A stretch of DNA of 64,000 nucleotides, from contig PACZ01000012.1 of the NCBI GenBank assembly GCA_002700305.1, positions 1-64,000 of the forward strand, written 5' to 3'. A model generated the notes under the pieces. The model ran no database searches. It was not told where the DNA came from and worked only from the letters and a program-made list of their open reading frames with translations. Each line of letters starts with the position of its first letter. The first letter of the stretch is position 1. Shown piece by piece: positions 1 to 64,000 of this stretch. The translations under genes were made by a program, and so were the position numbers. This stretch comes from Hyphomonas sp. Its GTDB lineage: Bacteria; Pseudomonadota; Alphaproteobacteria; Caulobacterales; Hyphomonadaceae.

Positions 1-1035
1 GCGGAACAGCACCGTTTGTTTCCCGATACGCTCCAGGCGTTCGCCATTGGAGCTGAACGTTCCACTGATCGCTGTGTCCGCGACAGCCCATGCAAAGTCA
101 CTTCCCTCGAATTGCACGTCTATATTCGAGAAGTCGAGTTCGAGATCCGGAATGGTATCTTTTTCGGGCTCGACATGATTTTCGACAAGGTCGAGCAGGC
201 CAGTATTCTCGCCGCCTGACTCAAAGTACCGGGCGCCTGACCAGTCGAGAAAGTTCTGTCGGAACAGTTCGCCATCGCCGGTCTCCCAACCGGTTTCGAT
301 CGCGGCCATGATATCCAGGATCGCCTGTTCATCAGTCGAGACCGGTTTGGTGTCGTGATGGCCGTCGGAGTTGTCGTGTCCGGCGGGGACCGTGCCTGAC
401 ATTTCTCGATCAGCTGCACCGTCGGTATGGTCGTGATCATGTCCATCGCCGCTCGCCGATGATCCATCCATCGTGTCGGATGGAGGCGCTCCGTGAGCGT
501 CTTGATGATCGTCTGTTGAATTTACGGTGCCTTGGTCGCCATGACCGGCTCCGCCGCCATGATCATGATCGTGGCCTGGCCCGCTGGCTTCAGGAAGGGT
601 CTGCACGCCAAGTCCGTACTTGTAGACAATTGTGCCTCCCCACCACGCTGTAACCGTCAAAAGACCTGCCACCGCCAGGGCACTGATCGCAAATACCGGG
701 CCGGGCGACGAGGCCCTTCTCAGCCAGCGCCAACCGGCGAGGGCCAGTAATGCGAGGCCCGTGGGAACAGCCCAGTTGCGATGGGTTGTCATCGCTTCAT
801 GGGACGGCGCATCGTGAGCAACGCTGTAATAGGCCTGAAACCCGGCCGCGATGGTGGCCAGAACCGCCAAGGCAGCCAATGCCAGCATCCAGTCGGCGGC
901 CGGTCGAAGGCTGTCGCGCCAGCGGCCTGCAGGTACGAGGAGGCCAGCCACATATGCCAAGGCTGCAGATGTGCCGAGGGCATAGGTAAAATGCACCAGC
1001 ACGGGGTGAATATTGGGTTCTATGAAACCGCCCAT
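1..1035 (-). CDS. DUF2231-type membrane protein with His-rich linker and NTF2-like tail (partial)
   Basis: The reading frame is open from an ATG at 1035 to the window edge (345 codons, C-terminus missing). Residues 1-140 contain about four hydrophobic helices with conserved histidines (HPVLVHF near 10-16, THRNWA near 84-89), as in DUF2231 membrane proteins. Residues 155-229 form a linker very rich in His, Asp and Gly (HDHDH, HDHDH repeats), which probably binds metal. Residues 233-345 look like a soluble SnoaL/NTF2-type (DUF4440-like) domain. It starts 9 nt downstream of copB and is probably the last known gene of the copA-copB transcript. A role in copper handling at the membrane is inferred from context and the His-rich segment; the fusion architecture is unusual. 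Confidence 0.75.
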   Translation of the reverse strand, partial: MGGFIEPNIHPVLVHFTYALGTSAALAYVAGLLVPAGRWRDSLRPAADWMLALAALAVLATIAAGFQAYYSVAHDAPSHEAMTTHRNWAVPTGLALLALAGWRWLRRASSPGPVFAISALAVAGLLTVTAWWGGTIVYKYGLGVQTLPEASGPGHDHDHGGGAGHGDQGTVNSTDDHQDAHGAPPSDTMDGSSASGDGHDHDHTDGAADREMSGTVPAGHDNSDGHHDTKPVSTDEQAILDIMAAIETGWETGDGELFRQNFLDWSGARYFESGGENTGLLDLVENHVEPEKDTIPDLELDFSNIDVQFEGSDFAWAVADTAISGTFSSNGERLERIGKQTVLFR

Positions 1036-1044
1036 TTTGTTCTC

Positions 1045-1848
1045 CTAATACCAGGTCCGCAGGCCCACGAGAAAGACGATATCGTCGCCTTCACCGCCTG
1101 CGGCTTTGATCATGTCGCGTGTCTCACCGAAGGCGCTTTGCCATTCGACGCCGACATAAGGCGCAAACTCCCTCCTGATTTCATAACGAAGCCGCAAGCC
1201 GGCATCGAGTGTGCTAAGTCCCGCGCCCGTTTCCCTTTCCGGTATGTCCTGCGCGGAAAGATTTGCTTCGATCCGAGGCTGCAAGATCAACCGCTGGGTC
1301 AGGAGCAACTCATATTCAGCCTCGATGCGGGCCGTTACATCGCCTTTTTCACTGAGAAAGGCGGAAGCGTCGACTTCGAACCAGTAGGGCGCCAGACCAT
1401 TCAGTGCGACGACCCCATGCGCGAGACTATCCGGTTCGATGTCGTAGCGAACGCCCGCCTGAACATTCCAGAAAGGCGCAACCGCGCGGGAATAGAGCGC
1501 CTGGATCTCGGCATCATCCACGCCCTCTCCATTCAGAGAGGCGCGGCCCTCGCTCTTGAACCAGAGCTTGTTGATATCGCCCCCATACCAAGCCTGTCCG
1601 TTCCAGTACAAACTGTCGCCCTCGTCAGACATCTGAGCCTCGAGCTGGTTGAAGAGGATGTAGAAGCTCTTCTGGTCTCCGCCTTCCGCAAGAACGTCCC
1701 GGCGAGCGTCCGCCATTGCATCCTCGCCGTAGATGGCGTCGGCCTGATCCCAGGGCGGGGTTTGATTTGTGTCTTCCGCGAACGCGCTGCCGGTCGCGTA
1801 GAGCGCGAAGCCGAGGAGGAGAGGGGCTGCCAAATTCGGTTTCATCAT
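1045..1848 (-). CDS. copB: Copper resistance outer-membrane protein CopB
   Basis: A 267-residue protein with a signal peptide (residues 1-24, ending AFA) and a beta-rich body of CopB/PcoB type. It keeps the family pattern of alternating aromatic strands (YWNGQAWYGGD, LWFKSEGR, APYVGVEW) and ends in an aromatic residue (GLRTWY), as outer-membrane barrels do. CopB is thought to bind or sequester copper in the outer membrane together with CopA. The short N-terminus lacks the long Met-rich region seen in Pseudomonas CopB. Its start overlaps the end of copA by 4 nt, so the two are translationally coupled. Confidence 0.9.
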   Translation of the reverse strand: MMKPNLAAPLLLGFALYATGSAFAEDTNQTPPWDQADAIYGEDAMADARRDVLAEGGDQKSFYILFNQLEAQMSDEGDSLYWNGQAWYGGDINKLWFKSEGRASLNGEGVDDAEIQALYSRAVAPFWNVQAGVRYDIEPDSLAHGVVALNGLAPYWFEVDASAFLSEKGDVTARIEAEYELLLTQRLILQPRIEANLSAQDIPERETGAGLSTLDAGLRLRYEIRREFAPYVGVEWQSAFGETRDMIKAAGGEGDDIVFLVGLRTWY

Positions 1849-3686
1849 GATTTTCCCTCCCCATGGTTCATGCCGTGATGGTCCATGGGCATATTCATCT
1901 GACCTGCCGGCATTTTTTCAGCTGGTGTCGTATCGTCTGCTGGCGGAATGACGCTGACGACCTGCATCATGCCAGCGTGCATGTGGTAAAGCAGATGGCA
2001 GTGGAACGCCCAGTCACCGACATGTTCTGCGGTGATGTCGACGCTGACCCTGTCTGCAGGCTTGACCGTTACTGTGTGCTTGCGCGGCATGTGATGACCA
2101 CCGCCATTCACGAGATCGAAAAACATGCCGTGCAAATGGATCGGATGTGGCATCATTGTATCGTTTACGAGCGTCAGGCGAACACGTTCACCCTCGTAGA
2201 ACTTGATTGACTCGGTTACCTCGGAGAATTTTACACCGTCGAACGACCACATGTAGCGTTCCATGTTCGACGTCAGATGAATGACAATTTCGCGGCCAGG
2301 CGGGCGATGGTCCTCATTCATGTCGAGCGCGCGAAGCTGGTTATAGGTGAGCGTGCGGTGGGGGACATCATCAAGCCCGAGACCGGGTTCGCCCAAGCGG
2401 CTCATCGTCATGCCTGATACTTTTGCGACACCGGGGCCGCGCTCTATATCTGCTTCAATCTTGACGGGCTGGACCGCCGGACCATGAGGATCGGGCATCA
2501 TCGACATGGCACCCATGTCGTGGCCTTTCATGTCGTCCCCGGCCGTCGCGGTGTCCGGACCATGATCCATTCTCCCCATGCCTGACATGCCCGCCATGTC
2601 TCCATGGGCCATTCCCATGTCCCGCATGGTCAGCATCGGCACAGCTCGAAGCGCAGGCGCATCGACCCGCATACCGGCACGCGGGCCGAGCGTGGCGACG
2701 GCCTGGCCGGAGCGGTCGATCGATTCGGCAACAAAGGCGTAGGCGCGCGCTTCGGTCGGCGCGATGATGACATCATACGTCTCGGCCACGCCCATCTGGA
2801 ACTCGTCGGTCTCAACCGGCTGGACATTCAGACCGTCGGCCTGGACCACCGTCATCGGCAAGCCCGGGAGGCGGACATTGAAGAGGGTCATGGCGGAGGC
2901 GTTGATAATGCGCAGGCGAACCCGCTCGCCCGGCTGGAAGACCATATTGAAATTATCGGCCGTCGAATGGCCATTGATCAGGTAGGTGTAGGTTTCGCCG
3001 GTCACGTCTGCGAGATCGCGCGGGCTCATTCGCATCTGCCCCCACATGCCGCCAAGTCCGGTTGGGTTCGACAGGGTCGGGCGGTTGAAATTCAGGCTCT
3101 CGGCATTCTTCTTGAGCTTGTCGAAGATCCGGTGCGGATGCGTGAAACTCCAGTCGCTGAGGACGAGAACATATTCCCGGTCATAAGCCACTGGGTCTGT
3201 ACCTGCCGGATCTATGACGATCGGACCGTAATGGCCGAGTTGTTCCTGCAGACCAGAATGGGAGTGATACCAGTAAGTGCCATTTTGCGGCACCTTGAAC
3301 TGATATTTGAACGTTTCGCCCGGTTTGATGCCCGGGAAGCTGACGCCCGGCACGCCGTCCATATGGAAGGGGACAAGCAGTCCGTGCCAATGGATCGAAG
3401 TGTCTTCGGCAAGCCGGTTGGTGACGTTCATTGTAACGTCATCGCCCTCGCGCAACCGCAAGAGCGGACCGGGAAGTGTGCCATTGATTCCGGTTGCCAT
3501 ACCGACTTTGCCGTTGAGCCTGACCGGGAACTGCCCGATTTCGAGGTCGAAGCGCGTGCCCGAAAGTGAGGGCACACCAAGGTTTCCGTTGCTGGAAGAT
3601 TTTGCCCAAGCGGGCAGGAGGCTGCTTGCCCCCCAGGCTGCGCCGGTGCCGAGCACCGTCTGCAGCATATGTCGTCTGTTCAACAT
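1845..3686 (-). CDS. copA: Multicopper oxidase CopA (copper resistance)
   Basis: A 613-residue periplasmic multicopper oxidase. The N-terminus has a twin-arginine-type signal (RRHMLQT, then a hydrophobic stretch ending PAWA). Copper ligand motifs are visible: HWHG near residue 100, HSHSG near 142, HPIHLHG near 518 and the type-1 site HCHLLYHMHAGMM near 563. A central Met/His-rich insert (repeats such as MGMAHGDMAGMSG) resembles the copper-loading segment of CopA/PcoA. It oxidises Cu(I) to Cu(II) and binds excess copper in the periplasm. It is the upstream partner of copB, and its start lies 58 nt after the stop of the small exported protein at 3745-4131. Confidence 0.95.
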   Translation of the reverse strand: MLNRRHMLQTVLGTGAAWGASSLLPAWAKSSSNGNLGVPSLSGTRFDLEIGQFPVRLNGKVGMATGINGTLPGPLLRLREGDDVTMNVTNRLAEDTSIHWHGLLVPFHMDGVPGVSFPGIKPGETFKYQFKVPQNGTYWYHSHSGLQEQLGHYGPIVIDPAGTDPVAYDREYVLVLSDWSFTHPHRIFDKLKKNAESLNFNRPTLSNPTGLGGMWGQMRMSPRDLADVTGETYTYLINGHSTADNFNMVFQPGERVRLRIINASAMTLFNVRLPGLPMTVVQADGLNVQPVETDEFQMGVAETYDVIIAPTEARAYAFVAESIDRSGQAVATLGPRAGMRVDAPALRAVPMLTMRDMGMAHGDMAGMSGMGRMDHGPDTATAGDDMKGHDMGAMSMMPDPHGPAVQPVKIEADIERGPGVAKVSGMTMSRLGEPGLGLDDVPHRTLTYNQLRALDMNEDHRPPGREIVIHLTSNMERYMWSFDGVKFSEVTESIKFYEGERVRLTLVNDTMMPHPIHLHGMFFDLVNGGGHHMPRKHTVTVKPADRVSVDITAEHVGDWAFHCHLLYHMHAGMMQVVSVIPPADDTTPAEKMPAGQMNMPMDHHGMNHGEGKS

Positions 3687-3744
3687 AATCGTCTCCGTGA
3701 GGTGAATTTATGCAATCGGGCTGCTAATGCAGCGACGCACGAAA

Positions 3745-4131
3745 TCAGCTCAGGGAACGCACCTTTAATGTGACTGGCGTTTGTTGCAGCAGGTAACTTC
3801 GGACCTCAGGCCAGGGCGTGCGGACATTGACGACGCGCTTCCATGCGTGTTGCCATGAGGGTGTAGCAAGCCCGATGGGCGTCGTATCGCCTAATACGTG
3901 CTGGACCGGGTTCGCCGTCTTGTCGGCTTGGGCGACCGTTGCTGTCTGAACCTTGCAGTGATCAGTCTCATCATCGCAGGGCGCCTCAGGCCCATCGGCG
4001 GGCGCCTGGTGAGAATGAGCGGTGAACTCGGTTGCCATGCTGTTCGTCGCCGACATATCGACGGGACACGCGCAGAGCACCTGCGACAGGCTGAAAAATA
4101 CCGTCACGAGAGTTGCGACAACAAAGTTCAT
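3745..4131 (-). CDS. Small exported Cys/His-containing protein, first gene of the copper cluster
   Basis: About 128 residues from the ATG at 4131 (a GTG at 4140 is an alternative start). A signal peptide ending near ACP precedes a polar region with several Cys and His (CPVDMS, HSHQAP, CDDETDHC). I do not recognise a family; small proteins of this kind often lead alphaproteobacterial copA-copB operons, and a periplasmic metal-binding role is inferred only from the residues and the neighbours. The start lies directly downstream of the palindrome at 4145-4157. The C-terminal half (WQHAWKRVVNV) is not obviously metal-related. Confidence 0.65.
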   Translation of the reverse strand: MNFVVATLVTVFFSLSQVLCACPVDMSATNSMATEFTAHSHQAPADGPEAPCDDETDHCKVQTATVAQADKTANPVQHVLGDTTPIGLATPSWQHAWKRVVNVRTPWPEVRSYLLQQTPVTLKVRSLS

Positions 4132-4144
4132 GACTACCACTTAT

Positions 4145-4157
4145 ACCCCATAGGGGT
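4145..4157. promoter_or_regulatory. Perfect palindrome upstream of the copper cluster, CsoR-like operator candidate
   Basis: ACCCC-ATA-GGGGT is a perfect inverted repeat 13 nt before the first ATG of the minus-strand copper genes. On the minus strand it sits between a TTGATT-like -35 and a TATAAG-like -10 (15-nt spacing). G/C runs around an A/T core flanked by TA resemble operators of the CsoR/RcnR copper-sensor family. No regulator gene is present in the window, so the family assignment is inference. Confidence 0.5.
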
Positions 4158-4158
4158 T

Positions 4159-4748
4159 TAAATCAAGAAAGAACCTCTGAGCACTCAAGGTTTGTCGTAA
4201 CGGAGCAGGATCAACCCAGACCCGCGGGTCAGTCCCGAGCGAAAAGTTGCATGGCTACGCTCCAGCGCGAATTTGAACGGCCAGCAAATCATGTTAGCGA
4301 TGCGAATGTCGCTGATAGGCAGCGTCGAACTTTGACAACACGAAAGGGCTGCACCACAGTTTGCACTACAAATTGCAAACAATCTGCACAACAAGCGAAG
4401 TTTCGAGCGCCATAGTGCGTTGAATTAATTTAATTTCAAGCACGATTACCGGGCGCGTCACTCGCGGTTCGGAATCCATTGTCGGCTCTTGGCGAAAGGG
4501 CAACCTGGTTTCGCTGCGTACGAGCTTCAATTCATAAATAAATTGGACCCCAGACCCTTTTGTTTAGTACGGATTGTGCCATTCCGGTGATTAAGAGACC
4601 TGCTTCCTCATTCTATAAAACATCGTAAAATCAATATCTTGCACCTGTGTCGAGAGTATTTATTGTCTTTGTTGTGCATGACTTTTTAATAAGAAATGTT
4701 GCATAATATGGAGCATGACCCCTATATTGTGGGTGATGGAGACAGAAC
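4159..4748. other. Intergenic region between copper cluster and toxin-antitoxin pair
   Basis: 590 nt without a convincing gene. It is visibly more AT-rich than its surroundings from about 4400. Short open frames are present but lack codon bias, ribosome-binding sites or recognisable motifs. The last 80 nt carry AT-rich hexamers (GCATAATATG near 4702) that could serve as the promoter of the downstream pair; no clear operator is seen. Confidence 0.5.
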
Positions 4749-5342
4749 ATGACCGCGCTTGCAAAACTAAAAAGGAAATTGCGCCCCGGACAGGTGTACC
4801 GGCGCAAGGAGCTTGCGACCTGGTCAAACGCTGTCGATCGACATGTTGGACAGCTGCTTGACGAAGGACGCCTCGAAAAGGTTGGGGCAGGGCTCTATAT
4901 GGCTCCGAAGAAAACGCGGTTCGGGCAGGCACCCGCCAAGCCGGAGAAGCTGGTTGAGTCATTCCTGGGGGATGATCGGTTTCTTATGGTTTCGCCAAAC
5001 GCCTATAACAGCCTCGAATTGGGAACGACGCAGCTCTACAATGAGCCGGTAGTTTATAATCGCAAACGGCACGGCCATTTCGAGCTGGATGGCCGACGCT
5101 ATGACTTCCGCATGCGGACCTCTGTTCCTTCAAACCTCAGCGAAGAATTCCTCCTGGTGGATCTGTTGCACAACCTCGATCGGCTTCCCGAGGAAAAGGC
5201 AGCAGTGCTTCCCAAGGCACTTAGGCGTGCGCGACGTATGGACCGCGCGCGACTGTCACGTGCGGTGAAGGATTTCGGATCGGCGCGGGCTGCAAGGCTC
5301 CTCAAGCCTGTATTGAACCCTGATCAGGCAACCGCCGCGTGA
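4749..5342 (+). CDS. AbiEi/DUF6088-type antitoxin of a type IV toxin-antitoxin pair
   Basis: A 197-residue protein with an N-terminal winged-helix segment (about residues 10-55, VYRRKELATWSNAVDRHVGQ then LEKVGAGLY), as in AbiEi-like transcriptional antitoxins, followed by a C-terminal domain of the DUF6088 type (FLMVSPNAYNSLELG, then VLPKALRRARRMDRARL). These antitoxins repress their own operon and counteract the toxin without binding it. The stop codon overlaps the GTG start of the next gene by 4 nt, the usual coupling in these pairs. It lies in an AT-richer patch, consistent with acquisition. ATG start with GGAGACAG just upstream. Confidence 0.8.
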   Translation: MTALAKLKRKLRPGQVYRRKELATWSNAVDRHVGQLLDEGRLEKVGAGLYMAPKKTRFGQAPAKPEKLVESFLGDDRFLMVSPNAYNSLELGTTQLYNEPVVYNRKRHGHFELDGRRYDFRMRTSVPSNLSEEFLLVDLLHNLDRLPEEKAAVLPKALRRARRMDRARLSRAVKDFGSARAARLLKPVLNPDQATAA

Positions 5343-6280
5343 CCCTCCTGCACGCACTGCCTGATTTTGCCGACCTCATCGCTGTTGCTGCGCGAAACAA
5401 CACTATCGATCCGGGCCTCATCGAAAAAGACTACTGGTTGATGCACTGCCTCTGGGGACTGCAGCAGCTTGACTATAAGTTTGAGCTGAAAGGCGGAACT
5501 TCGCTGTCAAAGGGATACGGCCTCATCGACCGTTTTTCGGAAGACATCGACATCCTGATCCACCCAGAGACCGACCTCCAGTATGGCCCAAACCACAACA
5601 AGCCTGCGCAGGTAAAGGCGCGTCTCGAATTCTTCAACGGTCTGGCCGAAGCCATCAAAATTCCTGGCATTATCGAAGTGGTCCGCGACGAAGAGTTCGA
5701 CGACACACGCCACTATCGCGGCGCAGGCATTCGATTGAAGTATGAGTCGGTGAATCCACTGCCAGAAGGGCTGAAGGCAGGCATCCTGCTCGAAGTCGGG
5801 TTCGACCAGGTGGCGCCGAACCGGCCATGTACGATTTCGTCCTGGGCTTACGAACTTGCAGTCGAGAGTGGGATTGCAGACCTGACCGACACCCGCGCGG
5901 TCGATGTGCCTTGCTATGAGCCGGGCTATACTTTTGTCGAAAAGCTCCAGACCATCTCAACGAAATTCCGAAAGCAGCAGGCGGACGGCGACATGCCTGT
6001 CAATTTCATGCGCCACTATTATGACGTGTACTGCCTGCTCGCTGACGCCTCAGTGAAAGAGTTCATCGGAACAGACGCGTACAAGGACCACAAGGCCAAA
6101 AGGTTCCGCAAGGCAGATGAACCGGACCTCACCAGGAACGAAGCCTTTCTGTTGAGCGACGCAGAAACGCGAAAGGCGTACGCGGACGCTTATGCGAAGT
6201 CACGAGCGCTTTACTACAGGGAGCCTGCACTCTTTGACGATATTCTGGCACGCATCAGCCGGCGCCTGCCGGAACTTTGA
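5339..6280 (+). CDS. AbiEii/AbiGii-family nucleotidyltransferase toxin
   Basis: A 313-residue protein with the signature of the AbiEii toxin family: IEKDYW near residue 28, the nucleotidyltransferase motif GGTSLSKGYG followed by RFSEDIDI (about 52-71), and a later EKLQTISTKF helix. AbiEii members are nucleotidyltransferases that arrest growth, classically in phage abortive infection; the homologous MenT toxins modify tRNA. The GTG start lies inside the stop of the antitoxin gene. The pair forms a complete two-gene cassette with no visible damage. Actual phage-defence activity cannot be read from the sequence. Confidence 0.88.
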   Translation: MTLLHALPDFADLIAVAARNNTIDPGLIEKDYWLMHCLWGLQQLDYKFELKGGTSLSKGYGLIDRFSEDIDILIHPETDLQYGPNHNKPAQVKARLEFFNGLAEAIKIPGIIEVVRDEEFDDTRHYRGAGIRLKYESVNPLPEGLKAGILLEVGFDQVAPNRPCTISSWAYELAVESGIADLTDTRAVDVPCYEPGYTFVEKLQTISTKFRKQQADGDMPVNFMRHYYDVYCLLADASVKEFIGTDAYKDHKAKRFRKADEPDLTRNEAFLLSDAETRKAYADAYAKSRALYYREPALFDDILARISRRLPEL

Positions 6281-6347
6281 ATGATCGTTGCTCGCAGGGA
6301 AATCTCTAACCCTCTGAAATAAAAGGAATTACCAGCTTACTCTTTTG

Positions 6348-6371
6348 TTGGGTGCGCCCTCCCGCACCCAA
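6348..6371 (+). repeat. Perfect 9-bp hairpin just upstream of a terminator
   Basis: TTGGGTGCG, loop CCCTCC, CGCACCCAA. It is followed after 2 nt by a second hairpin with a T-run, so the two stems stand in tandem downstream of the toxin gene. It may be the end of a small transcript or a double terminator. Confidence 0.6.
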
Positions 6372-6373
6372 TC

Positions 6374-6410
6374 AGCCCCTGATTTCCTCACGGATTTCAG
6401 GGGCTTTTTT
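6374..6410 (+). terminator. Rho-independent terminator after the toxin gene
   Basis: AGCCCCTGA pairs perfectly with TCAGGGGCT (14-nt loop) and is followed by a run of six T. It ends plus-strand transcription from the toxin-antitoxin pair before the convergent B12 operon. Confidence 0.85.
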
Positions 6411-6518
6411 GCGTTTTGGGACTGGAGTGCAAGGCATGAGAAAGGCATGAGAGCGGCTGCCAGCGCATTCACTCAGGAAAGTCCGCCTGCTGAATACTCC
6501 CGAAAGCCTGACCACTTC

Positions 6519-7280
6519 TCAAAATGTGCCTTCGATTTCCACAGCGCGGCCGGATACAGTTGCACGCACGCCGTAAATATCGGCAAGCCGCTCTGGCGTA
6601 AGCGTTTCTTCCGGCGAGCCGTCCGCGACGATACGGGAGTCTTTCATCCACACGATCCGTGTCGCGTAGCGGGCGGCGAGTGAGATGTCGTGCAGCACAA
6701 CGAGGGCGCCGCATCCGCCATCTACATAGTCCCTGACAATATCCATGATCCGGAACTGGTGCCGGGGATCGAGCGCAGCTACAGGCTCGTCCGCCACCAG
6801 CAGCGGAGCATCCGCTGCAAAGGCGCGGGCACAATGAACGCGGGCAAGTTCGCCGCCTGACAATGTGTCCGTCTGCCTGTCGCTCAGGTCTGTCAGGTCG
6901 CATCGCGCTATCGCCTGGTCGACAGCGCCAGCGTCTTCCGCGCTCAGTCGGCCCGGCGCAGCACCATAAGCGTAGCGCCCGAGGGCGACGACATCGCGGA
7001 CCGTATTAGGCCAGGCCAGCGGACGTTGCTGGGGCAGGTAGGCCACGCGGCGGGCGCGCTCGATGGGGGAGAGTTTCCCGCTGTCGGATCCATCAAGCGT
7101 CGCGAGACCCGCAGAGCGTTTCTCCAGACCGAGGGCTGCCTTCAGCAGGCTGGTCTTGCCGGCACCATTGGGGCCGAGCAGAGCGACGAGCTCTCCCGGG
7201 ACAAGCCGGAGGCTGGCATCGCTCACCAGTGTGGTGGGGCCCGCCTTGACTGAGAGGTTTTGGGTCAGGAGTTCAGCCAT
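6519..7280 (-). CDS. btuD: Vitamin B12 ABC transporter, ATP-binding protein BtuD
   Basis: About 253 residues from the ATG at 7280, which overlaps the end of the permease gene by 8 nt; an upstream in-frame ATG at 7328 lies inside btuC and is unlikely. ABC motifs: Walker A GPNGAGKTS, Q-loop PQQRPLAW, signature LSGGELARVHCARA, Walker B LLVADEPVAALD and switch His in VVLHD. It matches the FecE/BtuD class of importer ATPases. Cytoplasmic, powers cobalamin transport by BtuC. It is the last gene of the riboswitch-controlled btuBFCD operon, so the substrate assignment rests on context. Confidence 0.9.
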   Translation of the reverse strand: MAELLTQNLSVKAGPTTLVSDASLRLVPGELVALLGPNGAGKTSLLKAALGLEKRSAGLATLDGSDSGKLSPIERARRVAYLPQQRPLAWPNTVRDVVALGRYAYGAAPGRLSAEDAGAVDQAIARCDLTDLSDRQTDTLSGGELARVHCARAFAADAPLLVADEPVAALDPRHQFRIMDIVRDYVDGGCGALVVLHDISLAARYATRIVWMKDSRIVADGSPEETLTPERLADIYGVRATVSGRAVEIEGTF

Positions 7281-8262
7281 TGAGCGCGCGCCTCCGCATG
7301 GCAATCCAGATGAAGGCCGGGGCGCCAATCAGGGCTGCAACAACGCCAAGCTTCAGCTCGTTCGTCGTCGGCAGGATCCGCACGCCAATGTCCGCGACGA
7401 CGAGGAACAGCCCGGCCAGCAGGGCCGATGGGACGAGTGAGCGGGCCGGATCATGTTTCACGAACGGCCGGACAATGTGAGGCGCTACAATGCCGACAAA
7501 ACCGATTGCCCCGGCCAGAGCGACAGAGCCGCCGGTCGCCAGGCCTGCGCCGAGAACGGTCAGGATGCGTTGTTTACGGAGATCCAGGCCGATGCCGCTG
7601 GCGGCTTCCTCACCCAGTGTCAGGGCCGACAGTCCGCGCCGAGATACCATCAGGATAGCGCCACCGGCGAAGATGAACGGCGCAGCCAGTGCGAGGTCTT
7701 CAAAACTGCGATTGGCAACGGAGCCCAGCATCCAGTTGATCATGTCAGACAGGGAAAACGGATTGGGTGCGAGATTCATGAGAAGGCTCATCGCCGCGCC
7801 GGCAAAGCTGGACAGGCCGACACCGATCAGAATCAGTGTGACAACAGAGCGGGTGCGGATTGCTGCGAGCGCGATCAGTGCCGTTGCCGCCAGCGCCCCG
7901 AGGATGGCGGCGACAGGCAGGGCCCAGGGAGCGAGTGCTGTCAGCCCATAATAAAGAGAGAAGGTTGCGAAGAGCGAGGCTGAGGCTGAAACCCCCAGCA
8001 CGCCCGGTTCTGCGAGTGGGTTCCTTAAAAGGCCCTGCAGCGCCGCGCCGCTGATGCCGAGCGCTGCGCCGGTCAGATAGGCTGCCAGCGCGCGGGGCAG
8101 GCGGATCTGCCAGATGACAAGACGGTCGCCAGCGTCAGCGCCGCCAAAAAAGGCCGCAAGCACCCGGTCTGCCGGCATCGGGGTTGACCCAAGCAGGCAA
8201 GCGGCAAAGACCGCGCATACGGAAGCGGCGATCAGGCCGGGGATCAGCAGGCGTCCTGTCAC
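7273..8262 (-). CDS. btuC: Vitamin B12 ABC transporter, permease BtuC
   Basis: A 329-residue FecCD/BtuC-type permease with roughly ten hydrophobic helices. Typical motifs: RLPRALAAYLTGAALGISGA, LRNPLAEPGVLGVSAS, GFVGIVAPHIVRPFVKHD (the ATPase-coupling region) and the C-terminal IGAPAFIWI. It forms the inner-membrane channel for cobalamin with BtuD. The start overlaps the stop of btuF by 4 nt. Confidence 0.92.
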   Translation of the reverse strand: MTGRLLIPGLIAASVCAVFAACLLGSTPMPADRVLAAFFGGADAGDRLVIWQIRLPRALAAYLTGAALGISGAALQGLLRNPLAEPGVLGVSASASLFATFSLYYGLTALAPWALPVAAILGALAATALIALAAIRTRSVVTLILIGVGLSSFAGAAMSLLMNLAPNPFSLSDMINWMLGSVANRSFEDLALAAPFIFAGGAILMVSRRGLSALTLGEEAASGIGLDLRKQRILTVLGAGLATGGSVALAGAIGFVGIVAPHIVRPFVKHDPARSLVPSALLAGLFLVVADIGVRILPTTNELKLGVVAALIGAPAFIWIAMRRRALNG

Positions 8263-9101
8263 TCTTCACCGCCTTTCGCGAGTGCCTCAATGGCGTCCAT
8301 GATGAACCAGCCGCTGCAAGCGGTCCATGCGCCTTCCAGCTGGACCACATTCTGGCGTTCCAGCTGTTGCCTCGCCATCGGGTGGTTCATCGGGCTCCAC
8401 GATCCCGGCTGGTTTTCGAAACGGTGGAAAACGGCCGCTGCAATGACGTCCGGTTTTTCATAAGCCAGTTTTTCGAGGGGAATATCCCGCCAGCCGGGTT
8501 GTTCCTCGAAATTATCGAGCCCGGCGGCCTTCATCATTTCGTGGACCATGGATCCCGGCCCGGAGGTGACCCCGCCGGGGGTGACATAAAGAGCGGATTT
8601 TCGATCCGTCCGCTTGCTGATGGCTGCAAGACGCGCACGGAATTCTGCGATCAGCTGGCGGCCACGCTCGCTCTGGCCGAGGCCGTCCGCCATATGCTGG
8701 ATCAGGGCAGGAATTGAGCCGACTTCGCCATCATCGACATTTGATGTCCAGCCGACGGTCAGAACGGGAATGCCGACGCGTTCAAAGAACGCCTCGGCAT
8801 TCGGACCGCCGCCATAGGCCCGGACAACGAGGTCAGGCTTCAGGACTATCACATCTTCTGCGATGGGGCGTACCGTCGGCACGCCCTCTGCAGCTTCGTG
8901 CATGTAGGAGAATTCCTTGTCTCCATCAGGAGAGATGGCGAGGATCTGCTCGCGATCGGCGAGCTTCAGGACGTACTGGTCGGAGCAGTAATCGAGACTG
9001 ACGATCCGCATGGGCCGGGCAGTGCCTGACGCCTGCGTTTGGGTGGGGACACCGCAGGCAGCCAGGCCGGTCAACATAAGCAGGATCATCAGTCTCGACA
9101 T
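8259..9101 (-). CDS. btuF: Cobalamin-binding periplasmic lipoprotein BtuF
   Basis: A 280-residue binding protein of the TroA/BtuF helical-backbone class (PF01497). The N-terminus is a lipoprotein-type signal (LTGLAACG), so it is probably anchored to a membrane rather than free. Family motifs: RIVSLDYCSDQYVLKL, DVIVLKPDLVV, and a C-terminal LEKLAYEKPDVI. It hands the corrinoid to BtuCD. It starts 9 nt after the stop of btuB. Confidence 0.88.
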   Translation of the reverse strand: MSRLMILLMLTGLAACGVPTQTQASGTARPMRIVSLDYCSDQYVLKLADREQILAISPDGDKEFSYMHEAAEGVPTVRPIAEDVIVLKPDLVVRAYGGGPNAEAFFERVGIPVLTVGWTSNVDDGEVGSIPALIQHMADGLGQSERGRQLIAEFRARLAAISKRTDRKSALYVTPGGVTSGPGSMVHEMMKAAGLDNFEEQPGWRDIPLEKLAYEKPDVIAAAVFHRFENQPGSWSPMNHPMARQQLERQNVVQLEGAWTACSGWFIMDAIEALAKGGEE

Positions 9102-9109
9102 TGCGCTAC

Positions 9110-10957
9110 CTAGTAACGCAACCGGATGCCGACAGACCCGGACAGACCGGGCGTGCCGTAACCGAGGATCTGCTGGTAGTCTTCGTCGAACAGGTTTTCG
9201 ACCCGGCCATACAGCTCGATTTTATCGGTCAGATCGTAGCTTCCGGTCAGGTCGACCCGTGTCCAGCCGTCCAGAGTGGTGCCGTCCGTATTGGTTTCGT
9301 CGCCATTGTAGCGAACAAGGACTGCGCCGGAGAAAGGGCCTTCCGGATCGAGCGATACAGTGACGTCGCCGGAGTTTTCGGGCAGGCGGTAAAGCGGGTT
9401 TCCGTTGCCATCCTCGGCATCGATATAGGCGTAGTTCGCCGCGACGCCGAGCCAGTTGGTGAGCTCGTAGGACCCGAAGAGTTCGACCCCTTTCGATTTC
9501 ACCAGAGCGATATTGTCGTATCCGGCGGTGTAGGAGAAGTCGATCATGTTCTCCGTGTCCTGGTCGAAATAGGTGATGCCGGCACTGGCGCGGCCATCTT
9601 CAGACGTCCAGTCGATGCCGATGTCGAAAGCTTCGGACGTTTCCGGCTTCAGGTCGGCATTCGGTTCCGTCAGGCCACAGAATGTACAGATATAGGTTGA
9701 CTGGAAGATGCTCGGGGCCTTGAAGCCCTGGCCCCAGCTGGCGCGCATCACGATCTGTTCGGTCGGCTGGTAGGCCGCTGCGATCCGTCCGGTCGTTTCC
9801 GATCCGAACTTGTCGTGATCGTCGAGCCGGAGGCCGCCCGTAAGCGTCAGCGTCTCTACAGGTTTGACTTCATAGAGCGCAAAATAACCGTCGATGGACG
9901 AGTCCGCGCCGTCTGTTGACGTGTCCTCATGCTCGGCTCCGAAGGACAGCTTGTTCCGGTCGTCGACAGTAAATGTACCTTGATAGCGATAGATCTGTCG
10001 GTCGCCATCGGCGGAAAAGCTGGAGGCGCCATTGGTGAAGTTCTCACGGCTGATGTCGGAATAGCCGATCATCAGCAGGTTTTCGAACCGCTTGTCGAAG
10101 AGAGGTGCCTTGAGGGTGATGTTGCCAGACAGCGTCTCGTTCTTTGTGCTTTCGTCGCCATCGCCCACGCTACCCTGAGCGCCGAAGACGTAGCTGTCAT
10201 AGTCAGCCTCGGCATCGTTCCACAGAACGCTTGCTTCCAGGCGGGCATCAGAAGGCAGGTTCAGCCCGCCCTTGGCGGAGAGTGTGGTCGCTTCGTAGCC
10301 ATCGTCCTCATTGTTGCCATTGGCTTCATCGGCCTTGGAGATGCCATCTGTCGAGATACCGCTGGCGGAGAGGCGGAAGTCGCCGATCTCGTTTGCATTG
10401 CCGATAGACGCGCCGCCGCGCAGCGTGTTGAAGGAGCCGTACTCCGCGAATGCGCTACCGCCCAATCTTTCCTCGGCATCCTTTGTCGTGACTGAGACCA
10501 CGCCGCCAATCGCATCGCTGCCCCAGAGGACAGATTGCGGGCCTTTGAGGACTTCGATGCGTTCGATGTCCGAGGTGTCGAGAAAGGCGAAGTTGAAGCT
10601 GCCATCTGTCACGGACGGGTCGCCGACCGGTACGCCGTCGATCAGGACGAGGGTCTGGCCGGTTGAGGCACCGCGGATGCGGACACTGGCTGCGCCGCCA
10701 TAACTGCCATTCTGGTTGATCGTGACACCGGGCGCAGACGCGACTGCGTCCAGAACAAAATCGAAATCCAGTTTCTTCAGGTCTTCCGCGGTGATGATGC
10801 TGACGCTGGAGCCGATCTCCGCTTCTGTCTGGTTGAGACGTGAGCCTTCGACGGTGATCGCTTCGAGCCTGTTTTCCCCGGAATCGGAGTCTTGCGCAGC
10901 GCCCGGCAGGACAAGGCAGACAGCTGCTGCGCCGAGCAAAGCCGTTTTATACGACAT
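9110..10957 (-). CDS. btuB: TonB-dependent vitamin B12 receptor BtuB
   Basis: About 615 residues from the ATG at 10957, chosen because the signal peptide (MSYKTALLGAAAVCLVLPG) begins there; the longer open frame to 11167 runs into the riboswitch and is not coding. Domains: TonB box near residues 33-40 (EAITVEGS), plug domain about 45-155 (ITAEDLKKLDFDFVLDAV, VRIRGASTGQTLVLIDGVPV, RIEVLKGPQSVLWGSDAIGG) and a 22-strand barrel ending in GSVGIRLRY with a terminal aromatic residue. It imports cobalamin across the outer membrane using TonB energy. Expression is controlled by the riboswitch in its leader. Confidence 0.93.
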   Translation of the reverse strand: MSYKTALLGAAAVCLVLPGAAQDSDSGENRLEAITVEGSRLNQTEAEIGSSVSIITAEDLKKLDFDFVLDAVASAPGVTINQNGSYGGAASVRIRGASTGQTLVLIDGVPVGDPSVTDGSFNFAFLDTSDIERIEVLKGPQSVLWGSDAIGGVVSVTTKDAEERLGGSAFAEYGSFNTLRGGASIGNANEIGDFRLSASGISTDGISKADEANGNNEDDGYEATTLSAKGGLNLPSDARLEASVLWNDAEADYDSYVFGAQGSVGDGDESTKNETLSGNITLKAPLFDKRFENLLMIGYSDISRENFTNGASSFSADGDRQIYRYQGTFTVDDRNKLSFGAEHEDTSTDGADSSIDGYFALYEVKPVETLTLTGGLRLDDHDKFGSETTGRIAAAYQPTEQIVMRASWGQGFKAPSIFQSTYICTFCGLTEPNADLKPETSEAFDIGIDWTSEDGRASAGITYFDQDTENMIDFSYTAGYDNIALVKSKGVELFGSYELTNWLGVAANYAYIDAEDGNGNPLYRLPENSGDVTVSLDPEGPFSGAVLVRYNGDETNTDGTTLDGWTRVDLTGSYDLTDKIELYGRVENLFDEDYQQILGYGTPGLSGSVGIRLRY

Positions 10958-11141
10958 GGGTATTCCCCTTATGGCACCCCGCCGCCCGAAAGACAGGTGC
11001 GCGTTATAACGACGATTACTGGCCACATGGGTTTGCCATGCGGGCGGCCAGGCCGATTTTTCGGATGTCGTTACAAAAGGAGAGGCATATGCCTTCCCGC
11101 CCGCTGAGAACTGGTCCCGGTCTCCGGACGAACGACGCGAT

Positions 11142-11300
11142 GGCAGGTCTCCTGGCTCACCGATCAATGCTTCTGGCCGCCTTCCCAGAGTCAGAGACTC
11201 CAGTGACTTAATTGGCCATCAGCTCCTGGCTGACAGTTGCGGGTACAGCACCGGATTTACACCGGCTTCCCTCTTAGCCCCCTGTTACAGAGGCACCATC
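11142..11300 (-). ncRNA. Cobalamin (B12) riboswitch in the btuB leader
   Basis: On the minus strand the leader shows the ordered conserved blocks of a cobalamin riboswitch: GGTGCCTCTG at the 5' side, GGGAAGCCGGTG, a B12-box-like GCTGTACCCGCAACTG, AGTCACTG, CTGGGAAGG and the closing GAGCCAGGAGACCTGCC. Cobalamin binding should switch off btuBFCD. The element ends 185 nt before the btuB start, leaving room for an expression platform. Confidence 0.93.
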
Positions 11301-11581
11301 TGTTGTGTCTGATGTTGCAAGCGCGAAGAGCTGTCAATAGGCGCCGGGTTGGGTAGGGGTCTGGAAATGCGCCGGAAATCCGCTCCGTGCGCCTAGTCAG
11401 GCCATCCCGGTGACGTGCAAAAACACGTCGGATGGGTGAGGAGGCTGCGGTCGCGGCGGTTTGTCTCCGGGGGTATTTGTCCTCTGGTTTCACCCGCGCT
11501 GGACGCGCAAGAAAAAACACCGACGGATTTTCCCTTCCGAATCGTTGGAATGGTCAGGCGGACGAACAAGGGGTTTAGGTC

Positions 11582-12706
11582 ATGCGGCGAGTATTCTTCT
11601 GGGCACACTTTGCGATGGGGCTCGCGGCCGGTGTGTTCGTGCTGCTGATGTCCGTAACGGGCGTGCTGCTCACCTATGAACGTCAGATGGTATCGGCTGC
11701 TCAGAATGCGGCAGTTGAGGTGCCGGCAGAGGGCGAGCCGCTTTCCGTGGAGGCGCTGTCTGAAGCGGCGCTGGCCGCCGGTGGAGCGCCCGGGAACACG
11801 CTGACCATTCAGCGCAATCCGGCCCATGTCGCGACACTTTCGAAAGGCCGCCGCGATAATGCCCTACTTGATCCGTATACAGGTGAAGTGATCGAGCATG
11901 CCGGCGAGGGGATGGAAGCCTTCTTCGGGCGGGTGATGCGGATCCACCGCTGGCTGGCCTTCACGGGCGGCCGGAATGATCTGGGCGCAGCGATCAATGG
12001 GGCGGCCAACCTGATCTTCGGAGCCTTGCTGATTTCCGGGGTAATCCTGTGGTGGCCGCGCAGATGGAAGTGGCCACTGGTGAAGACCCTGCTCTTCTTT
12101 CGCCGGGGCCTGCCGAACGCAAAGGCGCGGCACTATAACTGGCACCATGTGCTGGCGGTGTGGAGCTTCGTGCCGTTGTTCCTGATCATCGTTTCGGGTG
12201 CGGTCTTCTCCTACAGCTGGGCCAACAAGCTGGTTTATGCCGCGTTCGGGGAAACGCCGGGCGGACAAGGCAGGGGGCAGGCAGCTGCTGCCGCATCGCC
12301 GCCGCCAGAACTGGCAGGGGGCGTACTGCCGCTGGATCCGCTGGTAGAGCAGGCAACAAAAAGTTTCGGGAACTGGCGCCGGGTGACCATCACGCTGCCG
12401 GAACCGGATGCCTCGACGCTGGACGTGACGGTCGATTGGGGGAATGGCATTCAGTCATCGAAGACGCGCAACCTGACCCTGGCGCGGGATGGCTCCGGCC
12501 TGATCGGAGAGCCGGTCGGTGACGTCTCCAGCCCGGCCCTGAAAATGCGCAGGTATCTGCGTTTCGTGCATACCGGTGAGATTTACGGCTTTATCGGGCA
12601 GACCCTTGCGGGGCTGGCTTCGATTGCCGCCATCATTCTGGTCTACACAGGCATTTCACTGGCGATCCGGCGGCTCCTCAGGATGAAACGGGCCGCCCGG
12701 CCCTGA
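11582..12706 (+). CDS. PepSY-associated transmembrane protein
   Basis: A 374-residue inner-membrane protein. A first helix (about 5-35, FAMGLAAGVFVLLMSVTGVLL) is followed by a periplasmic PepSY-like region (45-125), two further helices (140-160, 195-220), a second periplasmic domain and a final helix (340-365). The motif VMRIHRWLAF and the conserved HNWHHVLAVW-like segment (YNWHHVLAVWSF) are typical of PepSY_TM proteins. Such proteins commonly accompany TonB receptors for metals or siderophores, and some reduce iron; here it is divergent from btuBFCD. The substrate is unknown. Start chosen at the ATG preceded by AGGGGTTTAGGTC. Confidence 0.85.
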   Translation: MRRVFFWAHFAMGLAAGVFVLLMSVTGVLLTYERQMVSAAQNAAVEVPAEGEPLSVEALSEAALAAGGAPGNTLTIQRNPAHVATLSKGRRDNALLDPYTGEVIEHAGEGMEAFFGRVMRIHRWLAFTGGRNDLGAAINGAANLIFGALLISGVILWWPRRWKWPLVKTLLFFRRGLPNAKARHYNWHHVLAVWSFVPLFLIIVSGAVFSYSWANKLVYAAFGETPGGQGRGQAAAAASPPPELAGGVLPLDPLVEQATKSFGNWRRVTITLPEPDASTLDVTVDWGNGIQSSKTRNLTLARDGSGLIGEPVGDVSSPALKMRRYLRFVHTGEIYGFIGQTLAGLASIAAIILVYTGISLAIRRLLRMKRAARP

Positions 12707-12711
12707 ACAGG

Positions 12712-14367
12712 CTAGGCCGGTTCGCTGCCGATGCGGACCTCTTCCTGCCGCAAGTCGTCGAACGCCATGTCGAGAGGTTTGTGGGCCAGAACGACCAGGG
12801 CGCGAGGCGCCTCTGTTGCCCAGCGGGTGAGGTTGCCTGCGAGCCGGCTGGCAAGTTCGGCTTCCAGCCCGGCAAAGGGTTCGTCCAGGATGAGGATTTC
12901 CGGGTTTGCAAGTAAAGCCCGGGCAAGGCCGATGCGGCGTAATTCACCGCCGGAGAACGGCAGGTCGTTTTCCCCGAACAGGATTTCCAGTCCTTCCGGT
13001 TTTGCCGAAACGAACCCTTCCGCACAGGCGGTCTGCAGTGCGTGCCAGATCTGGTCTTCCGTCGCTTCCGGCGCTGCGAGGCGCATCTGGTCGGCCAGTG
13101 TCCCAGGAAGGAAAGCCGGGAATTGGGGGCTGATCGTTATATGCGCCAGCACGCTGGCAATCCGGACGGTTTCTGCCGGTGACTGTCCATAGCGGAGCAT
13201 GCCGGGAGAGACCGGATGCAGGCGCATCAGCGCTTCGGCGACAGTGGTCTTGCCGCTGCCAGACGGGCCGATCAGCTGCAGCAAGGTGCCGGGCTCTATT
13301 GAGAAGCGCAGAGGTCCGACAATTGGCGCGGTTGGCGCCGCCTGGGCCATCAGACCTTCTGCTGTGACGGGAAAGAGGCTGTCGAGCGCTGCCGCCGATT
13401 CCAGCGGCGGGTCCCAGCTGGCTTCCTCCGGATACAGGCGCGCGGCGAGCCGCTCAGCCGCAACACCGGACCGCACACGTGCATCGAAAACCTTCAGCAT
13501 GGCGCCGGTCGATTCGAATGCCGCCATCAGAGCCAGCGCCGCGCCGGTCGCCATCGCGATGCCGGACTGTGCTTCGCCCGCGCGCCACAGGACGAGCAGG
13601 GCGAGGGCCAGCCCAATCGTTGCTGTCAGTGTACCGAGGTTGCGGTAAGGGGCCTCAATCGCATCGCGTGAGGCGACTTGCTGTTCCAGCTGTTCCTGCG
13701 CCGTCGCCGCTTCGCGGCCGATCGCGCCAAGAATGTCCAGCTCCATCGCGTTTTCGATGACGCGGGACGTCTGCTCCCGTGCGAGTTCCGCCTGCCGGGC
13801 GTGAGATTCAGCCGCCTGATGTGAGCGTTTGACGGCAGCGGCCGGGAAGGCCCAGCCGGTGCAGAGGAAGGCACCAAGGGCGAGTAGGCCGCTGATCCAG
13901 TCACTCGCGAACACGAAGCAGAGCGCGACGAGCACGCCCGCGACAACAGCGGCGGCCGGGCTGTAGACCCGCAGGAATCCGGCTTCCGCCGCATCGACAT
14001 CATCGATGAGCGTGCTGAGTTCATTGGCTGGCATGGATGTAAAGCCGCGCTGTGTGGCGGCGCTGGCGGCGAAGAGGCGGGGGCGGAGCCGGGCAGACAG
14101 GCTGAGCGTCGCGTCGTGACCGATCAGCTGTTCGCCGTATTTCGTCAGTACACGTGAGAAGGCCGCGGCGCGGACACCGGCGCTTGGATAAAGGTGATTG
14201 AAGACATAGCCCGCGCCTGCCGACCCGGCGACGGCGGCGGCGGTGAGAAACCAGCCGGAGAGCCCCAGCAGAATGATGCTGGAGGCGCCGGCCAGGGCCG
14301 ACAGCAACAGGGCAAGGGCGAAACGGCGTTTCGCAGGCCGGCCAAGAAGACGCCAGAGCTTTAGCAT
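12712..14367 (-). CDS. cydC: Heterodimeric ABC exporter CydC (cytochrome bd assembly)
   Basis: About 551 residues from the ATG at 14367, which overlaps the cydD stop by 7 nt. An N-terminal six-helix exporter domain (about 1-300) is followed by an ATPase domain: Walker A GPSGSGKTT, signature FSGGELRRIGLARA, Walker B ILILDEPFAGLE. The partner gene is cydD and divergent cydABX follow, which fixes the assignment to the thiol/heme-linked exporter required for assembling cytochrome bd. Located in the inner membrane. Confidence 0.9.
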   Translation of the reverse strand: MLKLWRLLGRPAKRRFALALLLSALAGASSIILLGLSGWFLTAAAVAGSAGAGYVFNHLYPSAGVRAAAFSRVLTKYGEQLIGHDATLSLSARLRPRLFAASAATQRGFTSMPANELSTLIDDVDAAEAGFLRVYSPAAAVVAGVLVALCFVFASDWISGLLALGAFLCTGWAFPAAAVKRSHQAAESHARQAELAREQTSRVIENAMELDILGAIGREAATAQEQLEQQVASRDAIEAPYRNLGTLTATIGLALALLVLWRAGEAQSGIAMATGAALALMAAFESTGAMLKVFDARVRSGVAAERLAARLYPEEASWDPPLESAAALDSLFPVTAEGLMAQAAPTAPIVGPLRFSIEPGTLLQLIGPSGSGKTTVAEALMRLHPVSPGMLRYGQSPAETVRIASVLAHITISPQFPAFLPGTLADQMRLAAPEATEDQIWHALQTACAEGFVSAKPEGLEILFGENDLPFSGGELRRIGLARALLANPEILILDEPFAGLEAELASRLAGNLTRWATEAPRALVVLAHKPLDMAFDDLRQEEVRIGSEPA

Positions 14368-16052
14368 TCGCTCACCTCCGGCACACTTTGAGGCGCCAAT
14401 CGGACGACTGTATCGCACGCCCCGATGAGCGCATCTGAGTGGGTGGCAACAAGGACGGTGCGGGATATCGCCAGCGTCTTCAGTTTCTGCAGGAAGTCAG
14501 CTTCCGCATCGGGATCGAGGTGTGCCGTGGGCTCGTCCATCAGCAGGATCGGTGCGTTGCGGAGCAAGGCCCGGGCGAGCGCGATACGTTGGCGTTGCCC
14601 GCCGGACAGGCCCGCGCCGAACCGCGCGAGCTTCTGGTCAAGACCGCCCCGGCTGGCAACGGCAAAGTCGAGGATGCCTGCCTCGTGCGCGGCACCGGCG
14701 ATCTCGTCATCGGTCGCCCCCGGCCGCGCAATGGCAATGTTCTCGCGGATCGTGCCTTCCATCAGCCAGGGGGTCTGGCCGATATAGGCGATGGAGTCTG
14801 CGAGGCTGTCTCCTGGGTTAAGAGTGTCTGACCCGGCCCGGACCGAGCCGCCGACCAATCGCGCGCGCCCGATCAGCGCCTGCAGAACGGTTGATTTGCC
14901 TGAGCCGGATGGCCCGCTGAGAGCGGTTACCTTGCCCGGGCAGGCTTCAAAGGTGAGACCGGAGACCACGGAGGACCCGTTACCCCAGCCAAGCGACACA
15001 TCTTCAAACTCAATCGCAGGCGCTGACGGCAGCGGCGGAAGCTTCTTCACCGGGGTGGCATCGCTGCGGTCCAGCCAGGCAGAGAGCATGCCGGCTGCGG
15101 CTGCCGCATCGGCGCGGTCGTGGTGCAGGCTTGAGAGCTTGCGGATCGGGCTGAAGAATTCCGGCGCGAGGATCAGCGCGGTCAGTCCTTCTGCCAGAGT
15201 CAGCGTCTCGCCGGTGCCGAAGGGAAACACGCCAAGCAGCTTGAAGCCGATATAGACGGCAACGAGGGCAATCGACACCGAAGCAAAAAACTCAAGCACA
15301 GCCGTGGAGAGAAATGCCACTCGAAGGATGGCTATGGTCCGGTCCCGCAGCTGAATGGAGGCGGCCTCCAGCGCTGCGGTCTCCCGGCGGATGCCGCGAA
15401 AGGCCCGGATCAGTCCGGATTGAGCGGCGCGGGACTGGAATGCGCCGGACAGGCTGTCGAGCGCGGCCTGTTGCGCCTTGGCACGGGCGGCGGTCTCGCT
15501 GGCTGTCAGCCAGATAAACAGCGGCAGCACCATGACCGACACCATCAGCAGGACGGCAGACAGCCATGTCTGTGTGGCAACGGCGATCAGGATCAGCACC
15601 GGCCCGGCCACGGCCAGCCGCATGCCTGGCAGCCACCGTGCGGTATAGCCTTCGAGCTTTGCTGTCCGGTCGATGATCTGAGCCGTGCGGGTGCCCGTAT
15701 CGGCGCCGCCCAGCCATCCGGCGCCGGCGCCGGACAGGGTTTCAAACAGGTCGGCCCGGGCCGTGTTCACCATGGTTTGCTCGGCGCGCGCGAGCAGGAT
15801 GTCCCCAGCCCACGCAGCGACACCTCTGACCAGAACCCCGATTGCGGCGACCGGCAGGCCTATGCCCGGCGGGCGGCCTTCGGCCATGGCGCTGACACCG
15901 TGTCCGATTCCCCAGGCGATCGCGATCCAGCCGGCCATGGCTGCCAGCTGGCACAGCAAGCCCAGGTTGACGGCGCGCTGCGAAGGCGCCGTCCACCGCT
16001 TAAGGGCGGTTCGGGATCGAATTTTGTCAGAAATATCAGAGGTTTCCGGCAT
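14361..16052 (-). CDS. cydD: Heterodimeric ABC exporter CydD (cytochrome bd assembly)
   Basis: A 563-residue exporter half. The transmembrane domain (about 30-310) is followed by Walker A GPSGSGKST, Q-loop IGQTPWLMEGT, signature LSGGQRQRIALARA, Walker B ILLMDEPTAHLD and a switch His in ATHSD. CydDC moves reduced thiols out of the cytoplasm and is needed for functional cytochrome bd. Transcribed away from cydA with a 131-nt shared control region. Confidence 0.92.
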   Translation of the reverse strand: MPETSDISDKIRSRTALKRWTAPSQRAVNLGLLCQLAAMAGWIAIAWGIGHGVSAMAEGRPPGIGLPVAAIGVLVRGVAAWAGDILLARAEQTMVNTARADLFETLSGAGAGWLGGADTGTRTAQIIDRTAKLEGYTARWLPGMRLAVAGPVLILIAVATQTWLSAVLLMVSVMVLPLFIWLTASETAARAKAQQAALDSLSGAFQSRAAQSGLIRAFRGIRRETAALEAASIQLRDRTIAILRVAFLSTAVLEFFASVSIALVAVYIGFKLLGVFPFGTGETLTLAEGLTALILAPEFFSPIRKLSSLHHDRADAAAAAGMLSAWLDRSDATPVKKLPPLPSAPAIEFEDVSLGWGNGSSVVSGLTFEACPGKVTALSGPSGSGKSTVLQALIGRARLVGGSVRAGSDTLNPGDSLADSIAYIGQTPWLMEGTIRENIAIARPGATDDEIAGAAHEAGILDFAVASRGGLDQKLARFGAGLSGGQRQRIALARALLRNAPILLMDEPTAHLDPDAEADFLQKLKTLAISRTVLVATHSDALIGACDTVVRLAPQSVPEVSEC

Positions 16053-16068
16053 ATCGCACAGTTAGGTC

Positions 16069-16089
16069 TTATAAGTGTTATATTGCATG
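16069..16089. promoter_or_regulatory. AT-rich imperfect palindrome between cydD and cydA, possible Rrf2-type operator
   Basis: TATAA-GTG-TTATA is an inverted repeat around a 3-nt centre in the cydD/cydA divergent region. The octamer AAGTGTTA recurs at about 20566 in front of the nsrR-like gene. Shared control by that regulator is an inference from two sites only. Confidence 0.3.
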
Positions 16090-16183
16090 CGACTTTTTGC
16101 GCTATCGTTTATTAAGGGTGCCCGGCATAAATGTGCCGACATGAATACGAGAGACCGCAGCATCATGTGGTCAGGAGATAACC

Positions 16184-17788
16184 ATGCCTGAACTATTAGT
16201 CGCTGACCTGTCGCGCTGGCAATTTGCGCTGACAGCCATGTACCATTTTCTTTTCGTGCCACTGACGCTTGGGCTTTCCATGCTGCTGGTGGTCATGGAA
16301 GGCGCTTATGTGATGACCGGCAAGGAGGTGTGGCGACGCACCACCAAGTTCTGGGGCAACCTGTTCGGAATTAACTTCGTTCTGGGTGTCGCGACCGGTA
16401 TCACGATGGAATTCCAGTTCGGGATGAACTGGTCCTATTATTCACACTATGTGGGCGACATTTTCGGTGCGCCGCTGGCGATTGAAGGCCTGATGGCGTT
16501 CTTCCTCGAAGCAACGCTCGTCGGCCTGATGTTCTTCGGCTGGGACAAGCTGTCCCGGCCGGCGCACTGGATGGTGACTTTCCTCGTGGCGCTGGGCTCC
16601 AACCTCTCCGCGCTTTGGATCCTCATCGCCAATGGCTGGATGCAGAACCCCGTTGGGTCTGAGTTCAATCCGGACACGATGCGGATGGAAGTCACCAACT
16701 TCATGGAAGTGCTGTTCAACCCGGTTGCGCAGGCCAAATTCGTCCACACAGTCAGCGCCGGTTATGTGACGGCATCGGTTTTCGTGCTTGGCATTTCTGC
16801 CTGGTACGTTCTGAAGAACCGGCACCTTGGTCTCGCCAAACGCTCGATGGCTGTCGCAGCCAGCTTCGGTCTTCTGTCAGCCTTGTCGGTCGTCGTCCTC
16901 GGTGACGAAAGCGGCTACGCCCTGACAGATAACCAGAAAATGAAACTCGCAGCGCTGGAAGCCATGTGGGAAACGGAGCCCGCTCCGGCCGGCCTGACCG
17001 TTATCGGCATCCCGAACCAAGCTGAGCACAAGACCGACTATGCGATCCATGTCCCGTACGTGCTGGGCCTGATCGCCACGCGGTCTCTGGATGGTGAAGT
17101 CGAAGGTATCCTGCCGCTGGTCGCTGTCGCGGAAGACCGGATCGAAAATGGTATCCGCGCCTACAAGGCCGTGGAAACGCTGAACGGCGATCCGAACAAT
17201 ATCGAGGCCCGGGAAATCTTCGAGCAGACGAAGCAGGACCTTGGCTATGCGATGCTGCTGAAGCGCTATGTCGACGATCCGGCAACGGCGGACCGTGCGA
17301 CGATCGAGAAGGCCGCCATGGATACGGTTCCCAATGTGGCCATGGCTTTCTTCTCATTCCGCTTCATGGCCGGGATCGGTTTCCTGTTCATCGCGGTGTT
17401 CGCCGTGGCGTTCTATTTCGTCAGCCTGAAACGCAATGTGCCGCGCTGGTTCCTGTATCTGGCATTGTACTCAATCCCGCTCCCATGGATTGCGGCTGAA
17501 CTCGGCTGGCTCCTTGCTGAAACCGGACGCCAGCCTTGGGTGATCGACGGTGTGCTGCCAACCTTCATGGGCGTCTCCAGCCTTTCGGCGACACAGGTGA
17601 TCATGACGATGGTGGGCTTCACGCTGCTCTATGGCACGCTCGCCGTGATTGAGATCACCCTGATGGTCCGTGCCGTGAAACTTGGCCCCGGTGCCCGCAT
17701 CCTGCCGAAAGGCATTGGAGGCGGCGTGGCCGATACTCCCGATCAAACCGTGCCGGCCCGTCCGCGCACCATCCAGTTCGACAAATAG
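16184..17788 (+). CDS. cydA: Cytochrome bd ubiquinol oxidase subunit I
   Basis: A 534-residue membrane protein. The N-terminal helix region (SRWQFALTAMYHFLFVPLTLG) contains the heme ligand His, and the Q-loop region and the signature GRQPW (near 449) are present. It binds hemes b558, b595 and d and oxidises quinol while reducing oxygen, giving respiration at low oxygen and resistance to nitric oxide. ATG preceded by AGGAGATAACC. First gene of cydA-cydB-cydX plus two accessory genes. Confidence 0.97.
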   Translation: MPELLVADLSRWQFALTAMYHFLFVPLTLGLSMLLVVMEGAYVMTGKEVWRRTTKFWGNLFGINFVLGVATGITMEFQFGMNWSYYSHYVGDIFGAPLAIEGLMAFFLEATLVGLMFFGWDKLSRPAHWMVTFLVALGSNLSALWILIANGWMQNPVGSEFNPDTMRMEVTNFMEVLFNPVAQAKFVHTVSAGYVTASVFVLGISAWYVLKNRHLGLAKRSMAVAASFGLLSALSVVVLGDESGYALTDNQKMKLAALEAMWETEPAPAGLTVIGIPNQAEHKTDYAIHVPYVLGLIATRSLDGEVEGILPLVAVAEDRIENGIRAYKAVETLNGDPNNIEAREIFEQTKQDLGYAMLLKRYVDDPATADRATIEKAAMDTVPNVAMAFFSFRFMAGIGFLFIAVFAVAFYFVSLKRNVPRWFLYLALYSIPLPWIAAELGWLLAETGRQPWVIDGVLPTFMGVSSLSATQVIMTMVGFTLLYGTLAVIEITLMVRAVKLGPGARILPKGIGGGVADTPDQTVPARPRTIQFDK

Positions 17789-17800
17789 GAGGACAGGATA

Positions 17801-18943
17801 ATGGAACTTCCTCTCGACTATGCAACGCTGAAAGTCCTCTGGTGGGGCCTCGTGGGCGTTCTGCTCATCGGCTACGCCCTGACGGACGGCTATGACCTCG
17901 GTGTCGCATCCTTGCTGCCCTTCGTGGCAAAGACGGACAAGGAACGCCGTCTCGTCATCAATTCCATCGGCCCGATGTGGGAAGGCCACCAGGTGTGGCT
18001 GATCACGGGCGGTGGCGCCCTGTTCGCCGCTTGGCCTTATGTTTACGCGATCAGTTTTTCAGGGTTCTACCTGGCCATGTTCGTGGTGCTGGCTGCGCTG
18101 ATATTGAGGCCGGTCGGGTTCAAGTACCGGTCAAAACGGGAAAGCACGACCTGGCGCACCTCCTGGGACTGGGCGCTGTTCGTCGGCGGCTTCGTTCCTG
18201 CGCTGATCTTCGGTGTGGCGCTCGGCAATGTGTTGCAAGGCGTGCCGTTTGACATCGACCGCACGCTGCGGGCGACCTATGCCGGCGGCCTGCTGGGCCT
18301 GCTGAACCCGTTTGCCCTGCTTTGTGGTCTGGCGTCCGTTGCCATGCTGGTTGTGCACGGGGCTTCCTGGCTCGTCGTCAAGATCGAGCATGGCCCTGTG
18401 CTGAACCGGGCGGCGAAGTTCGGCCAGATCGCAGCGTTGCTGGTGATTGTGTTCTACGCAGCCGCTGGCGTGTGGCTGGCCGTGGCAGGCATGGGCTACC
18501 GTATCGTGACCGATATGGACCCGAACACCGTTGCCAATCCGCTTCGCAAGGAAGTTGTGGTCGAGGCAGGCGCCTGGCTCACCAATTACGGCAAGTATCC
18601 GTGGATGATCCTCGCGCCGGCGCTTGGCTTCATCGGTTCGGCCCTTGCCTTTGTTGGCCTGAAAAACAAGACGTCCCTGTCGCTGATCGGGTCGGGCCTT
18701 GCCGCAACCGGTATCGTTGCGTCGGTGGGAACGTCGATGTTCCCCTTCATCCTGCCAAGCTCGATCAATCCGAATGCCAGCCTGACGGTGTGGGACAGCT
18801 CGTCGAGCCACCTCACCCTGTTTATCATGCTGATCGTGACGGTGATCTTCGTCCCAATCATTCTGGCCTATACAGCCTGGGTGTATAAAGTCCTCTGGGG
18901 TCGTCTGACCACGGAAGAAGCAACCGCCCCCGGCACCTACTAA
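17801..18943 (+). CDS. cydB: Cytochrome bd ubiquinol oxidase subunit II
   Basis: A 380-residue membrane protein of the CydB family with about eight or nine helices. N-terminal motif LRVLWW-like (LKVLWWGLVGVLLIGYALTDG), then DLGVASLLP, GPMWEGHQVWLI and the C-terminal WDSSSSHLTL. It pairs with CydA. It begins 12 nt after cydA, preceded by AGGAGGACAG-like sequence (ATAGGAGGACAGGATA). Confidence 0.97.
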   Translation: MELPLDYATLKVLWWGLVGVLLIGYALTDGYDLGVASLLPFVAKTDKERRLVINSIGPMWEGHQVWLITGGGALFAAWPYVYAISFSGFYLAMFVVLAALILRPVGFKYRSKRESTTWRTSWDWALFVGGFVPALIFGVALGNVLQGVPFDIDRTLRATYAGGLLGLLNPFALLCGLASVAMLVVHGASWLVVKIEHGPVLNRAAKFGQIAALLVIVFYAAAGVWLAVAGMGYRIVTDMDPNTVANPLRKEVVVEAGAWLTNYGKYPWMILAPALGFIGSALAFVGLKNKTSLSLIGSGLAATGIVASVGTSMFPFILPSSINPNASLTVWDSSSSHLTLFIMLIVTVIFVPIILAYTAWVYKVLWGRLTTEEATAPGTY

Positions 18944-18959
18944 GCGGAAGGATAAGCAT

Positions 18960-19079
18960 ATGTGGTATTTCGCCTGGATTCTTGGCCTCGGCCTCGCGCT
19001 GACCTTCGGCATCCTCAATGCCATGTGGAACGAAGTGTCCATGGGTGAAGCGGGTGAGAACGATCTGGAGATCGACTGA
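18960..19079 (+). CDS. cydX: Cytochrome bd small subunit CydX
   Basis: A 39-residue protein too short for most gene callers. It opens with MWYFAWILGLGLA and continues as one membrane helix ending in an acidic tail, the CydX pattern (conserved Tyr/Trp near the start, then WILG). It sits 16 nt after cydB with AAGGATAAGC upstream. CydX stabilises the heme groups of the bd oxidase. The following gene starts on the last base of its stop codon (TGATG). Confidence 0.92.
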   Translation: MWYFAWILGLGLALTFGILNAMWNEVSMGEAGENDLEID

Positions 19080-19537
19080 TGCGCGGTTTGCTGGTTGCCG
19101 GGGCAGCACTGATGCTGCAGGCGTGCGCGGCGATTGCCGACACGCCGCCGGCTGCGGTGGCCAAGGACGCTGACCGTCCGATGCTGACCGTCCTGACCAG
19201 CAGCGATGCAGAGACGCAATTGATGGCCCTGGTGCTGACCAAGGCGGCGATGGCGAAGGGCGTGACACCGCAGATCCTGCTTTGCAGTGCTGCAGGCGAT
19301 CTCGCCCTCAAGTCGCCGCCGCCGGAAGCCATGGCACCGCTACAGCCCAAGGGCGCCAGCCCGGCTGGCCTATTGCGGTCCCTTAAGGCGGAAGGTGTGA
19401 AGGTCGAAGTGTGCGCCATCTATCTGCCCAATCGTTCCTTTGGCGCCGAGGCTCTGGAAGATGGAATCGGGGTGGCTACACCGCCGGATATTGCGTCTGT
19501 CTTCACGGCTAAAGGCGCGACAGTTCTGAGCTTCTGA
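19079..19537 (+). CDS. Exported DsrE-like protein in the cyd operon
   Basis: A 152-residue protein with an N-terminal signal (MRGLLVAGAALMLQACAAIA; LQACA could be a lipobox). The rest resembles the DsrE/DsrF fold: LTVLTSSDAETQLMALVLTKAA, a Cys in ILLCSAAGD near residue 69 and VEVCAIYLPN near 112. DsrE-like proteins bind sulfur species through a Cys. Start overlaps the cydX stop by 1 nt, so it is translated with the oxidase genes. A role in periplasmic thiol or sulfide handling next to a bd oxidase is inference; the family itself is moderately certain. Confidence 0.75.
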   Translation: MRGLLVAGAALMLQACAAIADTPPAAVAKDADRPMLTVLTSSDAETQLMALVLTKAAMAKGVTPQILLCSAAGDLALKSPPPEAMAPLQPKGASPAGLLRSLKAEGVKVEVCAIYLPNRSFGAEALEDGIGVATPPDIASVFTAKGATVLSF

Positions 19538-19553
19538 AAGGAGCGAAACAGAC

Positions 19554-20057
19554 ATGAACAAGACGCTGGCTATCTTTGGCTGGATCTTTTTCGGACTGAT
19601 CATGGGCGTCGGTCTGATGCGATTTATGTCAACGAATGACGACCTCAGCGAACTGGCGGCCGAAACGGCGCGCCCGGAACGCACGGCCGATGGCCGTATC
19701 GCGCTGTACTACACAGCGGATGACCGGGCGCATATCAGTACCGAGATGCTCGGTTTCCTGCAGGGGCTGCAGACAATCAGTGGGGCCATCGCGGACGAAG
19801 ACCGGGAAACCATCCGCGACGCGGCGGGTGCCTTGCGGCGCGGGAATGGTCAGGGGCAGGCCGTGCAACTGAAGAGCCCGGAAGGCTTCCGCGTGCTCGG
19901 CCGGTCATTGCGACAGGACTTCAGCGACATTTCGGATATAGCCATGACGGCGGAGATGGACGAGATCCAGCTGGCCGTCAGCAGCGCCATGGGGAAATGC
20001 GTTGCCTGCCATGGCAGCTTCAAGGCGGTGGAAGTGAAAGACGAAGCTGCCGACTAG
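19554..20057 (+). CDS. Membrane-anchored c-type cytochrome of the cyd operon
   Basis: A 167-residue protein with one N-terminal helix (about 4-24) and a single heme-binding motif CVACH at residues 149-153 near the C-terminus. A heme motif this late, in a helix-rich protein, recalls cytochrome c'-type or related NO/O2-binding cytochromes, but the sequence is not close enough to be sure. It follows the DsrE-like gene by 16 nt and faces the nsrR-like gene with a 4-nt tail-to-tail overlap. A link to nitric oxide or oxygen stress is inferred from these neighbours. Confidence 0.75.
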   Translation: MNKTLAIFGWIFFGLIMGVGLMRFMSTNDDLSELAAETARPERTADGRIALYYTADDRAHISTEMLGFLQGLQTISGAIADEDRETIRDAAGALRRGNGQGQAVQLKSPEGFRVLGRSLRQDFSDISDIAMTAEMDEIQLAVSSAMGKCVACHGSFKAVEVKDEAAD

Positions 20058-20512
20058 CAGCCGGATTCGAGCGCTTCGCGGTTTGTCTCCAGCCGTTCCA
20101 TCAGGACGGGGCCGTTTGTGATCATGTCGGCCAGGGTCACCTTGTCCAGTTCTGCGAAGAAGGCGCGCAGCCCGGCCCGGAACAGTGTGCTGAACTTGCA
20201 GACGCCGATCAGCGGACATGAGTTTGTGGTCGGATTGAAGCATTCGACGAGTTCCAGGTCGCCTTCGGTATGGCGCACGACCTCACCGATGATGATCCGC
20301 TCTGGCGGGCGGCCGAGACGTACACCGCCGGTGCGGCCGCGGACATTCTCAAGATAGCCAAGCTGGCCGAGCTGGCGCGCGCCTTTCAGCAAGTGCGCCT
20401 TGGAAATGCCGTGCGCGTCGGCAACATCCTGAATACGCACCAGCTGGTTCGGGTGAAGCGCGCAATACATCAGCGTTCTGAGCGCGTAATTGGTATAGGC
20501 CGTCAGTCGCAC
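20054..20512 (-). CDS. nsrR: Rrf2-family regulator, NsrR-type
   Basis: About 152 residues from a GTG at 20512 (VRLTAYTNYALRTLMYCAL), which is where Rrf2 proteins normally begin; the longer frame to 20641 is not supported. The winged-helix region covers about 1-75 (IQDVADAHGISKAHLLKGARQLG). Three cysteines arranged C-x7-C-x5-C (CFNPTTNSCPLIGVC, near 90-105) match the Fe-S ligands of NsrR/IscR. NsrR senses nitric oxide by damage to its cluster. Position beside the cyd-cytochrome operon supports control of NO/O2 respiration. Confidence 0.85.
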   Translation of the reverse strand: MRLTAYTNYALRTLMYCALHPNQLVRIQDVADAHGISKAHLLKGARQLGQLGYLENVRGRTGGVRLGRPPERIIIGEVVRHTEGDLELVECFNPTTNSCPLIGVCKFSTLFRAGLRAFFAELDKVTLADMITNGPVLMERLETNREALESGC

Positions 20513-20881
20513 GTTTCCAGTTTCCTCCCGGCAGTTCCGCTGCTTCGGTACTCTGTGACATATAAAAGTGTTAGAATTATTGCCACTATTACGGCCGAGT
20601 GGACACGCCATGTCAATCCGTAACTCTACGGGGCGAAGCAAAAGAGTGCGTACTTGGCGCGATAACTACTCGAAATATGACGATTTATCAGGGGTTTTGG
20701 CTGTGCCAGGAGATTCCTTGCCTGTCCGCCGCTCCCATAAATCCATTCTATGGCAGACATCGGTAGAATGAGTTGGAAAAGTAGTATATAAAATAGCACA
20801 TAAAGCTCAGGAAGCGGCCCGGAATTCAGAAGGGCCAAACCCGGACACAGAACCAACAATTCAATTGAAGGATACATTTCC
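20513..20881. other. Divergent intergenic region, nsrR to peroxiredoxin
   Basis: 369 nt shared by the minus-strand nsrR-like gene and the plus-strand peroxiredoxin gene. It contains ATAAAAGTGTTAG at about 20562-20574, matching the octamer at the cydA promoter, and AT-rich stretches near 20780-20800 that could be the peroxiredoxin promoter. No structured RNA or gene is evident. Confidence 0.45.
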
Positions 20882-21514
20882 ATGTCATTGCGTATCGGAG
20901 ACACCGCCCCTGACTTTACCGTCGCCACCCAGAAAGGGGAGATTTCTTTCCATGACTGGGCGGGTGACAGCTGGGTCTTTTTCTTCTCCCACCCGGCTGA
21001 TTTCACACCGGTCTGCACCACGGAGATGGGGCGAACCGCTCAGCTGGCGGATCAGTTCGCAGCGCGGAACGTGAAGCCGCTCGGCTTGTCCACGGACACG
21101 GTGGAAGAACACGTCAAGTGGATCGACGACGTCAACGACACCCAGAACACGGACCTGCAATTCCCGATCGTCGCCGACAAGGACCTGAAGATCGCGCAGA
21201 CCTATGACATGATCCATCCGGAGCAGAGCGATACGCAGGCCGTGCGCTCCGTCTTCATCATCGACCCGAACAAGAAGATCCGCCTGACGATGACTTATCC
21301 GATGTCCGTCGGCCGGAACTTCGACGAGATCCTGCGGGTCATCGATGCCCTCCAGACCAGTGATGCCAACAAGATTGCGACACCGGCTGACTGGGTGCCC
21401 GGCAAGAAGGTGATCATTCCGCCGTCGATCAAGGATGAGGAAGCGAAAACCCTGTTCCCGCAAGGCTGGGAAACGCTGCGCCCCTATCTGCGCCTCACAG
21501 ACGTGAAGGCCTGA
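20882..21514 (+). CDS. 1-Cys peroxiredoxin (Prx6 type)
   Basis: A 210-residue peroxiredoxin with the peroxidatic motif DFTPVCTTEMG (Cys45) and no conserved resolving cysteine, plus the long C-terminal domain (WVPGKKVIIPPSI) typical of the Prx6/AhpE-like 1-Cys group. It reduces hydrogen and alkyl peroxides in the cytoplasm. It has its own intergenic region upstream and a strong terminator downstream, so it is probably monocistronic. ATG preceded by GAAGGATACATTTCC. Confidence 0.93.
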   Translation: MSLRIGDTAPDFTVATQKGEISFHDWAGDSWVFFFSHPADFTPVCTTEMGRTAQLADQFAARNVKPLGLSTDTVEEHVKWIDDVNDTQNTDLQFPIVADKDLKIAQTYDMIHPEQSDTQAVRSVFIIDPNKKIRLTMTYPMSVGRNFDEILRVIDALQTSDANKIATPADWVPGKKVIIPPSIKDEEAKTLFPQGWETLRPYLRLTDVKA

Positions 21515-21558
21515 CCAGACTGCTGCCCTACCGACCCCCTTCCTGCGGGGCAGCAAGG

Positions 21559-21595
21559 ATCGCGCAGGCGCCCGCCGCCTGCGCGATTTCCTTTT
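21559..21595 (+). terminator. Strong terminator after the peroxiredoxin gene
   Basis: ATCGCGCAGGCG pairs perfectly with CGCCTGCGCGAT across a 5-nt loop (CCCGC), followed by TTCCTTTT. It abuts the stop of the convergent minus-strand gene and may serve both directions. Confidence 0.85.
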
Positions 21596-21900
21596 CAGGC
21601 GTCGCCGAACAGGTCGCCGGTCGCTTCGTCCCGGACATTGGCGATGTCTTCGCCGATATAGAAACAGGGGTGCTTCAGTCGGGAGAGGCCTATGCCGCGT
21701 TCGAAATGGACCCAGCCGCCATTCGGCATGCGCAGGCTGAGGATCGGCGCATCGCAGACCGGGCAGGCGGAATGGAACGAGGCGCCCTTCGCATCTCCGC
21801 CCTTGTCTTCGACGGGCACCCAGCTGGGTGCGACCTGTACGCTGTCGCCCGATGAAAGCCGCCGGACGTGTGCACGGCGCCGAACCCATTTAATGGACAT
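21595..21900 (-). CDS. Small hypothetical protein with a CxxC zinc-type motif
   Basis: A 101-residue protein with a basic N-terminus (VRRRAHVRRL) and one CPVC pair near residue 46-49, then GGWVHFERGIGLSRLKHPCFYIGEDI. I recognise no named family. The CPVC pair together with later His/Cys could form a small metal site. Start ATG at 21900 preceded by AAGGAGG (the plus strand reads CCTCCTT just right of it). Independent of its neighbours; convergent to the peroxiredoxin gene. Confidence 0.7.
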   Translation of the reverse strand: MSIKWVRRRAHVRRLSSGDSVQVAPSWVPVEDKGGDAKGASFHSACPVCDAPILSLRMPNGGWVHFERGIGLSRLKHPCFYIGEDIANVRDEATGDLFGDA

Positions 21901-22128
21901 ACCAGCCTCCTTCCGGTGGGGATGGTCCGACTGTGCCGCCGATTCGGTTAAGGGCGGTTAAGCATGCGCCGAAGACCCTGGTACAATTACGTATCCTGTT
22001 GAAGATACAGGAGATCCCGCCGCTCCGGATGGTACATCCAACTGGCAAGAAAGTTGCGACTGACCTCACCGGAAAGTGACCGGAAATTGATTCCGGAGCG
22101 ATTTGGCACAGGTAGGCACAGCGGCTTC

Positions 22129-23199
22129 ATGGGTACTCAGGGCGACATTCTTATCGTGGTTCATGGTCCGGGCCGCGGCCGCGGTGTGCCAACCGGGAAT
22201 GTGTTCATGGAACGGCTTCAGGCGACGGACCCTGCCTTTGCAGCGCGGTTCCGTGTGCATGAAACAGGTTCCGGCGCTGCCGATCTCAGCAATGTCGCGC
22301 TCGTCCTGTTCTGGCTGGGCGACCCGCTGCGGGAGAAGTATCCGGCCTGCTTCATGGAAGCGATGGAGATCGCTGCGGCGGCACGGTCTGCCAATATCCG
22401 TATCCTCAACAGCCCCGAAGCGCTGAGCAATACGACCAAGCCCCGCCAGTCGGCGATCTGGCACAAGGAACGCGTGCCGTCGGCCCGGGCGCGGATTGTG
22501 AACGAGCCGGAAAACCTCGCTCAGGTCTGCAAAGACCTCGGCGGCATCTGCATCGTCCGGTCGGATGTCGAGCATGCGCAGCGCGATGTGCTGATCGTCC
22601 GCAATGAAGCGGATGTACGCCGGGCGGTGGAGACGTGTGAGTTCCCCGTCGCAGTGATCCAGAAGTTCGACATCCGGGGCGAATACCGCGCCGCGGGGGC
22701 GGAACCGTCCAGCCTGTTCCGGCGCTACCATCACAAGGCCCGCGCCTTCGTCTTCGGCGATGCCGTGATGCGGAGCCACCTGTTCTTTGCCTCCGGTCCG
22801 GTGGTTGGCCTGTCCAACTGCCTCCTGAAACGCGAAGCCCGTCCGCGCCGGCGCCTGGGGCACCGGTTCGGCTACAATCGCAAGCTGTTCGATGACATGA
22901 TCCGCGAGGACAAGGCGTATTTCGAGGTTGATCCGCTCTATGCCAGAACCCTAGCGCACGGAGTCCGGGCACTCGGGCTGGATTTTGCTGCGGTCGACTA
23001 CAGCATCCGCCCCGATGGCAGCGTCGTCCTCTGGGAAGCCAACCCCTATTTCTGGCTGCCGCGCGGCGAGGAAAGCGTGCTCAGCGAGGAACGCAATGCG
23101 GTGGAGCGGGTGAACAAGTCCCTCGACTGGATGGCCGGCCAGTTGCGCATGGCGGTCGCGGATGAGCAGGACCTGACAGACATGATGCGGGCTTCCTGA
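22129..23199 (+). CDS. Orphan ATP-grasp-like protein of unknown function
   Basis: About 356 residues from the ATG at 22129; an in-frame ATG at 22054 is possible but the intervening residues look noncoding. The C-terminal half resembles an ATP-grasp ligase: FPVAVIQKFDIRGEYRAAG near residue 185-205 with the pattern of substrate-binding strands, then RALGLDFAAVDYSIRPDG and VVLWEANPYFWLPRG near 300-320, where D-x-N/E-x-N residues would bind Mg-ATP. The N-terminus (ILIVVHGPGRGRGVPTGNVF) looks like a nucleotide or substrate-binding strand-loop. Substrate unknown; no biosynthetic partner next to it. Confidence 0.7.
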   Translation: MGTQGDILIVVHGPGRGRGVPTGNVFMERLQATDPAFAARFRVHETGSGAADLSNVALVLFWLGDPLREKYPACFMEAMEIAAAARSANIRILNSPEALSNTTKPRQSAIWHKERVPSARARIVNEPENLAQVCKDLGGICIVRSDVEHAQRDVLIVRNEADVRRAVETCEFPVAVIQKFDIRGEYRAAGAEPSSLFRRYHHKARAFVFGDAVMRSHLFFASGPVVGLSNCLLKREARPRRRLGHRFGYNRKLFDDMIREDKAYFEVDPLYARTLAHGVRALGLDFAAVDYSIRPDGSVVLWEANPYFWLPRGEESVLSEERNAVERVNKSLDWMAGQLRMAVADEQDLTDMMRAS

Positions 23200-23282
23200 C
23201 TGTCACATAAGATTAATCGCTCGGACAAAAAACCGTTCACGAACAGACATATCCAAGGGCCCAAGGTACGGGGCGTTCCGAT

Positions 23283-23624
23283 ATGTCAGGCGATCCTCAA
23301 CTTGTGTATTCCCTTGAGATCAAGGTCCTGGACCTTGAGGCGAAAGTGGCATCCCTGGAGAAGACCCTGGACCGTCTGGCCCGGGAAGTCAGCGCCAGCG
23401 ATCCGGCCAATGTGCCGGCAGATGTCCTGGACCTGATCGAGCAGGGCGAGCATCCGGTCCGCGCGGTGCGGCAATACCGGCTTCTGACCCAGAAGGAACT
23501 TGGCGAGCGGAGCGGCATCCGCGCCAATCACATCTCTGCAATCGAGCGCGGCATGCCCTATGGGCTGAAGACCGCCAAACGCCTGTCGGACGCGCTGGAC
23601 GTCCCGGTCGGACTGCTCACCTGA
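23283..23624 (+). CDS. XRE-family HTH protein with N-terminal coiled coil
   Basis: A 113-residue protein. Residues 10-40 form a heptad-like coiled coil (LEIKVLDLEAKVASLEKTLDR), then an HTH of the Cro/XRE class covers about 58-112 (YRLLTQKELGERSGIRANHISAIERG, then TAKRLSDALDVPVGLL). Such proteins are often antitoxin-like or xenobiotic-response regulators; no toxin-like partner is adjacent. It stands 83 nt after the ATP-grasp-like gene and could be cotranscribed. Confidence 0.85.
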   Translation: MSGDPQLVYSLEIKVLDLEAKVASLEKTLDRLAREVSASDPANVPADVLDLIEQGEHPVRAVRQYRLLTQKELGERSGIRANHISAIERGMPYGLKTAKRLSDALDVPVGLLT

Positions 23625-23713
23625 GCTGTTTCCCCTAGGAAATCCCCACGCGGCAGGCCTTGCCAAGGCTGTCGGGGCTGGCCCATTGAGTACCGAAAAA
23701 CAGGGAGATGCCC

Positions 23714-24880
23714 ATGCCGGGAACCAATGTGCTGTCCGACATTCGTATTGCTGACATGACCACGGTGATCTTCGGGCCATACTGCACACAGACCCTGGCT
23801 GACATGGGCGCCGATGTCGTGAAGGTGGAGCCGGCAAGCGGCGACGACTTCCGCAATGTGGGCAAGTACGCGAAGAACCGGCACATGGGCCCCTGCCACA
23901 TGACGATCAATCGCGGAAAGCGGTCGGTCGTCTGGGACATGAAGTCTGATGAGGGCCAGGAAGCCATCCGGCGCCTGATCGAGCGCAGCGATGTGTTCAT
24001 CCACAATATCCGCCCGGATGCCGTGGCCCGTCTGGGGCTGACCTTCGAGGAAGTGAAGGCGATCAAGCCGGACATCGTTTATGTCCACTGCCTCGGTTTC
24101 GGATCCGAGGGGCCTTATGCAGGCCGGCCGGCCTATGACGATCTGATCCAGGGCCTGTCGGCGGCGACCAGCCTGTTGCCGAAAGTGGACGGCAATCCGC
24201 GCCCGCGTTTCATTCCCACGGCCTTTGCCGACAAGGTCTCCGGCCTGCACGCGGTCTATGCGACCCTCGCCGCGCTGCGCCAGCGCGACCGGACAGGCGA
24301 GGCGGTTCATGTGGAAGTGCCGATGTTCGAATGCATCACGCACTTCCTGCTGGAAGAGCATTTCTACGAAGCAGCGTTTGATCCGCCGGTTGGTCCCTTC
24401 TGCTACCAGCGCCAGGTCGATCCCTGCCGCCAGCCCCTGCAGACCGCAAACGGCTATATCGTCATCGCGCCTTATGTGGACCAGCGTTGGGTGAAACTGT
24501 TCGAAGTCATGGGCGCGCCGGAAGAGCTGAAAGATGAACGGATTGCCGACCGGCGCGGACGCTTCTTCAACATGGACTACATGATGGAGCGCGTGCAGCA
24601 CTATTTCGTCAATCACACGACCGAGCACTGGCTGAAACTCCTGGCCGAGGCCGACATTCCGGCCGCCCGGGCGAACGACTTTCCGGACCTTCAGGACGAT
24701 CCGCACCTCAAGGCCGTCAACTTCTTCCAGCACCGCGAGCACCCGACCGAGGGCGGCTATTGGGAAACGCAGCCGCCGGTCCAGTTCGTTGGCCAGCCGA
24801 AGCGCGAGATCACGCCGGCGCCGACGATTGGAGAGCATACCGATGATGTGCTTTCGGAACTCGGGCTGAAGAAAGACTGA
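23714..24880 (+). CDS. CaiB/BaiF-family (class III) CoA-transferase
   Basis: About 388 residues; the ATG at 23714 is preferred over 23708 because AGGGAG lies 6 nt before it. Family motifs: VLSDIRIADMTTVIFGPYCTQTLADMGADVVKVEP at the N-terminus, NRGKRSVVWDMKS, and the catalytic Asp in TAFADKVSG near residue 170. These enzymes move CoA between carboxylic acids (formyl-CoA transferase, racemase and related). The substrate cannot be told from the sequence; it stands among fatty-acyl and hydrolase genes. Confidence 0.92.
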   Translation: MPGTNVLSDIRIADMTTVIFGPYCTQTLADMGADVVKVEPASGDDFRNVGKYAKNRHMGPCHMTINRGKRSVVWDMKSDEGQEAIRRLIERSDVFIHNIRPDAVARLGLTFEEVKAIKPDIVYVHCLGFGSEGPYAGRPAYDDLIQGLSAATSLLPKVDGNPRPRFIPTAFADKVSGLHAVYATLAALRQRDRTGEAVHVEVPMFECITHFLLEEHFYEAAFDPPVGPFCYQRQVDPCRQPLQTANGYIVIAPYVDQRWVKLFEVMGAPEELKDERIADRRGRFFNMDYMMERVQHYFVNHTTEHWLKLLAEADIPAARANDFPDLQDDPHLKAVNFFQHREHPTEGGYWETQPPVQFVGQPKREITPAPTIGEHTDDVLSELGLKKD

Positions 24881-24994
24881 CGTTACTTTAGTTGCGAACG
24901 ATTCACAGTTTTCCTTTCAGTTGAAATTGACAGCGCTCTTTGCGGGCATCAGGACTGTTCCGGAGTTTTCCGGGAGAGGTGTGATAAGCCGTTC

Positions 24995-25537
24995 ATGAGC
25001 CAGGTTGAAAACTTTGGCCCTCTTGTGCTGAGGGAGCCAACCATGGACGACGCCGGGCGCCACTTCGATATTTATGGCGACCCGGACGTGTCCGTTTATG
25101 CGCCGTCCGGACCGCTGGCCGACATAGATGCCAGCCGGCGGATGCTTCAGGCCATGAAGGATCATTGGTGGAAGCATGGCTTCGGTAACTGGGCGATTTC
25201 CACGGCCGAGACCCCGGGCCATGTGATCGGCTTTGGCGGGCTGGCTTACCGGCAGATCAATGGCAGGGAGCGCCTGACCTTCCGGTTCCGCTTCGCCTGG
25301 GATACCTGGGGCATGGGCTATGGACACGAACTTGGCCTTGCCTGTTTCGGGGTGGCGTTCAGGGAGTTGCGGGCAGATGCGGTGCACGCCCTGGTCCGGC
25401 CAGACAACGTGCCCGCCATTCGGATTCTCGAGCAGCTGAACATGCGCCAGACAGAGACGCTGGACGATGTGCCGGATGCGCCGCCGAGCCTCGTCTATGC
25501 GATCACCGCGGACGAGGCCCGCGCGGCCGGGCTCTAG
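24995..25537 (+). CDS. GNAT-family N-acetyltransferase
   Basis: A 180-residue protein of the RimJ/RimL-type GNAT group (Acetyltransf_3): LVLREPTMDDAGRHFDIYGDPDV at the start, GNWAISTAETPGHVIGFGGLAYR for the core strands, FAWDTWGMGYGHELGLACFGVAF for the acetyl-CoA loop and VRPDNVPAIRILEQLNM near the end. It transfers acetyl groups to an amine; the target is unknown. It ends 4 nt inside the convergent hydrolase gene. Confidence 0.88.
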   Translation: MSQVENFGPLVLREPTMDDAGRHFDIYGDPDVSVYAPSGPLADIDASRRMLQAMKDHWWKHGFGNWAISTAETPGHVIGFGGLAYRQINGRERLTFRFRFAWDTWGMGYGHELGLACFGVAFRELRADAVHALVRPDNVPAIRILEQLNMRQTETLDDVPDAPPSLVYAITADEARAAGL

Positions 25538-26493
25538 TCTGCGCCGATTCCCCGTGCCAGCGCGTCCCGGGCATCGCGCGCGAATTGCTTCGTGACCCGC
25601 GCGGTCGGTACCCACATGAAGCCATGCGGCGCGCCCGGATAGACATGCAGTTCCACCGGCACACCGGCAGCCATCAGGCGGCGGGCATAATCGAGATTCT
25701 CTTCGGTGAAGAGATCCAGCGCCCCGGTCGAGATGAAGGTCGGCGGCAGGCCAGACAGGTCATCGGCGCGCGCTGCGGCGGCATAGGGCGAGACGTCATG
25801 CCCGCCGGGCGCTTCGCCCAGCAGGGCCGACCAGCCGAAATAATTCTTCTGCCGGTCCCAGACATATTCGCCAAACATCGGCGAGAGGTCGGCGCGGATC
25901 GTCGTGCGGTCATCCAGCATCGGGAAGATCAGATACTGGAAGCAGAAGCTGTACTCCTTCCGGTCACGGACAAGCAGCGCCAGCGCAGCGGCGAGGCCGC
26001 CGCCCGCACTCTCCCCTGCCACGGCGATCTTCGATGTGTCGACGCCCAGCTGACCGGCATTTTTGTAGAGCCAGGCGAGCGCGGCATAGGCATCCTCGAC
26101 ATTGCCGGGATAGGCGGTTTCCGGCGCGAGGCGATAGGCGGGCGCAACGACGACGGCGTCCATCCCCTTTGCCCAGGCACAATGCTGCGGCGCGTTGCTT
26201 TCCGGGCTGCCCAGCACGTAGCCGCCGCCATGCAGGTGCAGGATGGCCGGGCGGTCTTTCCGGTCAGACGGCGTGCGGTAGATCTTCATCCGCACATCCG
26301 GCGCGCCGTCCCGTCCCGGTGCCATTTCCTGCACGATGGAGACTTCTGGCGGTAGCGGCGGCATCTGTTCCATTGCCATCTTTTCGCGGGCTTCACGGAT
26401 GGCGGGCATCGCTTCGCGTGACAGCGTCACCGGCGGCATGGACAGGAAGAAATCCTTCAGTTCCGGGTCCAGCAAATGTTCGGAGGACATCAC
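25534..26493 (-). CDS. Alpha/beta hydrolase of the hormone-sensitive-lipase family
   Basis: A 319-residue esterase with the HSL-family oxyanion motif HLHGGGYVLGS (near 87-97), nucleophile motif GESAGGG (near 164-170), and catalytic Asp/His region (TGALDLFTEEN, YPGAPHGFMW). It hydrolyses short- to medium-chain esters. Its start overlaps the stop of the SDR gene by 4 nt, suggesting the two act on the same compound, for example an ester or lactone and its alcohol/ketone. Confidence 0.92.
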   Translation of the reverse strand: MMSSEHLLDPELKDFFLSMPPVTLSREAMPAIREAREKMAMEQMPPLPPEVSIVQEMAPGRDGAPDVRMKIYRTPSDRKDRPAILHLHGGGYVLGSPESNAPQHCAWAKGMDAVVVAPAYRLAPETAYPGNVEDAYAALAWLYKNAGQLGVDTSKIAVAGESAGGGLAAALALLVRDRKEYSFCFQYLIFPMLDDRTTIRADLSPMFGEYVWDRQKNYFGWSALLGEAPGGHDVSPYAAAARADDLSGLPPTFISTGALDLFTEENLDYARRLMAAGVPVELHVYPGAPHGFMWVPTARVTKQFARDARDALARGIGAD

Positions 26494-27230
26494 GCGCCTC
26501 CGTCGACGCGGATGATCGACCCGGTCGTGAAGCTGGAATGATCCGAGGCGAGATAGAGCGCCGCGGTCACGATCTCCTCCGGCTTGCCGGGGCGGCCGAG
26601 GGCGTTATCGGATTTTTCCCGTGCCTCTTCCGTCCAGGCCTTGGAAATGTCGGTCAGGAAGGGGCCGGCGGCGATACAGTTCACGCGCACTTCCGGGCCG
26701 TATTCCCGGGCGAAGCTGGTGGTCATCGCGTTCAGTGCTGCCTTCGCCCCGGCATAGGAGACGACGCGCGGCATCGGCACCAGCGAGGCAATGGAGGAGA
26801 TATTGATGATGGAGCCGCCGCCATCCTTCTTCATGCGGTCGCCGATGATGGCGGCGAGGCGGTACGGGCCTTTGAAGTTCAGGTTCACGACACTGTCGAA
26901 CAGGTTTTCCGGCACTTCGTGGCTGGGCACCATCGGGCCCATGCCGGCATTGTTGACGAGGATGTCGACGCGGCCAAACTCCTCATAGGCAATGTCGATC
27001 AGTCGGTCGATGTCATCCCACTTGCCGCAATGCGCGCCGACGGCGATCGCCTTGCGGCCCATGGCGCGGACTTCTTCGGCGACTTCTTCACACGCCTCGA
27101 CCTTGCGGCTGGCGATGATCACATCGGCGCCGCGTTCGGCGAAAGCCTTGACCATCTGATAGCCGAGGCCGCGGCTGCCGCCGGTGACGAGGGCGACTTT
27201 GCCTTCCAGACTGAAGAGCGGATCTGCCAT
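26490..27230 (-). CDS. Short-chain dehydrogenase/reductase
   Basis: About 246 residues from the ATG at 27230 (preceded by AGGAGGACACCC), the natural SDR start MADPLFSLEGKVALVTGG. Motifs: cofactor TGGSRGLG, NNAGMG, catalytic Ser in NISSIASLV, YAGAK (Tyr-x3-Lys) and a C-terminal GSIIRVDGG. It oxidises or reduces a hydroxyl/keto group using NAD(P). It leads a two-gene unit with the downstream esterase. The substrate is not evident. Confidence 0.93.
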   Translation of the reverse strand: MADPLFSLEGKVALVTGGSRGLGYQMVKAFAERGADVIIASRKVEACEEVAEEVRAMGRKAIAVGAHCGKWDDIDRLIDIAYEEFGRVDILVNNAGMGPMVPSHEVPENLFDSVVNLNFKGPYRLAAIIGDRMKKDGGGSIINISSIASLVPMPRVVSYAGAKAALNAMTTSFAREYGPEVRVNCIAAGPFLTDISKAWTEEAREKSDNALGRPGKPEEIVTAALYLASDHSSFTTGSIIRVDGGA

Positions 27231-27307
27231 GGGTGTCCTCCTGATATGTTTCACGCCAGTCTGGCCCGGGCGGGGCGCGCACACCAGTCGTGACCTATGG
27301 TCAGGAC

Positions 27308-28174
27308 CTAGAGGAACGCTTTCAGGTCGGCGACGAACTCGTCCAGCTTGTCATGGTGCAGCCAGTGGCCGGCATCCTTGTAGAGCTTCACGGTCGCGTT
27401 CCGGAAATGCTTCAAGCGCCCGTCTTCGGCAGGGTTCGAGGCCCAGCTTTTCTCGCCATAGGCCAGCAGGGTCGGGCAGGTGATGTTCGCCCAGAGCTTC
27501 TCCAGCTCCTCCTGCGGCATGTCATACGGCGTCATGACGCGGAAATAATTGTCGAACTTCCAGGAATAGGTGCCGTCCTCATTCTGGCTGATGCCATGGA
27601 TGGTCAGGTGGCGGGCCTGCTCGCTGCTGAGATAGGAATTTTCGTCCTTCATGCGTTTGTAGGCGTCTTCCAGAGAGGCGTATTTGCGGGGCACCCGGCC
27701 GGCAGCTGCGCGCTTGCCCTCGATCCAGTCCCGCATCCGCTTGTCCGGCGCTTCGGCAAACCGCTCGGCCAGCAGTTTCGGCGATGGCCCCAGCCCTTCG
27801 ATGGCGACCAGCTTGTTCACCATCTCCGGATAGATCCCGGCATAGCGCAGCGAGATGTTGCCGCCATAGGAATGGGCGACGATGTGGACCGGGCCGACAT
27901 TCAGCTGGTGGATCAGCTGGGCCAGGTCATAGACGTTTGCGCGGGGGCTGTACTCCCCGTCCGACGACCAGGCGCTGTCGCCATGGCCGCGCAAATCGGG
28001 CGCGATGATGTGCCAGTCATCCCGCAATTCCTGGGCGACCCAGTCCCAGTTGCGGCAATGGTCGCGCCCGCCATGCAGCAGGATCAGCGTCGGGGCGCCT
28101 TCATTGCCCCAGTCGACATAATGAAGCCGCAGGCGCTGCGACATGAACGAGTGAGAAGTCGGTCCTGTAATCAT
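27308..28174 (-). CDS. Alpha/beta hydrolase
   Basis: About 288 residues from the ATG at 28174 (MITGPTSHSFMSQRLRLHYVDWG); the longer open frame reaching 28420 has a compositionally odd N-terminus and is doubtful. Motifs: LILLHGGRDHCRNWDWV, DLRGHGDSAW, nucleophile elbow AHSYGGN and a final GHWLHHDKLDEF with the catalytic His. It belongs to the broad epoxide hydrolase/haloalkane dehalogenase-like group; the substrate cannot be named. A cap insertion (about 130-215) is present. Confidence 0.88.
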   Translation of the reverse strand: MITGPTSHSFMSQRLRLHYVDWGNEGAPTLILLHGGRDHCRNWDWVAQELRDDWHIIAPDLRGHGDSAWSSDGEYSPRANVYDLAQLIHQLNVGPVHIVAHSYGGNISLRYAGIYPEMVNKLVAIEGLGPSPKLLAERFAEAPDKRMRDWIEGKRAAAGRVPRKYASLEDAYKRMKDENSYLSSEQARHLTIHGISQNEDGTYSWKFDNYFRVMTPYDMPQEELEKLWANITCPTLLAYGEKSWASNPAEDGRLKHFRNATVKLYKDAGHWLHHDKLDEFVADLKAFL

Positions 28175-28290
28175 GGCGGGAATGTCGGGCGCTGCGGCGG
28201 ACTTGTCCAGCCATGCCGTTGCGCCCAGCACGTGCGACGCCCGTGAAGGCGCTTGGTGTGGGGGCTGATTTTCGGGGGTGTGAGGCCGCG

Positions 28291-28668
28291 TCAGGTTTCC
28301 GGCAGGGGCAGATTCAGGGGGTAAGCCGGCGCGCTGCGGCGGGCGGCAGGCGCGTTCCGGCGTTCGCGAGGTTCGCGCAATTGCGCCGCATAGGCAGGCG
28401 ACGCCGCCCGGCCATCGCAAGCTGCCGCGAGCCGGTCATTGAAATGCGCTCGCGGCTTCGACCACTCGCAATCGGCTTTCTGTCCGGGGATCCACTCGAT
28501 CCGGACCAGATAGACGCGGAGGTTCGGCGTTAGGCTCCAACGATACACCACGCCGCGTCCATAAGCGGCCCGGATCTGCGCGCGCAGCATCAGCACCTGG
28601 ACCCAGATAATGGGCCAGAGGAAGGCAAGCTGCGGCGGAAACCAGGCGGGTGGGTGAAAGAGTGACAT
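28291..28668 (-). CDS. Hypothetical membrane-associated protein
   Basis: A 125-residue frame starting at ATG 28668. The N-terminus (WFPPQLAFLWPIIWVQVLMLRAQ) is a plausible membrane helix followed by a strand-rich segment with many aromatic residues (WSLTPNLRVYLVRIEWIPG). The C-terminal third is Arg/Ala/Pro-rich. I recognise no family; proteins with a single helix followed by such a segment occur as conserved hypotheticals in related bacteria. It reads in the same direction as the hydrolase gene, 117 nt upstream of it. Confidence 0.55.
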   Translation of the reverse strand: MSLFHPPAWFPPQLAFLWPIIWVQVLMLRAQIRAAYGRGVVYRWSLTPNLRVYLVRIEWIPGQKADCEWSKPRAHFNDRLAAACDGRAASPAYAAQLREPRERRNAPAARRSAPAYPLNLPLPET

Positions 28669-29042
28669 GGCGTGAATATACGTCAGGCCACGGAGGTGTC
28701 GGACAAGTTTCTTTTTGGGTCAGTATTTGCTGCAGGATGGGGTGGTTGGGGTGGTGGATAAGCCCCCTCAACGCGTCATCCCGGAAAGCGCACAGCGCTT
28801 ATCCGGGACCCAGCCCGCGCTCGTGCTTCGACTTCGCTCGAGCCAAGAGCGCTCACGAGAACGGGACTCATGCTGAGCGCTTCGAGGGATCAGAAATCGC
28901 ACCGCGATTTCCCCGAGAAGGCCCAAGCGCAAGCGCAGGGCATCGAAGCATGACTGGCACAGAACAAAATCCGTCTACGCCATGACCATGCATGACCAGC
29001 CATGATCATACCGGACTAAGCCGGACTACTACCGGACTTGCC
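28669..29042. repeat. Intergenic cluster of palindromic and short repeated sequences
   Basis: 374 nt without a gene, crowded with repeats. 28777-28809 is an imperfect palindrome (TCCCGGA-AAGCGC-ACA-GCGCTT-ATCCGGGA) of the REP-like kind common between genes in this group of bacteria. 28815-28955 contains more GCGCTT/AAGCGC and TCGAAGC/GCTTCGA arms in inverted orientation. 28981-29040 carries CATGACCA-like units twice and CCGGACT units three times in a row. Confidence 0.65.
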
Positions 29043-29720
29043 TCAGGCATCGCCCCAGAGGCGGAGGAGGTTTGAGATTGTCTTGGCCAGGGTCAGCATT
29101 TCCGGCGACTGGGCGTCGTGGGTCTGGCCGAGCGTGGCGCGGAGGTTTTCGAGGTCGAACAGGATTTCGCGGGCGGCGGCGTCACGCACGGCGCTTTCGA
29201 TCCAGCCGACGCAGACGATCCGCTCGCCGGATGTGACCGGGCGCACTTCATGCAGCGTGGTGGAGGGGTAGAGGACGAGGTCGCCCGCGTCGGGTTTCAC
29301 CAGATGCTCGCCAGCCGCGGTCTCGACGGCCAGTTCGCCGCCTTCATAGGTAGAGGGATCGCTGAGGAAGAGCGTGAAGGAGAGGTCGGTGCGCAGGCGC
29401 CGGTCGCCCTTCCCCATGAAGGCATTGTCAACATGGCGGCCATAGCCGCCGCCCTTGCTGGCGCGGCTGATCATCAGGGGCGAGAAGCGGCGCGGCTGAG
29501 CGGCCGCCTGCAGCACGGGATGACCCTCGACCGCTTCCTGCAGCAGTTTCTTCACCGCCGTGCCGGTGGCGCCGGACAGGTCTGCTTGCTCATTGCGCTT
29601 CACCTGGCGGGCGACGGCCCCGGCGGTGGTGGCGCCGTCGCGCCAGCTGAGGCCGGAGGCGAGGCTTGTGACTTTGTGCACCTGGTCAGGGGTGAGAACG
29701 GCGGAAACGGTGATCATCAT
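29043..29720 (-). CDS. Fe(II)/2-oxoglutarate-type hydroxylase, PiuC/YbiX family
   Basis: About 225 residues from the Met pair at 29720/29717 (MMITVSAVLTPDQV); an upstream ATG at 29774 would add an unlikely tail. The double-stranded beta-helix motifs are visible: GGYGRHVDNAFMG (HxD iron ligands), TLFLSDPSTYEGGEL and the distal His region TTLHEVRPVTSGERIV with the 2-oxoglutarate Arg. PiuC-type enzymes accompany TonB receptors for iron or other metals. The plus-strand receptor gene is divergent with a 201-nt gap, so a shared metal-responsive region is possible. Confidence 0.9.
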   Translation of the reverse strand: MMITVSAVLTPDQVHKVTSLASGLSWRDGATTAGAVARQVKRNEQADLSGATGTAVKKLLQEAVEGHPVLQAAAQPRRFSPLMISRASKGGGYGRHVDNAFMGKGDRRLRTDLSFTLFLSDPSTYEGGELAVETAAGEHLVKPDAGDLVLYPSTTLHEVRPVTSGERIVCVGWIESAVRDAAAREILFDLENLRATLGQTHDAQSPEMLTLAKTISNLLRLWGDA

Positions 29721-29877
29721 GGGATTGGGCGCGGCTTTGGCTGGATGTGGCGTGATCAGGACGGGACTGGCCATGACGATGGCGTGACCATAAGGGACTT
29801 CGCCTAGCCCAGATCCGGCACTGCTGAAACCCGGGGACTTTCCTTAGATGATGGCTTGACGGCGGCAGCTGATAAGG

Positions 29878-29900
29878 TAATGCGATAATATAACATTTAC
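29878..29900. promoter_or_regulatory. Candidate Zur operator before the TonB receptor
   Basis: The segment reads TAATG, two mismatched bases, then ATAATATAACATT. Compared with the perfect palindrome around TGTTATA-A-TATAACA known for alphaproteobacterial Zur sites, only the two inner bases (CG for TT) and the last arm base differ. It lies 22 nt upstream of the receptor start and within the divergent region shared with the PiuC-like gene. Confidence 0.65.
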
Positions 29901-29921
29901 GCAAGCGGATCCTCCCTCCTC

Positions 29922-32009
29922 ATGAAACAGCTTCTCCTCCTCGCTGCCTCCTCGGCCGTCCTCGCCGGGTTTGCCCATGCCGATGCCCCGGAAGACAAAG
30001 ACCTGCGCCAGCAGTCGGTCATCGTGACCGCGCCGGGGCCGGACAGGCTGGAAGGCGAACTGATCGGCAATGCGACCGCGATTGGCCGCGAAGGCATTGT
30101 CGAGACGCTGGGCCCGACCCTGGGCGACACGCTGGACCGCCAGCCGGGCGTCTCCACCACATTCTTCGGACAGGGCGCGAGCCGTCCGGTGCTGCGCGGC
30201 CTTGGCGCCGAGCGTGTGCAGGTGCTGACCAATGGCATCGGTGTGATCGACGTCTCCGCCGCCTCGCCCGACCACCAGGCCGCCGCTGACGGCATCGATG
30301 CGGAGAAGATCGAGATCCTGCGCGGCCCGGCGGCACTGGCCTATGGCGGTCAGGCCATCGGCGGCGTGGTGAACGTGATTGACGGCCTGCTGCCCGAGAC
30401 GCTGCCGGAGAAGCCGGTCTCGGTCGACCTGCTGGGCGCCTATAACAGTGTCAGCGAAGGCACGGAGCTTTCCGGCCGCTTCCAGGGTGTGCAGGGGCCG
30501 ATCGTCCTGACCCTGACGGCATCGCAGCGCGACTTCAACGATTACGACATTCCGGGCATGGCCGAATCCGCCCGCCAGCATGCGGCCGAAGAGGCCGAGG
30601 AAGGCGAGGCGCACGCAGAGGAAGAACATGCCGACGGGACGGTGGAGAACTCCTTCGTCAACACGAATACCTATGCCGGTGGCCTCAGCTGGGTGGGCGA
30701 CAATGCCTACCTGGGCCTGGCGGTGCGGCGCCAGGAAGCACAGTACGGCCTGCCGGGTGCGGCGCATGAACATGGCGACGAGGATGGCGATGAAGGCGAA
30801 GGCGAGGCGCACGGAGAGGAAAACCCGTTCATTGATCTGGAGCAAACGCGTTACGATCTGCGCGGCGGCATCCGGCTCGACAATGGCTTCCTGAAGGAAA
30901 TCACCGGCACGGTGTCTCAGGCAGACTATGAGCACACCGAATTTGAAGCGCCGGGCGAGCCGGGCACCGTCTACAAGACCGACGGCACCGAGGCCCGCGT
31001 CGAGGCAAGCCATGAGCTGGGCCGTGTGAAAGGCGCCTTCGGTCTTCAGTATTCGGACAAGACGCTGGATGCGTTCGGCGATGAGGCCTTCATCACGAAG
31101 ACCGATTCCGAAAACATCGGGGCCTTCCTGTATGAGACCATGGAATGGGACAATGGCTTCGGCCTGGAAGGCGGGGCCCGGATCGAGCAGGTGACGCGGG
31201 ACAACATTGCCGGTAACGCGGATTTCGACCTGTTCAGCGCCTCCCTGGGCGCGCACCAGCACTGGGACAATGGCTGGTTCGTCGGCCTTCAGGCCTCGCA
31301 CACCGAGCGGGCGCCGAACGAGAGCGAACTCTATGCCGACGGCCTGCACCTCGCCACCGAGCAGTATGAAGTCGGCGACATCAATCTCGACAAGGAGAAG
31401 GGCCTGAACCTGGAGGCCACGGCGCGCTGGGAAAGCGAGCAGGCGAGCTTCGGCATCAACCTGTTCCGCACCGAGTTTGACGGCTTTGTCTATCTGGCGC
31501 CGGGCACGCTGGACGGGGAAGCGGTGGTCGAGGACCTGCCGGTCTACCAGTTCCTGCAGCAGGACGCGACGTTCACGGGCGCAGAGATCTATGGCGAAGC
31601 CTATATGCCGGCAGGCCTGCTGAATGCCGACTGGACGCTGGATGGCGGCATCGATGTCGTCTCCGGTGAGCTGAATGATGGCGGCAATGTGCCTTACATG
31701 CCGCCGCTGACAGTGAATGTCGGCACGAAGGCGGACTGGAACCTCTGGTCAGCTGGCGCGCATGTGACGTGGGCGGACGATCAGAACGACACGGGCGGCG
31801 CCGAACTGCCGACCGACGGCTACACCCAGCTTGACCTGCGGGCGGACCTGAAACTCTCCGAACTCGGCTATGGCCGCGAGGGGACGACGCTGTTCATTGA
31901 TGCGCGCAATGTGACGGATGAGGAAATCCGCTACTCGACCAGCGTGCTGAAGGACAAGCTGCCGGCGCCGGGCCGCAATATCCGCGTTGGCGTTCGGGCA
32001 GTATTCTAG
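29922..32009 (+). CDS. znuD: TonB-dependent receptor, ZnuD-like (zinc)
   Basis: A 695-residue outer-membrane receptor: signal peptide 1-21, TonB-box/plug region about 30-150 (SVIVTAPGP, GVSTTFFGQGASRPVLRGLGAERVQVLTNG, EILRGPAALAYGGQAIGGVVNV) and a barrel ending in RVGVRAVF. Two extracellular-loop candidates are extraordinarily rich in His and Glu: about 213-238 (HAAEEAEEGEAHAEEEH) and about 283-302 (HEHGDEDGDEGEGEAHG). Such loops are the hallmark of ZnuD-type zinc receptors, and the Zur-like box upstream fits. Its substrate is thus predicted to be Zn(II), made when zinc is scarce. Confidence 0.85.
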   Translation: MKQLLLLAASSAVLAGFAHADAPEDKDLRQQSVIVTAPGPDRLEGELIGNATAIGREGIVETLGPTLGDTLDRQPGVSTTFFGQGASRPVLRGLGAERVQVLTNGIGVIDVSAASPDHQAAADGIDAEKIEILRGPAALAYGGQAIGGVVNVIDGLLPETLPEKPVSVDLLGAYNSVSEGTELSGRFQGVQGPIVLTLTASQRDFNDYDIPGMAESARQHAAEEAEEGEAHAEEEHADGTVENSFVNTNTYAGGLSWVGDNAYLGLAVRRQEAQYGLPGAAHEHGDEDGDEGEGEAHGEENPFIDLEQTRYDLRGGIRLDNGFLKEITGTVSQADYEHTEFEAPGEPGTVYKTDGTEARVEASHELGRVKGAFGLQYSDKTLDAFGDEAFITKTDSENIGAFLYETMEWDNGFGLEGGARIEQVTRDNIAGNADFDLFSASLGAHQHWDNGWFVGLQASHTERAPNESELYADGLHLATEQYEVGDINLDKEKGLNLEATARWESEQASFGINLFRTEFDGFVYLAPGTLDGEAVVEDLPVYQFLQQDATFTGAEIYGEAYMPAGLLNADWTLDGGIDVVSGELNDGGNVPYMPPLTVNVGTKADWNLWSAGAHVTWADDQNDTGGAELPTDGYTQLDLRADLKLSELGYGREGTTLFIDARNVTDEEIRYSTSVLKDKLPAPGRNIRVGVRAVF

Positions 32010-32032
32010 CTTCCTCCCGGAAGACCTTCTGG

Positions 32033-32090
32033 CCCTCACCTCCAGCCGCTTTTCCCCCGTAGCGGTGCCTCCCCCTAACGGAGGTGAGGG
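32033..32090. repeat. Large inverted repeat between convergent genes
   Basis: CCCTCACCTCC (32033-32043) and GGAGGTGAGGG (32080-32090) are perfect arms; a second stem CCGCT/AGCGG lies inside the loop. It fills the gap between the receptor and the convergent LysR gene. No T-run follows, so it may be a small repeat element or an inefficient bidirectional terminator. Confidence 0.55.
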
Positions 32091-32091
32091 C

Positions 32092-32985
32092 TCAGACGGT
32101 TCCGGTCAGCCGGCCGGACGCGCTGGCGAACAATTCGTCCAGGAAATCCCCCACGGCCCGCACGCGGCTGGTGGCGTGCACGTCTTCATGCACGGCGAGC
32201 CAGAAGCTGCGTTGCAGGGAGACGGCCTCCGGCAACACAGAGACAAGCTGCGGATCGTTCCCGGCGATAAAGTGCGGCAGCACGGCGATGCCGGCGCCTT
32301 CCCGCGCCATCTGCCACTGGGCGACGATGGACGGGCTGCAGAAGCGCGGCGTCAGGCCGGGCGCGATGTCTTCATGATAGCGCAGCTGCGAGGAATAGAT
32401 CAGGTCGTCGACATATCCGATGAGGTCATGCTCGGCGAGATCCGAGACGGCGGTCACCGGGCGCGTTCGGGCGAGATAGTCCGGATGGGCATAGAGGTGC
32501 AGCACATAGTCCGACAGTTTCCATACCTTCAGCCGCCCGGCTTTCGGCCGTGTCAGCATGATGGACATGTCTGCCTCGCGCTTCGGCACGGAGACGAAGC
32601 CGGATAGGGCGATGATATCGAGCCCGATATGCGGGTGGGCGATGGCAAAGCGGGCAATGTCCGGCGCGATCAAGAGACTGCCGAGACCTTCCGGCACGCC
32701 GAGGCGGACGCGGCCTGCGGCGAGCGGGCCTTCGGATTCAGACAGGCTGGCGATCTCGGAAGCCGAGTGCTCCAATCCTTCTGCCTTGTCGGCGACGGCC
32801 TGCCCGGCGGGCGTCAGCAAATGGCCCTTCGGCGTGCGTTCGAACAGTTCGAGCCCGAGATCTGTTTCGAGGCGGCGCAGGCGGCGGCTGATCGTCGTTG
32901 CGTCGAGGCCGGTGCGCGCGGCGACATCTGCCAGTCGCGGATGGCGGCTGACATCGAGGAGGAGGCGGAGATCGTCCCAGTTCAT
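32092..32985 (-). CDS. LysR-family transcriptional regulator
   Basis: About 297 residues from ATG 32985 (MNWDDLRLLLDVSRHPRLADVAARTGLDATTISRRLRRLE), the standard LysR HTH at 1-60, with an effector domain thereafter. An upstream ATG at 33015 is possible but sits in a palindrome. It is divergent from mmsA with a 140-nt gap, so it is likely to control the mmsA-echA-mmsB genes and itself; the inducer is unknown. Confidence 0.9.
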   Translation of the reverse strand: MNWDDLRLLLDVSRHPRLADVAARTGLDATTISRRLRRLETDLGLELFERTPKGHLLTPAGQAVADKAEGLEHSASEIASLSESEGPLAAGRVRLGVPEGLGSLLIAPDIARFAIAHPHIGLDIIALSGFVSVPKREADMSIMLTRPKAGRLKVWKLSDYVLHLYAHPDYLARTRPVTAVSDLAEHDLIGYVDDLIYSSQLRYHEDIAPGLTPRFCSPSIVAQWQMAREGAGIAVLPHFIAGNDPQLVSVLPEAVSLQRSFWLAVHEDVHATSRVRAVGDFLDELFASASGRLTGTV

Positions 32986-33009
32986 GTTGGCCCGTTCATG
33001 GAAATTTAC

Positions 33010-33023
33010 CTGCATATATGCAG
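33010..33023. promoter_or_regulatory. Perfect palindrome in the LysR/mmsA divergent region
   Basis: CTGCATATATGCAG is a perfect 14-bp palindrome. ATTTACCTG overlaps its left side (33004-33012) and recurs at 33045-33053, 41 nt away. Spacing and position fit an autoregulatory LysR operator pair, but the pattern is only suggestive. Confidence 0.45.
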
Positions 33024-33125
33024 TCGGTAGCTGCGATATTGTCCATTTACCTGAATTTACGCGCGCTTTAGGGTCCGGTCAAAGTTCAAGGGATCCATTC
33101 CCTTCTTTATTCAAGGGAGTCTTCC

Positions 33126-34622
33126 ATGCGTGAAGTGCATCATTTTATCGGCGGCAAGGGCGTGACCGGCACGTCCGGCCGGTTCGGCGACATCTACAAT
33201 CCGAACACCGGCGAGGTTCAGGCCCGCGTCGCTCTGGCAACCGAGGCTGAGCTGGATGCGGCGGTGGCGAACGCCTCCGAGGCCTTCCCGGCCTGGTCCA
33301 TGACGAACCCGCAGCGCCGGGCGCGTGTCATGTTCGAATTCAAGCGCCTGCTGGAAGCGAACATTGACGAGCTGGCCGAGCTGCTCTCCTCCGAGCATGG
33401 CAAGGTGGTGGCCGACTCGAAAGGCGACGTGCAGCGCGGCATCGACGTGGTGGAGTTTGCCTGCGGTATCCCGCACCTGCAGAAGGGCGAATATACTGAG
33501 GGCGCAGGCCCCGGCATCGACGTCTACTCCATGCGCCAGCCGCTGGGCGTCGTGGCCGGCATCACGCCGTTCAACTTCCCTGCCATGATCCCGTGCTGGA
33601 TGGCCGCCGTGGCGATCGCCTGCGGCAACACCTTCATCCTGAAGCCGTCGGAGAAAGACCCGTCGGTGCCGATGCGGCTGGCGGAACTGCTGCTGGAAGC
33701 CGGGGCGCCGGAAGGTGTGCTGAACGTGGTGAACGGCGACAAGGTGGCGGTGGACGCCATCCTGAAGCATCCGGACATCAAGGCTGTCAGCTTCGTCGGA
33801 TCGTCCGACATCGCACAATATGTCTATGCCACCGGCACGGCGCACGGCAAACGCGTGCAGGCCATGGGCGGCGCGAAGAACCACGGCATCATCATGCCGG
33901 ACTGCAACATGGAACAGGCGGTGAAGGACATCGTCGGCGCGGCCTATGGCTCGGCCGGCGAACGCTGCATGGCGCTGCCGGTGGCGGTGACCGTCGGCAA
34001 GAAGACGGGCGACGAGTTCGTCGAGCGCATGCTGGACGCCGCAAAGGCGCTGAAAGTTGGCGTCTCGACCGATGCGGACGCACATTACGGCCCGGTCGTT
34101 TCCGCTGCGCACAAGGCGAAGGTGGAAAGCTACATCCAGATGGGTGTGGATGAAGGCGCAGACCTCAAGCTCGACGGCCGGGGCCTGACCCTGCAGGGCA
34201 GCGAAGGCGGCTATTTCATCGGGCCGAGCCTGTTCGACAATGTGAAGCCGGGTATGAAGTCCTACAAGGAAGAGATCTTCGGCCCGGTGCTGCAGGTTGT
34301 GCGCGCGGAGTCTCTGGAAGAGGCCGCGGCGCTGCCCTCCAATCACCAGTATGGCAATGGCTGCGCGATCTTCACCTCGAACGGCCGCGCGGCGCGCGAG
34401 TTCGCAGCGCAGGTGAATGTCGGCATGGTCGGCGTCAACGTGCCGATCCCGGTGCCGGTCAGCTATCACACGTTCGGCGGCTGGAAGCGCTCGGCCTTCG
34501 GCGATACGAACCAGCATGGCCCGGAAGGCGTGCGGTTCTGGACGAAGATCAAAACCGTCACCCAGCGCTGGCCCGAAGGCGACATCGGCGATCAGGCGTT
34601 TATCATTCCGACGATGGGATAG
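33126..34622 (+). CDS. mmsA: CoA-acylating methylmalonate-semialdehyde dehydrogenase
   Basis: A 498-residue aldehyde dehydrogenase of the MmsA type. N-terminal HHFIGGKGVTGTSGRFGDIYNP, the cofactor/substrate stretch GVVAGITPFNFPAMIPCWM, and the catalytic Cys281 in SAGERCMALPV are visible. It converts methylmalonate semialdehyde (from valine) to propionyl-CoA using NAD and CoA. First gene of a three-gene unit with an enoyl-CoA hydratase and mmsB, the usual valine-degradation grouping. ATG preceded by AAGGGAGTCTTCC. Confidence 0.96.
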   Translation: MREVHHFIGGKGVTGTSGRFGDIYNPNTGEVQARVALATEAELDAAVANASEAFPAWSMTNPQRRARVMFEFKRLLEANIDELAELLSSEHGKVVADSKGDVQRGIDVVEFACGIPHLQKGEYTEGAGPGIDVYSMRQPLGVVAGITPFNFPAMIPCWMAAVAIACGNTFILKPSEKDPSVPMRLAELLLEAGAPEGVLNVVNGDKVAVDAILKHPDIKAVSFVGSSDIAQYVYATGTAHGKRVQAMGGAKNHGIIMPDCNMEQAVKDIVGAAYGSAGERCMALPVAVTVGKKTGDEFVERMLDAAKALKVGVSTDADAHYGPVVSAAHKAKVESYIQMGVDEGADLKLDGRGLTLQGSEGGYFIGPSLFDNVKPGMKSYKEEIFGPVLQVVRAESLEEAAALPSNHQYGNGCAIFTSNGRAAREFAAQVNVGMVGVNVPIPVPVSYHTFGGWKRSAFGDTNQHGPEGVRFWTKIKTVTQRWPEGDIGDQAFIIPTMG

Positions 34623-34628
34623 GATTTC

Positions 34629-35405
34629 ATGAGCACTTACAACACGATCACGTTCGAACATAATGACCGCATCGCGTTGGTCACGATCAACCGGCCGGAC
34701 AGCCTGAATGCGTTGAACCAGGAAGTCATGAGCGAAGTTGCGCATGTCTTCGGTGAGATCGACCGCAACAAGGACATCGCCGTCAGTGTGCTGACGGGTG
34801 AAGGCCGGGCCTTTGCGGCGGGCGCCGACATCAAGGAGATGCAGCCGCAGAGCTTCTCCGACATGTATGTCGATGATTTCTTCGGCCTGTGGGACCGGTT
34901 CGCGGCGTGTCGCAAGCCGGTGATCGCGGCGGTGAACGGCTTCGCGCTCGGCGGCGGCTGTGAGCTCGCCATGATGTGCGACATGATCATCGCGTCCGAG
35001 AAGGCGAAGTTCGGCCAGCCGGAAATCAAGCTGGGTGTGACGCCGGGCATGGGCGGCTCCATCCGCCTGACGAAAGCTGTTGGCAAGGCGAAGGCCATGG
35101 ACATGGTGCTGACCGGCCGCATGATCGATGCCGCAGAGGCGGACCGGATCGGGCTCGTTTCCCGCGTTGTGGAACACGACAAGCTGATGGACACGGCCAT
35201 GGGCGCGGCGAAGGAAATCGCCGGCTACTCCATCCCGTCGCTGATGGCGGCGAAGGAAATGGTGGGCCGCGCGCTGGAACTGCCGACCACGGAAGGTGTG
35301 AAGTTCGAACGCCGCCTGTTCCAGGGCCTGTTCGGCACGGCAGACCAGAAGGAAGGCATGAGCGCGTTCGTCGAGAAGCGCGCGCCGGACTTCAAGGACA
35401 AGTAA
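34629..35405 (+). CDS. Enoyl-CoA hydratase/isomerase family protein
   Basis: A 258-residue crotonase-fold enzyme. Oxyanion-hole residues lie in AAGADIKEM (near 64-72) and LGGGCELAMMCDMI (near 103-116), with the catalytic Glu in PEIKLGVTPGMGGSIRL. The sequence is the short-chain enoyl-CoA hydratase type (EchA/FadB-like). Between mmsA and mmsB it could hydrate methacrylyl-CoA in valine breakdown; this assignment is by context. 6-nt gap to mmsA. Confidence 0.94.
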   Translation: MSTYNTITFEHNDRIALVTINRPDSLNALNQEVMSEVAHVFGEIDRNKDIAVSVLTGEGRAFAAGADIKEMQPQSFSDMYVDDFFGLWDRFAACRKPVIAAVNGFALGGGCELAMMCDMIIASEKAKFGQPEIKLGVTPGMGGSIRLTKAVGKAKAMDMVLTGRMIDAAEADRIGLVSRVVEHDKLMDTAMGAAKEIAGYSIPSLMAAKEMVGRALELPTTEGVKFERRLFQGLFGTADQKEGMSAFVEKRAPDFKDK

Positions 35406-35429
35406 GCACAAAGTCAAAGGGAGGCCGTC

Positions 35430-36320
35430 ATGGCCAAGATCGCATTCATCGGGCTCGGGAACATGGGCTCGGGCATGTGTGCCAATCTCTGCAATGCGGG
35501 GCATGAGGTGCACGCCTTCGACCTGCACGAGGCGGCGGTGCAGGCCGCGGCGGCGCATGGCGCGCTGCCCGCGCTGTCGCTGGCGGACGCGGTGAAAGCG
35601 GCGGAGGTGGTCGTCACCATGCTGCCTGCGGGCAAGCATGTCCTGTCGGTCTATTTCGGTGAGAGTGGTGTCGCGGCGAATGCGAAGCCGGGCATGCTGT
35701 TCATCGATTGCTCCACCATCGCGGTGGAGGATGCGCGCGAGGCGGCGAAACAGGCCGCGGCGGGCGGCTTCCTGATGGTCGACGCGCCGGGCTCCGGCGG
35801 CACGGCGGCGGCGGACGCCGGCACGCTGACCTTCATGGCAGGCGGGCCGGACGAGGCCTTCGCCAAGGCAAAGCCGATCCTCGACGCGATGGGCAAAAAC
35901 ATCTTCCATGCCGGCGGCAGCGGGAACGGGCAGGCGGCGAAGATCGCCAACAACATGCTGCTCGGCATTTCCATGATCGGCACGTGCGAGGCGTTTAACC
36001 TGGCGGAAAAGCTGGGCCTCGATGCGCAGACCTTCTTCGACATCTCGTCGGTTTCCTCCGGCCAGTGCTGGAGCATGACGAGCTATTGCCCGGCGCCGGG
36101 GCCTGTGCCGACCTCGCCTGCGAATCGCGACTACCAGCCGGGCTTTGCTGTCGCGATGATGCTGAAGGACCTGAAGCTGGCGCACGAAGCAGCGGTGGCC
36201 GCTGGCGCGAAGATCACGCTCGGCGAGATGGCCGAGAAGGTCTATGGCGACCTCGACGCGCGCGGCCATGCCGGGCTCGACTTCTCCGGCGTCATGAAAG
36301 ACCTGAAAGGCGCGCTCTGA
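35430..36320 (+). CDS. mmsB: 3-hydroxyisobutyrate dehydrogenase
   Basis: A 296-residue beta-hydroxyacid dehydrogenase: Rossmann motif FIGLGNMGSGM at the N-terminus, substrate motif DAPGSGGTAAADAGTLTFMAGG, catalytic Lys in GNGQAAKIANNMLLG, and a C-terminal helix ending LGEMAEKVYGDL. It oxidises 3-hydroxyisobutyrate to methylmalonate semialdehyde, the substrate of MmsA, so the two genes make consecutive steps. 24-nt gap with GGGAGG upstream of the ATG. Confidence 0.95.
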   Translation: MAKIAFIGLGNMGSGMCANLCNAGHEVHAFDLHEAAVQAAAAHGALPALSLADAVKAAEVVVTMLPAGKHVLSVYFGESGVAANAKPGMLFIDCSTIAVEDAREAAKQAAAGGFLMVDAPGSGGTAAADAGTLTFMAGGPDEAFAKAKPILDAMGKNIFHAGGSGNGQAAKIANNMLLGISMIGTCEAFNLAEKLGLDAQTFFDISSVSSGQCWSMTSYCPAPGPVPTSPANRDYQPGFAVAMMLKDLKLAHEAAVAAGAKITLGEMAEKVYGDLDARGHAGLDFSGVMKDLKGAL

Positions 36321-36321
36321 T

Positions 36322-37230
36322 CTACAGGGTGCGCACGTGGCGGGGGCCGCTGGCGCGGGACTCCGCCATGTGGAGGGCGCCTGTAATGCCGGACAGGTCG
36401 CCAAGGGCGGGCGGTACCAGATAGGTGGACAGGTCGCCGCCTGCCGGGTTGCAGACGAGATAGTCAGCCAGCAGGGCGCGCGTCGCCGTGCGGACCCGTT
36501 CCAGCAGGCCGGGCGCCTTCATCACGCTGCCGCCGAAAATGATGCGATCCGGCATATGGGTCAGGACGATGGTTGCGGCGAGGTGGGCGAGATAGCCTGC
36601 CTCCAGCTCGAATGCGGGATGACCGCTCGGCAGTTCCGACAGGGTCAGGCCCCAGCGGTCGGAGATGGCCGGTCCGCTGGCGAGGCCTTCGAGGCAGTCG
36701 TTATGAAACGGGCAGCGGCCGGGGAACGGGTCGGACTCATAGTCATGCGGCGGGTAGATGTGGCCCATCTCGAAATGCGCCATGCCGGACAGCGACCGGC
36801 CATTCTTCAGGATGCCCACGCCGATGCCCGTGCCGACAGTGACATAGGCCAGCGTGCGGAGGCCTTTCCCGGCACCGAGCTGCCACTCGCCGAGCGCTGC
36901 GCCGTTGACGTCCGTGTCGATAGCCACCGGGCAGGGCAGGCGGTTCAGCCCGTCGATCCAGTTCGCGCCGGCCCAGCCCGGCTTCGGGGTGCGCTTCAGG
37001 GTGCCATAGCTCGGCGAGCCGGGGTCTGTGTCGATCGGGCCGAAGGCAGCGAGCCCGATGGCGGCAATCCGCCCGTGGCTGGCCTGAGCCTGGTCAAAGA
37101 AGGCACATACTTGCTGGAAGCTCGCCACCGGGTCTGCGGTCGGGAGGGTTTCGCTGGCCAAAATTTGGTCATGACTGCTTCCGACTGCACAAATTATCTT
37201 GGTGCCGCCTGCTTCGATCCCACCCAGCAT
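36322..37230 (-). CDS. ROK-family sugar kinase (fructokinase-like)
   Basis: A 302-residue ROK kinase: ATP site LGGIEAGGTKIICAVG at the start, catalytic DTDVNGAALGEW near 105, VTVGTGIGVGIL, and the zinc site HIYPPH...CPFHNDCLEGLASGPA. Motif spacing matches the fructokinase/ScrK-like ROK branch. It phosphorylates a hexose, probably fructose, with ATP. Monocistronic, convergent with mmsB (stops 1 nt apart). Confidence 0.9.
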   Translation of the reverse strand: MLGGIEAGGTKIICAVGSSHDQILASETLPTADPVASFQQVCAFFDQAQASHGRIAAIGLAAFGPIDTDPGSPSYGTLKRTPKPGWAGANWIDGLNRLPCPVAIDTDVNGAALGEWQLGAGKGLRTLAYVTVGTGIGVGILKNGRSLSGMAHFEMGHIYPPHDYESDPFPGRCPFHNDCLEGLASGPAISDRWGLTLSELPSGHPAFELEAGYLAHLAATIVLTHMPDRIIFGGSVMKAPGLLERVRTATRALLADYLVCNPAGGDLSTYLVPPALGDLSGITGALHMAESRASGPRHVRTL

Positions 37231-37497
37231 AGTTCCTCCTAAAGTAACACGTCCAATGTGTTCTCAAGCCCGTAATAGATATGAGGCGCTGTGACTTGCA
37301 ACCTATAAGTGAAACGGGAATCCGTATATGTCGCAAAGTCACGAAAAATTGTGCAACCGCACGAAACCTCTTCTGGACTTCGGTCAGTTTGGACTATCTT
37401 TGCAGATACGGGCGATTTGGAGGCTGGTTGTGCAAGGCATGGCCGGCCCGAACCAATATGGACAGGCGGTCTGACCGCCGGACAGGATAGAGTAGAC

Positions 37498-38601
37498 ATG
37501 AATTTCCGGATTTTCGGACACTGGCACGTGGCGGCGGCTGCGCTGGCTGTGATCGCCACGGCAAGCGCGCAAGTGGCGGAAGCCCAGCGGGGCCCCGGTG
37601 CGGCGAGTGTGTTCGTGTCGCCCGTGCAGGAAACCGAATTCTCCATGCAGATCGAAGCCCTCGGCACGCTGGAAGCCCGCGAAAGCGTGGATCTGACGCT
37701 GAACGTCGCCGACCGGGTGACAGCCATTTATTTCGACGATGGCGACCGGGTGACCAAAGGCAAGACGCTGCTCTCCCTCGCCCAGGGCGAACAGGCTGCA
37801 CTGGTCGATGCTGCCGAGGCGACCGCCAATGAAGCCCGCCAGCGGTTTGAGCGCACCCAGCAGCTGGCCAAGGAGCGCACCGTGTCCCAGTCCGCGCTGG
37901 ATGAGGCCGCGCGGGACCTGAGCGCCGCGAACGCACAGCTGCGCGCCGTGCAGTCGCGTCAGAAGGACCGCGTTCTCGTCGCCCCGTTTGACGGCGTGCT
38001 GGGCTTCCGCCTTGTCAGCGTCGGCTCCTATGTCCGCGCCGGCGATGTGGTGGCCGAACTGATCGACGACAGCGAGATGAAGCTCGACTTCTCCGTGCCG
38101 TCCATTTTCCTCCGCTCTGTCCGCAAAGGGACCGAGGTGCAGGTCGAAACAGACGACCTGCCGGGCATGGCGTTTGACGGCACCGTGGACACGGTCGGCG
38201 CCAGTATCGATCCGGTGACCCGGTCGATCCGCGTGCGCGCCATCCTGCCCAATCCGGACCGGCTGCTGAAGCCGGGCATGTTCATGAAAGTGACGCTGCT
38301 GGCCGATCCGCGCCGGGCCCTGTCCGTGCCGGAAGAAGCGATTGAGCCGATCGGGCCGAACAGTTTCGTTTACATCGCTGCAGACAAGAACGGCCAGCTT
38401 GTGGCCGAGCGACGCGAGATCCAGGTCGGCTTGCGCCAGGATGGCCAGGTCGAAGTGATCTCAGGCCTGGAGCCGGGTGAGCAGATCATCACCGACGGGC
38501 TGATCCGGGTGCGCGATGGCGCGCCGATCGTGGTGCGTGACCGGACTGTGCTGCAGACAGGCGGCGGTATTGCCTCTGCCGGCGCAGCGAACGGCGGTTA
38601 A
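37498..38601 (+). CDS. RND efflux periplasmic adaptor (membrane-fusion protein)
   Basis: About 367 residues from ATG 37498 ([30 protein letters not shown], signal-like). A biotinyl/lipoyl half ([32 protein letters not shown]), an alpha-hairpin of about 60 residues and the second lipoyl half ([21 protein letters not shown]) are followed by beta-barrel and MP domains. It bridges the pump at 38607 to an outer-membrane channel that is not encoded here. 5-nt gap to the pump gene. The longer frame upstream is not needed. Confidence 0.92.
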
Positions 38602-38606
38602 TCGCC

Positions 38607-41600
38607 ATGTTGTTGTCTGACGTTTCCATCAAGCGGCCGGTTTTTGCATCGGTCCTTTCGCTGGTCCTTGTGATCTTCGGCATCGTGTCGTTCATGCGCC
38701 TGCCGCTGCGCGAATATCCGGACATCGATGCGCCGGTGGTCAACATCCAGACCAATTATCCGGGCGCCTCGGCCGACGTGGTCGAGACGCGGATCACGCG
38801 GATCATCGAGGACCAGATCGCCGGCGTCTCCGGCATCCGCTTTATCGATTCCAACTCCACCGATGGCCGGTCCAGCATCAGTGTCGAGTTTTCCGTGAAT
38901 GTAGACATCGATGCTGCGGCGAACGACATCCGCGACCGCGTGTCGACGGTGCTGAACAATCTGCCGACCGAGGCAGACCCGCCGGAAATCCAGAAAGCGG
39001 ACAATAACGAAGACGTCATCATGTGGCTGAACCTGGCCAGCGACAACATGACGACGCCGGAATTGTCGGACTATGCCGACCGATATCTGGTCGACCGCTT
39101 CTCCGCGCTGGATGGTGTGGCACGCGTGCGCGTCGGCGGCGACCGGTCCTATGCCCTGCGGGTCTGGATCGACCGGCGGTCCCTGGCCGCGCGCAACCTG
39201 ACGGTTGCCGATATCGAGAACGCCCTTCGGCGGGAAAATGTCGAAGCCCCGGCCGGCAGCGTCGAGTCCGGCGCCCGGAACTATACGGTCCGGATCGACC
39301 GGGCTTTCCGGACACCGGACGAGTTTGCCAACCTCGTCATCGGGCGGGGGACAGACGGCTATCTGATCCGGCTGGGCGATGTGGCCCGGGTGGAGCGCGG
39401 CACGCAGGAAGACCGGAACCTGTTCCGCGGGAATGGTGTCCCGCAGGTCGGCCTCGGCGTTGTCAAACAGTCGACCGCGAACACCGTGTCCGTTGCGGAA
39501 GAGGCACGGGCGCTGGCGGAACAGCTGAACACCACGCTGCCGGACGGCATGACGATTGTCGTCAACTATGACAGCTCCGTCTTCATCAGTGCCTCGATCC
39601 GCGAAGTCTGGGTGACGCTCGGCATCGCCGTCGCGCTCGTGACGCTGGTCATTTTCCTGTTCCTTGGCAGTTTGCGCTCGACGATCATTCCGGCGATCAC
39701 GGTGCCGGTCTCGATCACGGCGACTTTCATTGTCCTGTTTGCGCTTGGCTTCTCGGTGAATTTGCTGACCCTGCTGGCGCTGGTCCTGGCCATCGGCCTC
39801 GTTGTGGACGATGCGATCGTGGTGCTGGAGAACATCCACCGCCGCATGGAAGAGTATGGCGAGACACCGCTGGTCGCGGCCTTCCGCGGGACGCGTCAGG
39901 TCGGCTTTGCCGTTGTTGCGACGACACTGGTGCTGATCGCCGTGTTCGTGCCGATCACCTTCCTTGAGGGCGACCTTGGCCGCCTGTTTACGGAGTTTGC
40001 ACTTGCGATTGCGGCGGCTGTGGCCTTCTCGGCCATTCTGGCGCTGACGCTGACGCCGATGCTCGCGTCGAAGCTGCTGACCCCAACACCGCAGAGGGGT
40101 GTGTTCTCCATCCTGCCGAAAATCATCGATGGCGGGTTCAAGAAACTTCGCGGCGGCTATGGCGTGTTGCTGAACCAGCTGATCAAGCGCCCGATTGCTG
40201 TCGGGCTCGTCCTGGTGGCCCTGTTCGCCAGTGCCTACAGCCTGCTGCGCACCGTGCCGCAGGAATATGTGCCGCGCGAGGACCGGGGCAGTTTCTTCGT
40301 CATGGTCCGCGGCCCGGAAGGGGCCTCGTTCGACTATATGAAGCAATATGTCGACGAGATCGAACGCCGGTTGCTGCCGTATACGGAAGGTGATGATGCC
40401 GAACTGAGGCGCGTTCTGGTGCGGGCGCCGGGCTTTGGCAGCAATGCGTTCAACCAGGCTTTCGTGGTCGTCTCCCTCGCCGAATGGGGCGAACGCCGCC
40501 CCGCAGACGAAATCATTGGCGAGATCAACCGGAAGCTCAGCGACCTGCCGGGGATCCGTGCCTTTGCCATCATGCGCCAGGGCCTCGGCGGCGGAAGCGG
40601 GAAACCCGTTCAGTTCGTGCTCGGCGGGCCAGACTATCAGCAGCTGACCGAATGGCGGGATATATTCCTTGACGCGCTGAGAGAGAACAATCCCGGCCTT
40701 GTCGACATTGACTGGAATTACAAGGAAACCCAGCCGCAATACCGTGTGCAGATCGATTACAACCGCGCGGCAGACCTTGGCGTCACGGTCGCCGATATCG
40801 GCAACACGCTGCAGACCATGCTGGGCTCACGCCGGGTGACCACCTATGTCGACAATGGCGAGGAGTATGACGTCATCCTGGAAGGGCTTCGGTCTGAACA
40901 GAACTCGCCCAATGATGTGCAGAACATCTATGTGCGCTCCTCGACGTCCGGCAGCCTGATTCCGCTGTCCAGCCTGGTGCAGATCGTCGGGATTGCCGAC
41001 AGCCCGCAGCTGAATCGCTACAACCGCGTCCGCTCGATCACGATCGAGGCGGGCCTGGCAGACGGGGCCTCGCTCGGCAATGTGCTGCTGGAGATGGAGC
41101 GCATAGCCCGCGATGTGCTGCCAGCCGAGGCGCAGATCGACTTCAAGGGGCAGTCGCTGGACTTCAAGAGCTCCGGCAGCTCCATCCTGTTCGTCTTCGC
41201 CATCGGCATGATCATCGTGTTCCTGGTTCTGGCGGCGCAGTTCGAGAGCTACCGTCACCCGATCATCATCATGCTGACTGTTCCGGCGACGCTGGCAGGC
41301 GGCCTGCTGGGCATCGACCTGACCGGTAACTCGCTGAATATCTACACACAGATCGGCCTGATCATGCTGATCGGCCTGTCGGCGAAGAACGGCATCCTGA
41401 TTGTCGAATTCGCCAACCAGCTGCGGGATGAGGGCATGGAGTTCCTTGATGCGATCAAGGAAGCGTCCCTGACGCGCCTCCGGCCCATCGTGATGACCAG
41501 CCTGACCACCGCGGCGGGCGCTGTGCCGCTCATCCTGACGAGCGGGGCAGGGGCGGAGACACGCCAGGCCATTGGTGTGGTGATCCTGTCCGGTGTCCTT

Positions 41601-41765
41601 GCGGGCATGCTGGTGACCGTGCTGATCGTGCCGACGGCCTATGCGCTGATCGCGCGCGGCTCCGGGTCTCCGAGCGATGTGGCGAAGCGGCTGAAGGCGG
41701 AACAGGAAGAGCTGGACGGCGTATTGCTTCTGGACCAGCCGGCTTCGACGACACCTGCCGAATAG
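38607..41765 (+). CDS. RND efflux transporter permease (AcrB/MexF-like, HAE1)
   Basis: A 1052-residue pump: helix 1 ([23 protein letters not shown]), [19 protein letters not shown], the central PFAM motif region [19 protein letters not shown], the proton-relay helix 4 motif [26 protein letters not shown] with two Asp, and the helix 10-12 region [35 protein letters not shown]. It exports hydrophobic compounds with proton drive. Operon with the adaptor; no regulator adjacent. Confidence 0.95.
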
Positions 41766-41846
41766 AGGAAACCTGCTGCAGCCTTGAAGGCGGCAGGTGT
41801 CACGCCTTGGCGGGGGCGTTGTTTGTCATGGCGAAAGTCAGGCATC

Positions 41847-41923
41847 TGGCGACCCCGGCAGGATTCGAACCTGCGACCGTCCGCTTAGAAGGCGGATGCT
41901 CTATCCAGCTGAGCTACGGGGCC
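41847..41923 (-). tRNA. tRNA-Arg(TCT)
   Basis: On the minus strand a complete cloverleaf: acceptor GGCCCCG pairing with CGGGGTC, D-arm TAGCTCAGCTGGATAGAGC, anticodon arm CGCCTTCTAAGCG with anticodon TCT, T-arm GCAGGTTCGAATCCTGC and an encoded CCA end. 77 nt. Confidence 0.96.
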
Positions 41924-41945
41924 GAATCCGGACCCGGATGCGCGA

Positions 41946-42254
41946 CTAGTGCGTCCAGGGCTGTTTCCGGTTGGCGTCGAAATTAGCACTATACGACTTT
42001 ACAAGGCGTTTGCGCTCATGGGTCGGCTCGACGCGGAAAGTGATGCCCTCGCGCCTGGCGAACTCGACGGCCTGCTCCTGGGTATCGAATTCGATGCGGA
42101 CCTGGCCGGACGTGTCGTCGATGCTGGTCCAGCCCATCAGGGGGTCTGCGGTGCGGTGGACATTTTCCTTAACGAATTCAAGCACCCAGGCTTTGGTCTT
42201 GCCGCGGCCCGAGGTCATCGCGCTCTTGGAGGGCTTGTAAATTCTCGCCTGCAT
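41946..42254 (-). CDS. NADH dehydrogenase accessory subunit, NDUFS4-like (ETC complex I)
   Basis: A 102-residue protein matching the ETC complex I subunit conserved region: ARIYKPSKSAMTSGRGKTKAWVLEF, then MGWTSIDDTSGQVRIEFDTQEQAVEFARREGI and a closing SYSANFDANRKQPWTH. NDUFS4-like subunits of alphaproteobacterial complex I stabilise the peripheral arm. Stands alone between two tRNA genes. Confidence 0.93.
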   Translation of the reverse strand: MQARIYKPSKSAMTSGRGKTKAWVLEFVKENVHRTADPLMGWTSIDDTSGQVRIEFDTQEQAVEFARREGITFRVEPTHERKRLVKSYSANFDANRKQPWTH

Positions 42255-42284
42255 CTGCCTGTCCCTGTAGGCCGCCTGAAAAAA

Positions 42285-42361
<77 letters not shown>

Positions 42362-42422
42362 GACTCCCGGTGTAATGATCGCGCCCGCTGGTGCAAGCCC
42401 TTTTCGCGGTTGCGAACAGTGA

Positions 42423-43295
42423 TCAGCGCTTTTTCCGGGCCGGACGCATCAGGCCTTCCTGGGCGACGCTGGCCACGAGGCGGCCGTCCCGGGAGTAGAT
42501 CGAGCCCCGGTTGAAGCTCCGCGCCCCGCCGGCATAGGGGCTGTCCATGGAATAGAGGTGCCAATCGTCGAACTTGATCGGCGCGTGGAACCACATGGCA
42601 TGGTCGAGGCTGGCGGACATCAGCTCACCGGTCATCCAGGAAATACCATGCGGGCGATTCCCGGTGCCGAGCAGGGCCATGTCGCTGGCATAGGCCATCA
42701 GGCAGTGGTGCAGCCACGGCGCCTCGTCGATCTCGCGGGCGACACGGAACCAGAGATTCTGCTGGTCGCTGGCCTTTTCCGGTTTCAGCGGATCCAGCGG
42801 GTCGATTTCCCGCATCTCGATCGGGCGCGGGCGCAGGAAATGGCCGCGATGGCGCTCTGGCACCTTCTCAGCAAACTTGCGGCGCCACTCGACGCGGTCG
42901 CCCAGGGATTCGGGGCCTTCCACTTCGGGCATCGGGTGCTGATGATGCCAGCCCTCCTCGACGACCTGGAAACTGGCCGCGAGGTTGAAGATCTGCTTGC
43001 CATGCTGGATTGCGACAACGCGGCGGGTGGTGAAGCTGCCGCCGTCGCGCGAATGGTCGACCTGATAGATGATCGGCACATTCGGATCGCCGGGGCGGAT
43101 GAAATAGCAGTGCAGCGAGTGGCAGGGCCGGTCTTCCGGTACGGTGCGATAGGCCGCTACGAGGCTCTGCGCGATGACCTGGCCGCCAAAAACGCGCTGG
43201 CTTTCCTCTTCATCCGGGCTCTGGCCGCGGAAAAGGTCCGTTTCGAGCCGTTCGATGTCGAGCAGCGCCAGCAGATCGCTTACCGGATCAGTCAT
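42423..43295 (-). CDS. tesB: Acyl-CoA thioesterase II
   Basis: About 290 residues from ATG 43295 (MTDPVSDLLALLDIERLETDLFRGQSP), the usual TesB start. The double hotdog fold motifs VFGGQVIAQSLVAAYRTV, LHCYFIRPGDP and FHAPIKFDDWHLYSMDSPYAGGARSF are clear. It hydrolyses acyl-CoAs in the cytoplasm. Divergent from the acyl-CoA synthetase gene, so synthesis and hydrolysis of acyl-CoA stand side by side. Confidence 0.94.
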   Translation of the reverse strand: MTDPVSDLLALLDIERLETDLFRGQSPDEEESQRVFGGQVIAQSLVAAYRTVPEDRPCHSLHCYFIRPGDPNVPIIYQVDHSRDGGSFTTRRVVAIQHGKQIFNLAASFQVVEEGWHHQHPMPEVEGPESLGDRVEWRRKFAEKVPERHRGHFLRPRPIEMREIDPLDPLKPEKASDQQNLWFRVAREIDEAPWLHHCLMAYASDMALLGTGNRPHGISWMTGELMSASLDHAMWFHAPIKFDDWHLYSMDSPYAGGARSFNRGSIYSRDGRLVASVAQEGLMRPARKKR

Positions 43296-43483
43296 TCTTG
43301 TTTGCCTCCCATTGTGCAGTGCAGCAGATACAGGACCCGGCTGCAGATGCAATCCCTGCCTGTTTATGGGGCCTGTGTGCGGGCAAATCGATGAAATTTC
43401 AACGATTCCCGAACCGGCCCGTTCACCCTGTTTCGCTACAGTGACCGCAGACGACATTCTGGTGACGTATGAGGCGGTTGTCG

Positions 43484-45271
43484 ATGAAGGCCCTGTCAAA
43501 TCTGCAGCGTGATGCGAAATTCCTCACAGGGGCGCTGAGTCTTCTGAAGTGGACGAAGGGGATTTCGCCCGACAGCGATTTCCTCGTGCCGGATGATTTC
43601 GAGCGGGCCGTAGATGACCACGAGATCCGCATCGCCTTCCGTTTCGAAGGCCGTCTGACCACTTATGCCGAGTTTGACGCCCGCGCGAACCGCTATGCCC
43701 ACTGGGCACTGCAGCGGGGCCTGACGAAAGGCGACGTGGTCGCGCTCCTGATGGAGAACCGGCCGGATTATGTTGCCGCCTGGGTGGGCTTTTCCAAAGT
43801 CGGCGTGGTGACGGCGCTGATCAATACGAATCTCGACAGCGAGGCGCTGGCCTACAGCCTGAACATTGTCGGCGCGCAGAAGCTGATTACGGGCACCGGG
43901 TTTGAAGATGCGGTGCACAGCGCCCAGCCATTCCTGGAGCAACCGCTCGACGTCTGGTCGTTCAACAGCACTGTCTTCCGCGACATCCGCACCGATCTGA
44001 AAGACATGCCCACGCACCGGCCAACGCGCCTGCGCCGGGCGGGCCTGAAGGGCAAGGACACCTGCCTCTTCGTCTACACATCCGGCACGACCGGCATGCC
44101 AAAGGCGGCGAAGCTGACCCATGCACGCGTTCGCACGCTGATGCGCAACTTTATCGGCCCGTGCGAGATCACGCCGAAGGACCGCATCCTGGAAGCGCTG
44201 CCGCTCTATCACGCGACCGGCGGCGTGTGCGCGGTGGGCGCGGCCCTGATGTGCGGGGCGAGCCTTATCCTGGAGCGTAAATTCTCCGCCAGCCGGTTCT
44301 GGGACGATGCGGCGCTGAATGGCGCGACCCTGTTCGTCTATATCGGCGAAATCTGCCGCTACCTGCTGAACCAGCCGGAGCGTCCTGCGGACAAGGCCCA
44401 CCGGATCCGCGGCGGTTTCGGCAATGGCTTGCGCGGCGATGTCTGGGCGCGCTTTGCAGACCGGTTCGGCGTGTCGGACTTCAAGGAATTCTACGGATCG
44501 ACTGAAGGCAATGTCAGTCTCCTGAACATCGACGGGAAGGTCGGCGCCTGTGGCCGCATCCCGCCATGGATGCAGAAACCGTTCGCGCATGTGGCGTTCG
44601 TGAAGCCGGACATGGAAACCGAACAGCCGGTGCGCGGCGAAGACGGGTTCTGCGTGCGGGCAGGCGTGGACGAAGTCGGTGAAGTTCTGGGCCGGATCGG
44701 CGATGACAACCGGACGCGCTTCGAGGGCTATACCGACAAGCGCGATACCGAAGGCAAGGTGCTGCACGATGTCTTCGAAAAGGGCGACATGTGGTTCCGC
44801 ACAGGCGACCTGATGCGGAAGGATAAGGACGGCTACGTCTATTTCGTCGACCGTATCGGCGACACGTTCCGCTGGAAAGGCGAGAACGTGGCCACGAACG
44901 AAGTCGGCGAAGCCTTCTCACGCATCCAGGGTGTGGAGACGGCCAATGTTTACGGAATTGCCGTGCCCGGCGCCGATGGCAAGGCGGGCATGGCGGCAAT
45001 CACGGCGTCGGATGAACTCGACATAGCTGGCCTCCACCGGCTGTTGGCAGAACGCCTGCCGGGATATGCCATCCCGGTCTTCCTGCGCGTGCAGAAGGAA
45101 CCGGAGACCACCGGCACCTTCAAGTATCGCAAGTTCGAACTGGTGAAAGACGGGTTCGACCCGCACCAGGTCCGTGACCCGCTCTATGTCTACAATGCCG
45201 AAGAAGACCGTTACGAGCCGATGACCGAAGAGGTCTACAGGAAGGTTGTGAACGGCGGCGGCCGGTTCTAG
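43484..45271 (+). CDS. Long-chain acyl-CoA synthetase (FATP/very-long-chain type)
   Basis: About 595 residues; the ATG at 43484 has GAGG about 9 nt before it, an ATG at 43469 is the alternative. Adenylate-forming motif YTSGTTGMPKAAKLTH near 204-219, then FYGSTEGN, GDMWFRTGDL and DRIGDTFRWKGENVATNEVGE with the carboxyl-terminal catalytic region. The gene family is the FATP/ACSVL branch, which activates long or branched fatty acids and sometimes couples uptake. ATP-dependent; the partner thioesterase is divergent. Confidence 0.93.
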   Translation: MKALSNLQRDAKFLTGALSLLKWTKGISPDSDFLVPDDFERAVDDHEIRIAFRFEGRLTTYAEFDARANRYAHWALQRGLTKGDVVALLMENRPDYVAAWVGFSKVGVVTALINTNLDSEALAYSLNIVGAQKLITGTGFEDAVHSAQPFLEQPLDVWSFNSTVFRDIRTDLKDMPTHRPTRLRRAGLKGKDTCLFVYTSGTTGMPKAAKLTHARVRTLMRNFIGPCEITPKDRILEALPLYHATGGVCAVGAALMCGASLILERKFSASRFWDDAALNGATLFVYIGEICRYLLNQPERPADKAHRIRGGFGNGLRGDVWARFADRFGVSDFKEFYGSTEGNVSLLNIDGKVGACGRIPPWMQKPFAHVAFVKPDMETEQPVRGEDGFCVRAGVDEVGEVLGRIGDDNRTRFEGYTDKRDTEGKVLHDVFEKGDMWFRTGDLMRKDKDGYVYFVDRIGDTFRWKGENVATNEVGEAFSRIQGVETANVYGIAVPGADGKAGMAAITASDELDIAGLHRLLAERLPGYAIPVFLRVQKEPETTGTFKYRKFELVKDGFDPHQVRDPLYVYNAEEDRYEPMTEEVYRKVVNGGGRF

Positions 45272-46740
45272 GCGATCCGGCCCATGCGCTGCTCGAGGCG
45301 TGTGGAGAACCAGGAAATCAGGCGGCGCCACAGCTCATCCTTCAGGACAGCGCCTTCGACATCATGGTCGATTGACGGGTTGTCATTGATCTCGATGATC
45401 ATCACGCCCCGGTCTGTCTCTTTCAGATCCACGCCATAAAGGCCGTCGCCGATCAGGCGGGCGGAACGCACGGCGGCGTCCACGATGGCTGGCGGCGCAT
45501 CCTCAACTGCAACGGTCTTGAAACCGCCTTCGGTCGTCTTGCCATCCGGGCCGTGTTTCACGATTTGCCAGTGGCCGCGTGCCATCTTGTACTGGCAGGC
45601 ATAAAGCGGCTCTCCGTTCAGAACGCCGATACGCCAGTCGAACTTGGTTGGCACAAACTCCTGCGCGATGACGAGGGCAGTGGTCTCGAACATCGCCTTC
45701 ACGCCGTCCTTGAGTTCTTCCAGCGTCCGCGCCTTCACCATGTTGGAGCCGAAAGAGCCGTCCGGCGTCTTCAGGACAACCGGTGAGCCAAGCTTGTTGA
45801 ACACAGCTTCCAGGTCTGACTTCTCGTCGAGGATCTCCGTCTGCGGAATGGGCAGGCCGGCCTTTTCCAGGATTTCCTTCAGGTACACCTTGTTCGTGCA
45901 GCGGATCATGGAATGCGTGTCGTCGATGACGGGCATGCCTTCCTGCTCGGCCCGGCGGGCGAACTTGTAGGTGTAGTTATTGATCTGCGTTGTCGCGCGG
46001 ATGAACAGGGCATCGAACTCGGCGAGGCTGGTCAGGTCGGACGGGTCGATGATCTCAACCTCGACGCCCATCTTCGCCGCGACGTCTGCGAGGCGTTTGA
46101 TGGAGGCCGGTTTAGACGGCGCTGTATGCGTTTCGTTCGGGTCGACCAGAACGGCGAGGGCCCATTTGGCGGGGGCCTTCGTCTTCGGTTCGCTGATGCG
46201 GCCGCTGGTATAGGTCTCCATCGCCCGGAGGAAAAAGTCCCGCCGCTCGCCTTTCAGTTTCTGGGGTGGCACCATGCGTACACGGGCAATGCCATGCGGG
46301 GCGGCCGGGTCGAACTCGACTTCCAGGGCCGGGACGCGAAACCAGTCGGAGACTTCGCGGGCGAGCCGTTCATAGCCTGCCGTTTCCGGCTTCGAGAAAG
46401 CGACGAACAGGCTACCGGTTTCCGGCGCCCCCTTGGCGCGGGCATCCCGCAGGCGCTCGCCAAGATCGGGCAGGGCGTGACTGTAGAGCCCCTTGGCCGA
46501 CAGCTCGACCATGGTCTGCACACTAGGGCTGACCCGGTGACCGCGGGCCTCTGCCAGCAGGGAGGCGTAATAGCCTTCCGACTGGTAGCCGTAGGACCGG
46601 CAGAGGTTCAGGATATAGGGGCGCCGTCCGGCAAACAGGGCCGGGCGGGTGATATAGTCCGCCACACGGAGCACTTTGTGCGGTGTTTCGGCTTGTGAAA
46701 TGTCGTTCGCGTTTTCGACGAGAATGACCCAGTCGGTCAT
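45268..46740 (-). CDS. RimK-family ATP-grasp protein with RLAN N-terminal domain
   Basis: A 490-residue protein. About 1-200 is the RimK-like ATP-grasp N-terminal (RLAN) domain (DYITRPALFAGRRPYILNLCRSYGYQSEGYYASLLAEARGH), then an ATP-grasp core about 280-470: FVPTKFDWRIGVLNGEPLYACQYKMA, GLYGVDLKETDRGVMIIEINDNPSIDHDVEG with the Mg-ATP ligands. Proteins of this architecture are predicted to ligate amino acids to a peptide or protein. A GNAT gene lies 14 nt upstream in the same direction; the pairing with acetyltransferases is known for RLAN genes. Confidence 0.9.
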   Translation of the reverse strand: MTDWVILVENANDISQAETPHKVLRVADYITRPALFAGRRPYILNLCRSYGYQSEGYYASLLAEARGHRVSPSVQTMVELSAKGLYSHALPDLGERLRDARAKGAPETGSLFVAFSKPETAGYERLAREVSDWFRVPALEVEFDPAAPHGIARVRMVPPQKLKGERRDFFLRAMETYTSGRISEPKTKAPAKWALAVLVDPNETHTAPSKPASIKRLADVAAKMGVEVEIIDPSDLTSLAEFDALFIRATTQINNYTYKFARRAEQEGMPVIDDTHSMIRCTNKVYLKEILEKAGLPIPQTEILDEKSDLEAVFNKLGSPVVLKTPDGSFGSNMVKARTLEELKDGVKAMFETTALVIAQEFVPTKFDWRIGVLNGEPLYACQYKMARGHWQIVKHGPDGKTTEGGFKTVAVEDAPPAIVDAAVRSARLIGDGLYGVDLKETDRGVMIIEINDNPSIDHDVEGAVLKDELWRRLISWFSTRLEQRMGRIA

Positions 46741-46754
46741 GAAAGTGCTGTGCC

Positions 46755-47207
46755 TCAGAGAAGGATGGGTTTTTCCATCCGGGCTGCTGTTTCCCCGTCC
46801 GGATAATAGGACGGTATTTGCGCCATTACGCGGAAATCGTGGCGTTCGTAAAGCCGGATTGCAGTGACATTGGATTGGCGCACTTCCAGCCGTATCCGAT
46901 CACAGCCCCGCGCCCGGGCATCGGCCTCTCCGGCTGCCAGTAGCGCGGCGGCAATGCCCTGTCCGCGATGACTTGGCGAGACGGTCAGAGAGTAGAGGCG
47001 GGCGACTTTCGTCCCTGTGCGGTAGAGGTAAACCGCCGCGCCGCAGATTTCGCCATCACAAACAGCGACATAGGCCATGGACTGCCCGCGCAGCAGGCGC
47101 CGCCAGGTGCGGATCGGGAAACGGTCCTCTTCGGGAAAGCTTTGCTCCAGCGCCACAAGGGCGGGGATATCGGTTTCGATGGCGGGCCGTATCCGGGCGG
47201 CGGTCAC
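46755..47207 (-). CDS. GNAT-family acetyltransferase, RimI-like
   Basis: A 150-residue [32 protein letters not shown], core [21 protein letters not shown] (acetyl-CoA loop), [15 protein letters not shown] at the end. It resembles RimI/PhnO-like enzymes. Start overlaps the stop of proB by 4 nt, then the RLAN gene follows after 14 nt, so all three are probably one transcript. Target unknown; could acetylate the product of the RLAN ligase. Confidence 0.85.
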
Positions 47208-48319
47208 GCGCGGACCATGTCGTCACGGTGGACGATGGCGGGGCGGCCGCGATAGCCGAGAATTGTCTCGGTTTCCTCGCTCTGGCGCCCGGCGATGCGC
47301 TGGATGTCGGCTGCGGAGTAGGCGGTGACGCCTCGCGCGATGATTTTACCGTCCGGGCCCTTGATGGCGACGGCGGCGCCCTTGTCGAAACTGCCTTCCA
47401 CACCGGTGACGCCGACGGCCAGCAGGCTGGCGCCATCTGTCAGGGCGCGGGCGGCGCCTTTGTCGACAGTGATGAAGCCTTCCGGCTGGAGGTGTCCGGC
47501 GAGCCAGGCTTCGCGGGCGCGGGCGGGTGTGGTGTTGGCACGGATCAGCGTTGCCCGTGCGCCTTCGGCGAGGGCCAGCAGCGGATGCTCGCGGTTGCCG
47601 ATGGTGATGACGGTGGAGCAGCCGGCCGCATGCGCAATGCGCGCGGCCGCAAGCTTTGTCACCATGCCGCCCGAACCGACGCCCGCCGATGCATTGGCGC
47701 CCGTCGCCATGGCATCGTGTTCCGGCGTCAGCGCGTCCAGCACATCGATATGCGTGGCATCGGGGTGGCTGCGCGGGTCGGCCGTGTAGAGGCCGTCTAT
47801 GTCGGACAGGAGGACCAGCAGGTCTGCTCCCATCATCTGGGCGACCCGGGCGGCGAGCCGGTCATTGTCGCCATAACGGATCTCTTCGGTGGCGACCGTG
47901 TCGTTCTCGTTGATCACGGGAACGACGCCTGCTTCCAGCAGGGTTTCCAGCGTGGCACGGGCGTTCAGCCAGCGGCGGCGGATTTCCGTGTCGGTCGGCG
48001 TCAGCAGCGCCTGGCCCACGGTCAGTCCATGCGGCACGAAGGCAGCAGAGAGCGCGGCCATCAGGCGCGGCTGGCCGATGGAGGCTGCGGCCTGTTTCTG
48101 GTCGAGCCGCGCGGTGCCCGCTGAGCCGAGCTCGGCCCGGCCAAGGGCTACGGCGCCGGACGACACGAGAATCACATCCTGCCCGCGTGCCCGGCAGGCG
48201 GCGATGTCGGCGGCCAGCTTCTCCAGCCAGGCAAGCCGGGGGTGTCCGTCCTCGGCGATCAGGGCCGATCCGGTTTTCACGACGATGCGTCTGGCGTGGG
48301 CGAGGGCGTCAGCGGTCAT
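47204..48319 (-). CDS. proB: Glutamate 5-kinase
   Basis: A 371-residue enzyme. The amino-acid-kinase domain (about 8-255) has [48 protein letters not shown], and [28 protein letters not shown] follows. A C-terminal PUA domain (about 275-365) is present. It phosphorylates glutamate as the first step of proline synthesis. No proA here. Confidence 0.95.
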
Positions 48320-48420
48320 GGCGCGCAGCGATACATGAGAGCGGGCGTTCCCGGAAGGAAAAAGTCGAGCGTTGACAAGGCCCGCCGTTGCGCCTCAGTG
48401 AAACGAAAAGAGAGGTGCCC

Positions 48421-48648
48421 ATGCCGCAATTCAACCTGATCCTGATTACACCCGAACAGGCCGCCGGCCACGACGTGCTGGAGCACACGGCGGGTACGCC
48501 GCTGCGCGAAGGTGGCGGCGACGAGACCTATCGCTGCGGACGGTGCAAGACGACGCTGCTGGTGGATGTGGCTCATCATGATGCGCATGGCGTGATCGTG
48601 AAGTGCGGAAAGTGCGGCGCGATCAATACGGAACCGCATCACCACTAG
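48421..48648 (+). CDS. Small zinc-ribbon protein
   Basis: 75 residues from ATG 48421, preceded by AAAGAGAGGTGCCC. Two Cys pairs CGRC and CGKC frame a 20-residue loop rich in His/Asp, a typical zinc ribbon, and the tail is EPHHH. No family name; small single-domain zinc ribbons in this position are conserved hypotheticals. A TTGACA box lies at 48372. Confidence 0.7.
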   Translation: MPQFNLILITPEQAAGHDVLEHTAGTPLREGGGDETYRCGRCKTTLLVDVAHHDAHGVIVKCGKCGAINTEPHHH

Positions 48649-48663
48649 GCCCTTGCTCGGGCG

Positions 48664-49719
<1,056 letters not shown>

Positions 49720-49728
49720 TTACGTGTT

Positions 49729-50244
49729 TCAGCCGACGCGCGCCATGTCGAAATGGTCGACCCGCTCGCCGCGGCCCATGCAGAAGATACTGCGCCGGTC
49801 CGCTTTCATGAACTGCAGCTTTTCCAGAACGCGGCCGGATGCCGGATTGTCGACCAGGTAGCCAGAGACGAAAGCCCGCTCCCCCCGGTCGCGCAACCAC
49901 TGGATCAGGGCTCCAGCCGCTTCGGTCATGAAGCCATGGCCCCAGGCCGATGGCGCCAGCCAGTAGCCGATATTGAAGGGCAGGTGCGTGTCCTTCCGCT
50001 CGCCGCTGACGACACCGATCAGGCGCTTGTCCTGCTCGATTCCCAGCACATGCTTCGTATTGGTTTCCCGCCCGGATGGGTGCTTGGCGATCCAGTCTTC
50101 CGTCTGTGCCACGGTTTGGTGAGCCGGAATGCTGATAACCATTCTGTAGATCTGTGGCTGGTTCACCAGATCGGTGATGGTGGGGGCATCCTCCAGCCAG
50201 ATGCGGCGCAAGGTGAGCCGGTCTGTCGTTATGACGGCACTCAT
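49729..50244 (-). CDS. GNAT-family acetyltransferase between rpmA and obgE
   Basis: About 171 residues from ATG 50244, where the fold begins (ITTDRLTLRRIWLEDAPTITDLV). Core: KHVLGIEQDKRLIGVVSGE, WLAPSAWGHGFMTEAAGALIQW (acetyl-CoA loop), NPASGRVLEKLQFMK. Resembles the RimJ/RimL class; the substrate could be a ribosomal protein but this is not shown. Its presence between rpmA and obgE is seen in alphaproteobacteria. Confidence 0.88.
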   Translation of the reverse strand: MSAVITTDRLTLRRIWLEDAPTITDLVNQPQIYRMVISIPAHQTVAQTEDWIAKHPSGRETNTKHVLGIEQDKRLIGVVSGERKDTHLPFNIGYWLAPSAWGHGFMTEAAGALIQWLRDRGERAFVSGYLVDNPASGRVLEKLQFMKADRRSIFCMGRGERVDHFDMARVG

Positions 50245-50288
50245 GCTGTGACTCCTTCCTGAGTCGTTCGCCAGCAGGGGAGACATTG

Positions 50289-50320
50289 AAAAAAGGGGGA
50301 GACAGTGGCCTGCCTCCCCC
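50289..50320 (-). terminator. Terminator after rpmA
   Basis: On the minus strand GGGGGAG (50314-50320) pairs with CTCCCCC (50295-50301), followed by six T. It separates rplU-rpmA from the GNAT-obgE genes. Confidence 0.85.
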
Positions 50321-50377
50321 TGGAAACTGATCGTCTGAAGCGATCCGGCCACGTTCCCGCGGCCGCGCTGTCAGCCG

Positions 50378-50647
50378 CTATTCTGCTGCTTCCGCTGCCG
50401 GTACAATGTTCACGTAGACGCGGCCCTTGGCCTTCTTCGCAAACTCGACCTTGCCCTCGGTGAGCGCAAAGAGGGTGTGATCGCGGCCCATGCCGACGCC
50501 TTTGCCCGGCCATTTCTGGGTGCCGCGCTGACGAACGAGAATGTTGCCCGGGATGACGTGCTCGCCACCGAACTTCTTCACGCCGAGGTACTTCGGATTC
50601 GAATCGCGGCCGTTGCGGGACGAACCACCTGATTTCTTATGAGCCAT
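50378..50647 (-). CDS. rpmA: Ribosomal protein L27
   Basis: An 89-residue protein with [21 protein letters not shown] and the conserved GNILVRQRG and [18 protein letters not shown]. Large-subunit protein near the peptidyl-transfer site. 41 nt after rplU. Confidence 0.97.
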
Positions 50648-50688
50648 AGTCTGCTCCTGATCCTTTAGCGGAGGGCCTTATACAGGCC

Positions 50689-51315
50689 TTATGCGTCTTT
50701 TGCGAGTTCTTTTGCCTGCTCGACCCAGCCATCCTTGGCAAAGCGGCCAGACAGGCTGAGCTGTTCTTCCAGCTCGGCAATCTGAGCGTCGGTGAGGGCA
50801 GCGATCTGAGCGAAGGTGGTGATGCCTGCGCCGTTCAGCTTTTTCTCAAGGGCCGGGCCGATGCCGGTCAGTTTCTTGAGGTTGTCAGCAGCGCCCGCTT
50901 CAGCGGCCGGGGCAGCAGCAGCCTCTGCTTTCGGAGCGGCGGCTTCAGCCTTCGGGGCCTCTTCCGTCTTGGCAGCGGCTTTTTTCGCCGGCTTTTTGGC
51001 ACCGTCAGCGCTGATGCCGGTGATTTTCACCACGGTCAGGTGCTGTTTGTGGCCGATCGTGCGGCGGTAGGTCTGGCGCTGGCGCTTCTTGCGCGTGATG
51101 ACCTTGTCACCACGGGTCTGCTCAGCGACTTCACCGGTCACCGCGGCGCCGGCCACGACGGGCGCGCCAACAGTAACATTTGCGCCTTCGCCCAGCATCA
51201 GGACGGTATCGAACACCACATCCTTGCCAGCTTCGGCATTAAGCTTCTCGACAACAATCGTATCGCCTTCAGCGACCTTGTATTGTTTGCCACCTGTCTT
51301 GATGACCGCGAACAT
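50689..51315 (-). CDS. rplU: Ribosomal protein L21 with a C-terminal extension
   Basis: A 208-residue protein, about twice the usual length. Residues 1-103 are L21 ([18 protein letters not shown] ... [26 protein letters not shown]). Residues 104-145 are an Ala/Lys/Glu-rich linker ([20 protein letters not shown]-like), and about 146-208 is a helix-hairpin-helix domain ([20 protein letters not shown]) of the type fused to several alphaproteobacterial proteins. Extended L21 is known in this class; the extra domain may bind nucleic acid, which is inference. Confidence 0.93.
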
Positions 51316-51391
51316 GTGGTCTCATCCTTCCGGCGTGGAAATAAACGGGATATGCACGGGAGCCGTCACCGGCCCCGCGCCTGAAGCGGGG

Positions 51392-51420
51392 GGTAAACAC
51401 TAAAGCGGCAGCGCTGTCAA
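51392..51420 (-). promoter_or_regulatory. Promoter of rplU-rpmA
   Basis: Minus strand: TTGACA (51415-51420), 17-nt spacer, TTTACC (51392-51397), 77 nt upstream of rplU. The -35 is a perfect consensus and the -10 is weak. Confidence 0.5.
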
Positions 51421-51497
51421 ATATCATCTTCAGGCGTTTTCAGGTGGTTGAAATCTGCGCGCAGTCATTATAGGTGACGGCGCTTCAACACCGGCGC

Positions 51498-51587
51498 GGA
51501 GAGGTGCTAGAGTGGTTGAATAGGCTAGTCTCGAAAACTAGTGAACTCGCAAGGGTTCCGAGGGTTCGAATCCCTCTCTCTCCGCCA
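51498..51587 (+). tRNA. tRNA-Ser(CGA)
   Basis: Plus-strand class II cloverleaf with acceptor GGAGAGG, anticodon arm CTAGTCTCGAAAACTAG (anticodon CGA), a long variable arm GTGAACTCGCAAGGGTTC-like, T-arm GAGGGTTCGAATCCCTC and an encoded CCA. 90 nt. Its 3' side borders the accessory island. Confidence 0.95.
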
Positions 51588-51935
51588 GCCACACCCCTAG
51601 TCAGAGAAAAGTACCGTCACGTCCGCGCAAAGCCCCACACCGCGGGCTTTGGCGCCAGGGCTGCGTCTCCGTTTCCGGAACAGGGGAGATTTTGTGCCCG
51701 AAATCCGCCGCCGTCTCCGATCGCCAAATGCAACAGTACCCTCAGGCCCGATTTCCCTGATAATCCGCGATTTACAGGGATAATCGGCAAAATAACAGGG
51801 AAACGCCCCGCAGCGCGCCTGGAAACACGCGTGAAATCAATGGGTTTCGGGTAAATTCCCAACTTCAGGAACAGGGAATTTCCCGAAGACGAACAGGGAA
51901 TTGTATTTAGAGAACAGGGAATCGGATCGCCGGTA
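51588..51935. repeat. Repeat-rich region downstream of tRNA-Ser
   Basis: 348 nt without a convincing gene. ACAGGG occurs at 51774, 51795, 51871, 51893 and 51914, mostly within AACAGGGAA, and the inverse TTCCCTG at 51752. Spacing is irregular (21 to 76 nt). It lies between tRNA-Ser and the recombinase remnant, the usual neighbourhood of such repeats in alphaproteobacteria. One small open frame overlaps it but is an artefact of the repeats. Confidence 0.6.
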
Positions 51936-52180
51936 TCAGGGAGCCGCTTTGAACCCCAGCGTCGTCCATTGTTCATCCCAGTCCAACGGAATGTCGGAAG
52001 TTACGAGTTGCGTCAGTGTCAGACCCTCGGGCTGTCGTTCATTCAGGATCGTCCCGACAATAGCGGGCGACAGAACGCCTGCTGAATGCGCTGCCGGAGC
52101 ATGAGTGTCTGCCACCCATAGCGTGCGGCAATGTCCTTCATGAGGGTGCCGGCTTTGATTTCCTCCAGCCAGGAATGCGG
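51936..52180 (-). pseudogene. C-terminal remnant of a large serine recombinase
   Basis: Minus strand: an HTH-like segment (GTLMKDIAARYGWQ) continues, after a one-base deletion near GCGTTCTGTCG, into LSPAIVGTILNERQPEGL and IPLDWDEQWTTLGF, the ending of site-specific serine recombinases of the resolvase/invertase large group. The upstream portion is missing where the IS6 fragment begins. A decayed integrase next to tRNA-Ser marks an old integration site. Confidence 0.65.
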
Positions 52181-52404
52181 CCGGCATTCAGAATAATCGC
52201 GCAGAGAACTCACACCTACCATTCCGACGAAGAGAGCGAGCGATGTCTCGATTCCGGAGGATGCGAAGTCTGCAGAAGTTCGTCTCAGTCCATTCGTCTG
52301 TATACAACCACTTCAATCATCAAAGGAATATCGAGAGCAGGGTCAGGTTCAAATCTCTACGTGACGCCGCTCATTTCGAGTGGCGCGAGCGTCTGGTTGC
52401 CTGA
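52180..52404 (+). pseudogene. Truncated IS6-family transposase fragment
   Basis: The sequence closely follows the 3' end of the transposase at 60577-61280, including the residues FRRRERAMSRFRRMRSLQKF near 52230-52290 and the same stop context, but the first two thirds are missing and an extra base near 52190 shifts the frame. It is a dead copy in the same orientation as the downstream one. Confidence 0.8.
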
Positions 52405-52405
52405 G

Positions 52406-52457
52406 ATCTGCTAGTCAGTGAAAATCGGAGGCTGGTTCGACTTCGTCTGACGGCACC
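52406..52457 (+). repeat. IS6-type downstream repeat (copy 1)
   Basis: GTGAAAATCGGAGGCTGGTT then CGACTTCGTCTGACGGCACC immediately follows the transposase fragment. The same ~50-bp sequence is found at 60464-60514 and 61283-61334 with about 80 per cent identity by eye. Confidence 0.75.
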
Positions 52458-52509
52458 TGAATGTCAGCAATGTCCCCAATCGCAAAGAGTCTGTATCTGC
52501 GCTTACGGG

Positions 52510-53319
52510 TCAGCGTTTGTAGGCTGATAACTCTATCATTTCCGTTGTCATTTGCTCCTGTCGGGCCTGCTGGTAAGCCTGCTCTACTTCCGTCCGGCGC
52601 TTGCGAAGATTGTTCTGCGCCCGGGCCATGGCTTCAACTCTTGCGCGGGCTTCCGTTTCGGCTCCCTGCATCATGACCCGGGCGACGCTGGCAAACAGTG
52701 CTTCCTGAAGAAGGCCAGTCAGTAGCTCGGCCGCGGGCAGGGTCGTGATAGGCGGGATCTGCGACGTGCCCTCCTCCGGTGGGGCTGGCGGGAACAGGCG
52801 GGATAGGGTCGGGCTGTGTCCAGCATGTACCGATCCGGTCAGGGCGTGGATCACACCGGGATAATGTACCGACTGTTCAACCAGCACATCTGTCGTCTGG
52901 CTGGCCAGTGCCGGAATGGCCGCAGGATGCCCCGGCAGGTCAGCCGACCAGAGGGGCTTGTGGCCGGCGGCTTTCAGCATGTCTTCAGTCCGGGCGCCGA
53001 TCACGATCAGCCCCATGCCAGGCTTGAGCGTGGATTGCGCAGCCACGGCAATGTGTTCCGGATAGGCACCGCAAAAGCCCTGCGCTGCACCGACCACAAG
53101 CAGCAGGCCTGGTCCTTCCGTCTCCATCTGCGGGGCTGACGCCGCGAGCGAAGTCGCCAGCGCATGTGTTACGGTCCCGGCATAAGCATCGATCGCCCTG
53201 ACGGCGGTATCCGCGGAACTAGCGTGACCGGCTGCGATAGCGCGCAGCGCGCCGACAACATCACCTATCTCGTCGAGGCTTTGCAGCCGGTGTTGGATTT
53301 CTTCTGGGCGCTGGCTCAT
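52510..53319 (-). CDS. atpG: N-type ATPase gamma subunit
   Basis: A 269-residue AtpG-like protein that keeps the coiled-coil ends ([24 protein letters not shown] at the start; [41 protein letters not shown] at the end) that form the rotor shaft. It is divergent from ordinary F1 gamma, as is typical of N-ATPases. Last gene of the operon and overlaps atpA by 4 nt. Confidence 0.88.
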
Positions 53320-54815
53320 GCCTGTTTCAGTGCAGACTGCACCACCTCCAGAATTGCGGATCTCTTCTCGTGGTCCAGTTTGGGGGCTCTCAGGTCCAGG
53401 TCGGATAATCTTGAGTCGTTTGCGAGCATGGATGGTAGTTTTGTTTTCAGATGGGAGATCTCTACCAGATCAACATCGTCCAGCATGCCGTCATTCAGGG
53501 CGCTGAGAAGCGCGATCTGTGTGAGCAGGTCCAGCGGCGAAAGGCGGGGCTGGGCCAGCAGTGCGGCGATGCGCTCGCCTCGCTTCATACGCGCGGCCAT
53601 GGCCTCATCGCCGAAGCCGCCGAACCGCGAGAACATTTTCATTTCGAGATATTGGGCATAGTCAAGCCGCAATCGTCCGGACACGGATTTCATCGTAGCC
53701 CGTTGCGCCTTCCCGCCAACCCGGCTGACAGACAGGCCGATATCGATGGCGGGCCTCTGATTTGCGGCGAACAATGATTGCGACATGACAATCTGGCCGT
53801 CCGAAATGGAGATCAGGTTGGTTGGAATATAGGCCGACAGATTGCCGGCCTCGATCTCGGCAATCGGCAGGGCGGTCAGCGATCCGCCGCCGCGCGCTTT
53901 CGACAGTTTCGCCGCGCGCTCCAACAGTCGGGCATGAAGATAGAAGATGTCTCCCGGATAGGCTTCCCGCCCGGGTGGCTGCCGGGACAGTAGGGCGAGT
54001 TCCCGGTGTGTGGCGGCATGCTTGGTCAGATCGTCATAGACGATCAGCACATGCCGTCCCCGGTCGCGGAACCATTCGGCAATCGATGTGGCGGAGAACG
54101 GCGCAAGCCATTGGAGGCCCGGTTCGGCGGACGCCTCCGCGACAATGAAGATCGTCTGGTCCATACGCCCATGCTCGCGCACCGCGTCGATCACATGCCG
54201 CACCGCGGATGACCGTTGGCCGATGGCAACATAGATGGAGATCATGTCGCTGCCCGCCTGGTTGATGATCGTGTCAACGGCGATGGACGTCTTGCCGGTC
54301 TGTCGTTCCCCTATGATGAGTTCACGTTGCCCTCGGCCGATCGCGAACAGCGCGTCCACGACTAAAAGACCTGTTTCAACAGGCTCGCTCACAAAATCCC
54401 GGTCGATGATCGATGGCGCAGGCCGCTCGACGGGCAGCCGCTCTGCGCTGTCCGGCGCCGGCTCATTGTCCAGCGGCCGGCCCAGCGGATCCAGCACCCG
54501 ACCGAACAGGTCCTCACCGACTGGTACAGACGCGAGCAGCCCCGTCCGCGTCACACGCATGCCAGCAGCGACGTCGTCTGCAGGATCCAGGCAAGCGACA
54601 TTCAGATGATCTTCTTCCAGCGTCAGGACAAAACCGCGAGCGCCCGTCGCAAAAGTCACGATCTCGTTCAACTCCGCGCCGGGCAGGCCGTCGACCATGG
54701 CCAGCCCGTCGGCAATGGCGATGACCTTGCCGCGTTCCTCAGCCTCGGCGCCCAGCTGAACGCTTGCTATGCGCGCCTTCAGCGGGTCGAGGGCGGGATC
54801 AGTCTGGTCCGTCAT
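53316..54815 (-). CDS. atpA: N-type ATPase alpha subunit
   Basis: About 499 residues from ATG 54815 ([19 protein letters not shown]). P-loop [29 protein letters not shown], and a C-terminal helical domain. Non-catalytic nucleotide-binding subunit of the F1 part. Overlaps the atpF end by 17 nt. A longer frame to 54893 is excluded because it lies inside atpF. Confidence 0.93.
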
Positions 54816-55524
54816 CTCGCATCGCTTCGGTGATTTGTTCGAGGTCGTGGGCGAGGGAGTTACGGATGGCACCGCTGTCGGACTGCAGCTCAAGTCCGGC
54901 TATCAGCTCCGGTGCGGTGGAAATTTCGGGTTCGATCTCAAATGGTTCAAGTGCGGACTTCACCAGCGTCAGGTCGCTTTCCGAAAGCGGCGCGGCGCTC
55001 ATCAGAGTCAGGTTCCCGCCCTTGAGCAGTGCGCCGCGTTCGGCAGCGGGCATTTTCTGGAGCGAGGCGACAAGCCTGCTGAGATAGGTGCCGAGGTCCT
55101 GGGGCTGCGCGGTGAGGGCGCGTTCAGCGATGGTGGCGGCGAGGTCGCGCACGCGAGCCAGTTGCTGCGCCTTGTTTTCGTGGACGTTCCGCTCATGCGC
55201 GGCATGACCGTCCGCCACGATCTTCTCGGCTTCAGCGTGCGCCTTTTCCAGCAGGACGATCCGTTCGGCCTCGGCGTCCTTGCGTGCTTGCTCCAGAACT
55301 TCCTGCCGGGCCGCGGCGGTTGCATCTGCTTCAGCCTGTGCCTTTTGGGTCGCTGCCTTCGCCTCGGCCTTTGCGGTTTCGGCAGCATTCAACGCGGCAT
55401 CGGTTTCCGCTTGCCGGCGAGCGATCACGTTCGCGACCGGCCGGAACAGGAAATGCCGCAGGATCGCCAGCAGCAGCAGGACGTTGACGATCTGGAAGCC
55501 GAAGGTGACCCAGTCGAAATTCAT
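54799..55524 (-). CDS. atpF: N-type ATPase subunit b
   Basis: A 241-residue subunit: one N-terminal membrane helix ([20 protein letters not shown]) and a long charged coiled coil ([41 protein letters not shown]). Longer than normal b (about 160) because it fuses with a delta-like C-terminus ([39 protein letters not shown]), as in N-ATPases that lack a separate atpH. Peripheral stalk. Confidence 0.9.
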
Positions 55525-55769
55525 TGCGCGAAGGGATTGGCGAACAGCAGCAGCAGGGACACGACGAGGCAGTAGATGGCCGTCGTCTCGATCATGGCGA
55601 GGCCGACGAACAGCGTGCGGGAGATCGCGCCGGCAGATTCCGGCTGGCGGGCGATGGCTTCCAGCGCCGCCGCGACGGCCCGTCCCTCCGCCAGCGCAGG
55701 CCCGATGGCGCCGAACGCCACGGCAAAGGTCGCAGCAATGATGCTGATGGCCGGAACATAATCAGTCAT
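55521..55769 (-). CDS. atpE: N-type ATPase subunit c
   Basis: An 82-residue hairpin of two helices. Helix 1 carries GPALAEGRA with Glu28 at the position of Gln32 in Ilyobacter c, and helix 2 carries IETTAIY with Glu61, Thr62, Thr63 and Tyr66. This matches the ligand set of sodium-binding c-rings, so Na+ rather than H+ is the predicted ion. Confidence 0.93.
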
Positions 55770-56467
55770 GTGTCTTTTCCTTTTTTTTGTGCTTCCGGGC
55801 GCGGGCCCGCTTCATTGATCGCCGAACCGACGAAGACGAGCGCCAGGGTCGCGAAGATGTAGGCCTGTACTGCGCCTGTGAGCATCTCCAGTGCCATCAA
55901 CGGGATCGGCACCAGTAGCCCTGCCAGCGACAGGACAATGCTGATGATGAACGCGCCGCTCATCACATTACCGAACAGGCGGATCATCAGCGAGAAATGA
56001 CGCGTGATCTGGCCGATCAGGTTCAACGGCAGCATGAACCAGCTGGGCCGAACAAACGACACCAGCCAGCCGCTCACGCCGAGGGACCGGATACCCCAGA
56101 GGATCGACGCGGCGAACACGATGACGGCCAGCGCGGCATCCGTCTCAAGATGCGCTGTCGGCGGTTCGACGCCCGGGACGAGAGACGACCAGTTGGCCGC
56201 GAGGATAAATATCAGCAATGTGCCGATCAGCGGGCGGAACCGGGCGGGGTCGCCCGGCACGGTTGCGCGGATCTCGCTGTCAAGCGTGGTAACGATCAGC
56301 TCAAGGACGGCCTGCGCCCTGCCAGGCTTGAGGCTCAGCTGCCGGGTGATCAGGAACGATCCCGCCGCAAGCACAGCCATAATGACCCATGTCACCACGA
56401 CCGGCCCCGTAATACCGAGAGGACCGATCGAGAACGCGGTCTCGACATTGAACGGAGAGCTGCCCAT
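55766..56467 (-). CDS. atpB: N-type ATPase subunit a
   Basis: About 233 residues from ATG 56467, which overlaps the stop of atpR by 1 nt. Key arginine in [19 protein letters not shown] (helix 4), preceded by [10 protein letters not shown]. Stator channel for the translocated ion. The longer frame to 56764 is excluded because it overlaps atpR and atpQ. Confidence 0.93.
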
Positions 56468-56733
56468 CACCGCATCCCCCTCAGAACGATAAACCGGCCC
56501 AGCAGGATGCCTGCCGCTCCGGCCAGCAGCACCAGCGCCCCGCCTTGCGCGAACAGGAACAGCACGCTGCCCAGCAGGACCAACCGTCCAAGCTGAACCC
56601 CGACAGCAGACAAACGGCCTTCGACGATCCTGTTCGCGACCCATTCGAGGCTCGCAAAGTGCAGCCAGCCAGCGCCCAGTCCGGCGAGGCCCGCCAGCAA
56701 GGCAAGTATCGGGGCGCCCAGATCCGGCATCAT
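56467..56733 (-). CDS. atpR: N-type ATPase small membrane subunit AtpR
   Basis: About 88 residues (MMPDLGAPILALLAGLAGLGAGWLHF ...), predicted three helices with the pattern of the F1F0 ATPase subunit 2 family. Arg in EGRLSAVGVQLGR is conserved. Found only in N-ATPase operons, where it may help fill the ring or regulate. The start overlaps the atpQ stop (ATGA). Confidence 0.85.
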   Translation of the reverse strand: MMPDLGAPILALLAGLAGLGAGWLHFASLEWVANRIVEGRLSAVGVQLGRLVLLGSVLFLFAQGGALVLLAGAAGILLGRFIVLRGMR

Positions 56734-57001
56734 TGCTCCTGTATCCATCGCCAGGCCAGAACAAAGCCGAATACCGCTCCGGCCATCAGCAGGGCTGCGG
56801 CCATCGTGATGCCCGTATTCAGCCTGTCGTCCAGCCAGTTCCCGATAAACAGCCCAGTCAGGATAGGCACGATGATGATCCAGCCAAGTGCGCCTATGGT
56901 CGCGAACCGGCGGGCGAGCGACGGCTCCGGGTCGGCCTTGCCCGCCTTGTCCAGCGCGTCGGCGCGGCGGGCGGCTTCCTCTGTGCGGTCGTTGTCGTCG
57001 C

Positions 57002-57005
<4 letters not shown>
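56730..57005 (-). CDS. atpQ: N-type ATPase small membrane subunit AtpQ (AtpI-like)
   Basis: A 91-residue protein: charged N-terminus, then two helices (FATIGALGWIIIVPILTGLFIGNWLDD; MAAALLMAGAVFGFVLAWRW), matching the AtpI-like small subunit. It is the third gene of the operon, in the order expected for N-ATPases. It helps c-ring assembly in AtpI homologues. Confidence 0.85.
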
Positions 57006-58893
<1,888 letters not shown>

Positions 58894-58906
58894 TTAATTC
58901 TACCGA

Positions 58907-58919
58907 TGTTATTATAACA
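58907..58919. promoter_or_regulatory. Palindrome overlapping the -10 of the N-ATPase operon
   Basis: TGTTATTATAACA is a perfect palindrome; on the minus strand its centre contains TATAAT (58911-58916), a consensus -10, 63 nt upstream of atpD. A binding protein here would block transcription. No regulator is identified. Confidence 0.5.
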
Positions 58920-59147
58920 CGCTGTTGTTTTGAATGCCGGTCTTTCCGGCAATTTACGTCCAACCCGGACATCCCGCCCACAGGCCATGGGCAAAGAATC
59001 TTTTTAGCTGGGTAGTGTTGAGAAAGCAGGTTCGAACGTGGTTTTGATCCAAGCTTCCATAATGAAGGGATCAGGTAGTAGGGTAACGTAAATAGCTCGC
59101 CAAACCTTCGTCGGCGCGCCCGCGTTCATCAAATGAAAGACAAATCC

Positions 59148-60437
59148 ATGCCCGCTATTTCGATTACACCAGAGCAAGTGTCCGACTATATCGCACAGGC
59201 GGGGCGCGATGCCTGGATTGTGCCTGATGTACCCGCTGATACCCAACGCCGCAAAATCCAGAAAGTCGGTGTCATTGGCGCCGGAACAATGGGCGGTGGA
59301 ATTTCGATGAACTTCGCCACTGTGGGCATTCCGGTTCTTGTTCTGGAACAAAAGCAGGAAGCCCTTGATCGGGGTCTCAGCGTGGTGCGCGGTCATTATC
59401 AGCGCAGTGCTGACAAGGGACGGTTTCCGCAAGACGAAGTCGAGGCGCGTATGGCGTGTCTGACGGGCACACTAAACATGGAAGACTTCGCAGACTGTGA
59501 TCTCGTCATCGAGGCTGTCTTTGAAGATATGGACCTGAAGAAGAAAATATTCTCCGATCTGGACCGGATAATGAAGCCAGGCGCGATCCTTGCGACCAAT
59601 ACATCCGCATTGGACATCAACGAGATCGGAAGCGTCACCAAACGGCCTGAAGATGTCATCGGACTTCATTTTTTCTCCCCCGCCAATGTGATGAAGCTTC
59701 TCGAAATTGTTCGGACAGACCACACGGCAGATGATGTGATTGCAACGTGCATGGATCTGGCCAGGACCATCAACAAGATCGCGGTACTCGTTGGTGTCTG
59801 TCCTGGGTTTGTGGGTAACCGCATCCTGTTTGCCCGCCAGGCACAAGCGCAGAAGCTCGTCGCCAAGGGCGCCATGCCTTGGGACGTCGATGCTGCGCTG
59901 AATGCGTTCGGATTTCGAATGGGCCCTTATCAGATGTCAGACCTTGCCGGTCTGGATATCGGCTGGAAGAAGGGCGCGAAAACTGCCAACCCAATCCGCG
60001 ACGCACTTTGCGAACTTGACCGGCGTGGCCAGAAAACCGGTGCCGGCTATTATGACTATGATGAAAACCGCCGTCCGGTTCCGTCCGATGTGACGGCAAA
60101 AATCATTGCTGACATCACGGGCGTGGAAGCGGGATCGGCGCCTGGTCAAGAAGACATTATCGCGACCTGTATTCACCCGATGATCAATGAAGGGCTCAAG
60201 ATTCTCGAGGAGAAGAAAGCACAGCGGGCTTCAGATATCGATATAGTCTGGCTCAATGGCTATGGCTGGCCATCAGACAAAGGCGGGCCCATGCTCTATG
60301 GGGATATGGTCGGGGCCGAAGCGCTGCTCGCCACCATGGAGCGTCTTGGTGCAGAAGATGAACGCTTTGCGCCGAGTGAAACGCTCAAACGGCTCGCTAA
60401 GGACGGCGGCCGCTTTATCGACGTTCAACCCGGTTGA
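59148..60437 (+). CDS. 3-hydroxyacyl-CoA dehydrogenase (stand-alone)
   Basis: About 429 residues from ATG 59148 (59133 is the alternative). Rossmann motif VGVIGAGTMGGGI, LVIEAVFEDMDLKKKIF, catalytic HFFSPANVMKLLEIVR and FVGNRIL are clear, followed by two C-terminal 3HCDH domains (WDVDAALNAFGFRMGPYQMSDLAGLDIG; WLNGYGWPSDKGGPMLYGD). This is the dehydrogenase half of FadJ/PaaC-like multifunctional enzymes, without the crotonase domain; the linker RRKIQKVG is what normally joins the two. It oxidises 3-hydroxyacyl-CoA with NAD. It lies in the island between ATPase and IS. Confidence 0.9.
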   Translation: MPAISITPEQVSDYIAQAGRDAWIVPDVPADTQRRKIQKVGVIGAGTMGGGISMNFATVGIPVLVLEQKQEALDRGLSVVRGHYQRSADKGRFPQDEVEARMACLTGTLNMEDFADCDLVIEAVFEDMDLKKKIFSDLDRIMKPGAILATNTSALDINEIGSVTKRPEDVIGLHFFSPANVMKLLEIVRTDHTADDVIATCMDLARTINKIAVLVGVCPGFVGNRILFARQAQAQKLVAKGAMPWDVDAALNAFGFRMGPYQMSDLAGLDIGWKKGAKTANPIRDALCELDRRGQKTGAGYYDYDENRRPVPSDVTAKIIADITGVEAGSAPGQEDIIATCIHPMINEGLKILEEKKAQRASDIDIVWLNGYGWPSDKGGPMLYGDMVGAEALLATMERLGAEDERFAPSETLKRLAKDGGRFIDVQPG

Positions 60438-60463
60438 TGAGGCGACCGTATAGTCGCTTGGAA

Positions 60464-60514
60464 CTTGCTCGTCCGTGAAAACGGAGACTGGTTCGAATTC
60501 GTCTGACAGCACCG
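60464..60514 (+). repeat. IS6-type downstream repeat (copy 2, left of full IS)
   Basis: GTGAAAACGGAGACTGGTTC then GAATTCGTCTGACAGCACCG matches the sequence after the transposase stop of the neighbouring IS, but here no transposase precedes it. It is the tail of a lost copy. Confidence 0.7.
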
Positions 60515-60576
60515 CCAGCGGCGTTGTCAAAGCAACTGGTCTTGAGGCGGCGCATCTAGGCGTTTAGCCTTGGAAA

Positions 60577-61280
60577 ATGACCAATAACCCGTTCCATAAC
60601 TTCAAAACCTCGCCCGAGATCATCCAGCTTGCAGTCATGATGTATGTCCGATTTTCGCTGTCATTGAGGAATGTTGAAGACCTGCTCCATGAACGCGGCA
60701 TCGACATTTGCCACGAAACGGTCCGTCACTGGGGCGATCTGTTCGGGAATTACTTCGCGCACAAGATCTGCAAACGTCGATCGGAGGGTATGAAGCAAAG
60801 TCCGCAGTGGCAATGGCACCTGGACGAGGTCTTTGTAAAGATCCGTGGTCGGCTCATTACCTTTGGCGAGCGGTTGATCATGAGGGAGAGGTGCTGGAGT
60901 CGTTCGTCACGAAGACTCGTGACAAGGCTTCAGCATAGAAATTTATGAGAGAAGCCATGAAACGCTATGGTAATCCCAAGGTGGTCGTGACGGATAAATG
61001 CCCTTCATATCGGGCGGCCATGAAAGTGATCGGGAGCGAGAGGTGTCAGGAGACCGGCCGGCACCTGAACAATCGCGCCGAAAACTCACACTTGCCATTC
61101 CGACGAAGAGAACGCGCCATGTCCCGTTTCCGGCGCATGCGAAGTCTCCAGAAGTTTGCTTCAATCCATTCGTCTGTTTACAATCACTTCAACCATCAAA
61201 GAAATATCGAGAGCAGGGCCAGGTTCAAATCGTTACGCGACGCCGCTCTTCTCGAATGGCGGGAACTGATCGCTGCTTGA
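60577..61280 (+). pseudogene. IS6-family transposase, broken by a frameshift and a stop
   Basis: The start MTNNPFHNFKTSPEIIQLAV and LRNVEDLLHERGIDICHETV are typical of IS6/IS26-like transposases, with DDE residues HLDEVFVKIRG and VVTDKCPSYR and a C-terminal Glu region (TGRHLNNRAENSH). Near 60859 one T is missing (the peptide should read RLIYLWRAVDHEGEVLESF), then an in-frame TAG at about 60939 replaces a leucine codon; the frame reopens at 60945. It cannot make a full protein unless both are bypassed. Confidence 0.88.
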
Positions 61281-61282
61281 GA

Positions 61283-61334
61283 CCTGCTTGTCCCCGAAAA
61301 TCGGAGACTGGTTCGAGTTAGTCCGACACCACCG
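61283..61334 (+). repeat. IS6-type downstream repeat (copy 3)
   Basis: CCCCGAAAATCGGAGACTGG then TTCGAGTTAGTCCGACACC immediately after the transposase stop. Same orientation as copies 1 and 2. Confidence 0.75.
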
Positions 61335-61555
61335 CTTTTTGGAATGTGATAGGCCCAAAGTGCCTGCAATGGGGGTCTGCGCAAGCTTGCCAGCGATCAG
61401 TTCTGAACAATCTTAGATCGTATTCAAGAAGAGTTTCTATTGAAGAAACTGCCAATAAAACAACCTAAAAATGGAAATTGTGGTGAATTCCATTCCAATC
61501 ATTGCGCGGTTTTAATCATGATCCTAATGTCGCCAGGTTCAATTGGGGTTGTTTC

Positions 61556-62284
61556 ATGCGCGACTATGATGGCTCGGCTGTTCTTGAGGCAATCCGCGCG
61601 GTCCAGGCGACGCAGGCTGTCGATGAAACGATTGCTGTCCTGTCGGGTTTTATCGAATCTTATGGGTTCGAGCGGATCTTTCTTGGCCAGCTTGTGAACC
61701 CGGCAAATGTACCACTCAGGGAAATTCTCTATGTGTCCGACTGGCCAGACGAGCTCAAGGAGCATCGCCGGAGCCAGATGGCGATCCTGCATGACCCGAT
61801 TGCAATCTGTGCCCTGAGATCCAAGAGGCCCTTTAGCTGGGCTGAAGCTCGTGAGTATGCCTCCCGAGTGGGGAAAATGGTCGTCGACATGGTCCACGAC
61901 TATGGCATCACTGATGGCATTATGTTCCCTATGCACGCCCTACATAGTGTTTCCGGTGGCGTCTCACTTGGTGGAGGCAACAAGCTTGATCTCTCGCCCA
62001 CGCATATCAAGGAACTCGAGATCGTTTGCCAGACGGTCTATTATCACCTGGAAGAAATGCTGGGGCCTTTCCCGTACCAGAAGGTTGCCGAGCTGACGTA
62101 CAGAGAAACTGAATGTGTCCAGTTTGCCGCGGCCGGCAAGTCGAACTGGGAAATCGCACAGATCCTCGGCATCCAGGAAGATACGGTCAAGAAGACGCTC
62201 CGGCGGGCCAGTAACAAACTTGAGACAGTGAACCGGACACATCTGGTGGCGACGGCGATCGCGAAAAGCCAGATTTTTCCCTGA
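61556..62284 (+). CDS. luxR: LuxR-family quorum-sensing regulator
   Basis: About 242 residues from ATG 61556. Autoinducer-binding domain about 10-165 (FIESYGFERIFLGQLVN, FSWAEAREYASR, GITDGIMFPMHAL), then a LuxR-type HTH about 175-240 (LTYRETECVQFAAAGKSNWEIAQILGIQEDTVKKTLRRASNKL). It binds an acyl-homoserine lactone and controls genes, presumably including luxI immediately downstream. The 270 nt upstream are AT-rich, starting at the IS boundary, and hold its promoter region. Confidence 0.93.
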   Translation: MRDYDGSAVLEAIRAVQATQAVDETIAVLSGFIESYGFERIFLGQLVNPANVPLREILYVSDWPDELKEHRRSQMAILHDPIAICALRSKRPFSWAEAREYASRVGKMVVDMVHDYGITDGIMFPMHALHSVSGGVSLGGGNKLDLSPTHIKELEIVCQTVYYHLEEMLGPFPYQKVAELTYRETECVQFAAAGKSNWEIAQILGIQEDTVKKTLRRASNKLETVNRTHLVATAIAKSQIFP

Positions 62285-62288
62285 TCAA

Positions 62289-62304
62289 GTCCCCGAAAGG
62301 GGAC
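62289..62304 (+). promoter_or_regulatory. Palindrome GTCCCC-GAAA-GGGGAC between luxR and luxI
   Basis: A perfect 6-bp inverted repeat with a GAAA spacer, 16 bp long, 4 nt after the luxR stop. As DNA it resembles the lux-box class of dyads (CCCC-N4-GGGG type) bound by LuxR proteins; as RNA it is a stem with a GNRA tetraloop. Confidence 0.6.
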
Positions 62305-62320
62305 ATTGCCCTGCGGCAAT
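62305..62320 (+). promoter_or_regulatory. Palindrome ATTGCC-CTGC-GGCAAT between luxR and luxI
   Basis: A second perfect 6-bp inverted repeat with a 4-nt spacer directly abutting the first. Two dyads of equal size side by side may form a double LuxR operator or two stacked RNA stems. Confidence 0.6.
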
Positions 62321-62325
62321 ACTGG

Positions 62326-62362
62326 AACATGATCGCTCCTGAACCACAGGAGCGATCATGTT
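62326..62362 (+). promoter_or_regulatory. 16-bp perfect hairpin covering the luxI ribosome-binding site and start codon
   Basis: AACATGATCGCTCCTG (62326-62341), loop AACCA, CAGGAGCGATCATGTT (62347-62362). The 3' arm contains the Shine-Dalgarno AGGAG (62348-62352) and the luxI ATG (62358-62360). If the transcript folds here, translation initiation should be strongly blocked. Confidence 0.88.
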
Positions 62363-63008
62363 TAGGACGATCACACCAGAGAACCGGGACGAATACCAGG
62401 ACTTGCTCGATGATATGCACCGGATGCGGTACCGCATCGTGGTCGGTGAGTGGGGCTGGGAAATTCCGGGAATTCCCGAAGGTTATGACAAGGACCAGTT
62501 CGACACCGACAATACCGTTTACATCGTCGTCAGAAACGAGGTTGGTGAGGTCGTCGCGACCTCCCGTATGAACCCCACCACTCAGCCCCATATGCTGAGC
62601 GACCTGTTTGCTGATTATTGCGACCTGCAGCCCTATCCCGTCGGAACAGATGTCTGGGAATGCTCGCGTTTCGTCACCGACCGTTCCCTGTTGGCCGACC
62701 CGGTTGAGGATTTCCGGATCCGCTGCCGGCTGGGGATCGGGTTGACGGTGTTCTGTCTTGATAAGGGCATCAATCGCCTGAGCTGGCTCACTCATCAGAA
62801 ATTCTACAATCTCGTCCAGCGTGTCTGGAAAACCGAACCATTGGGACTGCCGCACCGGGAGGGCGACGACTGGGCTTGGATCCCAGCGGTGTCCCGGATC
62901 GACCAAGCAACGCTCGACCGGCAGATGGACCGTTTTCGCAATGCGGAAGAGATTGTTGCTCAGTATATGGCACCCAAACGCCGGGCAGGTGGGGGGAGAG
63001 TCGCATGA
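62358..63008 (+). CDS. luxI: LuxI-family acyl-homoserine-lactone synthase
   Basis: A 216-residue autoinducer synthase. The family core residues are all found at the positions of V. fischeri LuxI: Arg24, Trp34, Asp46 and Asp49 (in DKDQFD), Arg70, Phe84, Glu101, Arg104 (in WECSRF); the usual Phe28 is Val. It makes an acyl-homoserine lactone from S-adenosylmethionine and an acyl donor. Its RBS and start are in a hairpin, and its stop overlaps the next gene by 4 nt. Confidence 0.95.
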   Translation: MFRTITPENRDEYQDLLDDMHRMRYRIVVGEWGWEIPGIPEGYDKDQFDTDNTVYIVVRNEVGEVVATSRMNPTTQPHMLSDLFADYCDLQPYPVGTDVWECSRFVTDRSLLADPVEDFRIRCRLGIGLTVFCLDKGINRLSWLTHQKFYNLVQRVWKTEPLGLPHREGDDWAWIPAVSRIDQATLDRQMDRFRNAEEIVAQYMAPKRRAGGGRVA

Positions 63009-64000
63009 CCTGTAAATCGTCTGAACAAATAACTCCGGCGGACCGGGAAGTTTTCGAGCGCGATGGCGTTGTCTGCCTGCGAGGTGTGCTGAGCGGAAAG
63101 GAAGTCCGTCATCTGCGCAATGCGGTCGCACGCCAAATGGCAGGGCTCCGGAATTCGACGACAGGTTATGACTTCGAAGAGCTCGCAAAACAGGTCTGGG
63201 ATCCGGACCGGCCTATCGATATGGGCGCGGCCGAGCGTTTCGACATGAAGGCCCTGAAGGAAGTGGTCCGCAGTGATGAAACTGCCCGGCCGCTTCTTGA
63301 GGAGGACCCGTCCGACGAGGAAGGTCTTTTCTTTTACGATGTTGCGGCGTGGAAGTCGGACAGAGGCGTTCGAGAGGTGGCGTTCGATTCGGGGTTGCCG
63401 GAAATCGCCAGTGAATTGCTGGATGCTCGCTACCTCAATTTCTGGGAGGACACGACCTTCGTGAAGGCGCCACATACGCGACAGAAAACGGCCTTCCATC
63501 AGGACCTCGCCTATTTCCAGATCGAAGGCGGGCAATGCGTGGTTGTCTGGATCCCGCTCGACCCAGCGACACACGAGAGCGGAGTAATGCAGTATGTCCG
63601 AGGCTCTCACAGATGGGGAGAGACTTATGCGCCGAACCCGTTCATCTCGCAGACGCCATTCCGGTCGTCGGCTGAACAGAAGTGTCCTGACATCGAGTCT
63701 AATCCGGAGCAGTACGATATTGTGTCGTTCGATGTACAGCCCGGGGACGTGATCATCCATCACGTCATGACCATACATGGGGCAGGCGGGAACCGATCTG
63801 ACCAGTGGCGGCGGGCAGTTTCGTTCCGTTACTGCGGGGACGAGGTGCGCTATCTCGACCGCAAAGGGGCCATCCCACAGGTGGGGGTAGCGCGCGACCT
63901 GGAGGATGGTGACCGGCTGTTTTCAGCTGACTATCCGGTCGTGTGGCCGAAGCCCTGGCCGGGACTGAGCCTTGCGGATGCTTATGACGTTCTGGGTCCG
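63005..64000 (+). CDS. Phytanoyl-CoA dioxygenase (PhyH) family protein, luxI-coupled (partial)
   Basis: 332 residues are visible and the frame runs off the window. An ATG inside the luxI stop gives an ATGA overlap. Double-stranded beta-helix residues: HQD (His165, Asp167) in KTAFHQDLAYFQ, distal His258 in HVMTIHGAGGN and Arg269/270 for 2-oxoglutarate. PhyH enzymes hydroxylate acyl-CoAs or other small molecules using Fe(II) and 2-oxoglutarate. Coupled translation with luxI suggests it modifies the signal or its acyl precursor; I recall similar luxI-phyH pairs being described in sphingomonads but cannot check. Confidence 0.9.
   Translation, partial: MTCKSSEQITPADREVFERDGVVCLRGVLSGKEVRHLRNAVARQMAGLRNSTTGYDFEELAKQVWDPDRPIDMGAAERFDMKALKEVVRSDETARPLLEEDPSDEEGLFFYDVAAWKSDRGVREVAFDSGLPEIASELLDARYLNFWEDTTFVKAPHTRQKTAFHQDLAYFQIEGGQCVVVWIPLDPATHESGVMQYVRGSHRWGETYAPNPFISQTPFRSSAEQKCPDIESNPEQYDIVSFDVQPGDVIIHHVMTIHGAGGNRSDQWRRAVSFRYCGDEVRYLDRKGAIPQVGVARDLEDGDRLFSADYPVVWPKPWPGLSLADAYDVLGP

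Follow-up and report, generated by a model that had tools for sequence, protein, structure and literature searches.

The window, that is, the whole 64,000-nucleotide stretch of Hyphomonas DNA considered here, contains a tandem pair of quorum-sensing genes on its plus strand. A luxR homologue, encoding an AHL receptor and activator, is found at 61556..62284 (Pfam Autoind_bind, 2.9e-21; GerE, 2.3e-14) and is followed at 62358..63008 by a homologue of luxI, which encodes the AHL synthase (Autoind_synth, 1.7e-20). The next gene on the same strand is of the phytanoyl-CoA dioxygenase type (PhyH, 4.3e-34). It extends from 63005 to the end of the window at 64000, and its start overlaps the luxI stop as ATGA (63005-63008); its translation may be coupled to that of luxI, with the same control applying to both. 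Just upstream of luxR, at 60577-61280, lie two overlapping open reading frames, the first without a Pfam match and the second with an IS240-type DDE transposase domain, which together look like a frameshifted insertion-sequence remnant. Farther upstream, the minus strand carries a long open reading frame (57442-58848) that resembles one for an ATP synthase beta-type subunit. A second luxR-luxI locus is also present in the same genome (L022, G000 contig C36:14024-14656), where the luxI is 79% identical.

The hairpin at the luxI start and its relatives

The start of luxI is embedded in a perfect hairpin, as the original prediction described it. The two 16-nt arms, at 62326..62341 and 62347..62362 on the plus strand, form 16 of 16 possible pairs (100% complementary) around a loop of 5 nt. 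The 3' arm contains both the Shine-Dalgarno (SD) sequence AGGAG (62348-62352) and the luxI ATG (62358-62360), and the 5' arm constitutes the anti-SD and anti-start strand. Folded alone, the hairpin has a free energy of -27.0 kcal/mol. Within the region 62260-62420 the stem is extended by a seventeenth pair (G-U), and the minimum free energy of the region is -64.3 kcal/mol against -37.6 +- 4.0 for its shuffles (z -6.7, 0/200). With loops of 3-15 nt allowed, this is the longest perfect hairpin in the 64-kb window, and the 151-nt region 62270-62420 matches nothing in its own genome apart from itself and its own hairpin reversed. The sole other perfect hairpin in the window with arms of at least 10 nt is a 12-bp GC-rich stem at 21559-21587, followed by a T-rich stretch, which is probably an intrinsic terminator. 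A small plus-strand hairpin, TTGCC-ctgc-GGCAA, precedes the luxI stem at 62306..62319 and is absent, by eye, from relatives.

The luxI stem does not resemble an intrinsic terminator of luxR, as a GC stem followed by a T-run is not seen and the 3' arm is followed by TAGGACGATC. Nor does it match a known family of RNA thermometers: a search of 61000-64000 against Rfam gave no family at E up to 5. In the ROSE and fourU thermometers the SD is likewise held in a stem, but those stems are weak and imperfect, whereas the stem in the window is perfect and is predicted to be missing from luxI's own mRNA. Melting of a perfect -27 kcal/mol stem over the growth range is unlikely.

The three luxI matches with names come from Hyphomonas sp. 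CY54-11-8, H. chukchiensis, and a Hyphomonas MAG. Within the genus, a luxI match was found in 16 of the 42 genomes searched. A luxR match lies directly upstream of luxI in all 23 genus loci examined, of which 19 have a distinct upstream sequence; L003, L004, L005, and L023 were dropped before counting because their upstream sequences equal those of L007, L010, L020, and L014, respectively; L026 and L027, weak or partial luxI matches, were also dropped. The exact 16-bp stem is not seen in the other 18 distinct loci, and parts of L003-L005 (2700-3100) hold no inverted repeat of 12 nt or longer, so the idea of a conserved 16-bp stem was rejected. What recurs in homologous loci is pairing of the SD, and only to this extent did the expectation of conserved pairing hold. 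In a genome of the same species (L008) the stem is CTCCTG-aact-CAGGAG, and the same short CTCCTG-N4-CAGGAG form is found in L007. The arms that pair with the SD differ from one genus locus to another, as in TCTCCTG/CAGGAGA, TTCTTCT/AGAAGAA, and ATCCTCC/GGAGGAT, the last of which is the SD stem of L022.

The perfection of the window's stem may be a mutational by-product: in a shorter quasi-palindrome, template switching would have used the 5' arm to overwrite the 3' arm, with only short pairing, if any, under selection. The short stems of L007 and L008 are of the kind that such a process would start from. Moreover, the stretch between the upstream dyad described below and the ATG is 3 nt shorter in the window than in L007-L009, and the 5' arm looks much like the L025 sequence around the -10 element (GGAACATGATC in both). 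A similar design is seen in L150 (G414), a distant tandem luxR-luxI locus with the stem CATAGTCAGGCTCC-aactgc-GGAGCCTGACTATG, which comprises 14 pairs including the start codon and stands beside imperfect versions of itself in the relatives L143 and L148. One-step copying of the 5' arm into the 3' arm would give the window's long stem, and L150 looks like a second case. This origin, which we consider a tentative but substantial possibility, accounts for the length of the stem but not for the recurrent pairing; it is compatible with the start-site gate proposed below, and the odds of the two overlap.

A predicted LuxR-dependent promoter within the 5' arm

The lux box has been described as an 18-22 bp palindromic element upstream of luxI (PMC3907830). 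A predicted lux box, GTCCCC-GAAA-GGGGAC, directly follows luxR at 62289..62304. Its centre lies 61.5 bp before the luxI ATG, the same distance as is given for the centre of the inverted repeat upstream of the start codon of Mesorhizobium japonicum I1 (PMC10470506). It has two arms of 6 nt, separated by 4 nt and flanked by an outer A-T pair, and occupies the same place in all 19 distinct genus loci. Symmetry of the arms is complete in 13 of these loci, with 4 or 5 of the 6 pairs kept in the remaining 6, and L022 has its own symmetric variant, GCCCCC-GATC-GGGGGC. In the genome of the window the exact pattern CAAGYCCCCN4GGGGRCAT occurs at two places, here and on another contig, both between luxR and luxI. 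An exact search for the dyad gave matches in 2 of 385 genomes of the class; the 3 kb around the second hit (L073) contain neither a luxI nor a luxR match, and we regard this hit as chance. In Ruegeria KLH11 the sequence upstream of ssaI reportedly does not form an inverted repeat (PMC3907830), and the dyad is thus not universal.

When the genus loci are aligned without gaps on the dyad centre, a -10 block stands out at +32..+37. Its second base is A and its sixth T in 17 of the 19 loci, while the same pattern is found in at most 4 of 19 at other offsets from 13 to 55; in the two exceptions, L017 and L022, the xAxxxT hexamer appears by eye to be shifted one base further. In the window the predicted -10 element of a LuxR-dependent luxI promoter is CATGAT, at 62328..62333 on the plus strand. 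Since the distance from the dyad to the ATG varies from 61 to 69 nt among loci, it is the dyad to which the fixed register of the -10 element is tied. This is the arrangement expected of an activator site at about -43 together with a -10 element.

A transcription start is accordingly predicted 7 nt past the -10 element, at 62340 on the plus strand with an uncertainty of several nucleotides, which would give luxI a leader of about 18 nt. By sequence, the 5' arm contains the -10 element and has the predicted start among its last bases, so that luxI's own mRNA is predicted to lack nearly all of the 5' arm and would be without the hairpin. The two forms of RNA would differ at the initiation region, with the predicted probability of being unpaired rising from 0.00 in the long RNA to 0.54 in the short RNA for the SD, and from 0.00 to 0.76 for the AUG. 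The supposition that so long a stem should hide the initiation region agrees with this prediction for the long RNA. Folding around the luxI start, suggested at the outset as a check, gives the strong structure reported above. A start downstream of 62341, named there as the circumstance that would count against a role of the hairpin in the luxI message, is very nearly what the predicted position of about 62340 amounts to.

The hairpin dyad might instead be a DNA operator, either a second LuxR site or the site of another dimer, placed over the promoter and start codon. In favour of this, the palindrome is perfect and overlaps the -10 element, and in Rhodopseudomonas palustris GJ-22 two 'lux box-like' inverted repeats are described at -76 and -35 from the rpaI ATG (PMC10305029). 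However, the lux box is a separate and better conserved dyad, and neither a fixed spacing of half-sites nor a conserved sequence is seen at 62326-62362 and its counterparts: terminal loops are anywhere between 3 and 13 nt long in the 77 simple SD hairpins found among 84 distinct tandem loci, and the arms diverge. Loop lengths that vary in this way favour RNA over a protein site of fixed spacing. The suggestion that the dyad binds a protein as DNA is, on these grounds, very unlikely indeed.

Pairing of the SD across luxI genes

Sequestration of the SD was assessed by comparing its probability of being unpaired with that obtained when only the DNA upstream of it is shuffled. In the 19 genus loci this value is 0.199 against 0.368 +- 0.039 (0/300 shuffles), although a clear excess of pairing is not seen at L010, L015, and L016. 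A first wider set of 27 tandem luxI genes gives 0.173 against 0.359 (z -5.0), and a second of 38 tandem loci, folded by the same rule, gives 0.234 against 0.361 (z -4.5), with 14 of the 38 falling in the lowest tenth of their own shuffles. The second set holds three tandem (L115, L122, L129) and nine non-tandem loci from outside the class, and the duplicates L112 and L118 were left out of it but retained on pooling. For the pooled 85 luxI genes downstream of luxR the SD is unpaired at 0.206 against 0.363 (z -9.2), where a rule set the start codons and SDs of the remote loci, of which some, such as the SD of L151, are probably wrong. Grouping the pooled tandem loci by LuxI protein (55% identity) leaves 49 clusters with z -5.8, or 48 with z -5.6 once Hyphomonas is removed.

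Other starts behave differently. For 46 rule-picked open reading frames of the window, a set of long frames that includes doubtful ones and from which luxI is absent, the values are 0.401 and 0.402 (z -0.03). For 43 frames besides luxI that passed a codon-position G+C filter they are 0.451 and 0.429 (z +0.91), the rule having placed the luxR start elsewhere than 61556. A further 80 starts, those of luxR in these tandem loci as picked by rule, give 0.481 against 0.460 (z +1.16).

These controls bear on the notion that SD pairing is an accident of base composition, with pyrimidine-rich promoter DNA lying beside a purine-rich SD. The notion draws on the genus loci, which still pair well after their upstream and SD parts are swapped (0.256 against a native 0.194); the swap test confined to the genus is modest (84 and 41 of 5000). 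Against it stand the dinucleotide shuffles, the 43 filtered window genes, the 80 luxR starts, and the swap among 65 distinct tandem loci, which weakens coupling from -10.9 to -6.3 kcal/mol (0/5000 permutations) and so indicates that pairing is locus-specific; the swap test does not control for G+C, whereas the shuffles do. An accident of this sort is thus quite unlikely.

At luxI genes without a tandem luxR the effect is weaker. The first set showed none (17 loci, z -0.04), but in the second, 27 such loci gave z -2.55 with 7 of 27 in the lowest tenth. The pooled 45 loci stand at 0.281 against 0.343 (z -2.4), or z -2.8 for 32 clusters, and their swap test is also positive (43 loci, -8.1 against -5.0 kcal/mol, 0/5000). 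The proposition that only tandem luxI genes have such hairpins was weakened by the second set, and is retained just as a difference in strength between the two classes (Mann-Whitney 1.7e-4 over 130 loci, 0.025 by clusters). Sequestration of the SD is an effect of luxI that is stronger in tandem loci and present beyond them.

The position of the SD's partner relative to the predicted start was determined by setting the start at dyad centre +44, a value fixed on the genus and then applied to remote loci. The comparison of long and short RNAs covers 51 loci, comprising all 19 of the genus and 32 selected from 65 distinct remote tandem loci because their dyad, 57-82 nt ahead of the ATG, has at least 6 of 7 pairs. 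When shuffling is confined to the DNA before the predicted start, SD openness goes up from 0.203 to 0.365 for the genus (0/150) and from 0.263 to 0.340 for the remote loci (1/150), whereas shuffling only the leader raises it less, to 0.245 and 0.291, respectively (2/150 each). The upstream shuffle alone removes most of the effect, and the SD partner hence lies mainly upstream of the predicted start. In the genus, mean SD pairing is correspondingly 0.59 upstream of the start and 0.13 within the leader; in the remote loci the two values are 0.45 and 0.23. In RNA that begins at the predicted start the SD is open at 0.569 (genus) and 0.476 (remote), close to the 0.574 and 0.517 obtained after leader shuffles. 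The short RNA is more open than the long in 17 of 19 genus and 24 of 32 remote loci, part of which is expected from truncation alone, and is not freer in the remaining 2 and 8. Exceptions include L010, where the partner is mostly in the leader, L020, where it is downstream, and several remote loci with a partner in the leader, such as L080, L087, L097, L099, L132, and L155.

The original prediction placed the hairpin within the normal luxI leader, with a start upstream of 62326, and had it opened by a small RNA, a protein, or ribosomes terminating on luxR; temperature is a further candidate. Recurrence of SD pairing in homologues accords with an opener acting in trans, as does the weaker effect at luxI genes without a tandem luxR, and in Sinorhizobium meliloti the small RNA RcsR1 is described as binding the sinI mRNA near its SD (PMC5977203). 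Yet the -10 element inside the 5' arm holds its register with the dyad, the SD partner is mainly upstream of the predicted start, and that start would leave luxI's own mRNA with no hairpin to open. A perfect -27 kcal/mol stem would also be hard to melt, and no Rfam family matched in the region searched. As for ribosomes finishing luxR, they halt at the stop codon at 62282-62284, with 41 nt still between them and the stem, and would not be expected to open it. An opener in trans is therefore unlikely.

A proposed start-site gate on luxI translation

We propose, with a probability of about two in three, that the luxI hairpin is a transcription-start gate on luxI translation, similar to that of phage T4 gene e. 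Any RNA that enters from upstream, whether by read-through from luxR or from a stray start before about 62326, would contain both arms, and its SD and AUG would be locked in the -27 kcal/mol stem, preventing translation of luxI. When LuxR and its signal occupy the predicted lux box at 62289-62304, RNA polymerase would use the -10 element within the 5' arm and start at about 62340, giving an RNA that lacks the 5' arm, has a free SD, and allows LuxI to be made. The outcome would be a luxI that is insulated from luxR transcription and has its basal leak cut. The gate would consist in which transcript is made, with a trans-acting opener unnecessary. Post-transcriptional gating, as originally envisaged, thus survives in that the start region is hidden in the long RNA, but the gate would be set by choice of transcript, given the predicted start. 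The hairpin, the SD pairing, the spacing of dyad and -10 element, the recurrence in relatives, and the position of the partner mainly upstream of the predicted start are computed features of these loci; from them we infer the luxI start site, the binding of LuxR to the dyad, and both the existence and the silence of a read-through RNA.

The closest known parallels are the leader hairpins of the T4 genes e (lysozyme), soc, 49, and I-TevI, in which the SD and AUG are likewise sequestered in an RNA helix (PMC3014915). For gene e, longer early transcripts are described as folding an inhibitory structure that lowers lysozyme synthesis about 100-fold, and late promoters within the DNA of the 5' strand as yielding short, well translated transcripts (PMC3014915). 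In contrast to T4, the gene in the window is a bacterial AHL synthase gene under a predicted LuxR-activated promoter with feedback, and both silencing and start are predicted from the sequence. The tandem arrangement of luxR and luxI with an inverted repeat conforms to the LuxR/LuxI autoinduction loop, which is usually described in terms of transcriptional control (PMC3907830); an SD hairpin spanning the promoter would add a layer to it. The S. meliloti sinI system, involving RNase E and RcsR1, is similar in that a luxI-type mRNA is controlled around its SD (PMC5977203), but there a trans-acting RNA and an RNase are at work, while here a cis hairpin is predicted in the longer RNA only. The lux box, the SD hairpin, and the T4-type gate are known separately, and their combination at luxI is unreported in the literature searched. 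No published SD hairpin spanning a luxI promoter was found there, which is weak evidence of absence because subscription journals are thinly covered.

Across the Alphaproteobacteria, tandem luxR-luxI loci may share a hard-wired gate of this kind, in which the sequence surrounding the -10 element and start of the LuxR-driven promoter also encodes the strand that masks the SD. The synthase would then be made only from quorum-activated RNA. The hairpin sequences would differ from clade to clade and be occasionally 'perfected', as in the window and L150. We regard this generalization as standing just short of even odds. Some loci sit awkwardly with it. L153, L161, and L162, which lack a tandem luxR, have SD hairpins although the upstream gene seems to be divergent; luxR read-through would then be impossible there, and the gate model does not explain them. 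L095, L096, and L099 have by eye a terminator-like stem and T-rich stretch after luxR and nonetheless keep an SD hairpin, the partner being mostly before the predicted start in the first two and mostly after it in L099. A broader formulation, in which luxI stays silent on any RNA begun before the quorum-controlled start, would account for some of these misfits.

Quorum thresholds depend on basal leak of the synthase. If the gate is real, the mechanism known from phage T4 would be extended into bacterial signalling, and the reading of RNA-seq data at luxR-luxI loci would change, as luxI reads need not equal LuxI protein. The gate could also explain certain inverted repeats close to luxI start codons which were interpreted as lux boxes. 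If it is widespread, a cis element that silences luxR read-through RNA would add to LuxR/LuxI circuits a layer of leak control that has gone unrecognised.
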